Of a stretch of DNA of 43,947 nucleotides, positions 1-43,947 are shown piece by piece (the first letter of the stretch is position 1; the number at the start of each line of letters is the position of its first letter). The DNA is from Spirochaetota bacterium (GTDB taxonomy: Bacteria > Spirochaetota > Leptospiria > Turneriellales > Turneriellaceae), in assembly GCA_963205035.1 (NCBI GenBank), contig CAUJII010000065.1, positions 1 through 43,947 on the forward strand, read 5' to 3'. The notes under the pieces were generated by a model. That model saw only the letters and a program-made list of their open reading frames with translations, was not told where the DNA came from and made no database searches. A program made the position numbers and the translations under genes.

Positions 1-1
1 C

Positions 2-361
2 GTCATAAGGCCCTGGAGGGTTGATAAGAACCTCTACGGTGTGCTTTGGCAGCGGACGATTCATTCGGGCGAGTCGGTATCGCGATTCGTCGACTTCGCG
101 ATTCGGGTGTTCATGCCGCGATTTGTCGAGATGTATCTGCATTCGCCCCGGCGCGGGTCGGGGTACTCTGCGCGGAATCATAAATTTTGGGCAGCGCGGT
201 ATGCCCGGCGTAAAAGTTTTCCTGACTATTTTATTAACTACCAAAAAGTCACCAAAAAAAATGAGAACGGCGGGCTCGAAACGGCTCGGAAGGCGATTCT
301 CATTGCGAAAAAGGGTCTGTCGTACCAGGAATACATCCACTGCCTACGAACTTGTATATAG
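2..361 (+). CDS. hypothetical protein, 3' part of an ORF open to the left edge
   Basis: Frame 2 has no stop from base 2 to 361 (VIRPWRVDKNLYGVLWQRTIHSGES...YQEYIHCLRTCI*); no family recognised. Confidence 0.35.
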   Translation, partial: VIRPWRVDKNLYGVLWQRTIHSGESVSRFVDFAIRVFMPRFVEMYLHSPRRGSGYSARNHKFWAARYARRKSFPDYFINYQKVTKKNENGGLETARKAILIAKKGLSYQEYIHCLRTCI

Positions 362-378
362 GCCGCGCCTACGCCGCC

Positions 379-478
379 GGTGGGATGCTCAAAAAGTCGG
401 TTGTCACTCGGCCAACTAGGCGAAATTTTATCGCGAGTCGCGGTCTCTCCGCTTCGGTGGCGACTTTTTAGACCCACC
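379..478. repeat. imperfect inverted repeat (ggtgggatgctcaaaaagtcg ... cgactttttagacccacc)
   Basis: Left arm 379-399 is largely complementary to right arm 461-478. Confidence 0.5.
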
Positions 479-590
479 TGAAGGAATTGTGCCGATTACC
501 GCATGGGCAGCGCGGAAAGAATCATCTTCTAGCCCCACTTGCGCGCCCCTAAACTCTTGAAAGCCTGTCTCGCAAACAATTTCAGGAGGT

Positions 591-1805
591 ATGAAACTTG
601 CAGCACGCCTCGATCTCATCGAGCCCTCGCCGACCCTCGCGATTTCAGCGCGTTCGGCAGAACTCAAAGCCGAAGGCAAGGACATCGTAGGCTTTGGCGC
701 TGGAGAACCTGATTTCGACACCCCACAACACATCAAAGACGCTGCAATCGAAGCTCTACAAAAAGGGTTCACGAAATACACTCCCGTATCGGGCATCCCC
801 GAGCTGAAACAGGCGATCATTGCAAAACTCAAACGCGACAATCAGTTGGAGTTCTCGCCGAAACAAATTATCGTGGGTACAGGCGGCAAACAAGTTCTCT
901 TCAACTTTTTTCTTTCTGTGCTCAACGAAGGAGACGAAGTTGTCTGCCCGGCGCCTTACTGGGTGAGTTATAAAGACATTGTCCGCTTAGCGGGTGGAAC
1001 AATGAATATAATTCCCACACGCTTTGAAAATGGCTTCAAGATGACACCGGACGAATTAGAAAAAAGTATCACCCCCAAAACGCGGGTTTTTATTTTGAAC
1101 TCGCCGTCTAATCCGACGGGCGCGGCATACAGTCCTGAAGAAATCCGTGGTATATCTCAAGTCCTCGAGAAATTCCCGAACGTGCTGGTCTTAACCGACG
1201 ACATCTACGAAAAACTGAGTTATGGCATAGAAATCCTCAACATCGCCACGGCGTCTGCCCAGTTGCGGCCACGAACGGTTGTCGTCAACGGGCTTTCCAA
1301 AGCGTACGCGATGACGGGTTGGCGTTTGGGATACGCTGCGGGGCCGCACGAAATTATCGCTGCGATGGATATGATTCAAGGACAGTCTACCTCGAATGCG
1401 ACGAGCTTTTCTCAAAAAGGCGCGGTGGCGGCGCTCAATGGCGACCAGGGGGTGGTCGATTCTATGCGTGCAGTTTTTGAAAAACGGCGCGACCTTGCGT
1501 TTTCTCTCTTATCGAATCTTAAAGGCGTTCGCCTCTTCAAACCACAGGGCGCGTTCTATCTCTTTCCCGACATCCAAGGTTTAGAGGAAGCTCCGGGTTG
1601 GAAGGCTCTTGCCGAGCGCACGAAAGAGACCGATGTCGGAAAAATTTTCAGCTCGGGGCTCTTGAACGAAAAACTCGTCGCTGTAGTTCCCGGGACGGCG
1701 TTTGGATATGAAAAGGGTTTTCGTATTAGCTATGCCACGAGCGAAGCGCAGATTGAAAAGGGGCTTAACCGCATTCGAGAGTTTGTAGAGGCGTTGTGGA
1801 AATAG
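591..1805 (+). CDS. aspC: pyridoxal-phosphate aminotransferase class I, aspartate aminotransferase-like
   Basis: 404 aa; GAGEPDFDTP, SPSNPTGAAY, VNGLSKAYAMTGWRLGY motifs; SD aggaggt before ATG. Confidence 0.92.
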   Translation: MKLAARLDLIEPSPTLAISARSAELKAEGKDIVGFGAGEPDFDTPQHIKDAAIEALQKGFTKYTPVSGIPELKQAIIAKLKRDNQLEFSPKQIIVGTGGKQVLFNFFLSVLNEGDEVVCPAPYWVSYKDIVRLAGGTMNIIPTRFENGFKMTPDELEKSITPKTRVFILNSPSNPTGAAYSPEEIRGISQVLEKFPNVLVLTDDIYEKLSYGIEILNIATASAQLRPRTVVVNGLSKAYAMTGWRLGYAAGPHEIIAAMDMIQGQSTSNATSFSQKGAVAALNGDQGVVDSMRAVFEKRRDLAFSLLSNLKGVRLFKPQGAFYLFPDIQGLEEAPGWKALAERTKETDVGKIFSSGLLNEKLVAVVPGTAFGYEKGFRISYATSEAQIEKGLNRIREFVEALWK

Positions 1806-1840
1806 AAGAGCGCGAAATAAAAATGTTCAATTGACGGGGC

Positions 1841-2170
1841 GTGGAAGCTTACAAATCAAACGCCATGCCTGCAAAAAAACAACCAGCCAATGAAGAACAA
1901 GGTCTAAGCGCAGGTTTAACCTTCGAGCAGGCGTTGAACGATTTAGAGGCCATCACCCAACGCCTCGAAGACGGCAGAGAATCGCTCGAAGAGTCGATGA
2001 AACTCTATGAACAGGGCTTGAAACTCAAGGAATTTTGCGAGCAAAAACTCAAAGAGGCCGAGAGCAAGTGGTTCATCCTAAAAAAACAAAAAGACGGCAG
2101 CTTAGCTATCGAAGAGACGCCGAGCGACAAGATTCCCGAACCGTCTGAGGTTCAAGGACAAATGTTTTGA
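1841..2170 (+). CDS. xseB: exodeoxyribonuclease VII small subunit (start may be ATG at 1865)
   Basis: LTFEQALNDLEAITQRLEDGRESLEESMKLYEQGLKLKEFCEQKLKEAE matches the XseB pattern. Confidence 0.9.
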   Translation: MEAYKSNAMPAKKQPANEEQGLSAGLTFEQALNDLEAITQRLEDGRESLEESMKLYEQGLKLKEFCEQKLKEAESKWFILKKQKDGSLAIEETPSDKIPEPSEVQGQMF

Positions 2171-3147
2171 AAGAAAGTCTACGTAACGCAATAGTCGATA
2201 CGCTGCGGGCAGCCGAGTTGTCTATCGCAGCAAATCTCGCCGAAGATGAATTTATTCGACAAATCACTTCTGCCGCGAACCTCCTGGCCGAATCTAAGAA
2301 CCGTATCTTAACATGCGGCATGGGTAAATCGGGGTTGATCGCACGCAAGGTAGCGGCGACACTCACCTCGACGGGATCGCCCGCCGTTTTTCTACACCCC
2401 GCCGACGCGCTCCATGGCGACATCGGTAACGTGCAATCGCGCGAGGTCGTTCTTGCATTTTCAAATTCGGGCGAAACGCGCGAGCTCGTGGAATTACTCC
2501 CCCACATCAGACGCCTTCAGGGTAAGCTCGTTGCAGTCACACAAAAAAAAGAGAGCACCTTAGCGCAAGATGCAGACTCGGCGATTATCTACTCCATCAC
2601 GCGAGAAGGCTGTCCTTTAGAATTGGCGCCCATGGCGTCGACGACTGTGTCTTTAGCGATTGGCGACGCCATCTCGAGCGCACTAATCCACATCAAGAAA
2701 TTCAAGCGTGAAGACTTTGGTAAATACCACCCTTCAGGAACGCTCGGTCGAAAGCTCTTAACGCGCGTCAAAGATGTCATGCAGAGTGCCGACGATATTC
2801 TACTCGGCCGCGACACAACTTTCCAAGCCGTGTTGCCAATCATGATCCGCGCGAATGTCGGTTGTGTCCTCGTTGTGGGCAGCAAAGGCCATTTGCGCGG
2901 CATCTTGACAGACGGCGACATCAAGCGCTTACTCGATAACTTCATCACAAAACCAGCAGAGCTCTTTCGCGCAACCGCTGCGCAGATGATGACCGAAGAC
3001 CCGGTCTCGGTGAGCGCGAACTCTTTGGTCGACACAGCTTTTGCGCTCATGCAAGAAAAGAAGACTTATATACTTCCCGTTGTGAATGAGAGAAAAAAGC
3101 CGGTTGGGGTTGTCCGCATGCACGACCTCATGATTAAGGCTTCTTAA
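2167..3147 (+). CDS. kdsD: KpsF/GutQ-family sugar-phosphate isomerase with CBS domains (arabinose-5-phosphate isomerase)
   Basis: 326 aa; SIS domain CGMGKSGLIARKVAATLTSTGSPAVFLHPADALHGDIG plus C-terminal CBS pair; TTG start overlapping the xseB stop. Confidence 0.9.
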   Translation: MKESLRNAIVDTLRAAELSIAANLAEDEFIRQITSAANLLAESKNRILTCGMGKSGLIARKVAATLTSTGSPAVFLHPADALHGDIGNVQSREVVLAFSNSGETRELVELLPHIRRLQGKLVAVTQKKESTLAQDADSAIIYSITREGCPLELAPMASTTVSLAIGDAISSALIHIKKFKREDFGKYHPSGTLGRKLLTRVKDVMQSADDILLGRDTTFQAVLPIMIRANVGCVLVVGSKGHLRGILTDGDIKRLLDNFITKPAELFRATAAQMMTEDPVSVSANSLVDTAFALMQEKKTYILPVVNERKKPVGVVRMHDLMIKAS

Positions 3148-3156
3148 AGAGGAATA

Positions 3157-3978
3157 ATGGAAACCGAAAAAGAGGACGGCGAAGGGAAAGCTGCGAAAGC
3201 CGTCAAAAAGCTGCAGCGCGACAGGATCGTGCTTTTTCGCATCAACGCGCTCACGCGTAACGGACGCGACGAGCTCATGGAAATTTTTTCCGGCGTCTTT
3301 GCAGAGTTTGCTTTGAACCCCGGTTTGCTATTTAACCTTTACTCCGCCGTTGTCGAAATTATTTTTAACGCCATCAAGGCCAACGCAAAGCACGTTCTCT
3401 TGAAAGAAGAAGTACGCCTCAAGCTGCAAAGGCAGAATTTTGAAGACATCGATACTTTACTCAACACAATTTTCAACGAAGAAGTCTTGCGCGATTTTAT
3501 GAGTCGGCATGTTCTGCCTGAAAAACTGAAAAAACGCGTCAACACGGTGCTCCAGATTTCTGAAAAAAAACGGATGGGGCGCACAGACAAGCTCACGCGA
3601 AAAGATTTGTTACAACTTGCAGAATTTAACAGTCTACTCAAGAAAGAAAAAGCTCTCATCCATTTTGTGATTGTGATAAGCGACGAGACGCTCAGCATCA
3701 ACGTGGTCAACGACATCCCTATTTTGAGCAAAGACATGAAGCGCATCACGCATAGCCGTGAAACGCACAAGAAGCTTTTTGACGAGGGACGCTCTGCCGA
3801 TTATTTCGGGCCCGACTATCTCGACCAAACCGAGTCTGCGGGTTTCGGCATCGCGATGGCCGATGAGATCTACTATGAGATGCAGCTCAACCCACTCGAT
3901 TTTTTTACAATCTCGACATCTGCTGGCGTGACGCGCGCTATCCTGCGCTTTCCGCGCGAAAGACTCGCTCTGGGTTAA
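3157..3978 (+). CDS. GHKL/HATPase-like protein of unknown function
   Basis: 273 aa; N-box-like VVEIIFNAIKANAKHV and C-terminal ESAGFGIAMADEIYYEMQ...FFTISTSAGVTRAILRFP resembling a HATPase fold. Confidence 0.6.
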   Translation: METEKEDGEGKAAKAVKKLQRDRIVLFRINALTRNGRDELMEIFSGVFAEFALNPGLLFNLYSAVVEIIFNAIKANAKHVLLKEEVRLKLQRQNFEDIDTLLNTIFNEEVLRDFMSRHVLPEKLKKRVNTVLQISEKKRMGRTDKLTRKDLLQLAEFNSLLKKEKALIHFVIVISDETLSINVVNDIPILSKDMKRITHSRETHKKLFDEGRSADYFGPDYLDQTESAGFGIAMADEIYYEMQLNPLDFFTISTSAGVTRAILRFPRERLALG

Positions 3979-3987
3979 GGGGGTTCT

Positions 3988-5397
3988 TTAGGCGCGCCCG
4001 TCGCTCGTCTTTGCGAGAAAATCCTTCGCTTTCTCTATTTGCGCCTTGACAGAACTTGGATTTGTCGAGCCCTCGCCCTGGCGTCTTTCGAGAGATTCTT
4101 TCGGTAGAAAAAAATTCTCGGGGAGAACTAAATCGAAGCCCGCAATTTCTTTCCACTGCGCCGCAGTCAAACCTTCGAGCCGCAGGTTATTTTTCTCGCA
4201 GTATGCGACAGCTTGCCCGGCCACCGCGTGCGCATCGCGGAACGGAGTCTTCTTCACCCGCACCAAAAAATCTGCGATGTCGGTCGCCAATGCAAACCCC
4301 TTCGAAAGATTTTCTAAAACGCGCTCTTCATTAAAGCGCAAATTTTTTAGAATTTCGGTTAATCCCAAAAGTCCACGGCGTACCTCTCGGATGCTATCGA
4401 AAAGATACACCTTGTCTTCTTGCAGGTCGCGGTTATACGTCATCGGCAGGGCCTTGAGATTCGTAACAAGCGCCTGCAAGTTCCCGTTGACACGGCCTGC
4501 CTTTCCCCGCAAGAGCTCGGCGATGTCGGGGTTCTTCTTCTGCGGCATGATCGAAGAGCCCGTCGTCACGGCGTCCCCGAGTGTTACGTAACCAAACTCC
4601 GTCGTGTTATAGATAATCACGTCTTCGCAAAACCGCGAGATGTGGAGATATAACCGCGTCGCAAAGAAGTGGTAGTTCAACTGGTAATCGCGGTTCGATA
4701 CCGCATCCATGCTATTCGCATAGACTCCCGAAAAACCCAGCTCGGCGGCAGTCATCTGTCTGTCGATCGGGTAATTCGCTCCCCCCAACGCGGCGCTCCC
4801 CAAAGGTGAGTTACCAACGCTCTGTAGTACGAATTCTAAAAATTCGAGGTCGCGGGCAAATTGCCAAAAGTATGCCAAGAGGTAATGCGAGAGCAGAACC
4901 GGCTGCGCAATTTGCAGGTGCGTGTATCCAATCCACACCTTGCCGAAATTTTCGTTAGCTAAAGAAAGAATCAATCGCAAGAGCGTAACCAGATGCGTAC
5001 GGTCTTCTTCGAGCGCATGCCGCACGAAGAGGTGCGTATCGACCGCCACTTGATCGTTGCGCGAACGGCCCGTGTGGAGTTTTTTCCCCGTGTCGCCGAT
5101 GAGTTCGGTTAGCCGTGCCTCGATGTGCATGTGGATGTCTTCGAGGGAAGCCTGAAATCGCATCGTGCCCGCTTCGATTTCTCCCTTAATTTGCAAGAGC
5201 CCTTTCTCGATTTGTTCAAACTCGTGAGCTGTGAGGACTCCCACTTTAGAAAGCATGTTCGCATGGGCAATCGAAGCGCGTATATCCACTTCGTACAATA
5301 CGTAATCGAACGAGATTGACTCGGAAATCTCTTCGGTAATTTGAGAAGGTGCGTTTTCAAAACGCCCATGCCAGAGTTTTTCTCTCTTGTCAGACAT
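3988..5397 (-). CDS. argH: argininosuccinate lyase
   Basis: 469 aa; KLWHGRF start, TGRSRNDQVAVD and GSSIMPQKKNPD signatures. Confidence 0.97.
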   Translation of the reverse strand: MSDKREKLWHGRFENAPSQITEEISESISFDYVLYEVDIRASIAHANMLSKVGVLTAHEFEQIEKGLLQIKGEIEAGTMRFQASLEDIHMHIEARLTELIGDTGKKLHTGRSRNDQVAVDTHLFVRHALEEDRTHLVTLLRLILSLANENFGKVWIGYTHLQIAQPVLLSHYLLAYFWQFARDLEFLEFVLQSVGNSPLGSAALGGANYPIDRQMTAAELGFSGVYANSMDAVSNRDYQLNYHFFATRLYLHISRFCEDVIIYNTTEFGYVTLGDAVTTGSSIMPQKKNPDIAELLRGKAGRVNGNLQALVTNLKALPMTYNRDLQEDKVYLFDSIREVRRGLLGLTEILKNLRFNEERVLENLSKGFALATDIADFLVRVKKTPFRDAHAVAGQAVAYCEKNNLRLEGLTAAQWKEIAGFDLVLPENFFLPKESLERRQGEGSTNPSSVKAQIEKAKDFLAKTSDGRA

Positions 5398-5420
5398 TGA
5401 ACGCTGTAAACTGTCCGCTC

Positions 5421-7184
5421 TTACAGAACCAACGTCGATAAACCGCGCTCGCGCAAGTACTGCGGGTAGAGTTCATATAACGGCTCCAAGAGCGGCAGAA
5501 GATTCATTGCCCGAGGCACCTTGCCTTTGGGAATGACATCTTTGCGCGCTAAAGCCTGCATGAGGTTAATTTGCCCGTGCCAAAAGTAATGCGACATATC
5601 GGCTGTCAGAGTGAACTCGACTTCGGGGTCGAATGCGCGTGCGCTATCGCCCTGCAAAATCTGTTTCGACCTGTCGTCTGTTGTGCCGTCGAGTGCAATC
5701 GAAGCGTCGGGAGTCAAATAGTTGAAACGAATTTTCAACCCTGAATTCTTGAGCGGCGCGAAGAGTTTCGGATCCGCTTGCACCCTTAAAAAGTAACCGC
5801 CCAAAAGATCATAGACTGCGGCTTCGTCTTTGAAAATATTCTTGAGTCTCTTGACCGAGCTACTGGTGCGCGCTGCTTTGAGTTCAGATTTTGAAACGGG
5901 GATCGCCTTGAGATTCTGCGCGTACGCGTCTTTGACGATAGCGCGAACACTCTCCGCTTCGACGCTTTGCGGGTTATTGAGCATCGCCCCGTCTTCGAGA
6001 GCTGTCTTCACTACCTGATCGAGTTTTGCGAGACCGTCTTTAACTCCCGCGTCGCGCAAGTTCAGAGGGTGCCCGCAAAGCGCATTCAACTTTTGGTTGA
6101 GAGTGCGCAGATGCGTCGCAAGCGATTGTGCGCGGCGCTCGGTCAGCCATTCGTCTACCAAGCCCAACTGTGTTACAGCTTGGTTCACCATGAAATTGTC
6201 GAAACGCGCAACCAGCTTGTTAATTTCTTGAACGGGGTAAATACCACTATCGCCGAAGATTTGCGCGATGCGTGCATACCTTGCCGACGAAGATTCCATA
6301 TTGTGCGCCATGCTGAAAGGCAGAATGATGCTATTGGCGACGCCGTGTGGTATGTGGTAAACACCGCCCAGCGCGTGGCTAATGCCGTGGACAATCCCTA
6401 CTCCGCCGTGGTTGAACGCAACGGCCGCCAAGAAAGACGCCGTGAGCATCGCGCCGCGTGCGTTGAGGTCTGCGGGCTCAGCCACGGCTTGCAGAATATT
6501 TTTCGCGACAAGCTCAATGGCATAAAGCGATAACGCATCGGACACCGGGTTGGGGTTTCCTCCCACATACGATTCGATGGCGTGCGTCATTGCATCCATC
6601 CCCGTTGCGGCAGTCACTTTGCCGGGCATCGTCGCCGTCATTTCGGGGTCAAGGATTGCGATGTCGGGTAAGAAAGCGTCTTCTGCAAAGGGCAACTTCA
6701 CCGAATTGGCGTCGTCTGAGACCATTGCGAACTGCGTCACCTCGGAGCCAGTTCCCGCCGTTGTCGGTATGAAAACGGAAGGAAGCAAGCGGTCTTTCAA
6801 GAGTTGCGCGCCCATGTGCTTCTGCAGCGGCCCGCCTTTGACCATGAGGAGGTTGATAATTTTTGCCGAATCTAAGACAGAGCCTCCGCCCACGGCGATA
6901 ACCATGTCGCATTTGTTAGCAACGCCCAACTCCGCAGCTTCGGTGACGACCTTGAGCTCGCTATTGGGAGGGACGCTATCATACGTCGCGCCAATCGTGA
7001 TTGCCGAACCGCCCAGCCCCTCGAGGACTTTTTTTGCGAGCCCAGCCGCTACGATGACTTTGTCAGTGACGAGGAGCGCTTTCTTGCCGGGAAAGCCTTG
7101 GAGCTCTTCGCCCAATTTCGATGCAAGGCCAATGCCGTAGCGAACCTTCGTCGGCAGGGAAAACTGATAGTAGTCGGGTATCAT
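5421..7184 (-). CDS. iron-containing alcohol dehydrogenase with C-terminal SCP2-like sterol/lipid-binding domain
   Basis: 587 aa; GGGSVLDSAK, PTTAGTGSEVT, GMDAMTHAIESYVG, GIVHGISHALGG motifs, then ~140 aa resembling SCP2. Confidence 0.85.
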   Translation of the reverse strand: MIPDYYQFSLPTKVRYGIGLASKLGEELQGFPGKKALLVTDKVIVAAGLAKKVLEGLGGSAITIGATYDSVPPNSELKVVTEAAELGVANKCDMVIAVGGGSVLDSAKIINLLMVKGGPLQKHMGAQLLKDRLLPSVFIPTTAGTGSEVTQFAMVSDDANSVKLPFAEDAFLPDIAILDPEMTATMPGKVTAATGMDAMTHAIESYVGGNPNPVSDALSLYAIELVAKNILQAVAEPADLNARGAMLTASFLAAVAFNHGGVGIVHGISHALGGVYHIPHGVANSIILPFSMAHNMESSSARYARIAQIFGDSGIYPVQEINKLVARFDNFMVNQAVTQLGLVDEWLTERRAQSLATHLRTLNQKLNALCGHPLNLRDAGVKDGLAKLDQVVKTALEDGAMLNNPQSVEAESVRAIVKDAYAQNLKAIPVSKSELKAARTSSSVKRLKNIFKDEAAVYDLLGGYFLRVQADPKLFAPLKNSGLKIRFNYLTPDASIALDGTTDDRSKQILQGDSARAFDPEVEFTLTADMSHYFWHGQINLMQALARKDVIPKGKVPRAMNLLPLLEPLYELYPQYLRERGLSTLVL

Positions 7185-7187
7185 GCG

Positions 7188-8015
7188 TTAGCCTCTATTT
7201 TGAAGAGTCGGTGGCAATAACAAAGGATAAATCGCCCGTAGAGACGGCATTCTGCGGCGGCACGCGTTCAAGTGCTCCGCGTCGAGCGATACAACACAAA
7301 GGCCCGGCCCATCTTCTAACTGAGCCATAACTTTACCCCACGGGTCGACAGCCATCGAGTGACCAAACGTTTCGCGGCCCTTAGTGTGTTCTCCGCACTG
7401 CGCAGCCGCCAAGACGTAGCAGGTGTTTTCAATAGCCCGCGCACGGAGCAGTATCTCCCAATGCGCGGCGCCTGTCACTTGTGTAAAAGCTGCCGGGACG
7501 CACAAGACCTGTGCGCCTTTTTGCGCGTACGTTTGATAGAGGTACGGAAAACGTAGGTCGTAGCAAATCGACATGCCGAACGAAAATCCCGAGAGAGAAA
7601 AAAGAGAAAGCGGGGATGTGCCCGGTTCTGTGTTCAACGATTCGTGGTAGCTCTGAGCACCCGGCGTGGCATCAAACAGATGGATTTTATCGTAACGGTG
7701 TATTTCTTCACCTTGTGCATTGAATGTCAGTGCAGAGTTGAAGAAGCGACCGCTGGGTGCCTTAATCGGAAAGCCGCCACCCGTGATTGGCATCTGAAAC
7801 CGCTGTGCGGCCTCTTGCAAGAACAGCCGTACTTGGGTCGCGATTTTTTCGCCCTGTGTGCGCTTTTCTTCTTCGCTCCCGAAGAAAGCAAAATTTTCGG
7901 GCAGGAGAGCGTAGTCTGCTTTTTGCGCGTGCGCTTTTGCGAGGAGATTTTCAACCTCTCGTAGGTTCGCGTCGAGACTATCTTGTGACGTAAGTTGAAT
8001 TAGAGCGACGCGCAT
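7188..8015 (-). CDS. carbon-nitrogen hydrolase (nitrilase/omega-amidase-like)
   Basis: MRVALIQLTSQDS start; LLPENFAFFG, DKIHLFD, GMSICYDLRFP motifs (catalytic E-K-C); ORF open to 8066. Confidence 0.92.
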   Translation of the reverse strand: MRVALIQLTSQDSLDANLREVENLLAKAHAQKADYALLPENFAFFGSEEEKRTQGEKIATQVRLFLQEAAQRFQMPITGGGFPIKAPSGRFFNSALTFNAQGEEIHRYDKIHLFDATPGAQSYHESLNTEPGTSPLSLFSLSGFSFGMSICYDLRFPYLYQTYAQKGAQVLCVPAAFTQVTGAAHWEILLRARAIENTCYVLAAAQCGEHTKGRETFGHSMAVDPWGKVMAQLEDGPGLCVVSLDAEHLNACRRRMPSLRAIYPLLLPPTLQNRG

Positions 8016-8076
8016 GGTTTCTACGAACCACAGCCATGAACCTGCGTGGGAGTGCTCCGTCCACACGAAACTTGTT

Positions 8077-8280
8077 GGGGCGCGGGATAAATCCGGTGGG
8101 TATTCTTATGCTTTGCGAAAAATTGTGCCTTAAAGACTTTAGAAAATCACGAGCGCCGGCTTTTCCTTTTAGAAAAGCCTCGCATAACGGTTTGCAACCT
8201 GCTCGTGATTTTCATGGGCCATCAGTCTATAAGGCGGCAATATTTTTCGCTGTGACCCCACCGGATTTATCGCACGCCCT
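8077..8280. mobile_element. MITE-like/fold-back element with terminal inverted repeats and putative 7-bp direct flanking repeat ACTTGTT
   Basis: TIR gggcgcgggataaatccggtggg (8078-8100) versus ccccaccggatttatcgcacgccc (8256-8279); ACTTGTT at 8070-8076 and 8281-8287; nested complementary blocks inside. Confidence 0.7.
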
Positions 8281-8326
8281 ACTTGTTCTTCCTTGACGCT
8301 CTGTCTTTGACGCAAGGCGTTACGGC

Positions 8327-10096
8327 ATGGTCGATGGCGCAAAAAATAATAAAGAATCTAAAGAGGCGAAGCAGACAGAAAAAAGCGGCTCTCAAGTGAT
8401 GATCGATGTCCTTGTCAAAAACGGCATCGATATTTGCTGGGGCTATCCGGGCGGAGCCATCCTGCCGTTTTACGACGAGCTCTTCCATTCAAAAATCCGT
8501 CATATTCTGACACGACACGAACAAGGTTCTGCGCATGCTGCCGAAGGCTATGCCAAGGCAACCGGTAAGGTAGGCGTTTGTATCTCCACCTCGGGGCCCG
8601 GAGCGACCAATATGATTACCGGTATCACTGACGCCAAGATGGACTCGGTGCCACTTCTTGCGATTACCGGGCAAGTGGGTACAGCTGCCATCGGAACAGA
8701 CGCTTTTCAAGAGTGCGATACATACGGCATGTCCATCCCCATTACGAAATACAATGCGCTTATTCGGCACGCAGACGATGTGGCGCGCGTTACGCAAGAA
8801 GCGTTGACTCTTGCGACGGCGCGCCGACCAGGGCCTACACTCATCGATTTTCCAAAAGACATTCAAGTGCAAAAAACGCGCAGCCTCAAAGGAGAACTGC
8901 GCATGGATAAGCGGCACTACGAAAAACCAAAAATGCACGGTGACTTCGATAAGCTCATCGCAGCGATTGCAAAAGCAGAGAGGCCTCTTCTTTATGTGGG
9001 GGGCGGCGCGGTATCGAGTAACGCACACAAAGAGCTCTTAGAGTTTGCCGAAAAGGCAGACATTCCCGTTTACACGACCCTCATGGGGTTGGGCGCATTC
9101 CCCGCGTCGCACAAGTTATCTTTAGGGATGGCGGGAATGCACGGAACGCCTTATGCCATCAAAGCGGTGCAAGAGTGCGACTTCATGTTTGCTTTGGGTT
9201 CACGCTTCGACGACCGCGTCGCGCTCAACGTCGACGATTACGGCAAGCGCGCTGTCAAAGCGATGGTCGATATCGACGAAGCGGAAATCAATAAGCGCAT
9301 TGTTGTCGACATCCACATTGTAGGCGACTTGGCGGAAGTCCTTCAGTACCTCACGAAGAACATCAAGAAGCAAACACGCAAAGCTTGGGTTGACCGGATT
9401 ACGAAACTCAAAGAAGAAAACCCGCTCCGTTTTAATTCCGACACGGTGTCTATCAAGCCGCAGCAAGCGATTTACGACTTGTGGCGCAAGACGAAAGGCA
9501 AGGCAATTATTTCGACAGACGTGGGCCAGCACCAAATGTGGGCTGCACAGTACTACAACTTTGAAACGCCACGCAACTGGATAACCTCGGGTGGGTTAGG
9601 CACGATGGGGTTTGGTTTTCCCGCAGCGATTGGCGCAGCGCTCGGGCGTCCGGATGAAGACGTATTTCTCATCACAGGCGACGGTAGTTTTCAGATGTGC
9701 ATGCAAGAACTGGGAACGATTGCGATGTATCAAATACCGATTAAGATATTGCTCTTTAACAATGGCTTTCTTGGCATGGTCAGGCAGTGGCAAGAACTCT
9801 TCTATGATAACCGCTTCTCTCAATCCGATATGAACTACAACCCCGACTTTGTAAAAATTGCCTCAGGGTATGACATTCCGGCAAAGCGTATCGAAAAGCC
9901 GTCGGAGTTATCTGCGGGACTCGACTTCTTAATCCAGAGCAAAACATCGGCTCTCTTAGAGGTGATGATTCCTTCAAAAGAAAAAGTGTATCCGATGGTT
10001 CCATCGGGCGCGCGTTACGAACAGATGGTCGATTTTGATAGCGCGAAAGAAGATGGGACAGAGCAGCGAATCCACATGAATTCGCCCATGAGATAA
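8327..10096 (+). CDS. ilvB: acetolactate synthase, large (catalytic) subunit
   Basis: 589 aa; GYPGGAILPFYDEL, RHEQGSAHAAEGYA, GPGATN, GDGSFQMCMQEL...NNGFLGMVRQWQ ThPP motif. Confidence 0.97.
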   Translation: MVDGAKNNKESKEAKQTEKSGSQVMIDVLVKNGIDICWGYPGGAILPFYDELFHSKIRHILTRHEQGSAHAAEGYAKATGKVGVCISTSGPGATNMITGITDAKMDSVPLLAITGQVGTAAIGTDAFQECDTYGMSIPITKYNALIRHADDVARVTQEALTLATARRPGPTLIDFPKDIQVQKTRSLKGELRMDKRHYEKPKMHGDFDKLIAAIAKAERPLLYVGGGAVSSNAHKELLEFAEKADIPVYTTLMGLGAFPASHKLSLGMAGMHGTPYAIKAVQECDFMFALGSRFDDRVALNVDDYGKRAVKAMVDIDEAEINKRIVVDIHIVGDLAEVLQYLTKNIKKQTRKAWVDRITKLKEENPLRFNSDTVSIKPQQAIYDLWRKTKGKAIISTDVGQHQMWAAQYYNFETPRNWITSGGLGTMGFGFPAAIGAALGRPDEDVFLITGDGSFQMCMQELGTIAMYQIPIKILLFNNGFLGMVRQWQELFYDNRFSQSDMNYNPDFVKIASGYDIPAKRIEKPSELSAGLDFLIQSKTSALLEVMIPSKEKVYPMVPSGARYEQMVDFDSAKEDGTEQRIHMNSPMR

Positions 10097-10127
10097 TTTT
10101 CTGGGGGGATACCCCCCCAGAAAAATT
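10095..10127. terminator. bidirectional intrinsic terminator between convergent genes
   Basis: AATTTTCTGGGGGG-ATA-CCCCCCCAGAAAAATT hairpin with A/T flanks. Confidence 0.85.
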
Positions 10128-10129
10128 GC

Positions 10130-10636
10130 TTAGAGTTTTACTTCTACGCTTTTTCCATCGGGATGGAACAAACGGACAGATTCTGCGGACAGACCTGCTG
10201 AATCCGATACTTTGACCATTTGACCGTTGGCCTTAACATACCATGCGCTTTCTTGCGGGAGGTATTGAAGGTACACAGCCTCGCCCAGTTTGTCGGCTTT
10301 CACTTCGCGGATTTCGAACTGGTTCGGTGTTGCAGTGACCTTGTATTCTTTATTTTCCATTTTCACGAGTTGTGTTTCCGACTCGCCTGCTTTCATTGCA
10401 AGTGGATTCGAGCCTGTCCAGAACTCGAGGGTGTTCAAGACGATCCAGTCGACTGCAAAAGCGACTCCGTACACGGGGATGATTACCATGACCCACATGA
10501 CGATCGTGTTGACCCATTTGTTCCCCACGGAACCGTTCCAGCTATAGAGTTTTTTTGTTGCAACGAATCCGCCGTAGCAGTTCATTGAAGCGAATCCGAA
10601 TAACAGAGCCAAAAGCCCTACTAATAATTTTTTCAT
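10130..10636 (-). CDS. DUF3332-like putative lipoprotein
   Basis: MKKLLVGLLALLFGFASMNCYGGFVATKKLYSWNGSVGNKWVNTIVMWVM; lipobox and DUF3332-type composition; start chosen at 10636. Confidence 0.8.
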   Translation of the reverse strand: MKKLLVGLLALLFGFASMNCYGGFVATKKLYSWNGSVGNKWVNTIVMWVMVIIPVYGVAFAVDWIVLNTLEFWTGSNPLAMKAGESETQLVKMENKEYKVTATPNQFEIREVKADKLGEAVYLQYLPQESAWYVKANGQMVKVSDSAGLSAESVRLFHPDGKSVEVKL

Positions 10637-10665
10637 AATCCTCCGAGAGAGTTGTAAAATTTTTC

Positions 10666-10716
10666 GAGGTGCTCTTTGGAGCACCTCTGTTTACCGAATC
10701 ATGCAGCTTGATTCGG
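10666..10716. repeat. two adjacent hairpins upstream of the DUF3332 gene
   Basis: GAGGTGCTC-tttg-GAGCACCTC (10666-10687) and CCGAATCA...TGATTCGG (10694-10716). Confidence 0.6.
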
Positions 10717-10796
10717 AGTAAATGGTTTTTATGCGCTCATGGCGGGGGGTATAAGAGCCTAAACTCAATATACTCCGAAGACGGGGGCCCGAAGCG

Positions 10797-10832
10797 GGTC
10801 GCAGTCAGCAGACTTCGGCAAGCTCAGCGACC
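10797..10832. repeat. REP-like palindrome GGTCGC...GCGACC containing acttcggcaagctcagcgacc
   Basis: Inverted GGTCGC/GCGACC ends around an acttcggcaagct core in an intergenic region. Confidence 0.45.
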
Positions 10833-10911
10833 ACAAGAACATGCGGACATGCTGTGCGGGGGCGGCATTGTGAGAGTGTAATATAGGGGATAACGAGGAG
10901 ATCGAGGCGCA

Positions 10912-11244
10912 TCATCTGCATCCAAGTCTATTGCAATATGCTGCTTTAATCTCTTGTGATTTTGCTTCCGATAAAGTCCCAACTCTATAGCGAATGAGCG
11001 AAGTATGCAACGTGTAAATCTTGTCGAATCGCGCAAAACTGGTTTTGGGTAATGTGCCGTCTTTCATATCGGACTGTTCAATTCGAATTGAGTCTGGATG
11101 TCCCTGATTTGAAGTGACGGATAGACAGATAAAATCGCCATTTCTGTCAGCAGCCGTTAAGATCAGCACCGGTCTCTGTTTGGAACGAGTAAGGTCTGAA
11201 AAGGGAAAATTAATCGTTATCAACTCAAACGGGCTTAAAGTCAT
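10912..11244 (-). CDS. MazF/PemK-family toxin
   Basis: MTLSPFELITINFPFSDLTRSKQRPVLILTAADRNGDFICLSVTSNQ: typical PemK/MazF N-terminus; overlaps the antitoxin. Confidence 0.8.
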   Translation of the reverse strand: MTLSPFELITINFPFSDLTRSKQRPVLILTAADRNGDFICLSVTSNQGHPDSIRIEQSDMKDGTLPKTSFARFDKIYTLHTSLIRYRVGTLSEAKSQEIKAAYCNRLGCR

Positions 11245-11425
11245 TCCAAGCATCATCCTCTGGAGTATCCCAGGTCTTCGAAAGAGATTCAGACTGTGCC
11301 AACATTACATTAGCATCGTAAATGCCATGTTTTTGTTCTAAATAACCAATAAAATCAATAACTTCCTGGAGAATCGGCTGCGGCAACCGTTGCAGTTCTT
11401 GATATGCCAACTCTGCTAAACTCAT
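11225..11425 (-). CDS. DUF2281-like antitoxin
   Basis: 66 aa MSLAELAYQELQRLPQPILQEVIDFIGYLEQKH...; precedes the MazF-like gene in overlapping arrangement; ORF track extends further upstream. Confidence 0.75.
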   Translation of the reverse strand: MSLAELAYQELQRLPQPILQEVIDFIGYLEQKHGIYDANVMLAQSESLSKTWDTPEDDAWNDFKPV

Positions 11426-11657
11426 TGAATCCCCGTTGGCACTCAAATGCGAGATTATAGTGCGGTGTAAACTATTATTGGCTGCGCAATAGGGCGCGCA
11501 ATTTTTCCGGAGGTAGCTAAGGCGTTCGGCAGGGCTTCGGCAATTTAGGGGAATACTTTCTAATAACCTTGTCTGACAGGCGGAGTCCATATAGACTCTT
11601 GAGTTTATTCCAGTAGGTATTGGGCGCAGGCGTTTCGCATCTTTGCCAAATAAGACG

Positions 11658-13079
11658 CTACTCCAAAAATTCACGCAAAGAAGGCGAGACTTGAAAATGC
11701 CAGTGCTCGCGTATCAATGGCCGCTCCGTTACGAACTCGGGTACCGGGGATAAATCCGCCATGACGGGAGTGACTTGATCAACAACACTAGCTGCGTGCG
11801 TGACACTGGGGTTCGAGTCATGGTTGAAGATGACGAAATACGCCGAACCTACAATCGCTGTGAGCCCACAAGGGTTCGTGCTGCAAGAATTAAAACCCGG
11901 CTGAGGCCCAGTGCCGTTGTTCCTATAAAGTTTCATTCCATAACTTTCTAAAGAACCTGTCGTTCCCGCCGACAGGTACGAACCGTAGAGAAGGCTTGTA
12001 ACAAGTTCTTGCTTGAAGTCGCTATTCATTGTATTGATTAGATAATCTGTACTTCCCGCACCTAACGCCGGGCTTGAAGCCCCATTGAAGACAACAGTCG
12101 CTCCTGCCGCGTTATCTCCCGGCGCAGCACGTATGAGAGAACTCCACAAGTACCGGTAGCTACATGCAAAGTGGGGGTTTTGCACTCCCGTGAGTGTGCC
12201 GCAGTGGCTCGTCAGTGCCGGGTCAACGCTTTGCAGCGCAGAGCTCACTCCTTCTGTACCTGTGCCGTTATTCTTGAAGACCGAAGAAATAGCTCCGACA
12301 CCATAACTATCCGACAAATAACGAAAGTATAAATAGCTCATCGCATAATTTTCTAATCCGAAGATGTCGGGCTCTTTAGTGAGCGACGTTCCATAAAGAA
12401 GCGCTGTCCGCAACGTGTGCGCACGGCCGACCTGCGGGCCATACCCTGTGAGGTCTGAGGCAATTTCAGATAGACCTTCATCAACCCACGTCGGTTCCGG
12501 GTCTAACTGCTCCCGGCGAAAATACTTTCCAAATTGCAATAAGTGTTGGTACTCGTGAGCGAGCGTCGCATAAAACGAAGTATCGTTAATATCGGCCGGA
12601 TAGGTATCGAGGTAGAGCATCTCCGCTTCGTTGCTGTGGTATCCCTTGCCAAGCGCACTCACTTGTGCGTCGGAGTAATTATTGTAAGGGTCAAAATAAC
12701 CGGCGATATAGCCGGTCGAACTGCCTTCATCATATCCATCTTGTATATCTAAAAGGAGCAGAATCACCTTGCCATTGCGGTCTATATCGGTAGGCTTTGC
12801 AAACCAGACATGTTCAATAGGAACGATATTGTTTTCAAACGCGGCAATGAGTCCGTCGATTGCGGCTTTGGGCGGCACTTTCTTACCAATCTCGGTATAG
12901 ACTTTTGCGTTTTTGGAATCCGCAGCAAACATCGCCGCTGTGCGGTAGAAGGTGCTTTTTCCAGTCGCCAATTCGCTTTTGCGCGCCCAAAACCCCTTGC
13001 CTCCAGGAGGGTCGTACATCGCATCGCTTGCGACGCAGTTGAACAGCAATAAAAGAGGAGACAAATATAAGAAACGCAT
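11658..13079 (-). CDS. secreted/lipoprotein zinc metallopeptidase (M30/hyicolysin-like)
   Basis: Signal MRFLYLSPLLLLFNC, zinc motif HEYQHLLQ followed by WVDEGLSEIAS. Confidence 0.75.
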   Translation of the reverse strand: MRFLYLSPLLLLFNCVASDAMYDPPGGKGFWARKSELATGKSTFYRTAAMFAADSKNAKVYTEIGKKVPPKAAIDGLIAAFENNIVPIEHVWFAKPTDIDRNGKVILLLLDIQDGYDEGSSTGYIAGYFDPYNNYSDAQVSALGKGYHSNEAEMLYLDTYPADINDTSFYATLAHEYQHLLQFGKYFRREQLDPEPTWVDEGLSEIASDLTGYGPQVGRAHTLRTALLYGTSLTKEPDIFGLENYAMSYLYFRYLSDSYGVGAISSVFKNNGTGTEGVSSALQSVDPALTSHCGTLTGVQNPHFACSYRYLWSSLIRAAPGDNAAGATVVFNGASSPALGAGSTDYLINTMNSDFKQELVTSLLYGSYLSAGTTGSLESYGMKLYRNNGTGPQPGFNSCSTNPCGLTAIVGSAYFVIFNHDSNPSVTHAASVVDQVTPVMADLSPVPEFVTERPLIREHWHFQVSPSLREFLE

Positions 13080-13162
13080 GCAGGAATTTAGAAACGGCAC
13101 GCTTCTGCGTCGCTGACTCTCAAGTACACGCACGCAGTCAATAAGTACAGTGCGATATATTG

Positions 13163-14017
13163 TCAAATTGAAATCGCGTGCGGCACAACCAAGACATTAT
13201 CGATTAGACGCACGCCATCGACGAAAACCGCCACTGCAATTAAAATCTTTTTCGGTAACGGCGTTCCTTCTTCGAGTGTCTCGAGAGTCTCCGCGTTCGA
13301 GAGTGTCGCATATTCTACCTCAAATTGTGCGAGCTCTTGACGGAGCGCATCCGCCGCAGCTCTCACACTCTGCGTTTCTTGAAAGACAGACCGCGACGAA
13401 AAGAGCGCTTGAGAAATACCAACCGCCTGCTGACGCCCGGCGCTACTCAACCGCACGTTGCGCGAAGACATGGCCAAGCCATCCTTTTCACGCAACAGCG
13501 GGCAGCCGACAATTTCCGTGGTGAACTCCAAGTCACGCGCCATTTTTTGAACGAGAAGATACTGCTGATAGTCCTTGAGCCCGAAATAGGCGCGCGCGGG
13601 GTTTAGCCACATGAAAAGATTATGCACAATAAGAAGGACTCCTTCAAAATGCCCGGCGCGTTTTTCTCCGCAAAGCTTATCCATGAGGTGGGGATACTGA
13701 ATGCGTATCGTGGGATTACCCTCGCTAAAAATATTGCCCCGCGAAGGCATGAAGAGTAAGTCGACGCCAGCGCGTTCGAGGAGTTCTTTATCGTGCGCTT
13801 CATCCACCGGGTATTTTTCAAAATCTTTGGGGTCGTTAAACTGCGTGGGATTGACAAAAATGGAAACGACCACTTTTTCATTTTGAGCTTTTGCGCGCTC
13901 AACGAGAGAAAGGTGTCCTTCGTGCAGATAACCCATCGTCGGCACAAACCCAATCTTCTGAGAATGCCTTGCCGCATACTCGCGCAGAGCGTGCCGCGTC
14001 GTAATGACTTCCATCAC
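13163..14017 (-). CDS. panC: pantothenate synthetase
   Basis: 284 aa; FVPTMGYLHEGHLSLVERAK, VSIFVNPTQFN, YFGLKDYQQ, MSSRNVRLS. Confidence 0.97.
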   Translation of the reverse strand: MMEVITTRHALREYAARHSQKIGFVPTMGYLHEGHLSLVERAKAQNEKVVVSIFVNPTQFNDPKDFEKYPVDEAHDKELLERAGVDLLFMPSRGNIFSEGNPTIRIQYPHLMDKLCGEKRAGHFEGVLLIVHNLFMWLNPARAYFGLKDYQQYLLVQKMARDLEFTTEIVGCPLLREKDGLAMSSRNVRLSSAGRQQAVGISQALFSSRSVFQETQSVRAAADALRQELAQFEVEYATLSNAETLETLEEGTPLPKKILIAVAVFVDGVRLIDNVLVVPHAISI

Positions 14018-14877
14018 AGACTCTCCATAAAGCGACGAAAAGTGGCGGCGACTTCTTTTGCATTCTCGAGATGCAGGTGGTGGTGACCCGGAAGTTTCTC
14101 CAACCGCATTTGAGGGATGAGACGCGGATTTTTCTGCGCCGCGAGGTAGAGCTCTTTCATTCCCGCGTCGCCCAAGATGAGAAGCGTCGGTACGTCGATT
14201 TGCGACACAATCGCCTTAACTTGTTCGTCAGACATACGCAAGAGCGAAGGCGCACGCAATCTAAAATCGGCGCGCCACGTCACCCCCCCCTCTACTTTCT
14301 GGATGGCGCGTTTAACCAGGTCAAGCGCCCCTTCGCGCGAGAGACTATTCACGCGCATACGGATTTTTAGCGCGTCTTCTAAATTTTTGTAAACCGGTTT
14401 GGGAAGTGCCAGTGCTTTTTTGAACCCCGCCACTCCCTCTGCCAAAACTTGTGCCGCCTCGGATGCGCTCGATGTGAGGGGGGAAAATCCTTCGATAAGA
14501 AAAAGAGCCTTAATATTTTTTTTAATAGCACCTGCATAAAGAGAAGACGCACCCGCGCCCATCGAGTGCCCCGTCAAGATCACGTCTTTGCGCCCCGTCG
14601 ACTCGAGAGCTGCTTCAACAAAGGGAATGAGATCGACGTAGTGGTATCTCTCCCCCGCATGCTTATGCGCACTCTTGCCGTGCCCTAAGAAATCCCATGA
14701 AAAAATTTCGTAATCGTGAAGCTCTTCGGCGAGCGGGATAAAAGAAGCCGCGTTATCGAGCCAGCCGTGAAAGCACACGAGCGTCCCCTTAGAGTTTCTC
14801 GCAGGGAAATGGAGGTACGCGGTTTTGTAACCTAAAAGCGTTGTTCTCTTTTCAAATTTTTGTCGCGGCCTGAGCAT
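14014..14877 (-). CDS. alpha/beta hydrolase
   Basis: 287 aa; FHGWLDNAASF, GHSMGAGASS nucleophile elbow, C-terminal LPGHHHLHLE. Confidence 0.9.
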   Translation of the reverse strand: MLRPRQKFEKRTTLLGYKTAYLHFPARNSKGTLVCFHGWLDNAASFIPLAEELHDYEIFSWDFLGHGKSAHKHAGERYHYVDLIPFVEAALESTGRKDVILTGHSMGAGASSLYAGAIKKNIKALFLIEGFSPLTSSASEAAQVLAEGVAGFKKALALPKPVYKNLEDALKIRMRVNSLSREGALDLVKRAIQKVEGGVTWRADFRLRAPSLLRMSDEQVKAIVSQIDVPTLLILGDAGMKELYLAAQKNPRLIPQMRLEKLPGHHHLHLENAKEVAATFRRFMESL

Positions 14878-14933
14878 AAAGCCGAGTTTTGAAGGAGAAA
14901 CAGCACAAAAAGTAAGTAATGGGATCGCTAAAT

Positions 14934-15260
14934 CGGGTTCGACCCATTATCTTGAATGCCCCTACGGGGCATTTGCCTTGCACCCTCGCCATCCATGGCG
15001 GCGCAAGGCACAGCACGTCGTGTGCATTTGCCTCGCACCCGCGCCATCCGTGGCGGCGCAAGGCATAGCACATCGTGTGCATTTACCTTGCACCCGCGCC
15101 ATCCGTGGCGGCGCAAGGCATAGCACATCGTGTGCATTTGGAGACGGCAGGTCTGCCTTTCGGCATCCATGCCTCGGCAGACTATGCGACATCCTGTCGC
15201 ATTAGAGTCTCACCCTGCGGGTTCGACCCATTATCTTGAAATGCCCCTACGGGGCATTTG
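14934..15260. repeat. hairpin repeat array next to tmRNA: three 55-bp units flanked by a 42/43-bp direct repeat
   Basis: Units 14971-15025, 15026-15080, 15081-15135; diverged hairpin unit 15136-15203; direct repeat cgggttcgacccattatcttga(a)atgcccctacggggcatttg at 14934-14975 and 15218-15260. Confidence 0.9.
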
Positions 15261-15617
15261 GAGACGGCGGGAGTCGAACCCGCGTCTTACCACTCTTTCA
15301 TTCGCTTTCTACATGCTTAGTCGATAATTAGTTTTCGACAACATGCCGCCCATCGACAGGCAGCATGTTGCTTAACGGTTTAGCTTCGGTTTTTAACATA
15401 CCGTACGTTAAAGACCTATTCTGCTGTAAGGTTGAAGGCCAGAGCCGCCGCAGACTCAAGTTCTGACCCGTAATCCGCAAAAGCGGATAACTCTAACAGC
15501 GATTAAGCTGCGAGAGCGTAAGTTTCGTTTTCTGCAGTTATACAGATTGCCTTTTGTGGAGGCTACCATGCATGCTTTTCAAACAATCGACGAGGCAATC
15601 GAAGCCAATGCGTCCCC
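15259..15617 (-). ncRNA. ssrA: transfer-messenger RNA
   Basis: 5' GGGGACG pairs with 3' CGTCTCC; T-arm GCGGGTTCGACTCCCGC; tag ORF GCA GAA AAC GAA ACT TAC GCT CTC GCA GCT TAA = AENETYALAA (15503-15535); CCA not encoded. Confidence 0.95.
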
Positions 15618-15670
15618 GAGACGCGTTAATTATACATAAAATTTTTGGCTATGCCATAAATTTTATGTTT

Positions 15671-15743
<73 letters not shown>

Positions 15744-15977
15744 TAAGAAAAATTTACCCACGGAGTAAACAGTATTGAAAACACAGGGTAAAGCAAAAAA
15801 CGAACTCTTTTGAGAACCCTCGCCCCTTTGCGAGAGCGGGTTTGCCACAGGCAAGGGGGCCACTCATCACTCGCCCAGCCCAACGAAACCGTTACGTATT
15901 TCGCCAAACCACGGCCCACGGTCTTTGGTGACGCCGGTAAAAAATACCACCCTTACCGAGACATTTACCCGCACCAC

Positions 15978-16068
15978 CGTAGAGACGCCCCGGTGGGGCG
16001 TCTCTCGATAAAATACGCCGGGCCCGCAAAATGCCCCCGTAGAGACGCCTCACCGGGGCGTCTCTACG
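15978..16068. repeat. pair of GTAGAGACGCC palindromes (copy 1)
   Basis: cgtagagacgccccggtggggcgtctctcg (15978-16007), then cgtagagacgcctcaccggggcgtctctacg (16038-16068), linked by ...gcaaaatgcccc. Confidence 0.9.
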
Positions 16069-16113
16069 CAAAAATACCCCAATCACCAAATAACCCACCT
16101 CGCTACGCTCGGC

Positions 16114-18135
16114 TCACGGACCGGGCGACACACAACGAACATAATAACTACTTGTCTTAAGGCTGGGGGGGTTGAGACCATTGAGGAAAAAGACGTGCCA
16201 CGCGTTCGTCGTATTGTTCACATACGTAGTAGACGACCAATAATTGCTAGCAACTGTTGCCGGGAAAAGAGCGGTATCAATAGCAGGGTTAACTTTATTC
16301 TTATCGACAATGCTCAAAAGCTCGTTCATCGAAGGCAGTCGCCACGTTTTTCCAGCGAGCGTTAAGTTTTTGCATGTGTCGAGCGCGGTTTGCCAAGTTT
16401 GGGTGGAAGCTGTCCCTGTTCCACAATTGGTACCCGATAGACCCACACTACATTGTTGCCAAATAAGCCCCGTTTTGCTATCAGTTACGGTGCCATTACC
16501 GTTGTCGGTAAAGGGGGCTGGGGAGGCATACGGACCAGGCGTCACACAACGAACAGAATAAATATTTGTCTTAGGGAAGCTGTAGTTGTAGCCAAACCCG
16601 AAAGCGGCGAGCCACGCGTTTGAAGTATCGAACACATACGCAGTAGACGACCAAGAGCTAGCAACCGTCGCGGGAAAATACGCCGCCGTAATCGATGGGT
16701 TAAACACCCCATAATCTATAATCGTTTCCAGTTCTGCACTGGTCGGCAACCGCCACGTCTTAATGCCCGCATAGCCCGCCCCGCTGTTGGCGGTATTAAG
16801 TGCCGCGCATTGGTTCACGGCGTTGTTCCAACTCATCGTCGAAGCGGTGCCGGTGGCACAGGTGGCTCCCGACAGCCCTTCACTACAAGTTTTCCATACT
16901 AAACCCGTCGTGTTGTCTTTGGTGGTGTAATCGCTTGTGTACGTCGCATGCTGTGTGGGCCCTGTGAAACTGCGCGCGTTGGGTGTGTTGGCGAAGTCAC
17001 CGTCTTGACCGGTAATCGTCTGTGGGCAAACCGCCATGGCACCATCCCCACTGGCTCCCGAACTGCACGTCGTCTGCCCCGTATCGGCAATCGTGAAATT
17101 GCGACCCGCCCATGTTGTTTTGAATGTCTGCTGCACTTGCGCTGCGATGGTGTTCCCTGCCCCATCTTTCAAATCAGCGGCGGCAATGGTATAGCGGATG
17201 TTCGAGTTCTCGGGAAACCAATACCAACTTAGAGTAATCGTGAGCGTGTCGTTCGTGGCCGATGTGGCGCCCCACGTAAACGTGCTGCCGGTGTTGGGTG
17301 TTACAACCCAAGTGCCCGTTGCCGACTCCACCTCTGTCGTGAGGGTAGGCGTGGTCGTCTGCATGCTCTCTGAAAACTGCAGCACAATTTTTGCCGTGCA
17401 GGGGGCACCACTGCACACAGCGACACCGGTGGCCGAGTTGGTGGGGGTTGAGGCGATTAACATCGGAATACCGGCTTTACCGTTTATCGAAACGCCTGTG
17501 GCATAGTTAGTCGCTTGGTCGTACGCAAACGCTTTGTAATAATAAATGGTGCCGTCGGTTAAACCCGTATCCATTATAGAGGTACCCATGGCGTTAAAAA
17601 CTACCGTCCCGTCGGTGGGCCCCGTGGGGTCGCTCCCCAATTTGCGGAGCACTTTGATACCCGCTAAATCGCTGTCGCCAGGGTTAGTCCACGAGAGAGC
17701 AATTTGGCCGTTGTACGTAATAATTTTGAGGTTCGTTACTGGGCCCGGTGCTGTGTTGTCGAACGTGTACACCCCGCTCGTCACGGCTGAGTCATCCATC
17801 TCTGCCTTGCAAGCCATCGCCTTGATGTTGAGGCCATTGGTAATGGGAGTTACCGCCGCGCTATAAACTGTACCCGCCGCGCACGCTGTTTTCGTGGCGG
17901 CGCATGAAGGGGATGTCCCATCTGTTGTGTAGCAGAGCGTCGCCCCCGCTGTGTCGGTTTGAATGGCCACGTTTGCGGGCAACGGATTGAAAGGCCCGGC
18001 AGGTGGAGTGAATGCCGGTGCGGCGACTTGCCCCGGCGGGGTCTTTTTCGCATCTTTGTCAGATTGGTTTAGATAACCATTACAGGTTGCCACACTTAAA
18101 GAAAGCAACGCGAATAAAAAAATCTTAAATTTCAT
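16114..18135 (-). CDS. multidomain surface lipoprotein: chitobiase-like/FnIII/Big_5-like modules plus two DUF1566 (Lcl) domains
   Basis: 673 aa; MKFKIFLFALLSLSVATCNGY lipobox; two domains ending TWRLPS/T...ELL..D...NP.I...FPATVAS.YWSST..V...VRCV.PGP. Confidence 0.85.
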   Translation of the reverse strand: MKFKIFLFALLSLSVATCNGYLNQSDKDAKKTPPGQVAAPAFTPPAGPFNPLPANVAIQTDTAGATLCYTTDGTSPSCAATKTACAAGTVYSAAVTPITNGLNIKAMACKAEMDDSAVTSGVYTFDNTAPGPVTNLKIITYNGQIALSWTNPGDSDLAGIKVLRKLGSDPTGPTDGTVVFNAMGTSIMDTGLTDGTIYYYKAFAYDQATNYATGVSINGKAGIPMLIASTPTNSATGVAVCSGAPCTAKIVLQFSESMQTTTPTLTTEVESATGTWVVTPNTGSTFTWGATSATNDTLTITLSWYWFPENSNIRYTIAAADLKDGAGNTIAAQVQQTFKTTWAGRNFTIADTGQTTCSSGASGDGAMAVCPQTITGQDGDFANTPNARSFTGPTQHATYTSDYTTKDNTTGLVWKTCSEGLSGATCATGTASTMSWNNAVNQCAALNTANSGAGYAGIKTWRLPTSAELETIIDYGVFNPSITAAYFPATVASSWSSTAYVFDTSNAWLAAFGFGYNYSFPKTNIYSVRCVTPGPYASPAPFTDNGNGTVTDSKTGLIWQQCSVGLSGTNCGTGTASTQTWQTALDTCKNLTLAGKTWRLPSMNELLSIVDKNKVNPAIDTALFPATVASNYWSSTTYVNNTTNAWHVFFLNGLNPPSLKTSSYYVRCVSPGP

Positions 18136-18814
18136 AATTTGCCCCCACTAAAATTTGTGTCCCTAAAAAGAAGTGACCGTCGTCGATGAAGAATTGTTGC
18201 CGTAGCCCCGTGGTGAGTCCCCAGCGTTGGTTGAAATTCAATTGGTAGCGCATGCCGAGTTCTGCAAGCCCCATGCCGAAATTATTTTTGTTATCGATCA
18301 TGCCGCCTGCATAGCCGCCGGTCGCCAAAACTGCGACGCTGTGCTTGCCGTGCGCCCACGCGCTGTACGTGAGCCCCGCCTGCGCACTCATCGCCCATGC
18401 GGGGATTGTCTCGGCTAAAAAGCGCCCTCCGTCTAAGAGAGTAACTATTCCCATTTTTTGTAAAAAACCCGTTTTGAATATGCCATGGTACGCTGCGGAA
18501 AGATGCAAACCCGCCATGCCGATTTTTTCCGTGGAAACGACTTTGTCGGCGTAAGGCATGCCGCCCGACGCGCCCAAGGTAAACGTGAATCGTTTGGCGG
18601 GGGCATTCAGCGTTGCAGCGACGTCTTCAGGATTCGGGGCTTCTTGACTCATGGGAGTAGTCGCTTTGCCTTTGGCGCCTTTTGTAGGCACAGCCATTTG
18701 TATTTTTTTATTTGTTTTTGCGGGCGCGTTGGTCTGCGCAAGTAAAGGAAGAGAAAAAATAAGAAAAGAGAAAACTGCTATGCAAGCGAGTTTTATTGGT
18801 GTAGTCTTGCTCAT
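18125..18814 (-). CDS. predicted outer-membrane beta-barrel-like protein
   Basis: Signal peptide MSKTTPIKLACIAVFSFLIFSLPLLAQ; alternating Gly/aromatic pattern; ends ILVGANYEI; overlaps the start of the lipoprotein gene. Confidence 0.6.
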   Translation of the reverse strand: MSKTTPIKLACIAVFSFLIFSLPLLAQTNAPAKTNKKIQMAVPTKGAKGKATTPMSQEAPNPEDVAATLNAPAKRFTFTLGASGGMPYADKVVSTEKIGMAGLHLSAAYHGIFKTGFLQKMGIVTLLDGGRFLAETIPAWAMSAQAGLTYSAWAHGKHSVAVLATGGYAGGMIDNKNNFGMGLAELGMRYQLNFNQRWGLTTGLRQQFFIDDGHFFLGTQILVGANYEI

Positions 18815-18900
18815 ATCGACGGCCTCCGTGTAAGAGGAACAAAGATATATATATCTATAATTTGTCAATAGCAAAGCGTGGGCAAGATATCATTCCCCAC

Positions 18901-18993
18901 CGTAGAGACGCCCCACCGGTGCGTCTCCCAACAAAATGCGCCCTGCCAACAAAATGCCCCTAAAATCAGAGACGCCTCACCGAGGCGTCTCTT
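18901..18993. repeat. pair of GTAGAGACGCC palindromes (copy 2)
   Basis: cgtagagacgccccaccggtgcgtctccc (18901-18929) and cagagacgcctcaccgaggcgtctctt (18968-18993), linked by aacaaaatgcgccctgccaacaaaatgcccc. Confidence 0.85.
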
Positions 18994-19694
18994 TACCCTG
19001 CCTGATTTATACGGCGCCCTTTATGAGTTCGATAGATTAGCGCAAAATTGCGATCAGAATCCCCCGCGCGCGCAGAGTACCAGTCGGCACTCGTCAACGT
19101 GTCGGCACTCTGCCAGAGAATCCGTTCGCTCTGAACACCCAACGCATCAAATTCCGCCACGAGGACTGCTTTAAGGTCGAGTAGGTATTTGCCGTTTTCA
19201 AGCGGCGTCGACGCCATGGGATTGAATTCGTTCCGAACGTCTTCGTCCACTTCGTAGGATGTCTGTGCAATAAAAGGTCCCACAACAAATTGCAAGTCTT
19301 GCGTCTTAGCTCCCACGACGGCCAGCGCTTTCGAGAGAGCTTTCTTCTTGAGGCCACGCCATCCCGCATGGACGGCACCCAAAATATTTTCAGTACGCGA
19401 AAGAAAAAGAATCGGTATGCAGTCCGCAGTGCGTATGAGAAGTCCGGTGTTGTCTTCGTGAGTGAGAAGAATGTCGGCCTCGCCCACACAACGTATTCCG
19501 CTTCCTAAGCCGTCGACAACCGCAACGCTATCGCCATGGACTTGGTCGGCGTAGTTTAAGCTCGCAAGCCACGGCCGCAGATCGCGGAGTTTTTGATAGC
19601 ACTCCGGTAAATTTTTTGCTGCAAATTTTTCGTCTTTGCCAATAAACTCCGTGACTGCAATGCCGAAAGGTGTGATGAAGCGCGAAAAAAACAT
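18993..19694 (-). CDS. pgeF: peptidoglycan editing factor / polyphenol oxidase (YfiH/PgeF, laccase-domain)
   Basis: NYADQVHGDSVAVVDG, ILLTHEDNTGLLIRTADCIPIL, GAVHAGWRGL; start ATG 19694 overlapping the lepA stop. Confidence 0.92.
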   Translation of the reverse strand: MFFSRFITPFGIAVTEFIGKDEKFAAKNLPECYQKLRDLRPWLASLNYADQVHGDSVAVVDGLGSGIRCVGEADILLTHEDNTGLLIRTADCIPILFLSRTENILGAVHAGWRGLKKKALSKALAVVGAKTQDLQFVVGPFIAQTSYEVDEDVRNEFNPMASTPLENGKYLLDLKAVLVAEFDALGVQSERILWQSADTLTSADWYSARAGDSDRNFALIYRTHKGRRINQAG

Positions 19695-21502
19695 CAGTCG
19701 CCGGTTTTCAGAACAGACAAGAACGCCTCTTGTGGGATTTCCACCGAGCCAATCATCTTCATCCGCTTCTTGCCTTCTTTTTGCTTTTCCAAAAGTTTTC
19801 TCTTGCGTGTGATGTCTCCGCCATAGCACTTTGCGGTCACGTTCTTGCGGAGCGCGCTAATAGTCTCGCGTGCAATGACTTTGCCTCCAATCGCCGCTTG
19901 GATTGCAATTTGGAATTGGTGTTTCGAGATATGCTCTTTAAGCTGTTCGATGACTTGCCTTCCGCGGGTTTCCGCCGCGTTCTTGTGCACAATCATCGAG
20001 AGCGCATCGACACGGTTTGCGTGGACCAAAATATCGAGCTTAACGAGCGTACTACGTCTATACTCCGCAAATTCATAATCGAGGCTTGCGTACCCGCGCG
20101 AGACGCTCTTTAGGCGGTCGTAAAACTCAAAAATCATTTCGGCCAAAGGCACAAGGTAGATAATCTGCACCGTTGTTTGGTCGAGATAATTGAGAGAAAC
20201 ATTTTCGCCGCGCTTGTCGGCCAAGAGTTGGAGGATGGCTCCCATGTATTCCGAAGGAGATATGATCGAAACCTTCACATAAGGCTCTTCGATGCGATCG
20301 ATTTCTCCGGGATCGGGAAACTCCGCCGGGTTGTTGAGCGTCATCATCGGCTTGTGCTGAAAATAAATATTGTACGTCACCGAAGGCGCGGTCGTGAGAA
20401 GGTTCAATCCAAACTCGCGCTCGAGACGCTCTTGCACAATCTCCATGTGTAAGAGCCCTAAGTAGCCCACACGAAAACCAAACCCTAAGGCTTCGGAACT
20501 TTCGGGTTCGTAAATAAGTGCCGGGTCGTTCAACGCCAGCTTGTCCATCGACTCTTTGAGAAGCGGGTAGTCGTCTCCATTTACAGGGAAAAGACCTGAA
20601 AAGACCATCGGCTTCACTTCTTTATATTTGAAGAGAGGCTCTGCCGCACGCTTCGAGGCAAGAGTAATGGTATCGCCTAACATGACGTCGGCCACGTTCT
20701 TGATGCCAGTTACAATATACCCGACTTCGCCTGCCTTGAGGCTCTGCTGTGGCACGAGCTTTAATTGAGAAATACCAATTTCATTGACCGAATGCGTCAC
20801 TTCTTTGCGCATGAAAAAAATCTGCTCGCCTTTCTTGAGCTCGCCGTCGAACATACGAATTTTTTCGACAACCCCTCGGTAAGGATCGAAGTACGCATCG
20901 AAAACCAATGCGCGAATTTCTCCCACCGATTTTTCTTTCGGCGCTGGAATTTTTTCGATGACCGCCTGCATAAGCGCTTCGACGTTGATGCCCGACTTCC
21001 CTGAGACTGCAACGGCATCGTCGGGGTTGAGCCCAAGAGAGTCTGCAATCTGTCGCTTAGTTTTTTCAATATCTGCCGACGGTAAATCAATCTTATTGAT
21101 GACGGGTAAGATGTAGAGATCCGCCTCGAGCGCAAGATAAAAATTCGCCAGCGTCTGCGCTTGCACCCCTTGCGTTGCGTCGATGAGAAGAAGCACTCCC
21201 TCGCACGCGGCAAGCGAGCGCGACACCTCATAAGTAAAATCGACGTGCCCCGGAGTATCGATGAGATTAAAAAGATACGTCTCACCGTCTTCGCCTTTCC
21301 AGTAAAAAGAGGCGGAGTTACTTTTTATGGTAATGCCACGTTCGCGCTCGATGTCAAGGCTATCCAAAATTTGGTCTTTGCCGGTGCGCTCGTCGGTGAG
21401 CTTGCCCAACGCCAAGAGCCTATCGGCGAGCGTACTCTTGCCGTGGTCGATGTGCGCAATAATAGAAAAATTGCGTATATGCGTTTGGGGGATGTCTGGC
21501 AT
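19694..21502 (-). CDS. lepA: elongation factor 4
   Basis: [30 protein letters not shown]; GTPase motifs; C-terminal [25 protein letters not shown]. Confidence 0.97.
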
Positions 21503-21565
21503 AGAGGGGTTCTTTGAGAGCGACTCACAGAACGAGAGTTTTTGACAGAGGGTAAAGCCAAATAG

Positions 21566-22672
21566 GTGTGGCACGGGCGCGGGATAAATCAGGTGGGGAT
21601 TCTTACGCTTAAGAAAAAAATTGCCCTGGGCTTTCTTGTAATAGTTATTACATTAGGCGCAATAAACTTTTCCTGGGTAGGCTATGTAGCGCACCTCGCA
21701 AGACACCAAGCGGGAGTTATTTTCGGCAAGGAAAAAATCGCAGAAAGACTCCAATCTCCCACGCTCGACGCGAATGAAAAAAACCTCCTCCAAGAAACTC
21801 TGAAGATTCGCGCTTTTCTTGAAAAAGCCTACGGCCTCCAAAACTCGAAAAGCTACCGTTATTTCTACGACTTGAAAAGAAATTACTTAGGATTCAACAT
21901 CACTGTAGTTCCGCGCTTTAGTCTCAAGCCCGAAGCGTTCCATTTTTGGCCGATCGGTAGCTTCGACTACTTGGGTTTTTTTGATCTGAACTTAGCCGAG
22001 TCCTGGGCGGAGCGCTACAGAAAAAAAGGGTACGATGTGTACCTTTCCGAAATCGGAGGCTATTCCACGTTGGGTTGGTTTGAGGACCCGCTCTATTCGA
22101 CGCAGCTCAAGGGCCGCGCGGTGGGGCTGGTTCTGCTCTTGGCACACGAGCTTGCGCACGAAAAACTCTATTTCAAGAACGACACGATGTTTTCGGAGCT
22201 CTTGGCGTCTTTTATTGAAAGAAAAGCAGCGCGGGCATACCTCATCGCAACGGGGCGCAAGGTGGCCAGCGAGAAAGAGAAAGAAGCATACGCACTCCTC
22301 GTTAAAACTTTTAGCGCTCGTGTCGATAAGCTCAAGATGGAGTTAGAAGCTCTATATAACCTTTCTATCGCCGACACGGAAAAACTCCACAAGAAGGAAC
22401 AGCTACTCGCCGTGTTTCGAGAGTGGCTCGTTGGCCACAAAACCCTCCGCCAAAAAATACCGGCGGCGCGCGAACTCGCTGCTATAAAAGATCTCAACAA
22501 CGCAGTTCTTGTGCAGTTCCATCGCTACAACCCCATGCGCACGCAATTTTCCACCGTCTATGAGAAGTGCGAAAAAGTTGCTCAACCGTTCGGCTGTTTT
22601 TTTGACGCTCTGGCGCCGTTAAAAGACTATACAAAGAACCAGCGCAGGGAGTGGTTAAAGGGCGCGGGATAA
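21566..22672 (+). CDS. predicted membrane-anchored aminopeptidase (COG4324/DUF2265-like)
   Basis: [44 protein letters not shown] zinc motif; start uncertain (GTG 21566 or GTG 21593). Confidence 0.85.
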
Positions 22673-22712
22673 AAAAAGGTTGACGCTGGTAATAAAAAAG
22701 TATGACTCAAGT

Positions 22713-22958
22713 ATGAAAATTGCGATTTCGATCCCTGACGATATTTCCGCATGGATAACGCAAGAAGCAAAGAAAAAACAAATTTCGCGTAGCCGCATCA
22801 TCGCCCACGCCCTCGGTGAATATCGGCAGCGACAGAGAAATCATAACTTGCTCTTGAAACTCAATGACGCACTCGACGGAGCAAACGAGAGCCCATCCAC
22901 TCGCACGACCTATAGAGCGAACCACCGCCGTCTCATCAAAAATGAGGATCGATTTTAA
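22713..22958 (+). CDS. ribbon-helix-helix antitoxin (MazE-like)
   Basis: MKIAISIPDDISAWITQEAKKKQISRSRIIAHALGEYRQRQ. Confidence 0.8.
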   Translation: MKIAISIPDDISAWITQEAKKKQISRSRIIAHALGEYRQRQRNHNLLLKLNDALDGANESPSTRTTYRANHRRLIKNEDRF

Positions 22959-23295
22959 CCAAGGAGATATCTACTGGATTGACCTCGCCGACCCTATCGG
23001 TTCGGGGCCAGGTTTTAGGCACCCACACATAATCATTCAAAACGATATTTTTAATCAGAGCAAAATCAACACAACCGTCGTTTGTGTGCTGTCGTCGAAT
23101 CTAAAACGAGCGGCAATTCCCGGAAACGTCTTACTTCCTAAAAAAAATACCGGACTCGCGAAGGATAGCGTCGCCATCGTCACTCAAATTGTAACCGTGG
23201 ACAAATCACAGCTTGGCGATTTTGTCGGCAGAGCAACAAGAGCCCAGCTTAAGAAAATTCTCGACGGTGTTTTGCTTATGCTACAGCCAAGTTAA
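22942..23295 (+). CDS. mazF: MazF-family endoribonuclease toxin
   Basis: MRIDFNQGDIYWIDLADPIGSGPGFRHPHIIIQNDIFNQSKINTTVVCVLSSNLKRA; overlaps the antitoxin by 17 nt. Confidence 0.92.
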   Translation: MRIDFNQGDIYWIDLADPIGSGPGFRHPHIIIQNDIFNQSKINTTVVCVLSSNLKRAAIPGNVLLPKKNTGLAKDSVAIVTQIVTVDKSQLGDFVGRATRAQLKKILDGVLLMLQPS

Positions 23296-23374
23296 ATAGC
23301 ACACACCATAGGCGTTCTTCGCGAATCTACGCGCAAAACCAAGCCCCCACCCGAACCTGCATACGGTTAAAAGA

Positions 23375-25489
23375 CTAACCTTTCTTCGCTGACGCCTTTT
23401 CTGAAATCTCTTTAGAGATGTTCGGCGGCACTTCTTCGTAGTGTTCAAACTGCATCGAGTACGCAGCGCGGCCTTGAGTGATACTTCTCAGCTCCGTTGC
23501 GTAACCGAACATTTCGGCAAGAGGAACCAGCGCATCGACGACGCGTGCATTCCCCCGTTGGTTCATCGCATTGACTTTACCGCGACGCCGGTTGAGGTCG
23601 CCCACAACATCGCCCATGTAATCTTCAGGGGTTGTCACTTCGACTTTCATGATCGGTTCGAGAAGAACGGCACCCGCCTTGCGGCAAGCGTCTTTGAACG
23701 CCATCGAGCCCGCAATCTTAAACGCGAGTTCTGAAGAGTCAACGTCGTGGTACGAACCGTCGAAGAGAGCGACTTTAACGTCGACCACAGGATAGCCCGC
23801 CAAGACGCCGGACGTGAGTGCCTCTTCAATGCCCTTGTTCACCGGCTGCACGTATTCGCGTGGCACCACACCACCGACAATCTTGTTCTCAAAAACATAA
23901 CCGCCACCGGGAGGCATCGGTTCGACCTTGATCCAAACATGGCCATACTGACCACGGCCACCGGTTTGCTTGATGTACTTGCCTTCTTGTTCGACAGCCT
24001 TGCGGATCGTTTCACGGTACGCGACTTGCGGTTTGCCGACGTTCGCCTCGACTTTGAACTCGCGCTTCATGCGATCAACGATAATTTCGAGGTGGAGCTC
24101 TCCCATACCGGAGATAATTGTTTGGCCCGTTTCTTCATCCGTCTTGATGCGGAACGTTGGGTCTTCTTCGGCCAAGCGGCTCAAAGCAATGCCCATTTTT
24201 TCTTGGTCGCTTTTTGTTTTAGGCTCAACCGCAATATGGATAACAGGATCGGGGAAGCTCATCTTTTCGAGGACAACGGGGTTTGTGTCGATACACAACG
24301 TATCCCCAGTCGTCGTGTCCTTGAGACCCACCGCAGCGGCAATCTCGCCCGTCGAAACTTGTTCGATGTCTTCGCGCGCATTCGAGTGCATCTGCACAAG
24401 GCGCCCAACGCGTTCTTTGATTCCCTTGGTGCTATTCATGATATACGAACCCTTTTTGAGAGTTCCTGAATAGACGCGGAAGTAAGTCAGTTTTCCGATA
24501 AAAGGGTCGGCCATCACCTTAAACGCCAACGCAGCAAAAGGTTCTGCGTCGTCGGGCTTGCGCAGTGCCGCTGGTTCTTCAGTCACTTCTTGATCGACAT
24601 TGAAAGCTTTTACCGGAGGAATATCGAGGGGGCTCGGCAGGTACGCGACAACCGCGTCCAAAAGAGTCTGTACGCCTTTGTTCTTAAAAGAAGAGCCGCA
24701 CAGCACAGGAAAAATTTTCATTGCGATCGTACCTTCGCGCAGCCCTGCAACCAGATCTTCATGCGAAAGATTGCCCGATTCGAGATATTTTTCGGTGAGC
24801 GTGTCGTTCACTTCGGCGACTGCAGACACCAGTTGGTTGTGGTATTCCTCCGCCATCTCTTTCATGTCGTCAGGGATGGGTTTGCGTTCAAACTTCGCAC
24901 CCAGCTCTTCGCCCGACCAAACGACCGCGTCCATCTTAACCAAGTCGACAATGCCGACAAAGCCAGCCTCGACACCAATCGGTAACTGAATAGGCACTGC
25001 GTTCGCACCGAGCCTGTCTTTCATCATGGAAACAGCGCGCAAGAAATCGGCACCCATGCGGTCAATTTTGTTCACATAGCAAAGCCTTGGAACGTGGTGC
25101 TTGTCGGCCTGACGCCAAACTGTTTCAGTCTGCGGTTCGACCCCCGCAACACCGTCGTATGCTGTTACCGCACCGTCTAAGACGCGGAGCGACCGCTCCA
25201 CCTCGACAGTAAAGTCGACGTGGCCTGGGGTGTCGATAATGTTGATCTGAATTTTCTCGCCGTTCAAATCCTTCCAAAAGCAAGTCGTTGCTGCAGAAGT
25301 GATGGTAATACCACGTTCGCGCTCTTGCTCCATCCAGTCCATGGTCGCAGCGCCTTCGTGCACTTCGCCTATCTTGTGGGATTTACCCGTGTAAAAAAGA
25401 ATGCGTTCTGTTGTCGTAGTTTTTCCGGCGTCGATGTGCGCCATGATTCCGATATTTCTGAGCTGTTTGAGGTCTACTTGTCTTGACAT
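23375..25489 (-). CDS. fusA: elongation factor G
   Basis: 704 aa; [25 protein letters not shown]. Confidence 0.98.
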
Positions 25490-25554
25490 TTTTTTTCCTT
25501 AAAAATTAAAACTTGAAGCATGCCCACGATTTTCGACATGCCCACAAAACCCAC

Positions 25555-26028
25555 CTACCACGCGTAGTGCGAGAATGCGCGGTTGGCTTCTGCCATGCGC
25601 TTGACTTCTTCTTTCTTTTTGACTGCGCCGCCGTTATTGTTGACTGCATCCATAATTTCGTTCGCCAACTTATCCGAAAAAGTTTTTCCCGACCGGTCGC
25701 GCGCGGCGTTGACGAGCCAACGGATTGCGAGCGATTGTTTGCGTGCAGGATAAACTTCGATAGGAACTTGGTAAGTCACCCCACCCACACGGCGCGACTT
25801 GACTTCGACCTGCGGCTTCACGTTTTCCATCGCTTTCTCGAATTGCTCCATGCCGCCTACGCCCGTTTTCTCTTGCACTCTTTCGAGCGCACTGTAGAAA
25901 AGCTGGGCAGCTGTCGATTTCTTGCCGTCGAGCATCATTGCATTGATAAACTTGTGGACTAAAATACTCGAATGAACGCCATCGGGCTGAATATCGCGCT
26001 TGTGGCTTTTGGTTCTACGTCTTGCCAT
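25555..26028 (-). CDS. rpsG: 30S ribosomal protein S7
   Basis: 157 aa; MARRRTKSHKRDIQPDGVHSSILVHKFIN; between rpsL and fusA. Confidence 0.98.
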   Translation of the reverse strand: MARRRTKSHKRDIQPDGVHSSILVHKFINAMMLDGKKSTAAQLFYSALERVQEKTGVGGMEQFEKAMENVKPQVEVKSRRVGGVTYQVPIEVYPARKQSLAIRWLVNAARDRSGKTFSDKLANEIMDAVNNNGGAVKKKEEVKRMAEANRAFSHYAW

Positions 26029-26067
26029 AAATCCTCTTTAATTTTCTTCTTTTATTTTTATTATGCC

Positions 26068-26442
26068 TTATGCTTTCGGCTTTTTTGCCCCATATTTGGA
26101 ACGCGCTCTGCGTCTCTTATCGACGCCTAATGTGTCGAGAGAACCGCGCACGATGTGATAACGCACGCCCGGAAGATCTTTTACCCGACCACCGCGCACA
26201 AGAACAACAGAGTGCTCTTGCAAATTATGCCCCTCGCCGGGGATGTATGCCGTCACTTCAATGCCGTTCACAAGCCGAACCCTGGCAACTTTACGGAGCG
26301 CGGAGTTTGGTTTTTTGGGTGTCGCAGTCATCACGCGAGTGCACACACCGCGTTTTTGTGGATTTGATTTGAGCGCCGGCGACTTTGTCTTATCCGTCAT
26401 TCTTTCCCGGCCAAACCGGATCAACTGGTTAATTGTTGGCAT
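26068..26442 (-). CDS. rpsL: 30S ribosomal protein S12
   Basis: [13 protein letters not shown]...[56 protein letters not shown]. Confidence 0.98.
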
Positions 26443-26546
26443 ACTTTTCCTTAAGGTGGCAAATTTTGTTTGGGAGACACTCCGTCAATTGCTCTCTGGT
26501 ATTCTTGAAGCCATCTCTCGCTCCCCCGAGAGATGGCAAGGCTCGT

Positions 26547-29500
26547 CTACTCTTCATCGCTGTCATCGCTCGGCTCTTCGTCTGTAGCGCGGCCAGCCGG
26601 TACGCTTTGCAACTCTTGAGTTTTTTCCTCTGGCCCGTTGTACATTTGATCGAGCTCTTCTTCGGTATAGAAGAGGTCACCCATAACGTTTTTATAAGCG
26701 CGTACGTCACGGTATTCTCGCATACCCGTGCCAGCCGGGATCAAGTGTCCGATGATAATATTCTCTTTAAGCCCTTCGAGTGGGTCGTCTTTCCCTTTGA
26801 TTGCCGCATCGGTCAAGACACGCGTTGTCTCTTGGAAAGATGCAGCAGAAAGGAAGCTCTCTGAGTTCAACGACGCTTTGGTAAGCCCCATCAAAATAGG
26901 CGTCGCTCGCGCTTCTGCACCGCCGTTCCGCTCTACTCGGATATTTTCGTTCTTGAAGAGAGTTCTATCGACTTGACTCATCGGAACAAACGAAGTATCG
27001 CCTGCGTCAGTCACTTCGATCTTACGCATCATTTGGCGAATAATAATCTCGATATGCTTATCGTTGATGTAAACGCCCTGCAAACGATAGACTTCTTGAA
27101 TCTCACGGATGAGATAGCGCTGCGCGATCTCTTCGCCCATAATCCGCAAAATATCGTGCGGATCCATAACTCCATCATCGAGCGGCTCGCCATGCGTTAC
27201 AACTTCGCCATCGTGCACCTGAATTTGTTTGTGCATCGGTATCGAAATCGAGACAGTCTTTTCTGCCGCCTCATCACCTGAAAGACCTTGTGGGATAATC
27301 CGCAAGACGCGCTTGTCGCGGACGATATCGCCGGTATCGCTCAAAACGCCGTCGATTTCAGCCAGATGGCATGGATCTTTCGGATGGCGCGCTTCAAAAA
27401 GCTCGTCGATGCGTGGAAGACCGCCAGTGATATCGCGCGTCTTCTCTGCTTTTGATTCAATCTTCGCAATAATATCGCCTTCTTGAACGCTGTGACCGTT
27501 TTCAATCGTCAAAATTGCACCCACGGGTAACGGAGTCTCTGTAATGAGCTTTCCTTTCTCGTAAATATGCGCTCTCGGAACGAGTTTTTCATTCTTGTAA
27601 GCGACAATTTTCTTGAGCTTACCGACAGTGTGGTCGCCGGTATCTTCGATGCGCAAGTTCTTGCCGTCTTCGACGTCGACGAGTTCGAGACGCCCGTTGT
27701 GTGTTGCTATAATGAGCGAGTTATAAGGGTCGTATTCGCAAAGAAGCTCACCCGCTTTGAGGATTGCCTCTTCTTTAACGTGCAGCACCGAACCTGCACC
27801 TAATTGGATTGCATATTCAGGCGCCAAGAGATAGATTTCATTCTTCTCGAGGAATACTTGTCCTGCGACCGGTGAATAAAGAATTGAATCGGCACCTTCT
27901 TTATTTTTCAGTTTGCCTAAGACTTCACCCTTGATGAGCTTGGCTCCCGCTTCGAGAGTAAAGCTCTCAAATTGATTCTTATTGTAACGCGCCAAGATTT
28001 GTGCAATCACAACCGAACCGCGCTTCGCCATAATACGTTGCTTTTGGCGATTCATTACGAGACGCCCTTGGATTTGCAATACAACCGCGTCATACGGAAC
28101 TTTGACGGTGCTTTCTGCCGATTTTGTGGTTGCCGTACCGCCGATATGGAATGTACGCATCGTGAGCTGAGTTCCCGGCTGGCCAATCGACTGTGCGGCA
28201 ATAATTCCGACCGCCTCGCCTTTCTCGACCTTCTGAAGAGTCGCTAAGTCGATGCCATAGCAGCACGCACAAACGCCTGTGACCGATTCGCACGTCAATA
28301 TCGAACGTACTACAATCGTCTCGTAACCCATGGTTTCGATTTGCGAAGCAATCTCTTCGGTGATGAGTGTGTTGCGTATATGCAAAATTTCGTCGGTATT
28401 AGGGTCTTTGATATCTTGCTGCAAGTAGCGGCCGACAATTTTTTGCCTAAGTGGAACAATAATTTTTTCGCCTTCTTTATCGGCGCTCATCTTAAAACCG
28501 TCTTTTGTGCCGCAGTCGTCCTCGCGGATAATCACATCTTGCGAAACGTCGACCAAGCGGCGTGTGAGATAACCCGCGTCGGCGGTCTTGAGTGCCGTAT
28601 CGGCCAAACCTTTACGCGCACCAGAAGTCGAGATATAGAATTCAAGAACTCCCAAGCCTTCTTTGAAGTTCGAGCGAATTGCCAACTCGATGATATCGCC
28701 GGAAGGTTTCGCCATCAAACCGCGCATGCCCGCAAGCTGACGGATTTGCGAACGAGAACCCCGCGCACCCGAAACCGCCATCGCGTAAATCGGATTAAAC
28801 CCTTTCTGGTCTTCGCTCAAGACAGCAAAAAGATCTTCGGTAATTTTTTCGTTGGTGTTCGTCCAAATGTCGATGACCTTCTTGTAACGCTCTTCGTTCG
28901 TAATGACGCCCTTGCGGTGCTCTGTTTCAACGCGCTCGACTTCCTTGTTCGCCTTTTCGATGAGCTTAGGCTTCGACTCGGGAATTTTTACGTCGTCGAT
29001 GGAGATGGTCGGCGCAAAACGCGTTGCGGATTGAAAGCCCAAACGCTTAATCGCGTCGAGAAATTTTACCGTTATCGCCGCACCACGCAGTTTATAAAGA
29101 TCCGCGATAATTTCGTTCACAGATTTATTTGTGAGCGCCTTATTAACAAAAGGATAATTTGGAGGCAACAACTGGTTGAAAATTAAGCGACCCGGTGTTG
29201 TTTCAAAAATCTTTTCATTCTGAACGAAGCGCACCTTCGCACGGTATTCGACAACGCCTCTATCGAGAGCGTAATGGAGTTCATCCATGTTGTCGTAAAT
29301 CAAACCCTCGCCTTTGGCTCCAGGCAAATCGGCAGTCAGGTAATAGAGCCCCAAGATCATGTCTTGCGTAGGACCCACAATCGGCTGACCGTTGGCCGGG
29401 TTGAGGAGGTTGTGCGCCGCAAGGATGAGAAGCCATGCTTCGAGTTGCGCACGTGGCGACAGCGGTACGTGGATCGCCATTTGGTCACCGTCAAAGTCCG

Positions 29501-30842
29501 CGTTAAAAGCATGGCATACCAGAGGATGGAGCTGGATGGCCTTGCCCTCGATCAGAACCGGCAAGAAAGCTTGGATACCCAAACGGTGGAGCGTCGGCGC
29601 GCGGTTCAAAAGAACCGGATGCTCGTGAATGACTTCCTCGAGGCCCTCGAAAACTTCGCGCTCCTCGTTTTCAATCATCCGTTTTGCAGACTTGATGTTT
29701 TGCGTGTACTCTTTGTCGACAAGCCACTTCATGATGAAGGGCTTAAAGAGCTCGAGAGCCATTTTCTTGGGCACACCGCATTGGTATATTTTGAGCTCCG
29801 GCCCCACGACGATGACGGTACGGCCGGAATAGTCGACGCGCTTACCCAAGAGGTTTTGGCGGAAACGGCCTTGCTTGCCCTTGAGCATGTCGGAAAGTGA
29901 TTTGAGCGGGCGGTTGCCTTTTCCTTTGATCGATTTTTTACGGCGGCTATTGTCGAAGAGCGCGTCGACCGCTTCTTGCAGCATACGCTTTTCGTTCGAG
30001 ACAATAATGTCGGGTGCTTTCAGTCCCAAAAGTCTCTTGAGCCGGTTGTTCCGGTTGATGACGCGGCGGTAAAGATCGTTCAGGTCGGAGGTCGCAAAAC
30101 GTCCCCCTTCGAGCTGCACCATCGGGCGGAGCTCCGGCGGTAGAACGGGGATGGTATCCAAAACCATCCACTCGGGACGGTTATTGGAATCGCGGAACGC
30201 TTCGAGAATTTCTAGACGCTTCAGGATGCGTTTATCGCTAATTTTTTTCTTCGTTTCAATTTTTGCCCGAATAAGACGGATTTCTTCTTCGATGTTAACC
30301 ATCGCGAGAAGTTCTTTAACCGCGTCTGCGCCAATCGAAGCGTAGAATTTATCGCCGTAAAGCTCCACCAAACGACCATGCTCTTCTTGCGTGATGAGTT
30401 GCTTGAACTCCAACCCTGATTCGGCGGGATCTAAAACCACGTAGCGCTCGAAGTAGAGAACACTTTTGATGTCGTTCGCCGACATATCGAGAACAAGAGC
30501 GATGCGGCTCGGCACCGTGCGGTAATACCAAATATGTGCAATAGGATACGACAACTCGATATGCCCCATGCGCTCGCGACGCACTTTGGAGTGCGTCACT
30601 TCGACGCCACACTTATCGCAGACAACCCCTTTATAGCGGATCGACTTGAACTTGCCGCAATAGCACTCCCAATCTTTTGTCGTTCCAAAAATTTTCTCGC
30701 AGAAGAGTCCCTCGCGCTCGGGCTTCAACGTGCGGTAGTTAATCGTCTCTGGCTTCTTGACTTCGCCATGCGACCATTCGCGTATCTTATCGGGAGACGC
30801 TAAACGGATACGGATTTTATTAAAATCATGAAATTCTCTCAT
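26547..30842 (-). CDS. rpoC: RNA polymerase beta' subunit
   Basis: 1431 aa; zinc motif [36 protein letters not shown] catalytic motif. Confidence 0.99.
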
Positions 30843-30864
30843 TTTTTCTCCTTAAAGCTCGCTC

Positions 30865-33800
30865 TCAATTATTTTCTACCGAGTCGACTTTGATGCGACG
30901 GCGGATGCGTGAAAACTCGTCTTCCATGTCGGCAATTTCAATCGGCCTATCTTCACGGTCGAGGATTGTGATATCCAACGCCAACGAACGGATCTCGCGA
31001 ATGAGGACGTTGAAGCTCTCTGGCACTCCGGGCTTAATAGCGTGAATGCCTTTGACAATCGATTCGTAGACGCGCGCACGACCTTGCATGTCGTCAGACT
31101 TGACTGTCAAAAGTTCTTGCAGCGTGTGCGCTGCGCCGTATGCCTCAAGCGCCCAGACTTCCATTTCTCCGAGGCGCTGGCCACCAAACTGAGCTTTACC
31201 ACCCAACGGTTGTTGGGTGACGAGCGAGTACGGGCCTGTCGAGCGTGCGTGCATTTTGTCCTCGACCATATGGTGGAGTTTTAACATGTAAATTGTACCG
31301 ACAAACGCAGGTTGCTCAAACGCCTCGCCGGTGCGTCCATCGCGCAAACGGATTTTTGAATCGGGGCTCACCTTGGCTTTCTGCGCATACTCTTGAATGT
31401 CTGGCCATTCTGCACCGTCGAATACCGGCGTTTCAAAATATATTCCTAACGCACGGCCGATGTACGCGAGCTGAGTTTCATAAATCTGGCCCAAGTTCAT
31501 CCGCGAAGGTACCCCTAACGGGTTCAACACAATGTCGATGGGAGTTCCATCGGGCAGCATCGGCATATCTGCTTCGTTCAGAATTGTCGAGACAACGCCC
31601 TTGTTACCATGGCGGCCTGCCATTTTATCTCCGACAGAGATCTTACGTTTTTGCGCCACGTAAACCTTGACTGCTTCAAAGATACCCGCAGGGAGCTCGT
31701 CGCCCGCTTCGCGCCTGAAGCGCACGATGTCGACGACAATGCCTGTGTGTCCGTTGGGGACGCGCAAAGATGAGTCGCGCACTTCTTTTGCTTTCTCGCC
31801 AAAGATCGAGTGCAAGAGTCTGTACTCCGGTGTAAGGTCTGTTTCTCCCTTAGGAGTAACCATTCCCACTAAGATGTCGCCGGCACGGACTTCCGCGCCC
31901 ACACGGATAATGCCTTCATCGTCTAAGTCGCGGAATGCGCGCTCGCTGATATTCGGAATGTCGCGTGTAATTGTTTCACGCCCGAGTTTTGTCTCGCGCG
32001 CTTGGATTTCAAATTCTTCGATATGGATACTTGTAAATGTATCTTCTTTCACAAGCTTCTCGGAAAGAATAATCGCGTCTTCAAAGTTATAGCCATCCCA
32101 TGGCATAAAAGCGACAGTGATATTTTTTCCCAGAGCTAAACGGCCATAGCGTGTCGCCAAACCGTCCGCCAAAATTGTTGCCTTGCGTGCAACGTTCTTG
32201 TTGGGTTGGTTTAGTCTGCCTTTGATAATTTCACCCGCAAGCAAATCCCCACGGTAAACAAACGCACCTTCGCTCACCATCGCTTTCATCGCGCCTTGGA
32301 ATGTTTGGAGCGGAAAGCGAAAAACTTTACCATTTTCTGTCTCAAGCAAAATTTCGTGCTTTGTAACCGATGTAATCTTGCCGTTTTCGGGTGCGTTGTG
32401 GCAACCGACAAGCGCTTGGTGGTTCAACGTCGTGCTTTGGTTCGTACGTTTGAATTTCACCAAACGGTATTTATCTTTCGTTCCGTCTTCGCGTTCGACT
32501 TCGATTGCGTCTGAATCGACTTTTGTCACGACTCCGTCGTGGTCGGCAACTATGCAGACACCCGAATCGTAAGCGATGGGGAGCTCCATGCCGGTACCGA
32601 CATAAGGCATATCGGGATTCATCAGCGGCACCGCTTGGCGTTGCATGTTGGAACCCATGAGAGCACGGTTCGCGTCGTCGTGCTCAAGAAAAGGAATGAG
32701 ACTTGTCGAAAGCGAAATCACCTGCGTCGGCGACACGTCCATGAGCTGAATTTCATCGGGAGACTTCAAAGGGAAGTCTCCCCTATAACGGCAGCTCACC
32801 AATTTGTCTTGGAATGCGCCGTTGTCGTCTAGGAGTGCGTTGGCTTGCGCAACAACGTAGTGGTCTTCTTCGTTTGCAGACAAAAACATCGACTTGCCAG
32901 TATCGCGGCCCTTTTCGACGACGCGGTACGGCGTTTCAACAAAGCCGTATGGGTTAAGTCGCGCATACGTTGCCATCGAAGTAATGAGACCGATGTTCGG
33001 ACCTTCGGGCGTCTCGATGGGGCAAAGTCTGCCGTAGTGCGTATAGTGCACGTCGCGCACTTCAAAGCCTGCACGCTCACGGGTAAGTCCCCCGGGCCCT
33101 AACGCGTTCAAGCGGCGTTTATGTGTAATTTCTGAGAGCGGATTCGTCTGGTCCATGAACTGAGAAAGTTGGCTTGCACCAAAAAATTCGTTCATCACCG
33201 CCGTGATGGGCTTAATCGAGACAAGAAGCTGCGGCGTCATCACATCGACGTCGTTCATGCTCATGCGCTCTTTGACGACGCGCTCCATGCGGCTAAACCC
33301 GGCCTTGAGTTGTGTCGTGAGCAACTCGCCCACCGTACGAACGCGGCGGTTACCCAAGTGGTCGATGTCGTCGTATTGATACCCCGGGACCTCATGGATG
33401 AGGTTGACCATATACTTGCACGTCTCAACAATATCGATGGGGCGCAGCGTTTGCGTTGTCACATCGTCACCAAATTCTTTTCCATTCAGGTGTTTGAAGC
33501 GTGCGTTAATTTTGTAACGGCCTACGCTTCCCATGTTATATGTCTTTGGGTCGAAAAACAAGCGGTGGAGTTCCGCATTTGCACGCTCTAAGTTTTTCAA
33601 GCGCTTCTCTTCGTCGCCGTGGTCTGCACTGTAATCGAGAGGCTTTTGCTGCTTGATGAATTCTACGAGTGCCTCTTCAGTCGAGTTGACGCCATCTTTG
33701 TCTAATGAATTGAAGACGACGCGGTGATCGACCGAGCCCTTGTTCACGATCAACTCGATCTTTTCGATCTTAGCATCCTTGAGCATGTCCAGGTTGTCTT

Positions 33801-34605
33801 CGTTCAAGGCATGCCCCGCCTCGACCAGAATTTCTCCGGTTTCGGGGTGCGCGATGTCGGTTAGAACGCGCCGATTCAAGAATTTTTGGAGTGTCTTATT
33901 TTGAACGCCTTTGACAGTCAACTCTTCCGAATCGTAGAATAGACGCAAAATCTGTTCGTCGGTGCCATACCCTAACGATTTAAGAAGCAGCGTAAAAGGA
34001 AATTTCTTGCGTCGATCGATGCGTGCGATGAGCACGCCTTTTGCGTCCATCTCAAATTCGAGCCACGAGCCTTTGTGGTCGGGGATAATACGCGAAGAAA
34101 AAATATTTTTTGCTTCATCGAAGAAAATAAAGATACCGGGTGACCGGTGCAACTGATTCACAATCACGCGCTCGGCACCGTTGATGATGAAAGTTCCGGT
34201 CGGTGTCATCATAGGGAGATCCCCCATGTAGACTTCTTGTTCTCTGACTTCGCCGGTTTCAATAGCGATAAGGCGAATCGTCGCCTTGAGCGCCGCTGCG
34301 TACGTGACGCCGTTGACTTTGCAGTCCCAAATATCGCGTTTCGGTTCGCCTAAAGTGTATTCGACAAATTCCAGAATCACGTCGCCGTTCGAGCTCTCGA
34401 TAGGAAAGCTATCTTCAAAAACAGATTGAAGTCCGAGGCGTTTACGTTTCGCCATGGGAGTATCCAACTGGAGAAACTCGTGGTAGGAAGTTGTCTGTAC
34501 TTCAATGAGAGGTGGGATATCTAACGATTTCCTAATTCTCCCAAAGTTGGTAATTTTGAACGACGATGTATCCTCGCCGACAATAACAGGCTGCGATGCT
34601 GGCAT
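30865..34605 (-). CDS. rpoB: RNA polymerase beta subunit
   Basis: 1246 aa; [47 protein letters not shown]. Confidence 0.99.
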
Positions 34606-34834
34606 TTTACTCCTCTTGAACTCCGATTAGAACAGATAATGGCTCAAGGCCAGTCAAGATATTGAGTTTCAGAGAATTTGGCGTGCCTTCAAACAAGTTC
34701 ACACCCTTCGCAAGCATGGTCGCTTGAACGAATAACTACCCCGAGGCTTCTCAGCACACTGTGCCCAGAAGTCAATACTTGAACTATCCTTAAGCCAAAA
34801 TAAATAAACAAAGAACGAATCAACGGTTTGGGCA

Positions 34835-35212
34835 TTACTTGAGCGCGATCTTGCCGCCCAACGCCTCAATTTCTTTTTTGATTTTCTCTGCTTCTTCTTT
34901 CGATGCACCTTCTTTCAGAACGCCATTGCCGCCTTCAACAAGCTTCTTTGCGTCCATAAGAGGGAGGTTTGTGATTTCACGCACTTTCTTGATAGCGTCA
35001 ACTTTCTTGTCGCCTGAGAAACCTTCGAGAACAACGTTGAACTCTGTTTTCTCTTCGGCTGCTGCTGCGCCACCCGCTGCTGGAGCGCCCGCCACAGCAA
35101 CTGCAACCGGCGCGGCTGCTGAAATACCGAATTTCTCTTCCATTGCTTTTACAAGCTCTGCCGCTTGCACGATTGTGAGCGAGCCAATTTTGTCTAACAA
35201 TTCCTGTACCAT
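34835..35212 (-). CDS. rplL: 50S ribosomal protein L7/L12
   Basis: 125 aa; Ala-rich hinge; [40 protein letters not shown]. Confidence 0.98.
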
Positions 35213-35266
35213 ACTAACTCCTTTACTTTCCCCTAAATAGACTCTTAAGTATCTCTACTAAGACAA

Positions 35267-35791
35267 TTATTTTCCATTCTTTTCTGCAACACTCTTGATG
35301 CCACGCGCGAGAGACGCCATGATATTCGAGAGTGTGCCTGCTATTTTCGTCGCTGGCGAGTTGAGCATCGCTGCCAACTGCGCCAGAACCTGCTCGCGGG
35401 ATGGAAGATCCGCGATGGTGATTACACCTTTTGCGTCATAGTATTGCGCTTCCATGACTGCAGCGGTTAATTTGAGTTTATCGTTTTCCTTGCTAAAATC
35501 GCGCAAGACTTTTGCGACTGCGGGCACGTCTTCGCCTGCGAATGCGATTGCGTTTGGCCCGACCAATGCAGAGTCAGGAAAATCTTTCGCTGCGTTCGCT
35601 TCTTTGAGCGCTAATCCAAAAACGTTATTTTTGACGACCTTGTATGAGCCGCCCGCATCGCGCAATTTTTTGCGGAGTTGGCCCATCTGCGCAACATCGA
35701 GCCCTTGGTATTGAGTGACGACAAAGTTAGGCGTCTTTTTCAATATCTGAGCGTATTCTTCTTTGAGATTCGTTTTAACTTGTGATGGCAT
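35267..35791 (-). CDS. rplJ: 50S ribosomal protein L10
   Basis: 174 aa; FVVTQYQGLDVAQMGQLRKKLRDAGGSYKVVKNN; upstream of rplL. Confidence 0.96.
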   Translation of the reverse strand: MPSQVKTNLKEEYAQILKKTPNFVVTQYQGLDVAQMGQLRKKLRDAGGSYKVVKNNVFGLALKEANAAKDFPDSALVGPNAIAFAGEDVPAVAKVLRDFSKENDKLKLTAAVMEAQYYDAKGVITIADLPSREQVLAQLAAMLNSPATKIAGTLSNIMASLARGIKSVAEKNGK

Positions 35792-35802
35792 AGTCGCTCC
35801 GC

Positions 35803-36486
35803 TTAACGCATTTCCTTGATGTTGACTTTGATGCCAGGAGTCATTGTTCCCGCGACATACATACCGACGACATAATCCCCTTTTGCATCCGAGGGTTTAT
35901 CTTTAAGGATGGCTTGAAAAACGGCTTCAGCATTTGTCTTAAGCTGCTCGGGGCTGAACGAGAGACGCCCCATCGGGACATGCACAACGCCCGTTTTGTC
36001 GGCGCGGTATTCAATGCGACCTGAAGTCAACTGTGCAATGATGCCCTTGATGTCGAGCGTCACTGTGCCCGACTTGGGTTTCGGCATAAGACCACGCTTG
36101 CCCAAGACCTGACCGAGCTTGCCAACATCTTTCATCATGTCGGGTGTTGCGACGACGAAATCAAAATCGACCCAGCCGCCTTGAATTTTTTGGATCAAAT
36201 CGTCGTCACCCACAAAGTCGGCACCCGCTGCCCGCGCTTCTTCGGCCTTTTCGCCTTTTGCAAAAACCAAAATCTTGACCTTCTTGCCTGTGCCGTGCGG
36301 GAGTTGGGCAATCCCACGGACGTTCTGCATGCTTTTGTAACGGATGTTAAAATGCCCTTCAAGAGTTGAGTCAAATTTTGTATACGACGCCTCTTTCAGG
36401 AGAGCCATCGCTTCAAGAAGTGAATACTCTTTTTCAGGATTGATCTTCTCCGCCGCGCGGCGGTAATTTTTACCATGCTTCGCCAT
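35803..36486 (-). CDS. rplA: 50S ribosomal protein L1
   Basis: MAKHGKNYRRAAEKINPEKEYSLLEA...GLMPKPKSGTVT; start ATG at 36486. Confidence 0.97.
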   Translation of the reverse strand: MAKHGKNYRRAAEKINPEKEYSLLEAMALLKEASYTKFDSTLEGHFNIRYKSMQNVRGIAQLPHGTGKKVKILVFAKGEKAEEARAAGADFVGDDDLIQKIQGGWVDFDFVVATPDMMKDVGKLGQVLGKRGLMPKPKSGTVTLDIKGIIAQLTSGRIEYRADKTGVVHVPMGRLSFSPEQLKTNAEAVFQAILKDKPSDAKGDYVVGMYVAGTMTPGIKVNIKEMR

Positions 36487-36487
36487 A

Positions 36488-36916
36488 TTACCCCTGTACG
36501 GTGACTCCCATTGAACGAGCAGTGCCGGCAATAATCAGCTTCGCCGCCTCAATGTCGTTCGCGTTAAGGTCGGGCATTTTTTGCTTCGCAATCGCTTCAA
36601 GCTGCGCTTTGGTGAGAGCTCCGACTTTTTCTTTGTTCGGGACCTTAGAACCACTTTCAATCTTTGCTGCCTTTTTGATGAGATCGCTCGCGGGTGGAAC
36701 TTTTGTGATGAAAGTAAAAGAGCGGTCAGAAAAGACAGTGACAATCACCGGGATAATACTTCCGGTCTGCGCCTGTGTTTTTGCATTGAATTGCTTACAG
36801 AACTCCATCAGGTTTACACCTTGTGGACCGAGCGCAGTACCCACAGGCGGGGCGGGATTCGCCTTGCCGGCGGGAATTTGGAGCTTAACTTGTGCTATGA
36901 TTTTTTTTGCTGCCAT
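36488..36916 (-). CDS. rplK: 50S ribosomal protein L11
   Basis: [47 protein letters not shown]. Confidence 0.98.
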
Positions 36917-36974
36917 GGATAACCTTATCTAACCTTGCGAGCTGCCAATTTACATTTTCGCGACATAGCGCAAA

Positions 36975-37511
36975 CTATATTTTAGTTACCTGTAGGTAAT
37001 CTAACTCAACTGGATTCGCGTTACCGAAAATCTCGACCATAACGACCACTTTGCCCTTTTCAGGCATCACGTTATCGATTGTACCTTGCCAGCCAGTAAA
37101 GCGGCCGTCGACAATCCGCACAATATCGCCCTTATTAAAGAGGATACGCGTTGCCTGCTTGTCGTCCGCCGTCGTAGGACCGATTTCAGTGAAGAGCGAA
37201 TGCATCTCTTCTTCGCTCAAAACCTGCGGGTCAACCCCTGTGCTGACGAATCCCATAATTCCCGGTAGCGAACGGATCCGTTGCTGCAGCTCGTCGCTCA
37301 ATTCTGCCTCGATAAAAACATAGCCCGGCATCAGTTTTTTCTTGATGACGCGCTTTTTGCCACCGCGAAGCTCTGCGACTTCGTGGAGGGGTATCTTGAC
37401 TTGGCCGACCTTGGCACCATCGGGCCACTTGGTCTTCTGCCGCTCGAGAAGTTTTTTTACTTTATCTTCGTGCGACGAAAGCGTCGTCACAACGTACCAA
37501 TCCATCGCCAT
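36975..37511 (-). CDS. nusG: transcription termination/antitermination protein NusG
   Basis: MDWYVVTTLSSHEDKVKKLLE...MPGYVFIEAEL; KOW motif GDIVRIVDGRFTGWQGTIDNV. Confidence 0.97.
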   Translation of the reverse strand: MAMDWYVVTTLSSHEDKVKKLLERQKTKWPDGAKVGQVKIPLHEVAELRGGKKRVIKKKLMPGYVFIEAELSDELQQRIRSLPGIMGFVSTGVDPQVLSEEEMHSLFTEIGPTTADDKQATRILFNKGDIVRIVDGRFTGWQGTIDNVMPEKGKVVVMVEIFGNANPVELDYLQVTKI

Positions 37512-37512
37512 C

Positions 37513-37698
37513 TCAACCGCCCATGATTGCAGCGAACGCATGCTCGATGCCGTTATCGACGAGATAGAGCATGAAGGCGAACAAGATAACCGTCACAAAC
37601 ACGACGACTGTCGACCGAGAGACTTCATCCCATGTCGGCCAGGTTGCTTTCTTGAGTTCTGCTTTCGCCTCTTTGAAAAATTGCCAAATCCTTTTCAT
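37513..37698 (-). CDS. secE: preprotein translocase subunit SecE
   Basis: 61 aa; FFKEAKAELKKATWPTWDEVSRSTVVVFVTVILFAFMLYLVD. Confidence 0.96.
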   Translation of the reverse strand: MKRIWQFFKEAKAELKKATWPTWDEVSRSTVVVFVTVILFAFMLYLVDNGIEHAFAAIMGG

Positions 37699-37721
37699 AA
37701 ATCCCCCTCGAATTTTTTCTT

Positions 37722-37792
37722 CAGGGCAGGAAGGAATCGAACCCTCACTAACGGTTTTGGAGACCGTCGTTCTACCGTTGAACTACTGCCCT
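37722..37792 (-). tRNA. tRNA-Trp (CCA)
   Basis: AGGGCAGTAGTTCAACGGTAGAACGACGGTCTCCAAAACCGTTAGTGAGGGTTCGATTCCTTCCTGCCCT; just upstream of secE. Confidence 0.96.
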
Positions 37793-37891
37793 ATTCAGAA
37801 GACCGAGGACAGATGACAGATGACAGAATTTCGGAAGTTATCGTTCCGCAATCTTTCTGCCTTCTGCCCTCTGTCGACAGTCATCTGTTTA
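37793..37891. repeat. degenerate heptamers, inverted orientation, tRNA-Trp/tRNA-Thr spacer
   Basis: AGGACAG-ATGACAG-ATGACAG (37806-37826) and CTGCCTT-CTGCCCT-CTGTCGA-CAGTCAT-CTGTTTA (37857-37891). Confidence 0.75.
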
Positions 37892-37963
37892 GCCCACAAC
37901 CGGAATCGAACCGGTGACCTTTTCCTTACCATGGAAATGCTCTACCGACTGAGCTACGTGGGC
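37891..37963 (-). tRNA. tRNA-Thr (GGT)
   Basis: GCCCACGTAGCTCAGTCGGTAGAGCATTTCCATGGTAAGGAAAAGGTCACCGGTTCGATTCCGGTTGTGGGC. Confidence 0.96.
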
Positions 37964-37998
37964 GAGGCAGAGGACAGAGGTCAGAAGACAGATGACAG
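37964..37998. repeat. heptamer tandem repeat in the tRNA-Thr/tRNA-Ser spacer
   Basis: GAGGCAG-AGGACAG-AGGTCAG-AAGACAG-ATGACAG, five consecutive 7-mers from the tRNA-Thr boundary. Confidence 0.85.
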
Positions 37999-38054
37999 AC
38001 GCACAAGCAGCCTGTTTCACGTGTCCTATTTTGACCTCTACCCTCTCCCTCCGT

Positions 38055-38230
38055 CTTCGGTTTTCGCAAAGAGGCACATCCTGTGCCGCGAAAACCTTGC
38101 GCATCCGTGCGCTTCGGATTTCGCAAAAACGCACATCCTGTGCCGCGAAAACCTCGGACATCCTGTCCTTAGGATTTCGCAAAGAGGCACGTCCTGTGCC
38201 GCGAAAACCTTGCGCATCCTGTCCTTCGGA
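38055..38230. repeat. hairpin array of three 56-57-bp units abutting the tRNA-Ser(GCT) 3' end
   Basis: Units 38055-38111, 38112-38167, 38168-38223, each cttcggNtttcgcaaaNaNgcacNtcctgtgccgcgaaaacct... Confidence 0.92.
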
Positions 38231-38315
38231 GCAGGAGGGATTCGAACCCTCGGTACCAGTTACCTAGTACAACAGTTTAGCAAACTGCCGCTTTCGACCT
38301 CTCAGCCACCGCTCC
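38227..38315 (-). tRNA. tRNA-Ser (GCT)
   Basis: GGAGCGGTGGCTGAGAGGTCGAAAGCGGCAGTTTGCTAAACTGTTGTACTAGG...GAGGGTTCGAATCCCTCCTGCTCC with long variable arm. Confidence 0.95.
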
Positions 38316-38381
38316 ATTCCAGCCGCCGGACAACAAACGACAGATGGCCAAGTAATCGGAGAGTTGACTCCCCGCATCTTT

Positions 38382-38416
38382 CTGTCCTCTGTCTTCCGTC
38401 TTCTGGCATCTGTCTG
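38382..38416. repeat. heptamer tandem repeat abutting the tRNA-Ser(TGA) 3' end
   Basis: CTGTCCT-CTGTCTT-CCGTCTT-CTGGCAT-CTGTCTG, five consecutive 7-mers, reverse complement of the ANGACAG type. Confidence 0.85.
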
Positions 38417-38503
38417 CGGAGGAGGTAGGATTCGAACCCACGAGACCCGCGAAGGCCTAACGGTTTTCAAGACCGCCGCAATCGACCACTCTGCCACTCC
38501 TCC
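38417..38503 (-). tRNA. tRNA-Ser (TGA)
   Basis: GGAGGAGTGGCAGAGTGGTCGATTGCGGCGGTCTTGAAAACCGTTAGGCCTTCGCGGGTCTCGTGGGTTCGAATCCTACCTCCTCC. Confidence 0.95.
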
Positions 38504-38533
38504 ATTTTCAAATTGCGCTTTTGAAAAGAGCAA

Positions 38534-38556
38534 TAAAAAAAGACACCTTCGTGTCT
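38534..38556 (-). terminator. intrinsic-terminator-like hairpin upstream of the tRNA cluster
   Basis: Minus strand AGACAC-gaag-GTGTCT followed by TTTTTT. Confidence 0.65.
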
Positions 38557-38644
38557 ATCTTAGCGAGAATTAAAGCGGAAACAAGGCGTCAATCGTATTA
38601 AGGATTTTACACCCTACCCCGTGGAAGAAACCTGAGCGACTCGA

Positions 38645-39610
38645 ATGCCTCCGCACATGCACGTCGACCCTTTGCTCATGGTAAAAGGGTTAAACCTTGA
38701 ATTTATCGCCCCTGAAAGAACCGTCTATGCGCTACGCAATGTTTCCTTCAGTTTGCAGCGGGGAGAAATCCTCGCAATTGTCGGCGAATCAGGGAGCGGG
38801 AAATCGGTCACGGGCCTAAGCCTTCTCAAACTCCACGGCAAAGAAGCTAAAATCCGTGGTGAGGTCTTCTTAGAGAGTGATGAAATTCTCACAAAAACTG
38901 AAAACGAAATGAGGTCGATACGCGGCAAGAAAATCGCCATGATTTTTCAGGAGCCGATGACTGCATTGAATCCCGTCTTCACCGTCGGTTTCCAGTTGGC
39001 CGAGGTGCTCTCACTCCACGCAAACCTTTCGGGCGACGCATTGCAAAGACGCGCCGTCGAGCTTCTGACACAAGTCGGCATACCCGAAGCAGAGTTGCGC
39101 CTCAAGAGCTATCCTTTTCAGCTCTCCGGCGGGATGCGGCAACGCATCCTCATTGCGATGGCGCTCGCTGCCAAGCCAGAAATCCTCATTGCAGACGAGC
39201 CGACGACTGCGCTCGATGTAACGATCCAAGCGCAGATTCTGCGCCTCTTGCGTTCGATTAACGAAAACGAACACACAGCAATTATCTTTATTACGCACGA
39301 TTTGGGCGTAGTCGCAAAACTCGCGCACCGCGTCGCCGTCATGTACGCCGGCGAAATTGTCGAGACGGGCAGCGTTGAAGAAATCTTCAACGGCGCAAAG
39401 CATCCTTACACAAAAGCGCTCTTGGCATCTGTAACAAATATCGAGCGAGGCCGAAAACTCCACGCGATTCACGGAACTCCCCCGTCCTTGGCGACAATTC
39501 CACAGGGTTGCGCGTTTGAACCCCGGTGCTCTGTTCGAGAAGACGCGTGTTTGAAAGAAATCCCACTAAAACAAATCGCGAACCACACTTGGCGCTGCAT
39601 CCACGACTAA
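38645..39610 (+). CDS. peptide/nickel-type ABC transporter ATP-binding protein (OppD/DppD-like)
   Basis: 321 aa; Walker A GESGSGKS, signature LSGGMRQRILIAMAL, Walker B ILIADEPTTALD, C-terminal Cys-containing Opp extension. Confidence 0.93.
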   Translation: MPPHMHVDPLLMVKGLNLEFIAPERTVYALRNVSFSLQRGEILAIVGESGSGKSVTGLSLLKLHGKEAKIRGEVFLESDEILTKTENEMRSIRGKKIAMIFQEPMTALNPVFTVGFQLAEVLSLHANLSGDALQRRAVELLTQVGIPEAELRLKSYPFQLSGGMRQRILIAMALAAKPEILIADEPTTALDVTIQAQILRLLRSINENEHTAIIFITHDLGVVAKLAHRVAVMYAGEIVETGSVEEIFNGAKHPYTKALLASVTNIERGRKLHAIHGTPPSLATIPQGCAFEPRCSVREDACLKEIPLKQIANHTWRCIHD

Positions 39611-39615
39611 CGAAC

Positions 39616-40068
39616 ATGAGTAAAGAGAAGGTAATTATTTTTTGCGACGGCGCATCGCGTGGCAACCCAGGCAACGCATCTTTGGGAGTTATTGCGTTTA
39701 ACGAAGGCAGCGACACCTCGCTTAAGACATTCAGACAAGGCGCAGACACAAGTCTTTTTAAGCTTGCAGAAAAAATTGGACTTGCTACAAACAACGAAGC
39801 GGAGTACGCGGCAATTATCCGCGCTCTCGAAATGTGCAACGAGCGAGATTATGTCAATCCCACAATTTTTTCAGATAGCGAGCTCATCATAAAACAAATG
39901 CGTCGTGAGTACAAAGTGAAGAACGAAAACTTGAAAGAACTCTTCTCGAAAGCGCAAGACCTTGCAGCGGCAGTCGCGCCCACTTGGGTGCATGTGCGCC
40001 GCGAGAAAAACCAAATCGCCGACTATCTCGCGAACTCAGCACTCGACGGCAATGAAGTGAGAGCATAG
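39616..40068 (+). CDS. ribonuclease HI family protein
   Basis: MSKEKVIIFCDGASRGNPGNASLGVI; TNNEAEYAAIIRALE; SDSELIIKQM: RNase H acidic motifs. Confidence 0.9.
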   Translation: MSKEKVIIFCDGASRGNPGNASLGVIAFNEGSDTSLKTFRQGADTSLFKLAEKIGLATNNEAEYAAIIRALEMCNERDYVNPTIFSDSELIIKQMRREYKVKNENLKELFSKAQDLAAAVAPTWVHVRREKNQIADYLANSALDGNEVRA

Positions 40069-40071
40069 TTC

Positions 40072-42246
40072 ATGGCAGACGAAGAGTTAATCGACGCGCC
40101 ACCGGGACGCATCCCGCCTTGGTGCGATTTAGAAGAACTTTCAACCACGCAAGGCGACGCGGTTGAAGTTGCGCTCGAGGAACACTCACTCAAAGACAAG
40201 ACGCTTGCAAAAATTTGCGAGCAGGCATTTGAAAAAATTGGCCGAGAGCTCCCAGGCTATGAAATGCGCGAAGAGCAAGTGCAGATGGCGCAGCAAATTT
40301 TACGCTCGTTTTATAGAGAGCGGAGTGTAGTCATCGAAGCGGCGACCGGCGTGGGGAAATCTTTTGCGTATATGGTCGCCTCGCTTGCGTTCAATTATTT
40401 GACAGGCGAGCGCGTTTTGATTGCCACAGAAACGAAGGCATTGCAATGGCAACTCTATCAGAAAGATTTACCGTTTCTCAAACGCGCATTAGACCAAACG
40501 CTCCGTTACGAGCTCTGCTTGGGCTCTTCAAATTATTACTGCCGTCTTCGATTTGAAGACATGCTGAGGGACGGCACGTTTCGAGACTCAATCGACGATA
40601 CGGCCTTGCAACAGTTGCGCGACTGGGCGAACGAAGTGATTCTCGACCCGTCGCGTTCGGGTAGTCGTTTTGAAGACGCGCCCCGCCTTCCCGAAGCGAT
40701 TTGGTCTCTTATCACACGCGACAGCGACGGCTGCACAGCGCAGCGTTGCCCGCACTATGCAACGTGTAACTATTACCGTGAGAGAAAAAAATGGGGAGAT
40801 GCGCAAATTTTGGTGGCGAACCACCACCTCTTGTTGTATCATCTCTTGAACGACAAGCGCACTTTGCCCGAATATGGCGCTGTGGTCATCGACGAAGCGC
40901 ACGGCCTCATCAAAACGGGCTATTCTATTTTCACCGCGAGCTTCGGTCGGCATGAGTTTCAAGACTTCAAGAAACATGCGGACAAGACTCTCTTGCAGCA
41001 TACGGGAATCCAAGGCGAAGAGATGCAAGAAGCCATAGAACTCTTATCGCTCGCCCAAGAGCGTTGGGAGAATTTCTTCTCGCGCTGGGAAGTCGAATGC
41101 GATCTGACTTTCAAAGAGAACGGTACCACCCTCATCCGCTCGAAGCTTGCGGACTCGCCGGAGATCGCAGAACCTTTGCGCGAGCTTTCAGAAAAATTTG
41201 AAAAACTCAAGGGAGACGATCTCGACGCTGCGCTGCAAGCGAATGTCAATGCACAGGCAAAGCAATTACAGAAGATGGCGTCTTTCGCGAAAGACTACGA
41301 CAAACCGACGGACGAAAACACGGTCTACTGGGCGGAGAAACGCAATGAAAAATTTTTTCTGCACGCATGCCGGTTGAATTTAGGCGAAACCTTGGCCGAC
41401 CTCATGCCTGAGCTTAGGCTTTATACCTCGGCGACGATCGGTTACTGGCCTTTCGGAAATTTCCCCAAACTCAAATCGGAACTCGTACAGAAAGGTTTTT
41501 TTAACCGCTTCTTGACAGAAGCTCTGCCGAAAGCCGAAGAAGGCAGCATCGACTGTAATATTTTCTTTTCGCCCTTTAACTACCGCGAACACGCCGCGCT
41601 CTATGCGCCCGAACACTTGCTCATTCCCGAGCACGGCGCGCCTCCCGAGGTCTTATCTGATTATTTCGATCTCTTGAGCGAAGAAATCCGCGCATTGGTC
41701 GAGACATCCCACGGTGGAGCACTCGTTCTTTTCACCTCGAATTATTATCTAAATCAAGTGAAGGCGCGACTGCGGGAGACGACCGACATTCCCATCTTTT
41801 CACAACTCGAAGACGGAGCGCAAGACGCGCTCGCAAAATTCCGTAACGACAAAGAATCTGTGCTTTTGGGATCGCAGTCGTTCTGGCAAGGTATCGACAT
41901 TGCGGGCGACGGGTTGCGACTCCTCATTATCACCAAGCTGCTTTTTACCCCGCCCGACGACCCCATCTTCAAGGCGCGCAGCGACCGACTTGAAGCGCAA
42001 GGGAAAAAACCTTTCTTTGATCTCTCGCTGCCGCATGCGTCGACGATGCTGCGCCAAGCATTCGGTCGCCTGATACGCACGGAAAAAGATAAGGGTGTAG
42101 TCGCCCTCCTCGATAGCCGTATCTGGCAGAAGAGTTATGGAAAAACGCTGCTTGCGAATTTGCCGCGTGTGAATGTCTTGCGCAGTTTCGCAGAGCTAAC
42201 GCGCGCCAACGAAAAATCACACCTCTTCGACTATTCAAAAGAATAG
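40072..42246 (+). CDS. DinG/XPD-family ATP-dependent helicase
   Basis: 724 aa; Walker A AATGVGKSFAYMV, DEAH (VVIDEAHGL), Cys set CLG..YYC...GCTAQRCPHYATC suggestive of a 4Fe-4S cluster, QAFGRLIRTEKDKG. Confidence 0.93.
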   Translation: MADEELIDAPPGRIPPWCDLEELSTTQGDAVEVALEEHSLKDKTLAKICEQAFEKIGRELPGYEMREEQVQMAQQILRSFYRERSVVIEAATGVGKSFAYMVASLAFNYLTGERVLIATETKALQWQLYQKDLPFLKRALDQTLRYELCLGSSNYYCRLRFEDMLRDGTFRDSIDDTALQQLRDWANEVILDPSRSGSRFEDAPRLPEAIWSLITRDSDGCTAQRCPHYATCNYYRERKKWGDAQILVANHHLLLYHLLNDKRTLPEYGAVVIDEAHGLIKTGYSIFTASFGRHEFQDFKKHADKTLLQHTGIQGEEMQEAIELLSLAQERWENFFSRWEVECDLTFKENGTTLIRSKLADSPEIAEPLRELSEKFEKLKGDDLDAALQANVNAQAKQLQKMASFAKDYDKPTDENTVYWAEKRNEKFFLHACRLNLGETLADLMPELRLYTSATIGYWPFGNFPKLKSELVQKGFFNRFLTEALPKAEEGSIDCNIFFSPFNYREHAALYAPEHLLIPEHGAPPEVLSDYFDLLSEEIRALVETSHGGALVLFTSNYYLNQVKARLRETTDIPIFSQLEDGAQDALAKFRNDKESVLLGSQSFWQGIDIAGDGLRLLIITKLLFTPPDDPIFKARSDRLEAQGKKPFFDLSLPHASTMLRQAFGRLIRTEKDKGVVALLDSRIWQKSYGKTLLANLPRVNVLRSFAELTRANEKSHLFDYSKE

Positions 42247-42285
42247 ACTACGGTGCATGCGTTGACCCGCGTTAGAGTTTAGGCG

Positions 42286-42513
42286 TTAAGCGGATTTAGA
42301 AATTTTGATCTGAAAATCGCCCGGTGTGCGGACTTGATAATCCCACGTAAACGTGCCGGGAAAGTGCGCGTCGAATTGGTGGTGCAGTGGAACCGGGTCG
42401 TGGTCGTTTTTCAAAATGAAAAACTCGCCGACCTTGAGTGAGGTGAACCTTTCAAAAATAGTCGCATGCCTTTGGAAATGGGGAATTTGTGTCACGTCGA
42501 GAACTTCGCTCAT
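42286..42513 (-). CDS. DUF2249-like protein
   Basis: 75 aa; FFILKNDHDPVPLHHQFDAHFPGTFTWDYQ. Confidence 0.8.
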   Translation of the reverse strand: MSEVLDVTQIPHFQRHATIFERFTSLKVGEFFILKNDHDPVPLHHQFDAHFPGTFTWDYQVRTPGDFQIKISKSA

Positions 42514-42675
42514 TGAATTTGCTCCTTGTAATAGGGAATTTTATACCTATTTATCTTGATCTTGGGCGATGAAACTGTACGCTTTGCGCCTGTTCTTCGC
42601 CCATTTCATTTTAACGATTTCTCAGGTCGCTGGCAATAATTTTTGGGTTGTGGGATGAATACCACGTTGTAAGTC

Positions 42676-43947
42676 TTAACGAAGAGCGTGGACGGGCAGA
42701 TAGTACGTGCTTTCATAGCGCGGCAGCTCGACCGGCGCTTGCATGAAACGCAACTCATTGGCCAAACCTTCGCGCGCCTCGTCTTCACCGTGGTTGATGA
42801 AAATACGGCGGACCTCTTCTTTCTTGAACTGCCGCATCCAGGACAGAAGGCCCCGCTGGTCGGCGTGTGCTGAAAAAGCCTGCACCTGCGAAACCATGGC
42901 GCGCACCGGTGTATCCATCCCAAAAATGGTGACACGGTTTGTGCCTTTGAGTATCTCGTGCGCGAGAGTGCCCACTCCCGCATAGCCTGTAAAAAGAATT
43001 GCATTGCGCTGATCTCCCAAGCGGCGCTCTAAGTGGTGCAGAACCCGACCGCCATTGCACATGCCCGACGCGCTCACAATGATGCCGGGGCCCGGCGAGT
43101 CGGCAAGAGCCTTGCTTTCCTCGGCGCTTTGAATGAACTTCACATGCCTCGAACGAAGAAATTGAAAAAAGCCCGAACGCACAACCTCAGACGAAAGCTC
43201 GTTGCGGAACTTGCGGTAAATCTCGGTCGCCTTGACGGCCATCGGCGAATCGAGCGCAATCGGAAGCTCCGGAATTTTTTTCTTCTTAATAAGTGTGTGC
43301 AAAACAAAAAGAGCCGTCTGCGCACGACCGACCGCAAACGCGGGGATGACAAGCATGCCGCGACGCGCCAAGACATAACGCACAGCGTCGATAAATTTTT
43401 TCTCGTAGTCCTCCTCTTCGCGCACACGGTTGCCATACGTCGACTCGGTTACAATGTATTCGGCCGGCTTCATTTTCTTAAGTGGCTTATGAAAAAAGGC
43501 ACTCTCGGGGCCGATGTCGCCGCTGAACGCGATGCTCAAGTCTTTGACGGCAAGCCGCAGATGAGCCGCTCCCAAAATATGTCCCGCCCATGTAAAAGAC
43601 GCGCTAAAAGGCCCCACGCGGAAAGTGCGGTTGTAGGGAACACTCTTCACCAAAGCTGTGGCACGGTTGCCGTCTTCGCGCGTAAAAAGCGGTTCTGTAA
43701 GTCCCAGCTTCTTGAGTTCTTTCTTAGAACGCCTGTAAAAATCTTCTTCTTGAATATGACCCGCGTCGGGCAAGATAACTCCCAAAAGCGCGGCAGTCGG
43801 TTTCGTGCAAAAAATCGTGCCGCGAAAACCTTCTTTATAGAGCCGTGGGATGAGTCCCGAATGGTCGATGTGTGCGTGAGTAAGGAGGATTGCGTCAATC
43901 GTCTCGGGATTGGTTTCGAGGGGGAGAAAATTGCGCTCCTCGACATA
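42676..43947 (-). CDS. MBL-fold/beta-CASP RNA-processing exonuclease-like protein (5' end beyond the window)
   Basis: Frame stays open past the listed ORF (42676-43785) to the right edge: YVEERNFLPLETNPETIDAILLTHAHIDHSGLIPRLYKEGF...; HAHIDHSG and VSASGMCNGGRVLHHL motifs. Confidence 0.92.
   Translation of the reverse strand, partial: YVEERNFLPLETNPETIDAILLTHAHIDHSGLIPRLYKEGFRGTIFCTKPTAALLGVILPDAGHIQEEDFYRRSKKELKKLGLTEPLFTREDGNRATALVKSVPYNRTFRVGPFSASFTWAGHILGAAHLRLAVKDLSIAFSGDIGPESAFFHKPLKKMKPAEYIVTESTYGNRVREEEDYEKKFIDAVRYVLARRGMLVIPAFAVGRAQTALFVLHTLIKKKKIPELPIALDSPMAVKATEIYRKFRNELSSEVVRSGFFQFLRSRHVKFIQSAEESKALADSPGPGIIVSASGMCNGGRVLHHLERRLGDQRNAILFTGYAGVGTLAHEILKGTNRVTIFGMDTPVRAMVSQVQAFSAHADQRGLLSWMRQFKKEEVRRIFINHGEDEAREGLANELRFMQAPVELPRYESTYYLPVHALR

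What the first reader, a model, noticed from the sequence alone, without database searches (positions are those of the whole stretch)
8070..8287. Fold-back MITE-like element with 7-bp target duplication upstream of ilvB
Ends GGGCGCGGGATAAATCCGGTGGG (8078-8100) and CCCCACCGGATTTATCGCACGCCC (8256-8279) are inverted, and the pair is flanked by perfect ACTTGTT direct repeats (8070-8076, 8281-8287). Inside are nested exact complementary blocks: GCGAAAAAT 8115-8123/ATTTTTCGC 8242-8250, GCCTT..AGACT 8127-8138/AGTCT..AAGGC 8224-8235, AAAATCACGAGC 8143-8154/GCTCGTGATTTT 8201-8212, and GGCTTTTC/GAAAAGCC 8158-8179. Almost the entire element can fold on itself. It encodes no protein and lies in the divergent nitrilase/ilvB promoter region, so it could also act as a leader or regulatory RNA.
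Basis: seen in the sequence. Interest (0 to 1): 0.72.

Follow-up and report, generated by a model that had tools for sequence, protein, structure and literature searches.

The report
Foldback MITE with conserved RNA-like tip
The stretch upstream of ilvB is one of about 21 dispersed copies of a small non-coding mobile element that folds back on itself, and its innermost tip belongs to an uncatalogued, strongly conserved branched structure found across Turneriella bacteria inside several different element shells.

Summary
The same genome (an unnamed Turneriella-level MAG) holds about 21 near-complete copies at 83-90% identity and some 30 partial ones. Target duplications are significant over the copies, and four of five congeners have no such element upstream of ilvB. 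So it is a MITE, not an ilvB leader. No autonomous transposase was found.

A covariance model built only from other element families in three Turneriella genomes finds this tip as its sole hit in the window (E = 1.6e-7). That multi-branched tip covaries, shows a G-U excess on one strand, and recurs in different shells throughout Turneriella, including T. parva (>=25 copies), and in one other genus. Rfam has nothing like it. I read it as a MITE family carrying a selected structured RNA; the RNA's function is inferred. Caveats: MAG assembly could smooth the core; no expression data.

The parts
8069..8076 (.). left copy of the target duplication (AACTTGTT; ACTTGTT perfect)
   Evidence: sequence; boundary statistics over 37 elements
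8078..8100 (+). left terminal inverted repeat GGGCGCGGGATAAATCCGGTGGG
   Evidence: 59 matches of the end pattern in the genome, 0 for the reversed control
8101..8142 (.). left variable spacer arm, pairs imperfectly with 8213-8255
   Evidence: fold; variation by position
8143..8212 (-). conserved branched tip (core): closing stem 8143-8154/8201-8212 with two inner hairpins; RNA-model strand is minus
   Evidence: sole hit of covariance model R1 in the window, 33.2 bits, E = 1.6e-7; near-invariant among copies
8158..8179 (.). inner hairpin GGCTTTTC-CTTTTA-GAAAAGCC
8189..8199 (.). inner hairpin GGTT-TGC-AACC
   Evidence: sequence
8213..8255 (.). right variable spacer arm
8256..8279 (-). right terminal inverted repeat CCCCACCGGATTTATCGCACGCCC
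8280..8287 (.). right copy of the target duplication (TACTTGTT)
21575..21623 (+). solo left end of the same family (49 bp, 86%) at the 5' end of a long open frame, a deletion relic

Best explanation
8078-8279 is a non-autonomous foldback transposable element (MITE), here 'family A', inserted between a nitrilase-like gene and ilvB, just upstream of a short motif conserved before ilvB. A transposase acting in trans on the GGGCGYGGGATAAATC ends, making 8-9 bp duplications, most likely spread about 21 copies; that enzyme is now missing, degenerate or unassembled (inferred). Inside the element the innermost ~70 nt form a multi-branched structure that is conserved across copies, shells and species and covaries. 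I infer that when an element is transcribed from a neighbouring promoter the tip folds as an RNA on the strand GCAG...GAGGC (minus strand here), and that this RNA (a processing site, protein-binding site or 3'-end stabiliser) is what keeps the tip constant. Shown: copies, ends, duplications, absence upstream of ilvB in four of five congeners, tip conservation, covariation. Inferred: mobilisation in trans, transcription, RNA function.
For: About 21 near-complete copies with different flanks. TSD permutation test 0/5000 for family A alone (113 against 78.3 +/- 5.1) and perfect 8-9 bp duplications in sister families, e.g. TAGGTAAC, CCTATCGA, CTGGATAG. End pattern 59 against 0 reversed control. 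Core private changes 12/1349 against 88/2465 elsewhere, Fisher P = 1.2e-7. Model R1, trained without family A, hits the window tip at E = 1.6e-7 and other family A copies. 15 of 28 pairs with both-sided changes, 0 of 500 shuffles, score 0.459 against <=0.128 when slid. G-U 40 against A-C 6 in 63 distinct tips. Tip present in six of seven Turneriella-level genomes and one other genus of the family, nearly absent in 190 other Spirochaetota genomes.
Against: No autonomous partner: DDE_Tnp_1 none in this genome, IS1595 none, IS256-type only fragments without matching ends. No expression data. In family A itself the G-U/A-C balance does not single out the minus strand, and its copies show no orientation bias to genes. 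The core homogeneity within a draft MAG could partly be assembly smoothing of the repeat centre.
Confidence: 0.6

Rival explanations
1. An ordinary MITE whose tip is constant only because the source copies were constant or because the assembler smoothed the repeat centre; the tip has no function of its own.
For: The genome is a 255-contig, 82%-complete assembly; repeat centres are the hardest to assemble (inference). Sub-family variants occur. No transcription data.
Against: The same tip architecture is conserved with covariation across species, including T. parva, whose contig length equals the published 4,384,015-bp scaffold. Private changes should be uniform if unselected, and TIRs carry as many as spacers.
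Confidence: 0.2
2. A MITE whose tip is a DNA hairpin recognised as single strand or cruciform (by a transposase, integrase or nuclease), not an RNA.
For: Foldback form; nesting of one tip within another; deletion derivatives typical of palindromes.
Against: G-U against A-C excess of 40:6 on one strand points to RNA, though counted on an alignment fitted to that strand.
Confidence: 0.16
3. A cis-regulatory leader of ilvB (attenuator or riboswitch-like) that merely looks like an insertion.
For: It lies 47 bp upstream of the ilvB start. T. parva has a related nested foldback upstream of ilvB in the same orientation (L051:3391-3461).
Against: About 20 other copies lie at unrelated genes. Four of five congeners have nothing there. 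The T. parva element has a different shell, and the tip strand is antisense to ilvB in both. No terminator-like or promoter-like site was found in the scan.
Confidence: 0.04

Closest known systems
QMITE2 of Coxiella burnetii (PMC5896051, PMC10969869)
   Same: 150-190 bp, TIRs of 23-29 bp, variable duplications of 7-11 nt, tens of copies, full-length and small forms, mostly intergenic or 3' of genes, palindromic stem reported under purifying selection, origin of transposition unknown.
   Different: QMITE2 holds a GTAG REP that is an IS1111 target; none was looked for or noticed here. Here the tip is multi-branched, covaries and is shared by different shells across species.
NEMIS/Correia elements of Neisseria (PMC2229807)
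   Same: About 100-155 bp, ~24-bp TIRs, stable hairpin transcripts proposed to be cut by RNase III.
   Different: TA at the termini (PMC2229807); here 8-9 bp duplications and different ends; no RNase III data here.
ERIC/IRU of enterobacteria (PMC2229807)
   Same: Small imperfect palindrome with an RNA-level effect on mRNA stability.
   Different: Different sequence, TA termini (PMC2229807); a conserved branched tip shared among distinct shells is not known to me there.
IS256-type insertion sequences (possible parent)
   Same: 8-9 bp duplications and TIRs of this length are usual for that family (general knowledge); degenerate IS256-type fragments occur in this genome and in G005.
   Different: No fragment is flanked by the MITE ends, so parentage is not shown.

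Membership tests
MITE (prokaryotic, non-autonomous TIR element) | short, non-coding, with terminal inverted repeats | tested here: met
   202 bp, 23-bp TIRs, no gene
MITE (prokaryotic, non-autonomous TIR element) | multiple dispersed copies | tested here: met
   about 21 near-complete copies plus partial ones
MITE (prokaryotic, non-autonomous TIR element) | target site duplications of variable sequence | tested here: met
   8-9 bp; permutation 0/5000
MITE (prokaryotic, non-autonomous TIR element) | insertion polymorphism or empty site | tested here: inconclusive
   no element upstream of ilvB in G001, G002, G005, G006, but flanks are too diverged to show the exact empty site; no close strain held
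MITE (prokaryotic, non-autonomous TIR element) | autonomous parent with the same ends (helpful, not required: often missing in described prokaryotic MITEs) | tested here: inconclusive
   none found; draft genomes lose multicopy IS elements and several transposase families were not searched
Known Rfam RNA family (tip) | match to a curated covariance model | tested here: not met
   no match at gathering score in sister elements; only weak chance hits in the window and L117
Structured RNA (tip) | covariation beyond slid and shuffled controls | tested here: met
   15 pairs with both-sided change, slid controls 2-5
Structured RNA (tip) | transcription | not testable with these tools
   no RNA-seq held
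ilvB leader/attenuator | conserved with ilvB in relatives | tested here: not met
   absent in four of five congeners, other shell in T. parva

The most novel reading that the evidence does not exclude
The tip is an undescribed structured RNA (or hairpin cofactor) that is the conserved cargo of several different foldback shells in Turneriella and a neighbouring genus: MITE shells turn over while a selected RNA core is kept and spread genus-wide.
Probability: 0.5. Interest if true: 0.7.

Novelty: new variant of a known kind. Interest (0 to 1): 0.5.

Why it matters
Bacterial MITEs are usually seen as decaying copies held together only by their ends. Here the ends and arms drift while the innermost tip stays fixed across copies, and its branched architecture is kept across shells and species with covarying stems. 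That makes a testable case of a mobile repeat family that carries, and may be kept for, a structured RNA. It also describes a repeat family in a barely studied spirochaete genus.

Tried and rejected
Rfam searches gave nothing real (a c-di-GMP-I hit of 17 bits against a 35-bit threshold is chance). An exact-pattern scan of GTDB genomes gave seven single hits in unrelated phyla, about what chance gives for such an 18-mer in 264 Gb, and none holds the tip. Viral contigs and plasmids: no tip. Transposase searches by family found no partner. Hits of the model in G016 and G086 (about 25 bits) are judged chance over 199 genomes. One viral-contig search with ilvB failed for a busy machine and was not repeated as it was not needed.

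Full report
Check of the observation. The 218-nt stretch folds at -99.9 kcal/mol, z = -8.6. The element proper is 8078-8279. One base lies between each ACTTGTT and the inverted repeats; since the family as a whole makes 8-9 bp duplications, this copy is best read as TACTTGTT/AACTTGTT with an extra G on the left.

It is a repeat. The window belongs to a 2.6-Mb, 255-contig assembly (G000). Searching it with 8070-8287 gives 35 matches, about 21 of them near-complete (mostly 83-90% identity, one with an internal deletion, one with another element inserted in it). A pattern for the ends matches 59 times with up to three mismatches and 0 times when reversed. Congeners G005 and G006 hold a few ends of the same type; the other genomes of the class searched hold none. 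The genus is most likely Turneriella: congener G004 has a contig of 4,384,015 bp, the size published for the T. parva DSM 21527 main scaffold (PMC3746428).

Target duplications. Left and right flanks of 37 elements (21 of family A, 16 of the sister families B, C, D) match far better than re-paired flanks: 225 matches against 138.7 +/- 6.8, 0 of 5000; for family A alone 113 against 78.3 +/- 5.1. Sister families often show perfect 8-9 bp duplications. Family A duplications are more worn, so its insertions look older.

Not an ilvB feature. ilvB is found in the congeners. G001, G002, G005 and G006 have no such structure upstream of it in the stretches held; T. parva has a related but differently built, nested foldback there. 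A short motif, TTGACG followed by TGTCTTT-like sequence, just upstream of ilvB is shared by the relatives (by eye) and lies about 13 bp beyond the insertion, so the element sits just upstream of it and leaves it intact.

Solo ends and wear. Many single ends are short hairpin remnants in which most of the element is gone but the last bases of the far end remain (L084, L085, L089, L090, L094), or deletions at a short repeat (L088, AAATCA). This is how long palindromes usually decay (general knowledge). Window 21575-21623 is one such end at the start of a long open frame.

The conserved tip. In the alignment of 19 full family A copies, positions 66-136 carry 12 private changes in 1349 cells; the rest carry 88 in 2465 (Fisher P = 1.2e-7). 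The inverted repeats have as many private changes as the spacers, so the tip alone is held constant. Either the tip is selected after insertion or the assembly has smoothed the middle of the repeat.

Cross-species evidence bears on this. A second family in the same genome (B, 157 bp, ends GGGCGCGGGATTTGTTAGGGGGG) and families C (G005) and D (G006) have other arms but share a tip: AAGC-A-[GGCG..CGCC]-[GC UUUA GC]-A-[P4 hairpin]-GAG-GCUU. On eight tips, 96.3% of cells pair, 15 of 28 pairs change on both sides, none of 500 shuffles reaches this, and sliding the partner by 1-3 columns destroys it. A covariance model of these eight, which contains no family A sequence, hits the window once, at 8143-8212 on the minus strand, 33.2 bits, E = 1.6e-7, and other family A copies too. 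Family A is a subtype (CCG-UUAU-GC-GAG) that G006 also has, in another shell (L156, L163). This makes a functional tip likely, but it does not by itself prove that the exact invariance within family A is free of assembly effects.

Distribution. Over 199 Spirochaetota genomes the model hits six of the seven Turneriella-level genomes (not the fragmented G003), G009 of the same family, and two genomes at chance level. T. parva has at least 25 copies, in shells that often have an extra 5' hairpin and no GGGCG ends; in 11 of 20 the tip starts 22-50 nt after a same-strand open frame. Family A shows no such bias. The genome scan scored only 25 candidates per genome, so counts are lower bounds; the T. 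parva copy upstream of ilvB, for instance, was not in its list.

RNA or DNA. In 63 distinct tips the named strand has 40 G-U and 6 A-C pairs, the mark expected of RNA rather than DNA constraint. The alignment was fitted to that strand, the tips are related, and family A alone does not show it, so this is support, not proof. Rfam has no match.

Mobilisation. No transposase flanked by these ends was found: no DDE_Tnp_1 in G000 or G005 and one in G006, no IS1595 type, IS256-type fragments only. IS256-like enzymes fit the duplication length but nothing ties them to the ends. Draft contigs break at multicopy IS elements, so absence is weak evidence.

Comparison. The nearest described thing is QMITE2 of Coxiella: 150-190 bp, 7-11 nt variable duplications, full and small forms, 3'-UTR and intergenic sites, constrained stem (PMC5896051; PMC10969869). 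NEMIS/Correia and ERIC are functional parallels for hairpin RNA effects (PMC2229807). What differs here is that one covarying branched tip is shared by several shells across species. I found no paper on such elements in Turneriella, within an open-access library only.

Verdict. New member of a known kind in its body, new variant in its tip. Interest 0.5.

Noticed in passing
L033:2110-2320 (G000 contig 88): A second, unrelated foldback element (ends GAGCCTGTGCGGGAACTC, possible CATG duplication) is inserted in the right arm of a family A copy; the same end also abuts a family A relic in L093.
   Followed up: partly
L051:3280-3535 (T. parva, upstream of ilvB): A tip nested inside the hairpin loop of another tip, within a long outer palindrome; a further tip lies just downstream of ilvB (L165). 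Two related elements flanking ilvB in T. parva and one upstream of it in the window is unexplained and may be coincidence.
   Followed up: partly
L099:1460-1620 (G005 contig 139): A foldback with family A-like ends has at its centre ACCACAGAGGACACAGAGG-type repeats, a motif I recall from many bacterial genomes, instead of the usual tip.
   Followed up: no
window 22660-22682: The open frame that begins near the solo end at 21575 ends in GGGCGCGGGATAA, a second end-like sequence in direct orientation that supplies the stop codon; may be chance.
   Followed up: no
L225:3-146 (G000 contig 122, contig edge): IS256-type transposase fragment reading in frame into an unrelated membrane-protein remnant at a contig end; degenerate insertion or assembly join.
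   Followed up: partly
window 8292-8310 and ilvB upstream regions in L048-L052: Shared TTGACG / TGTCTTT-like motif shortly before ilvB, perhaps a promoter or regulator site.
   Followed up: no
G005: L100:1112-1185 and L124:9167-9240: 74-bp elements with family C ends but no tip, apparently deletion derivatives between GCAAC repeats.
   Followed up: partly
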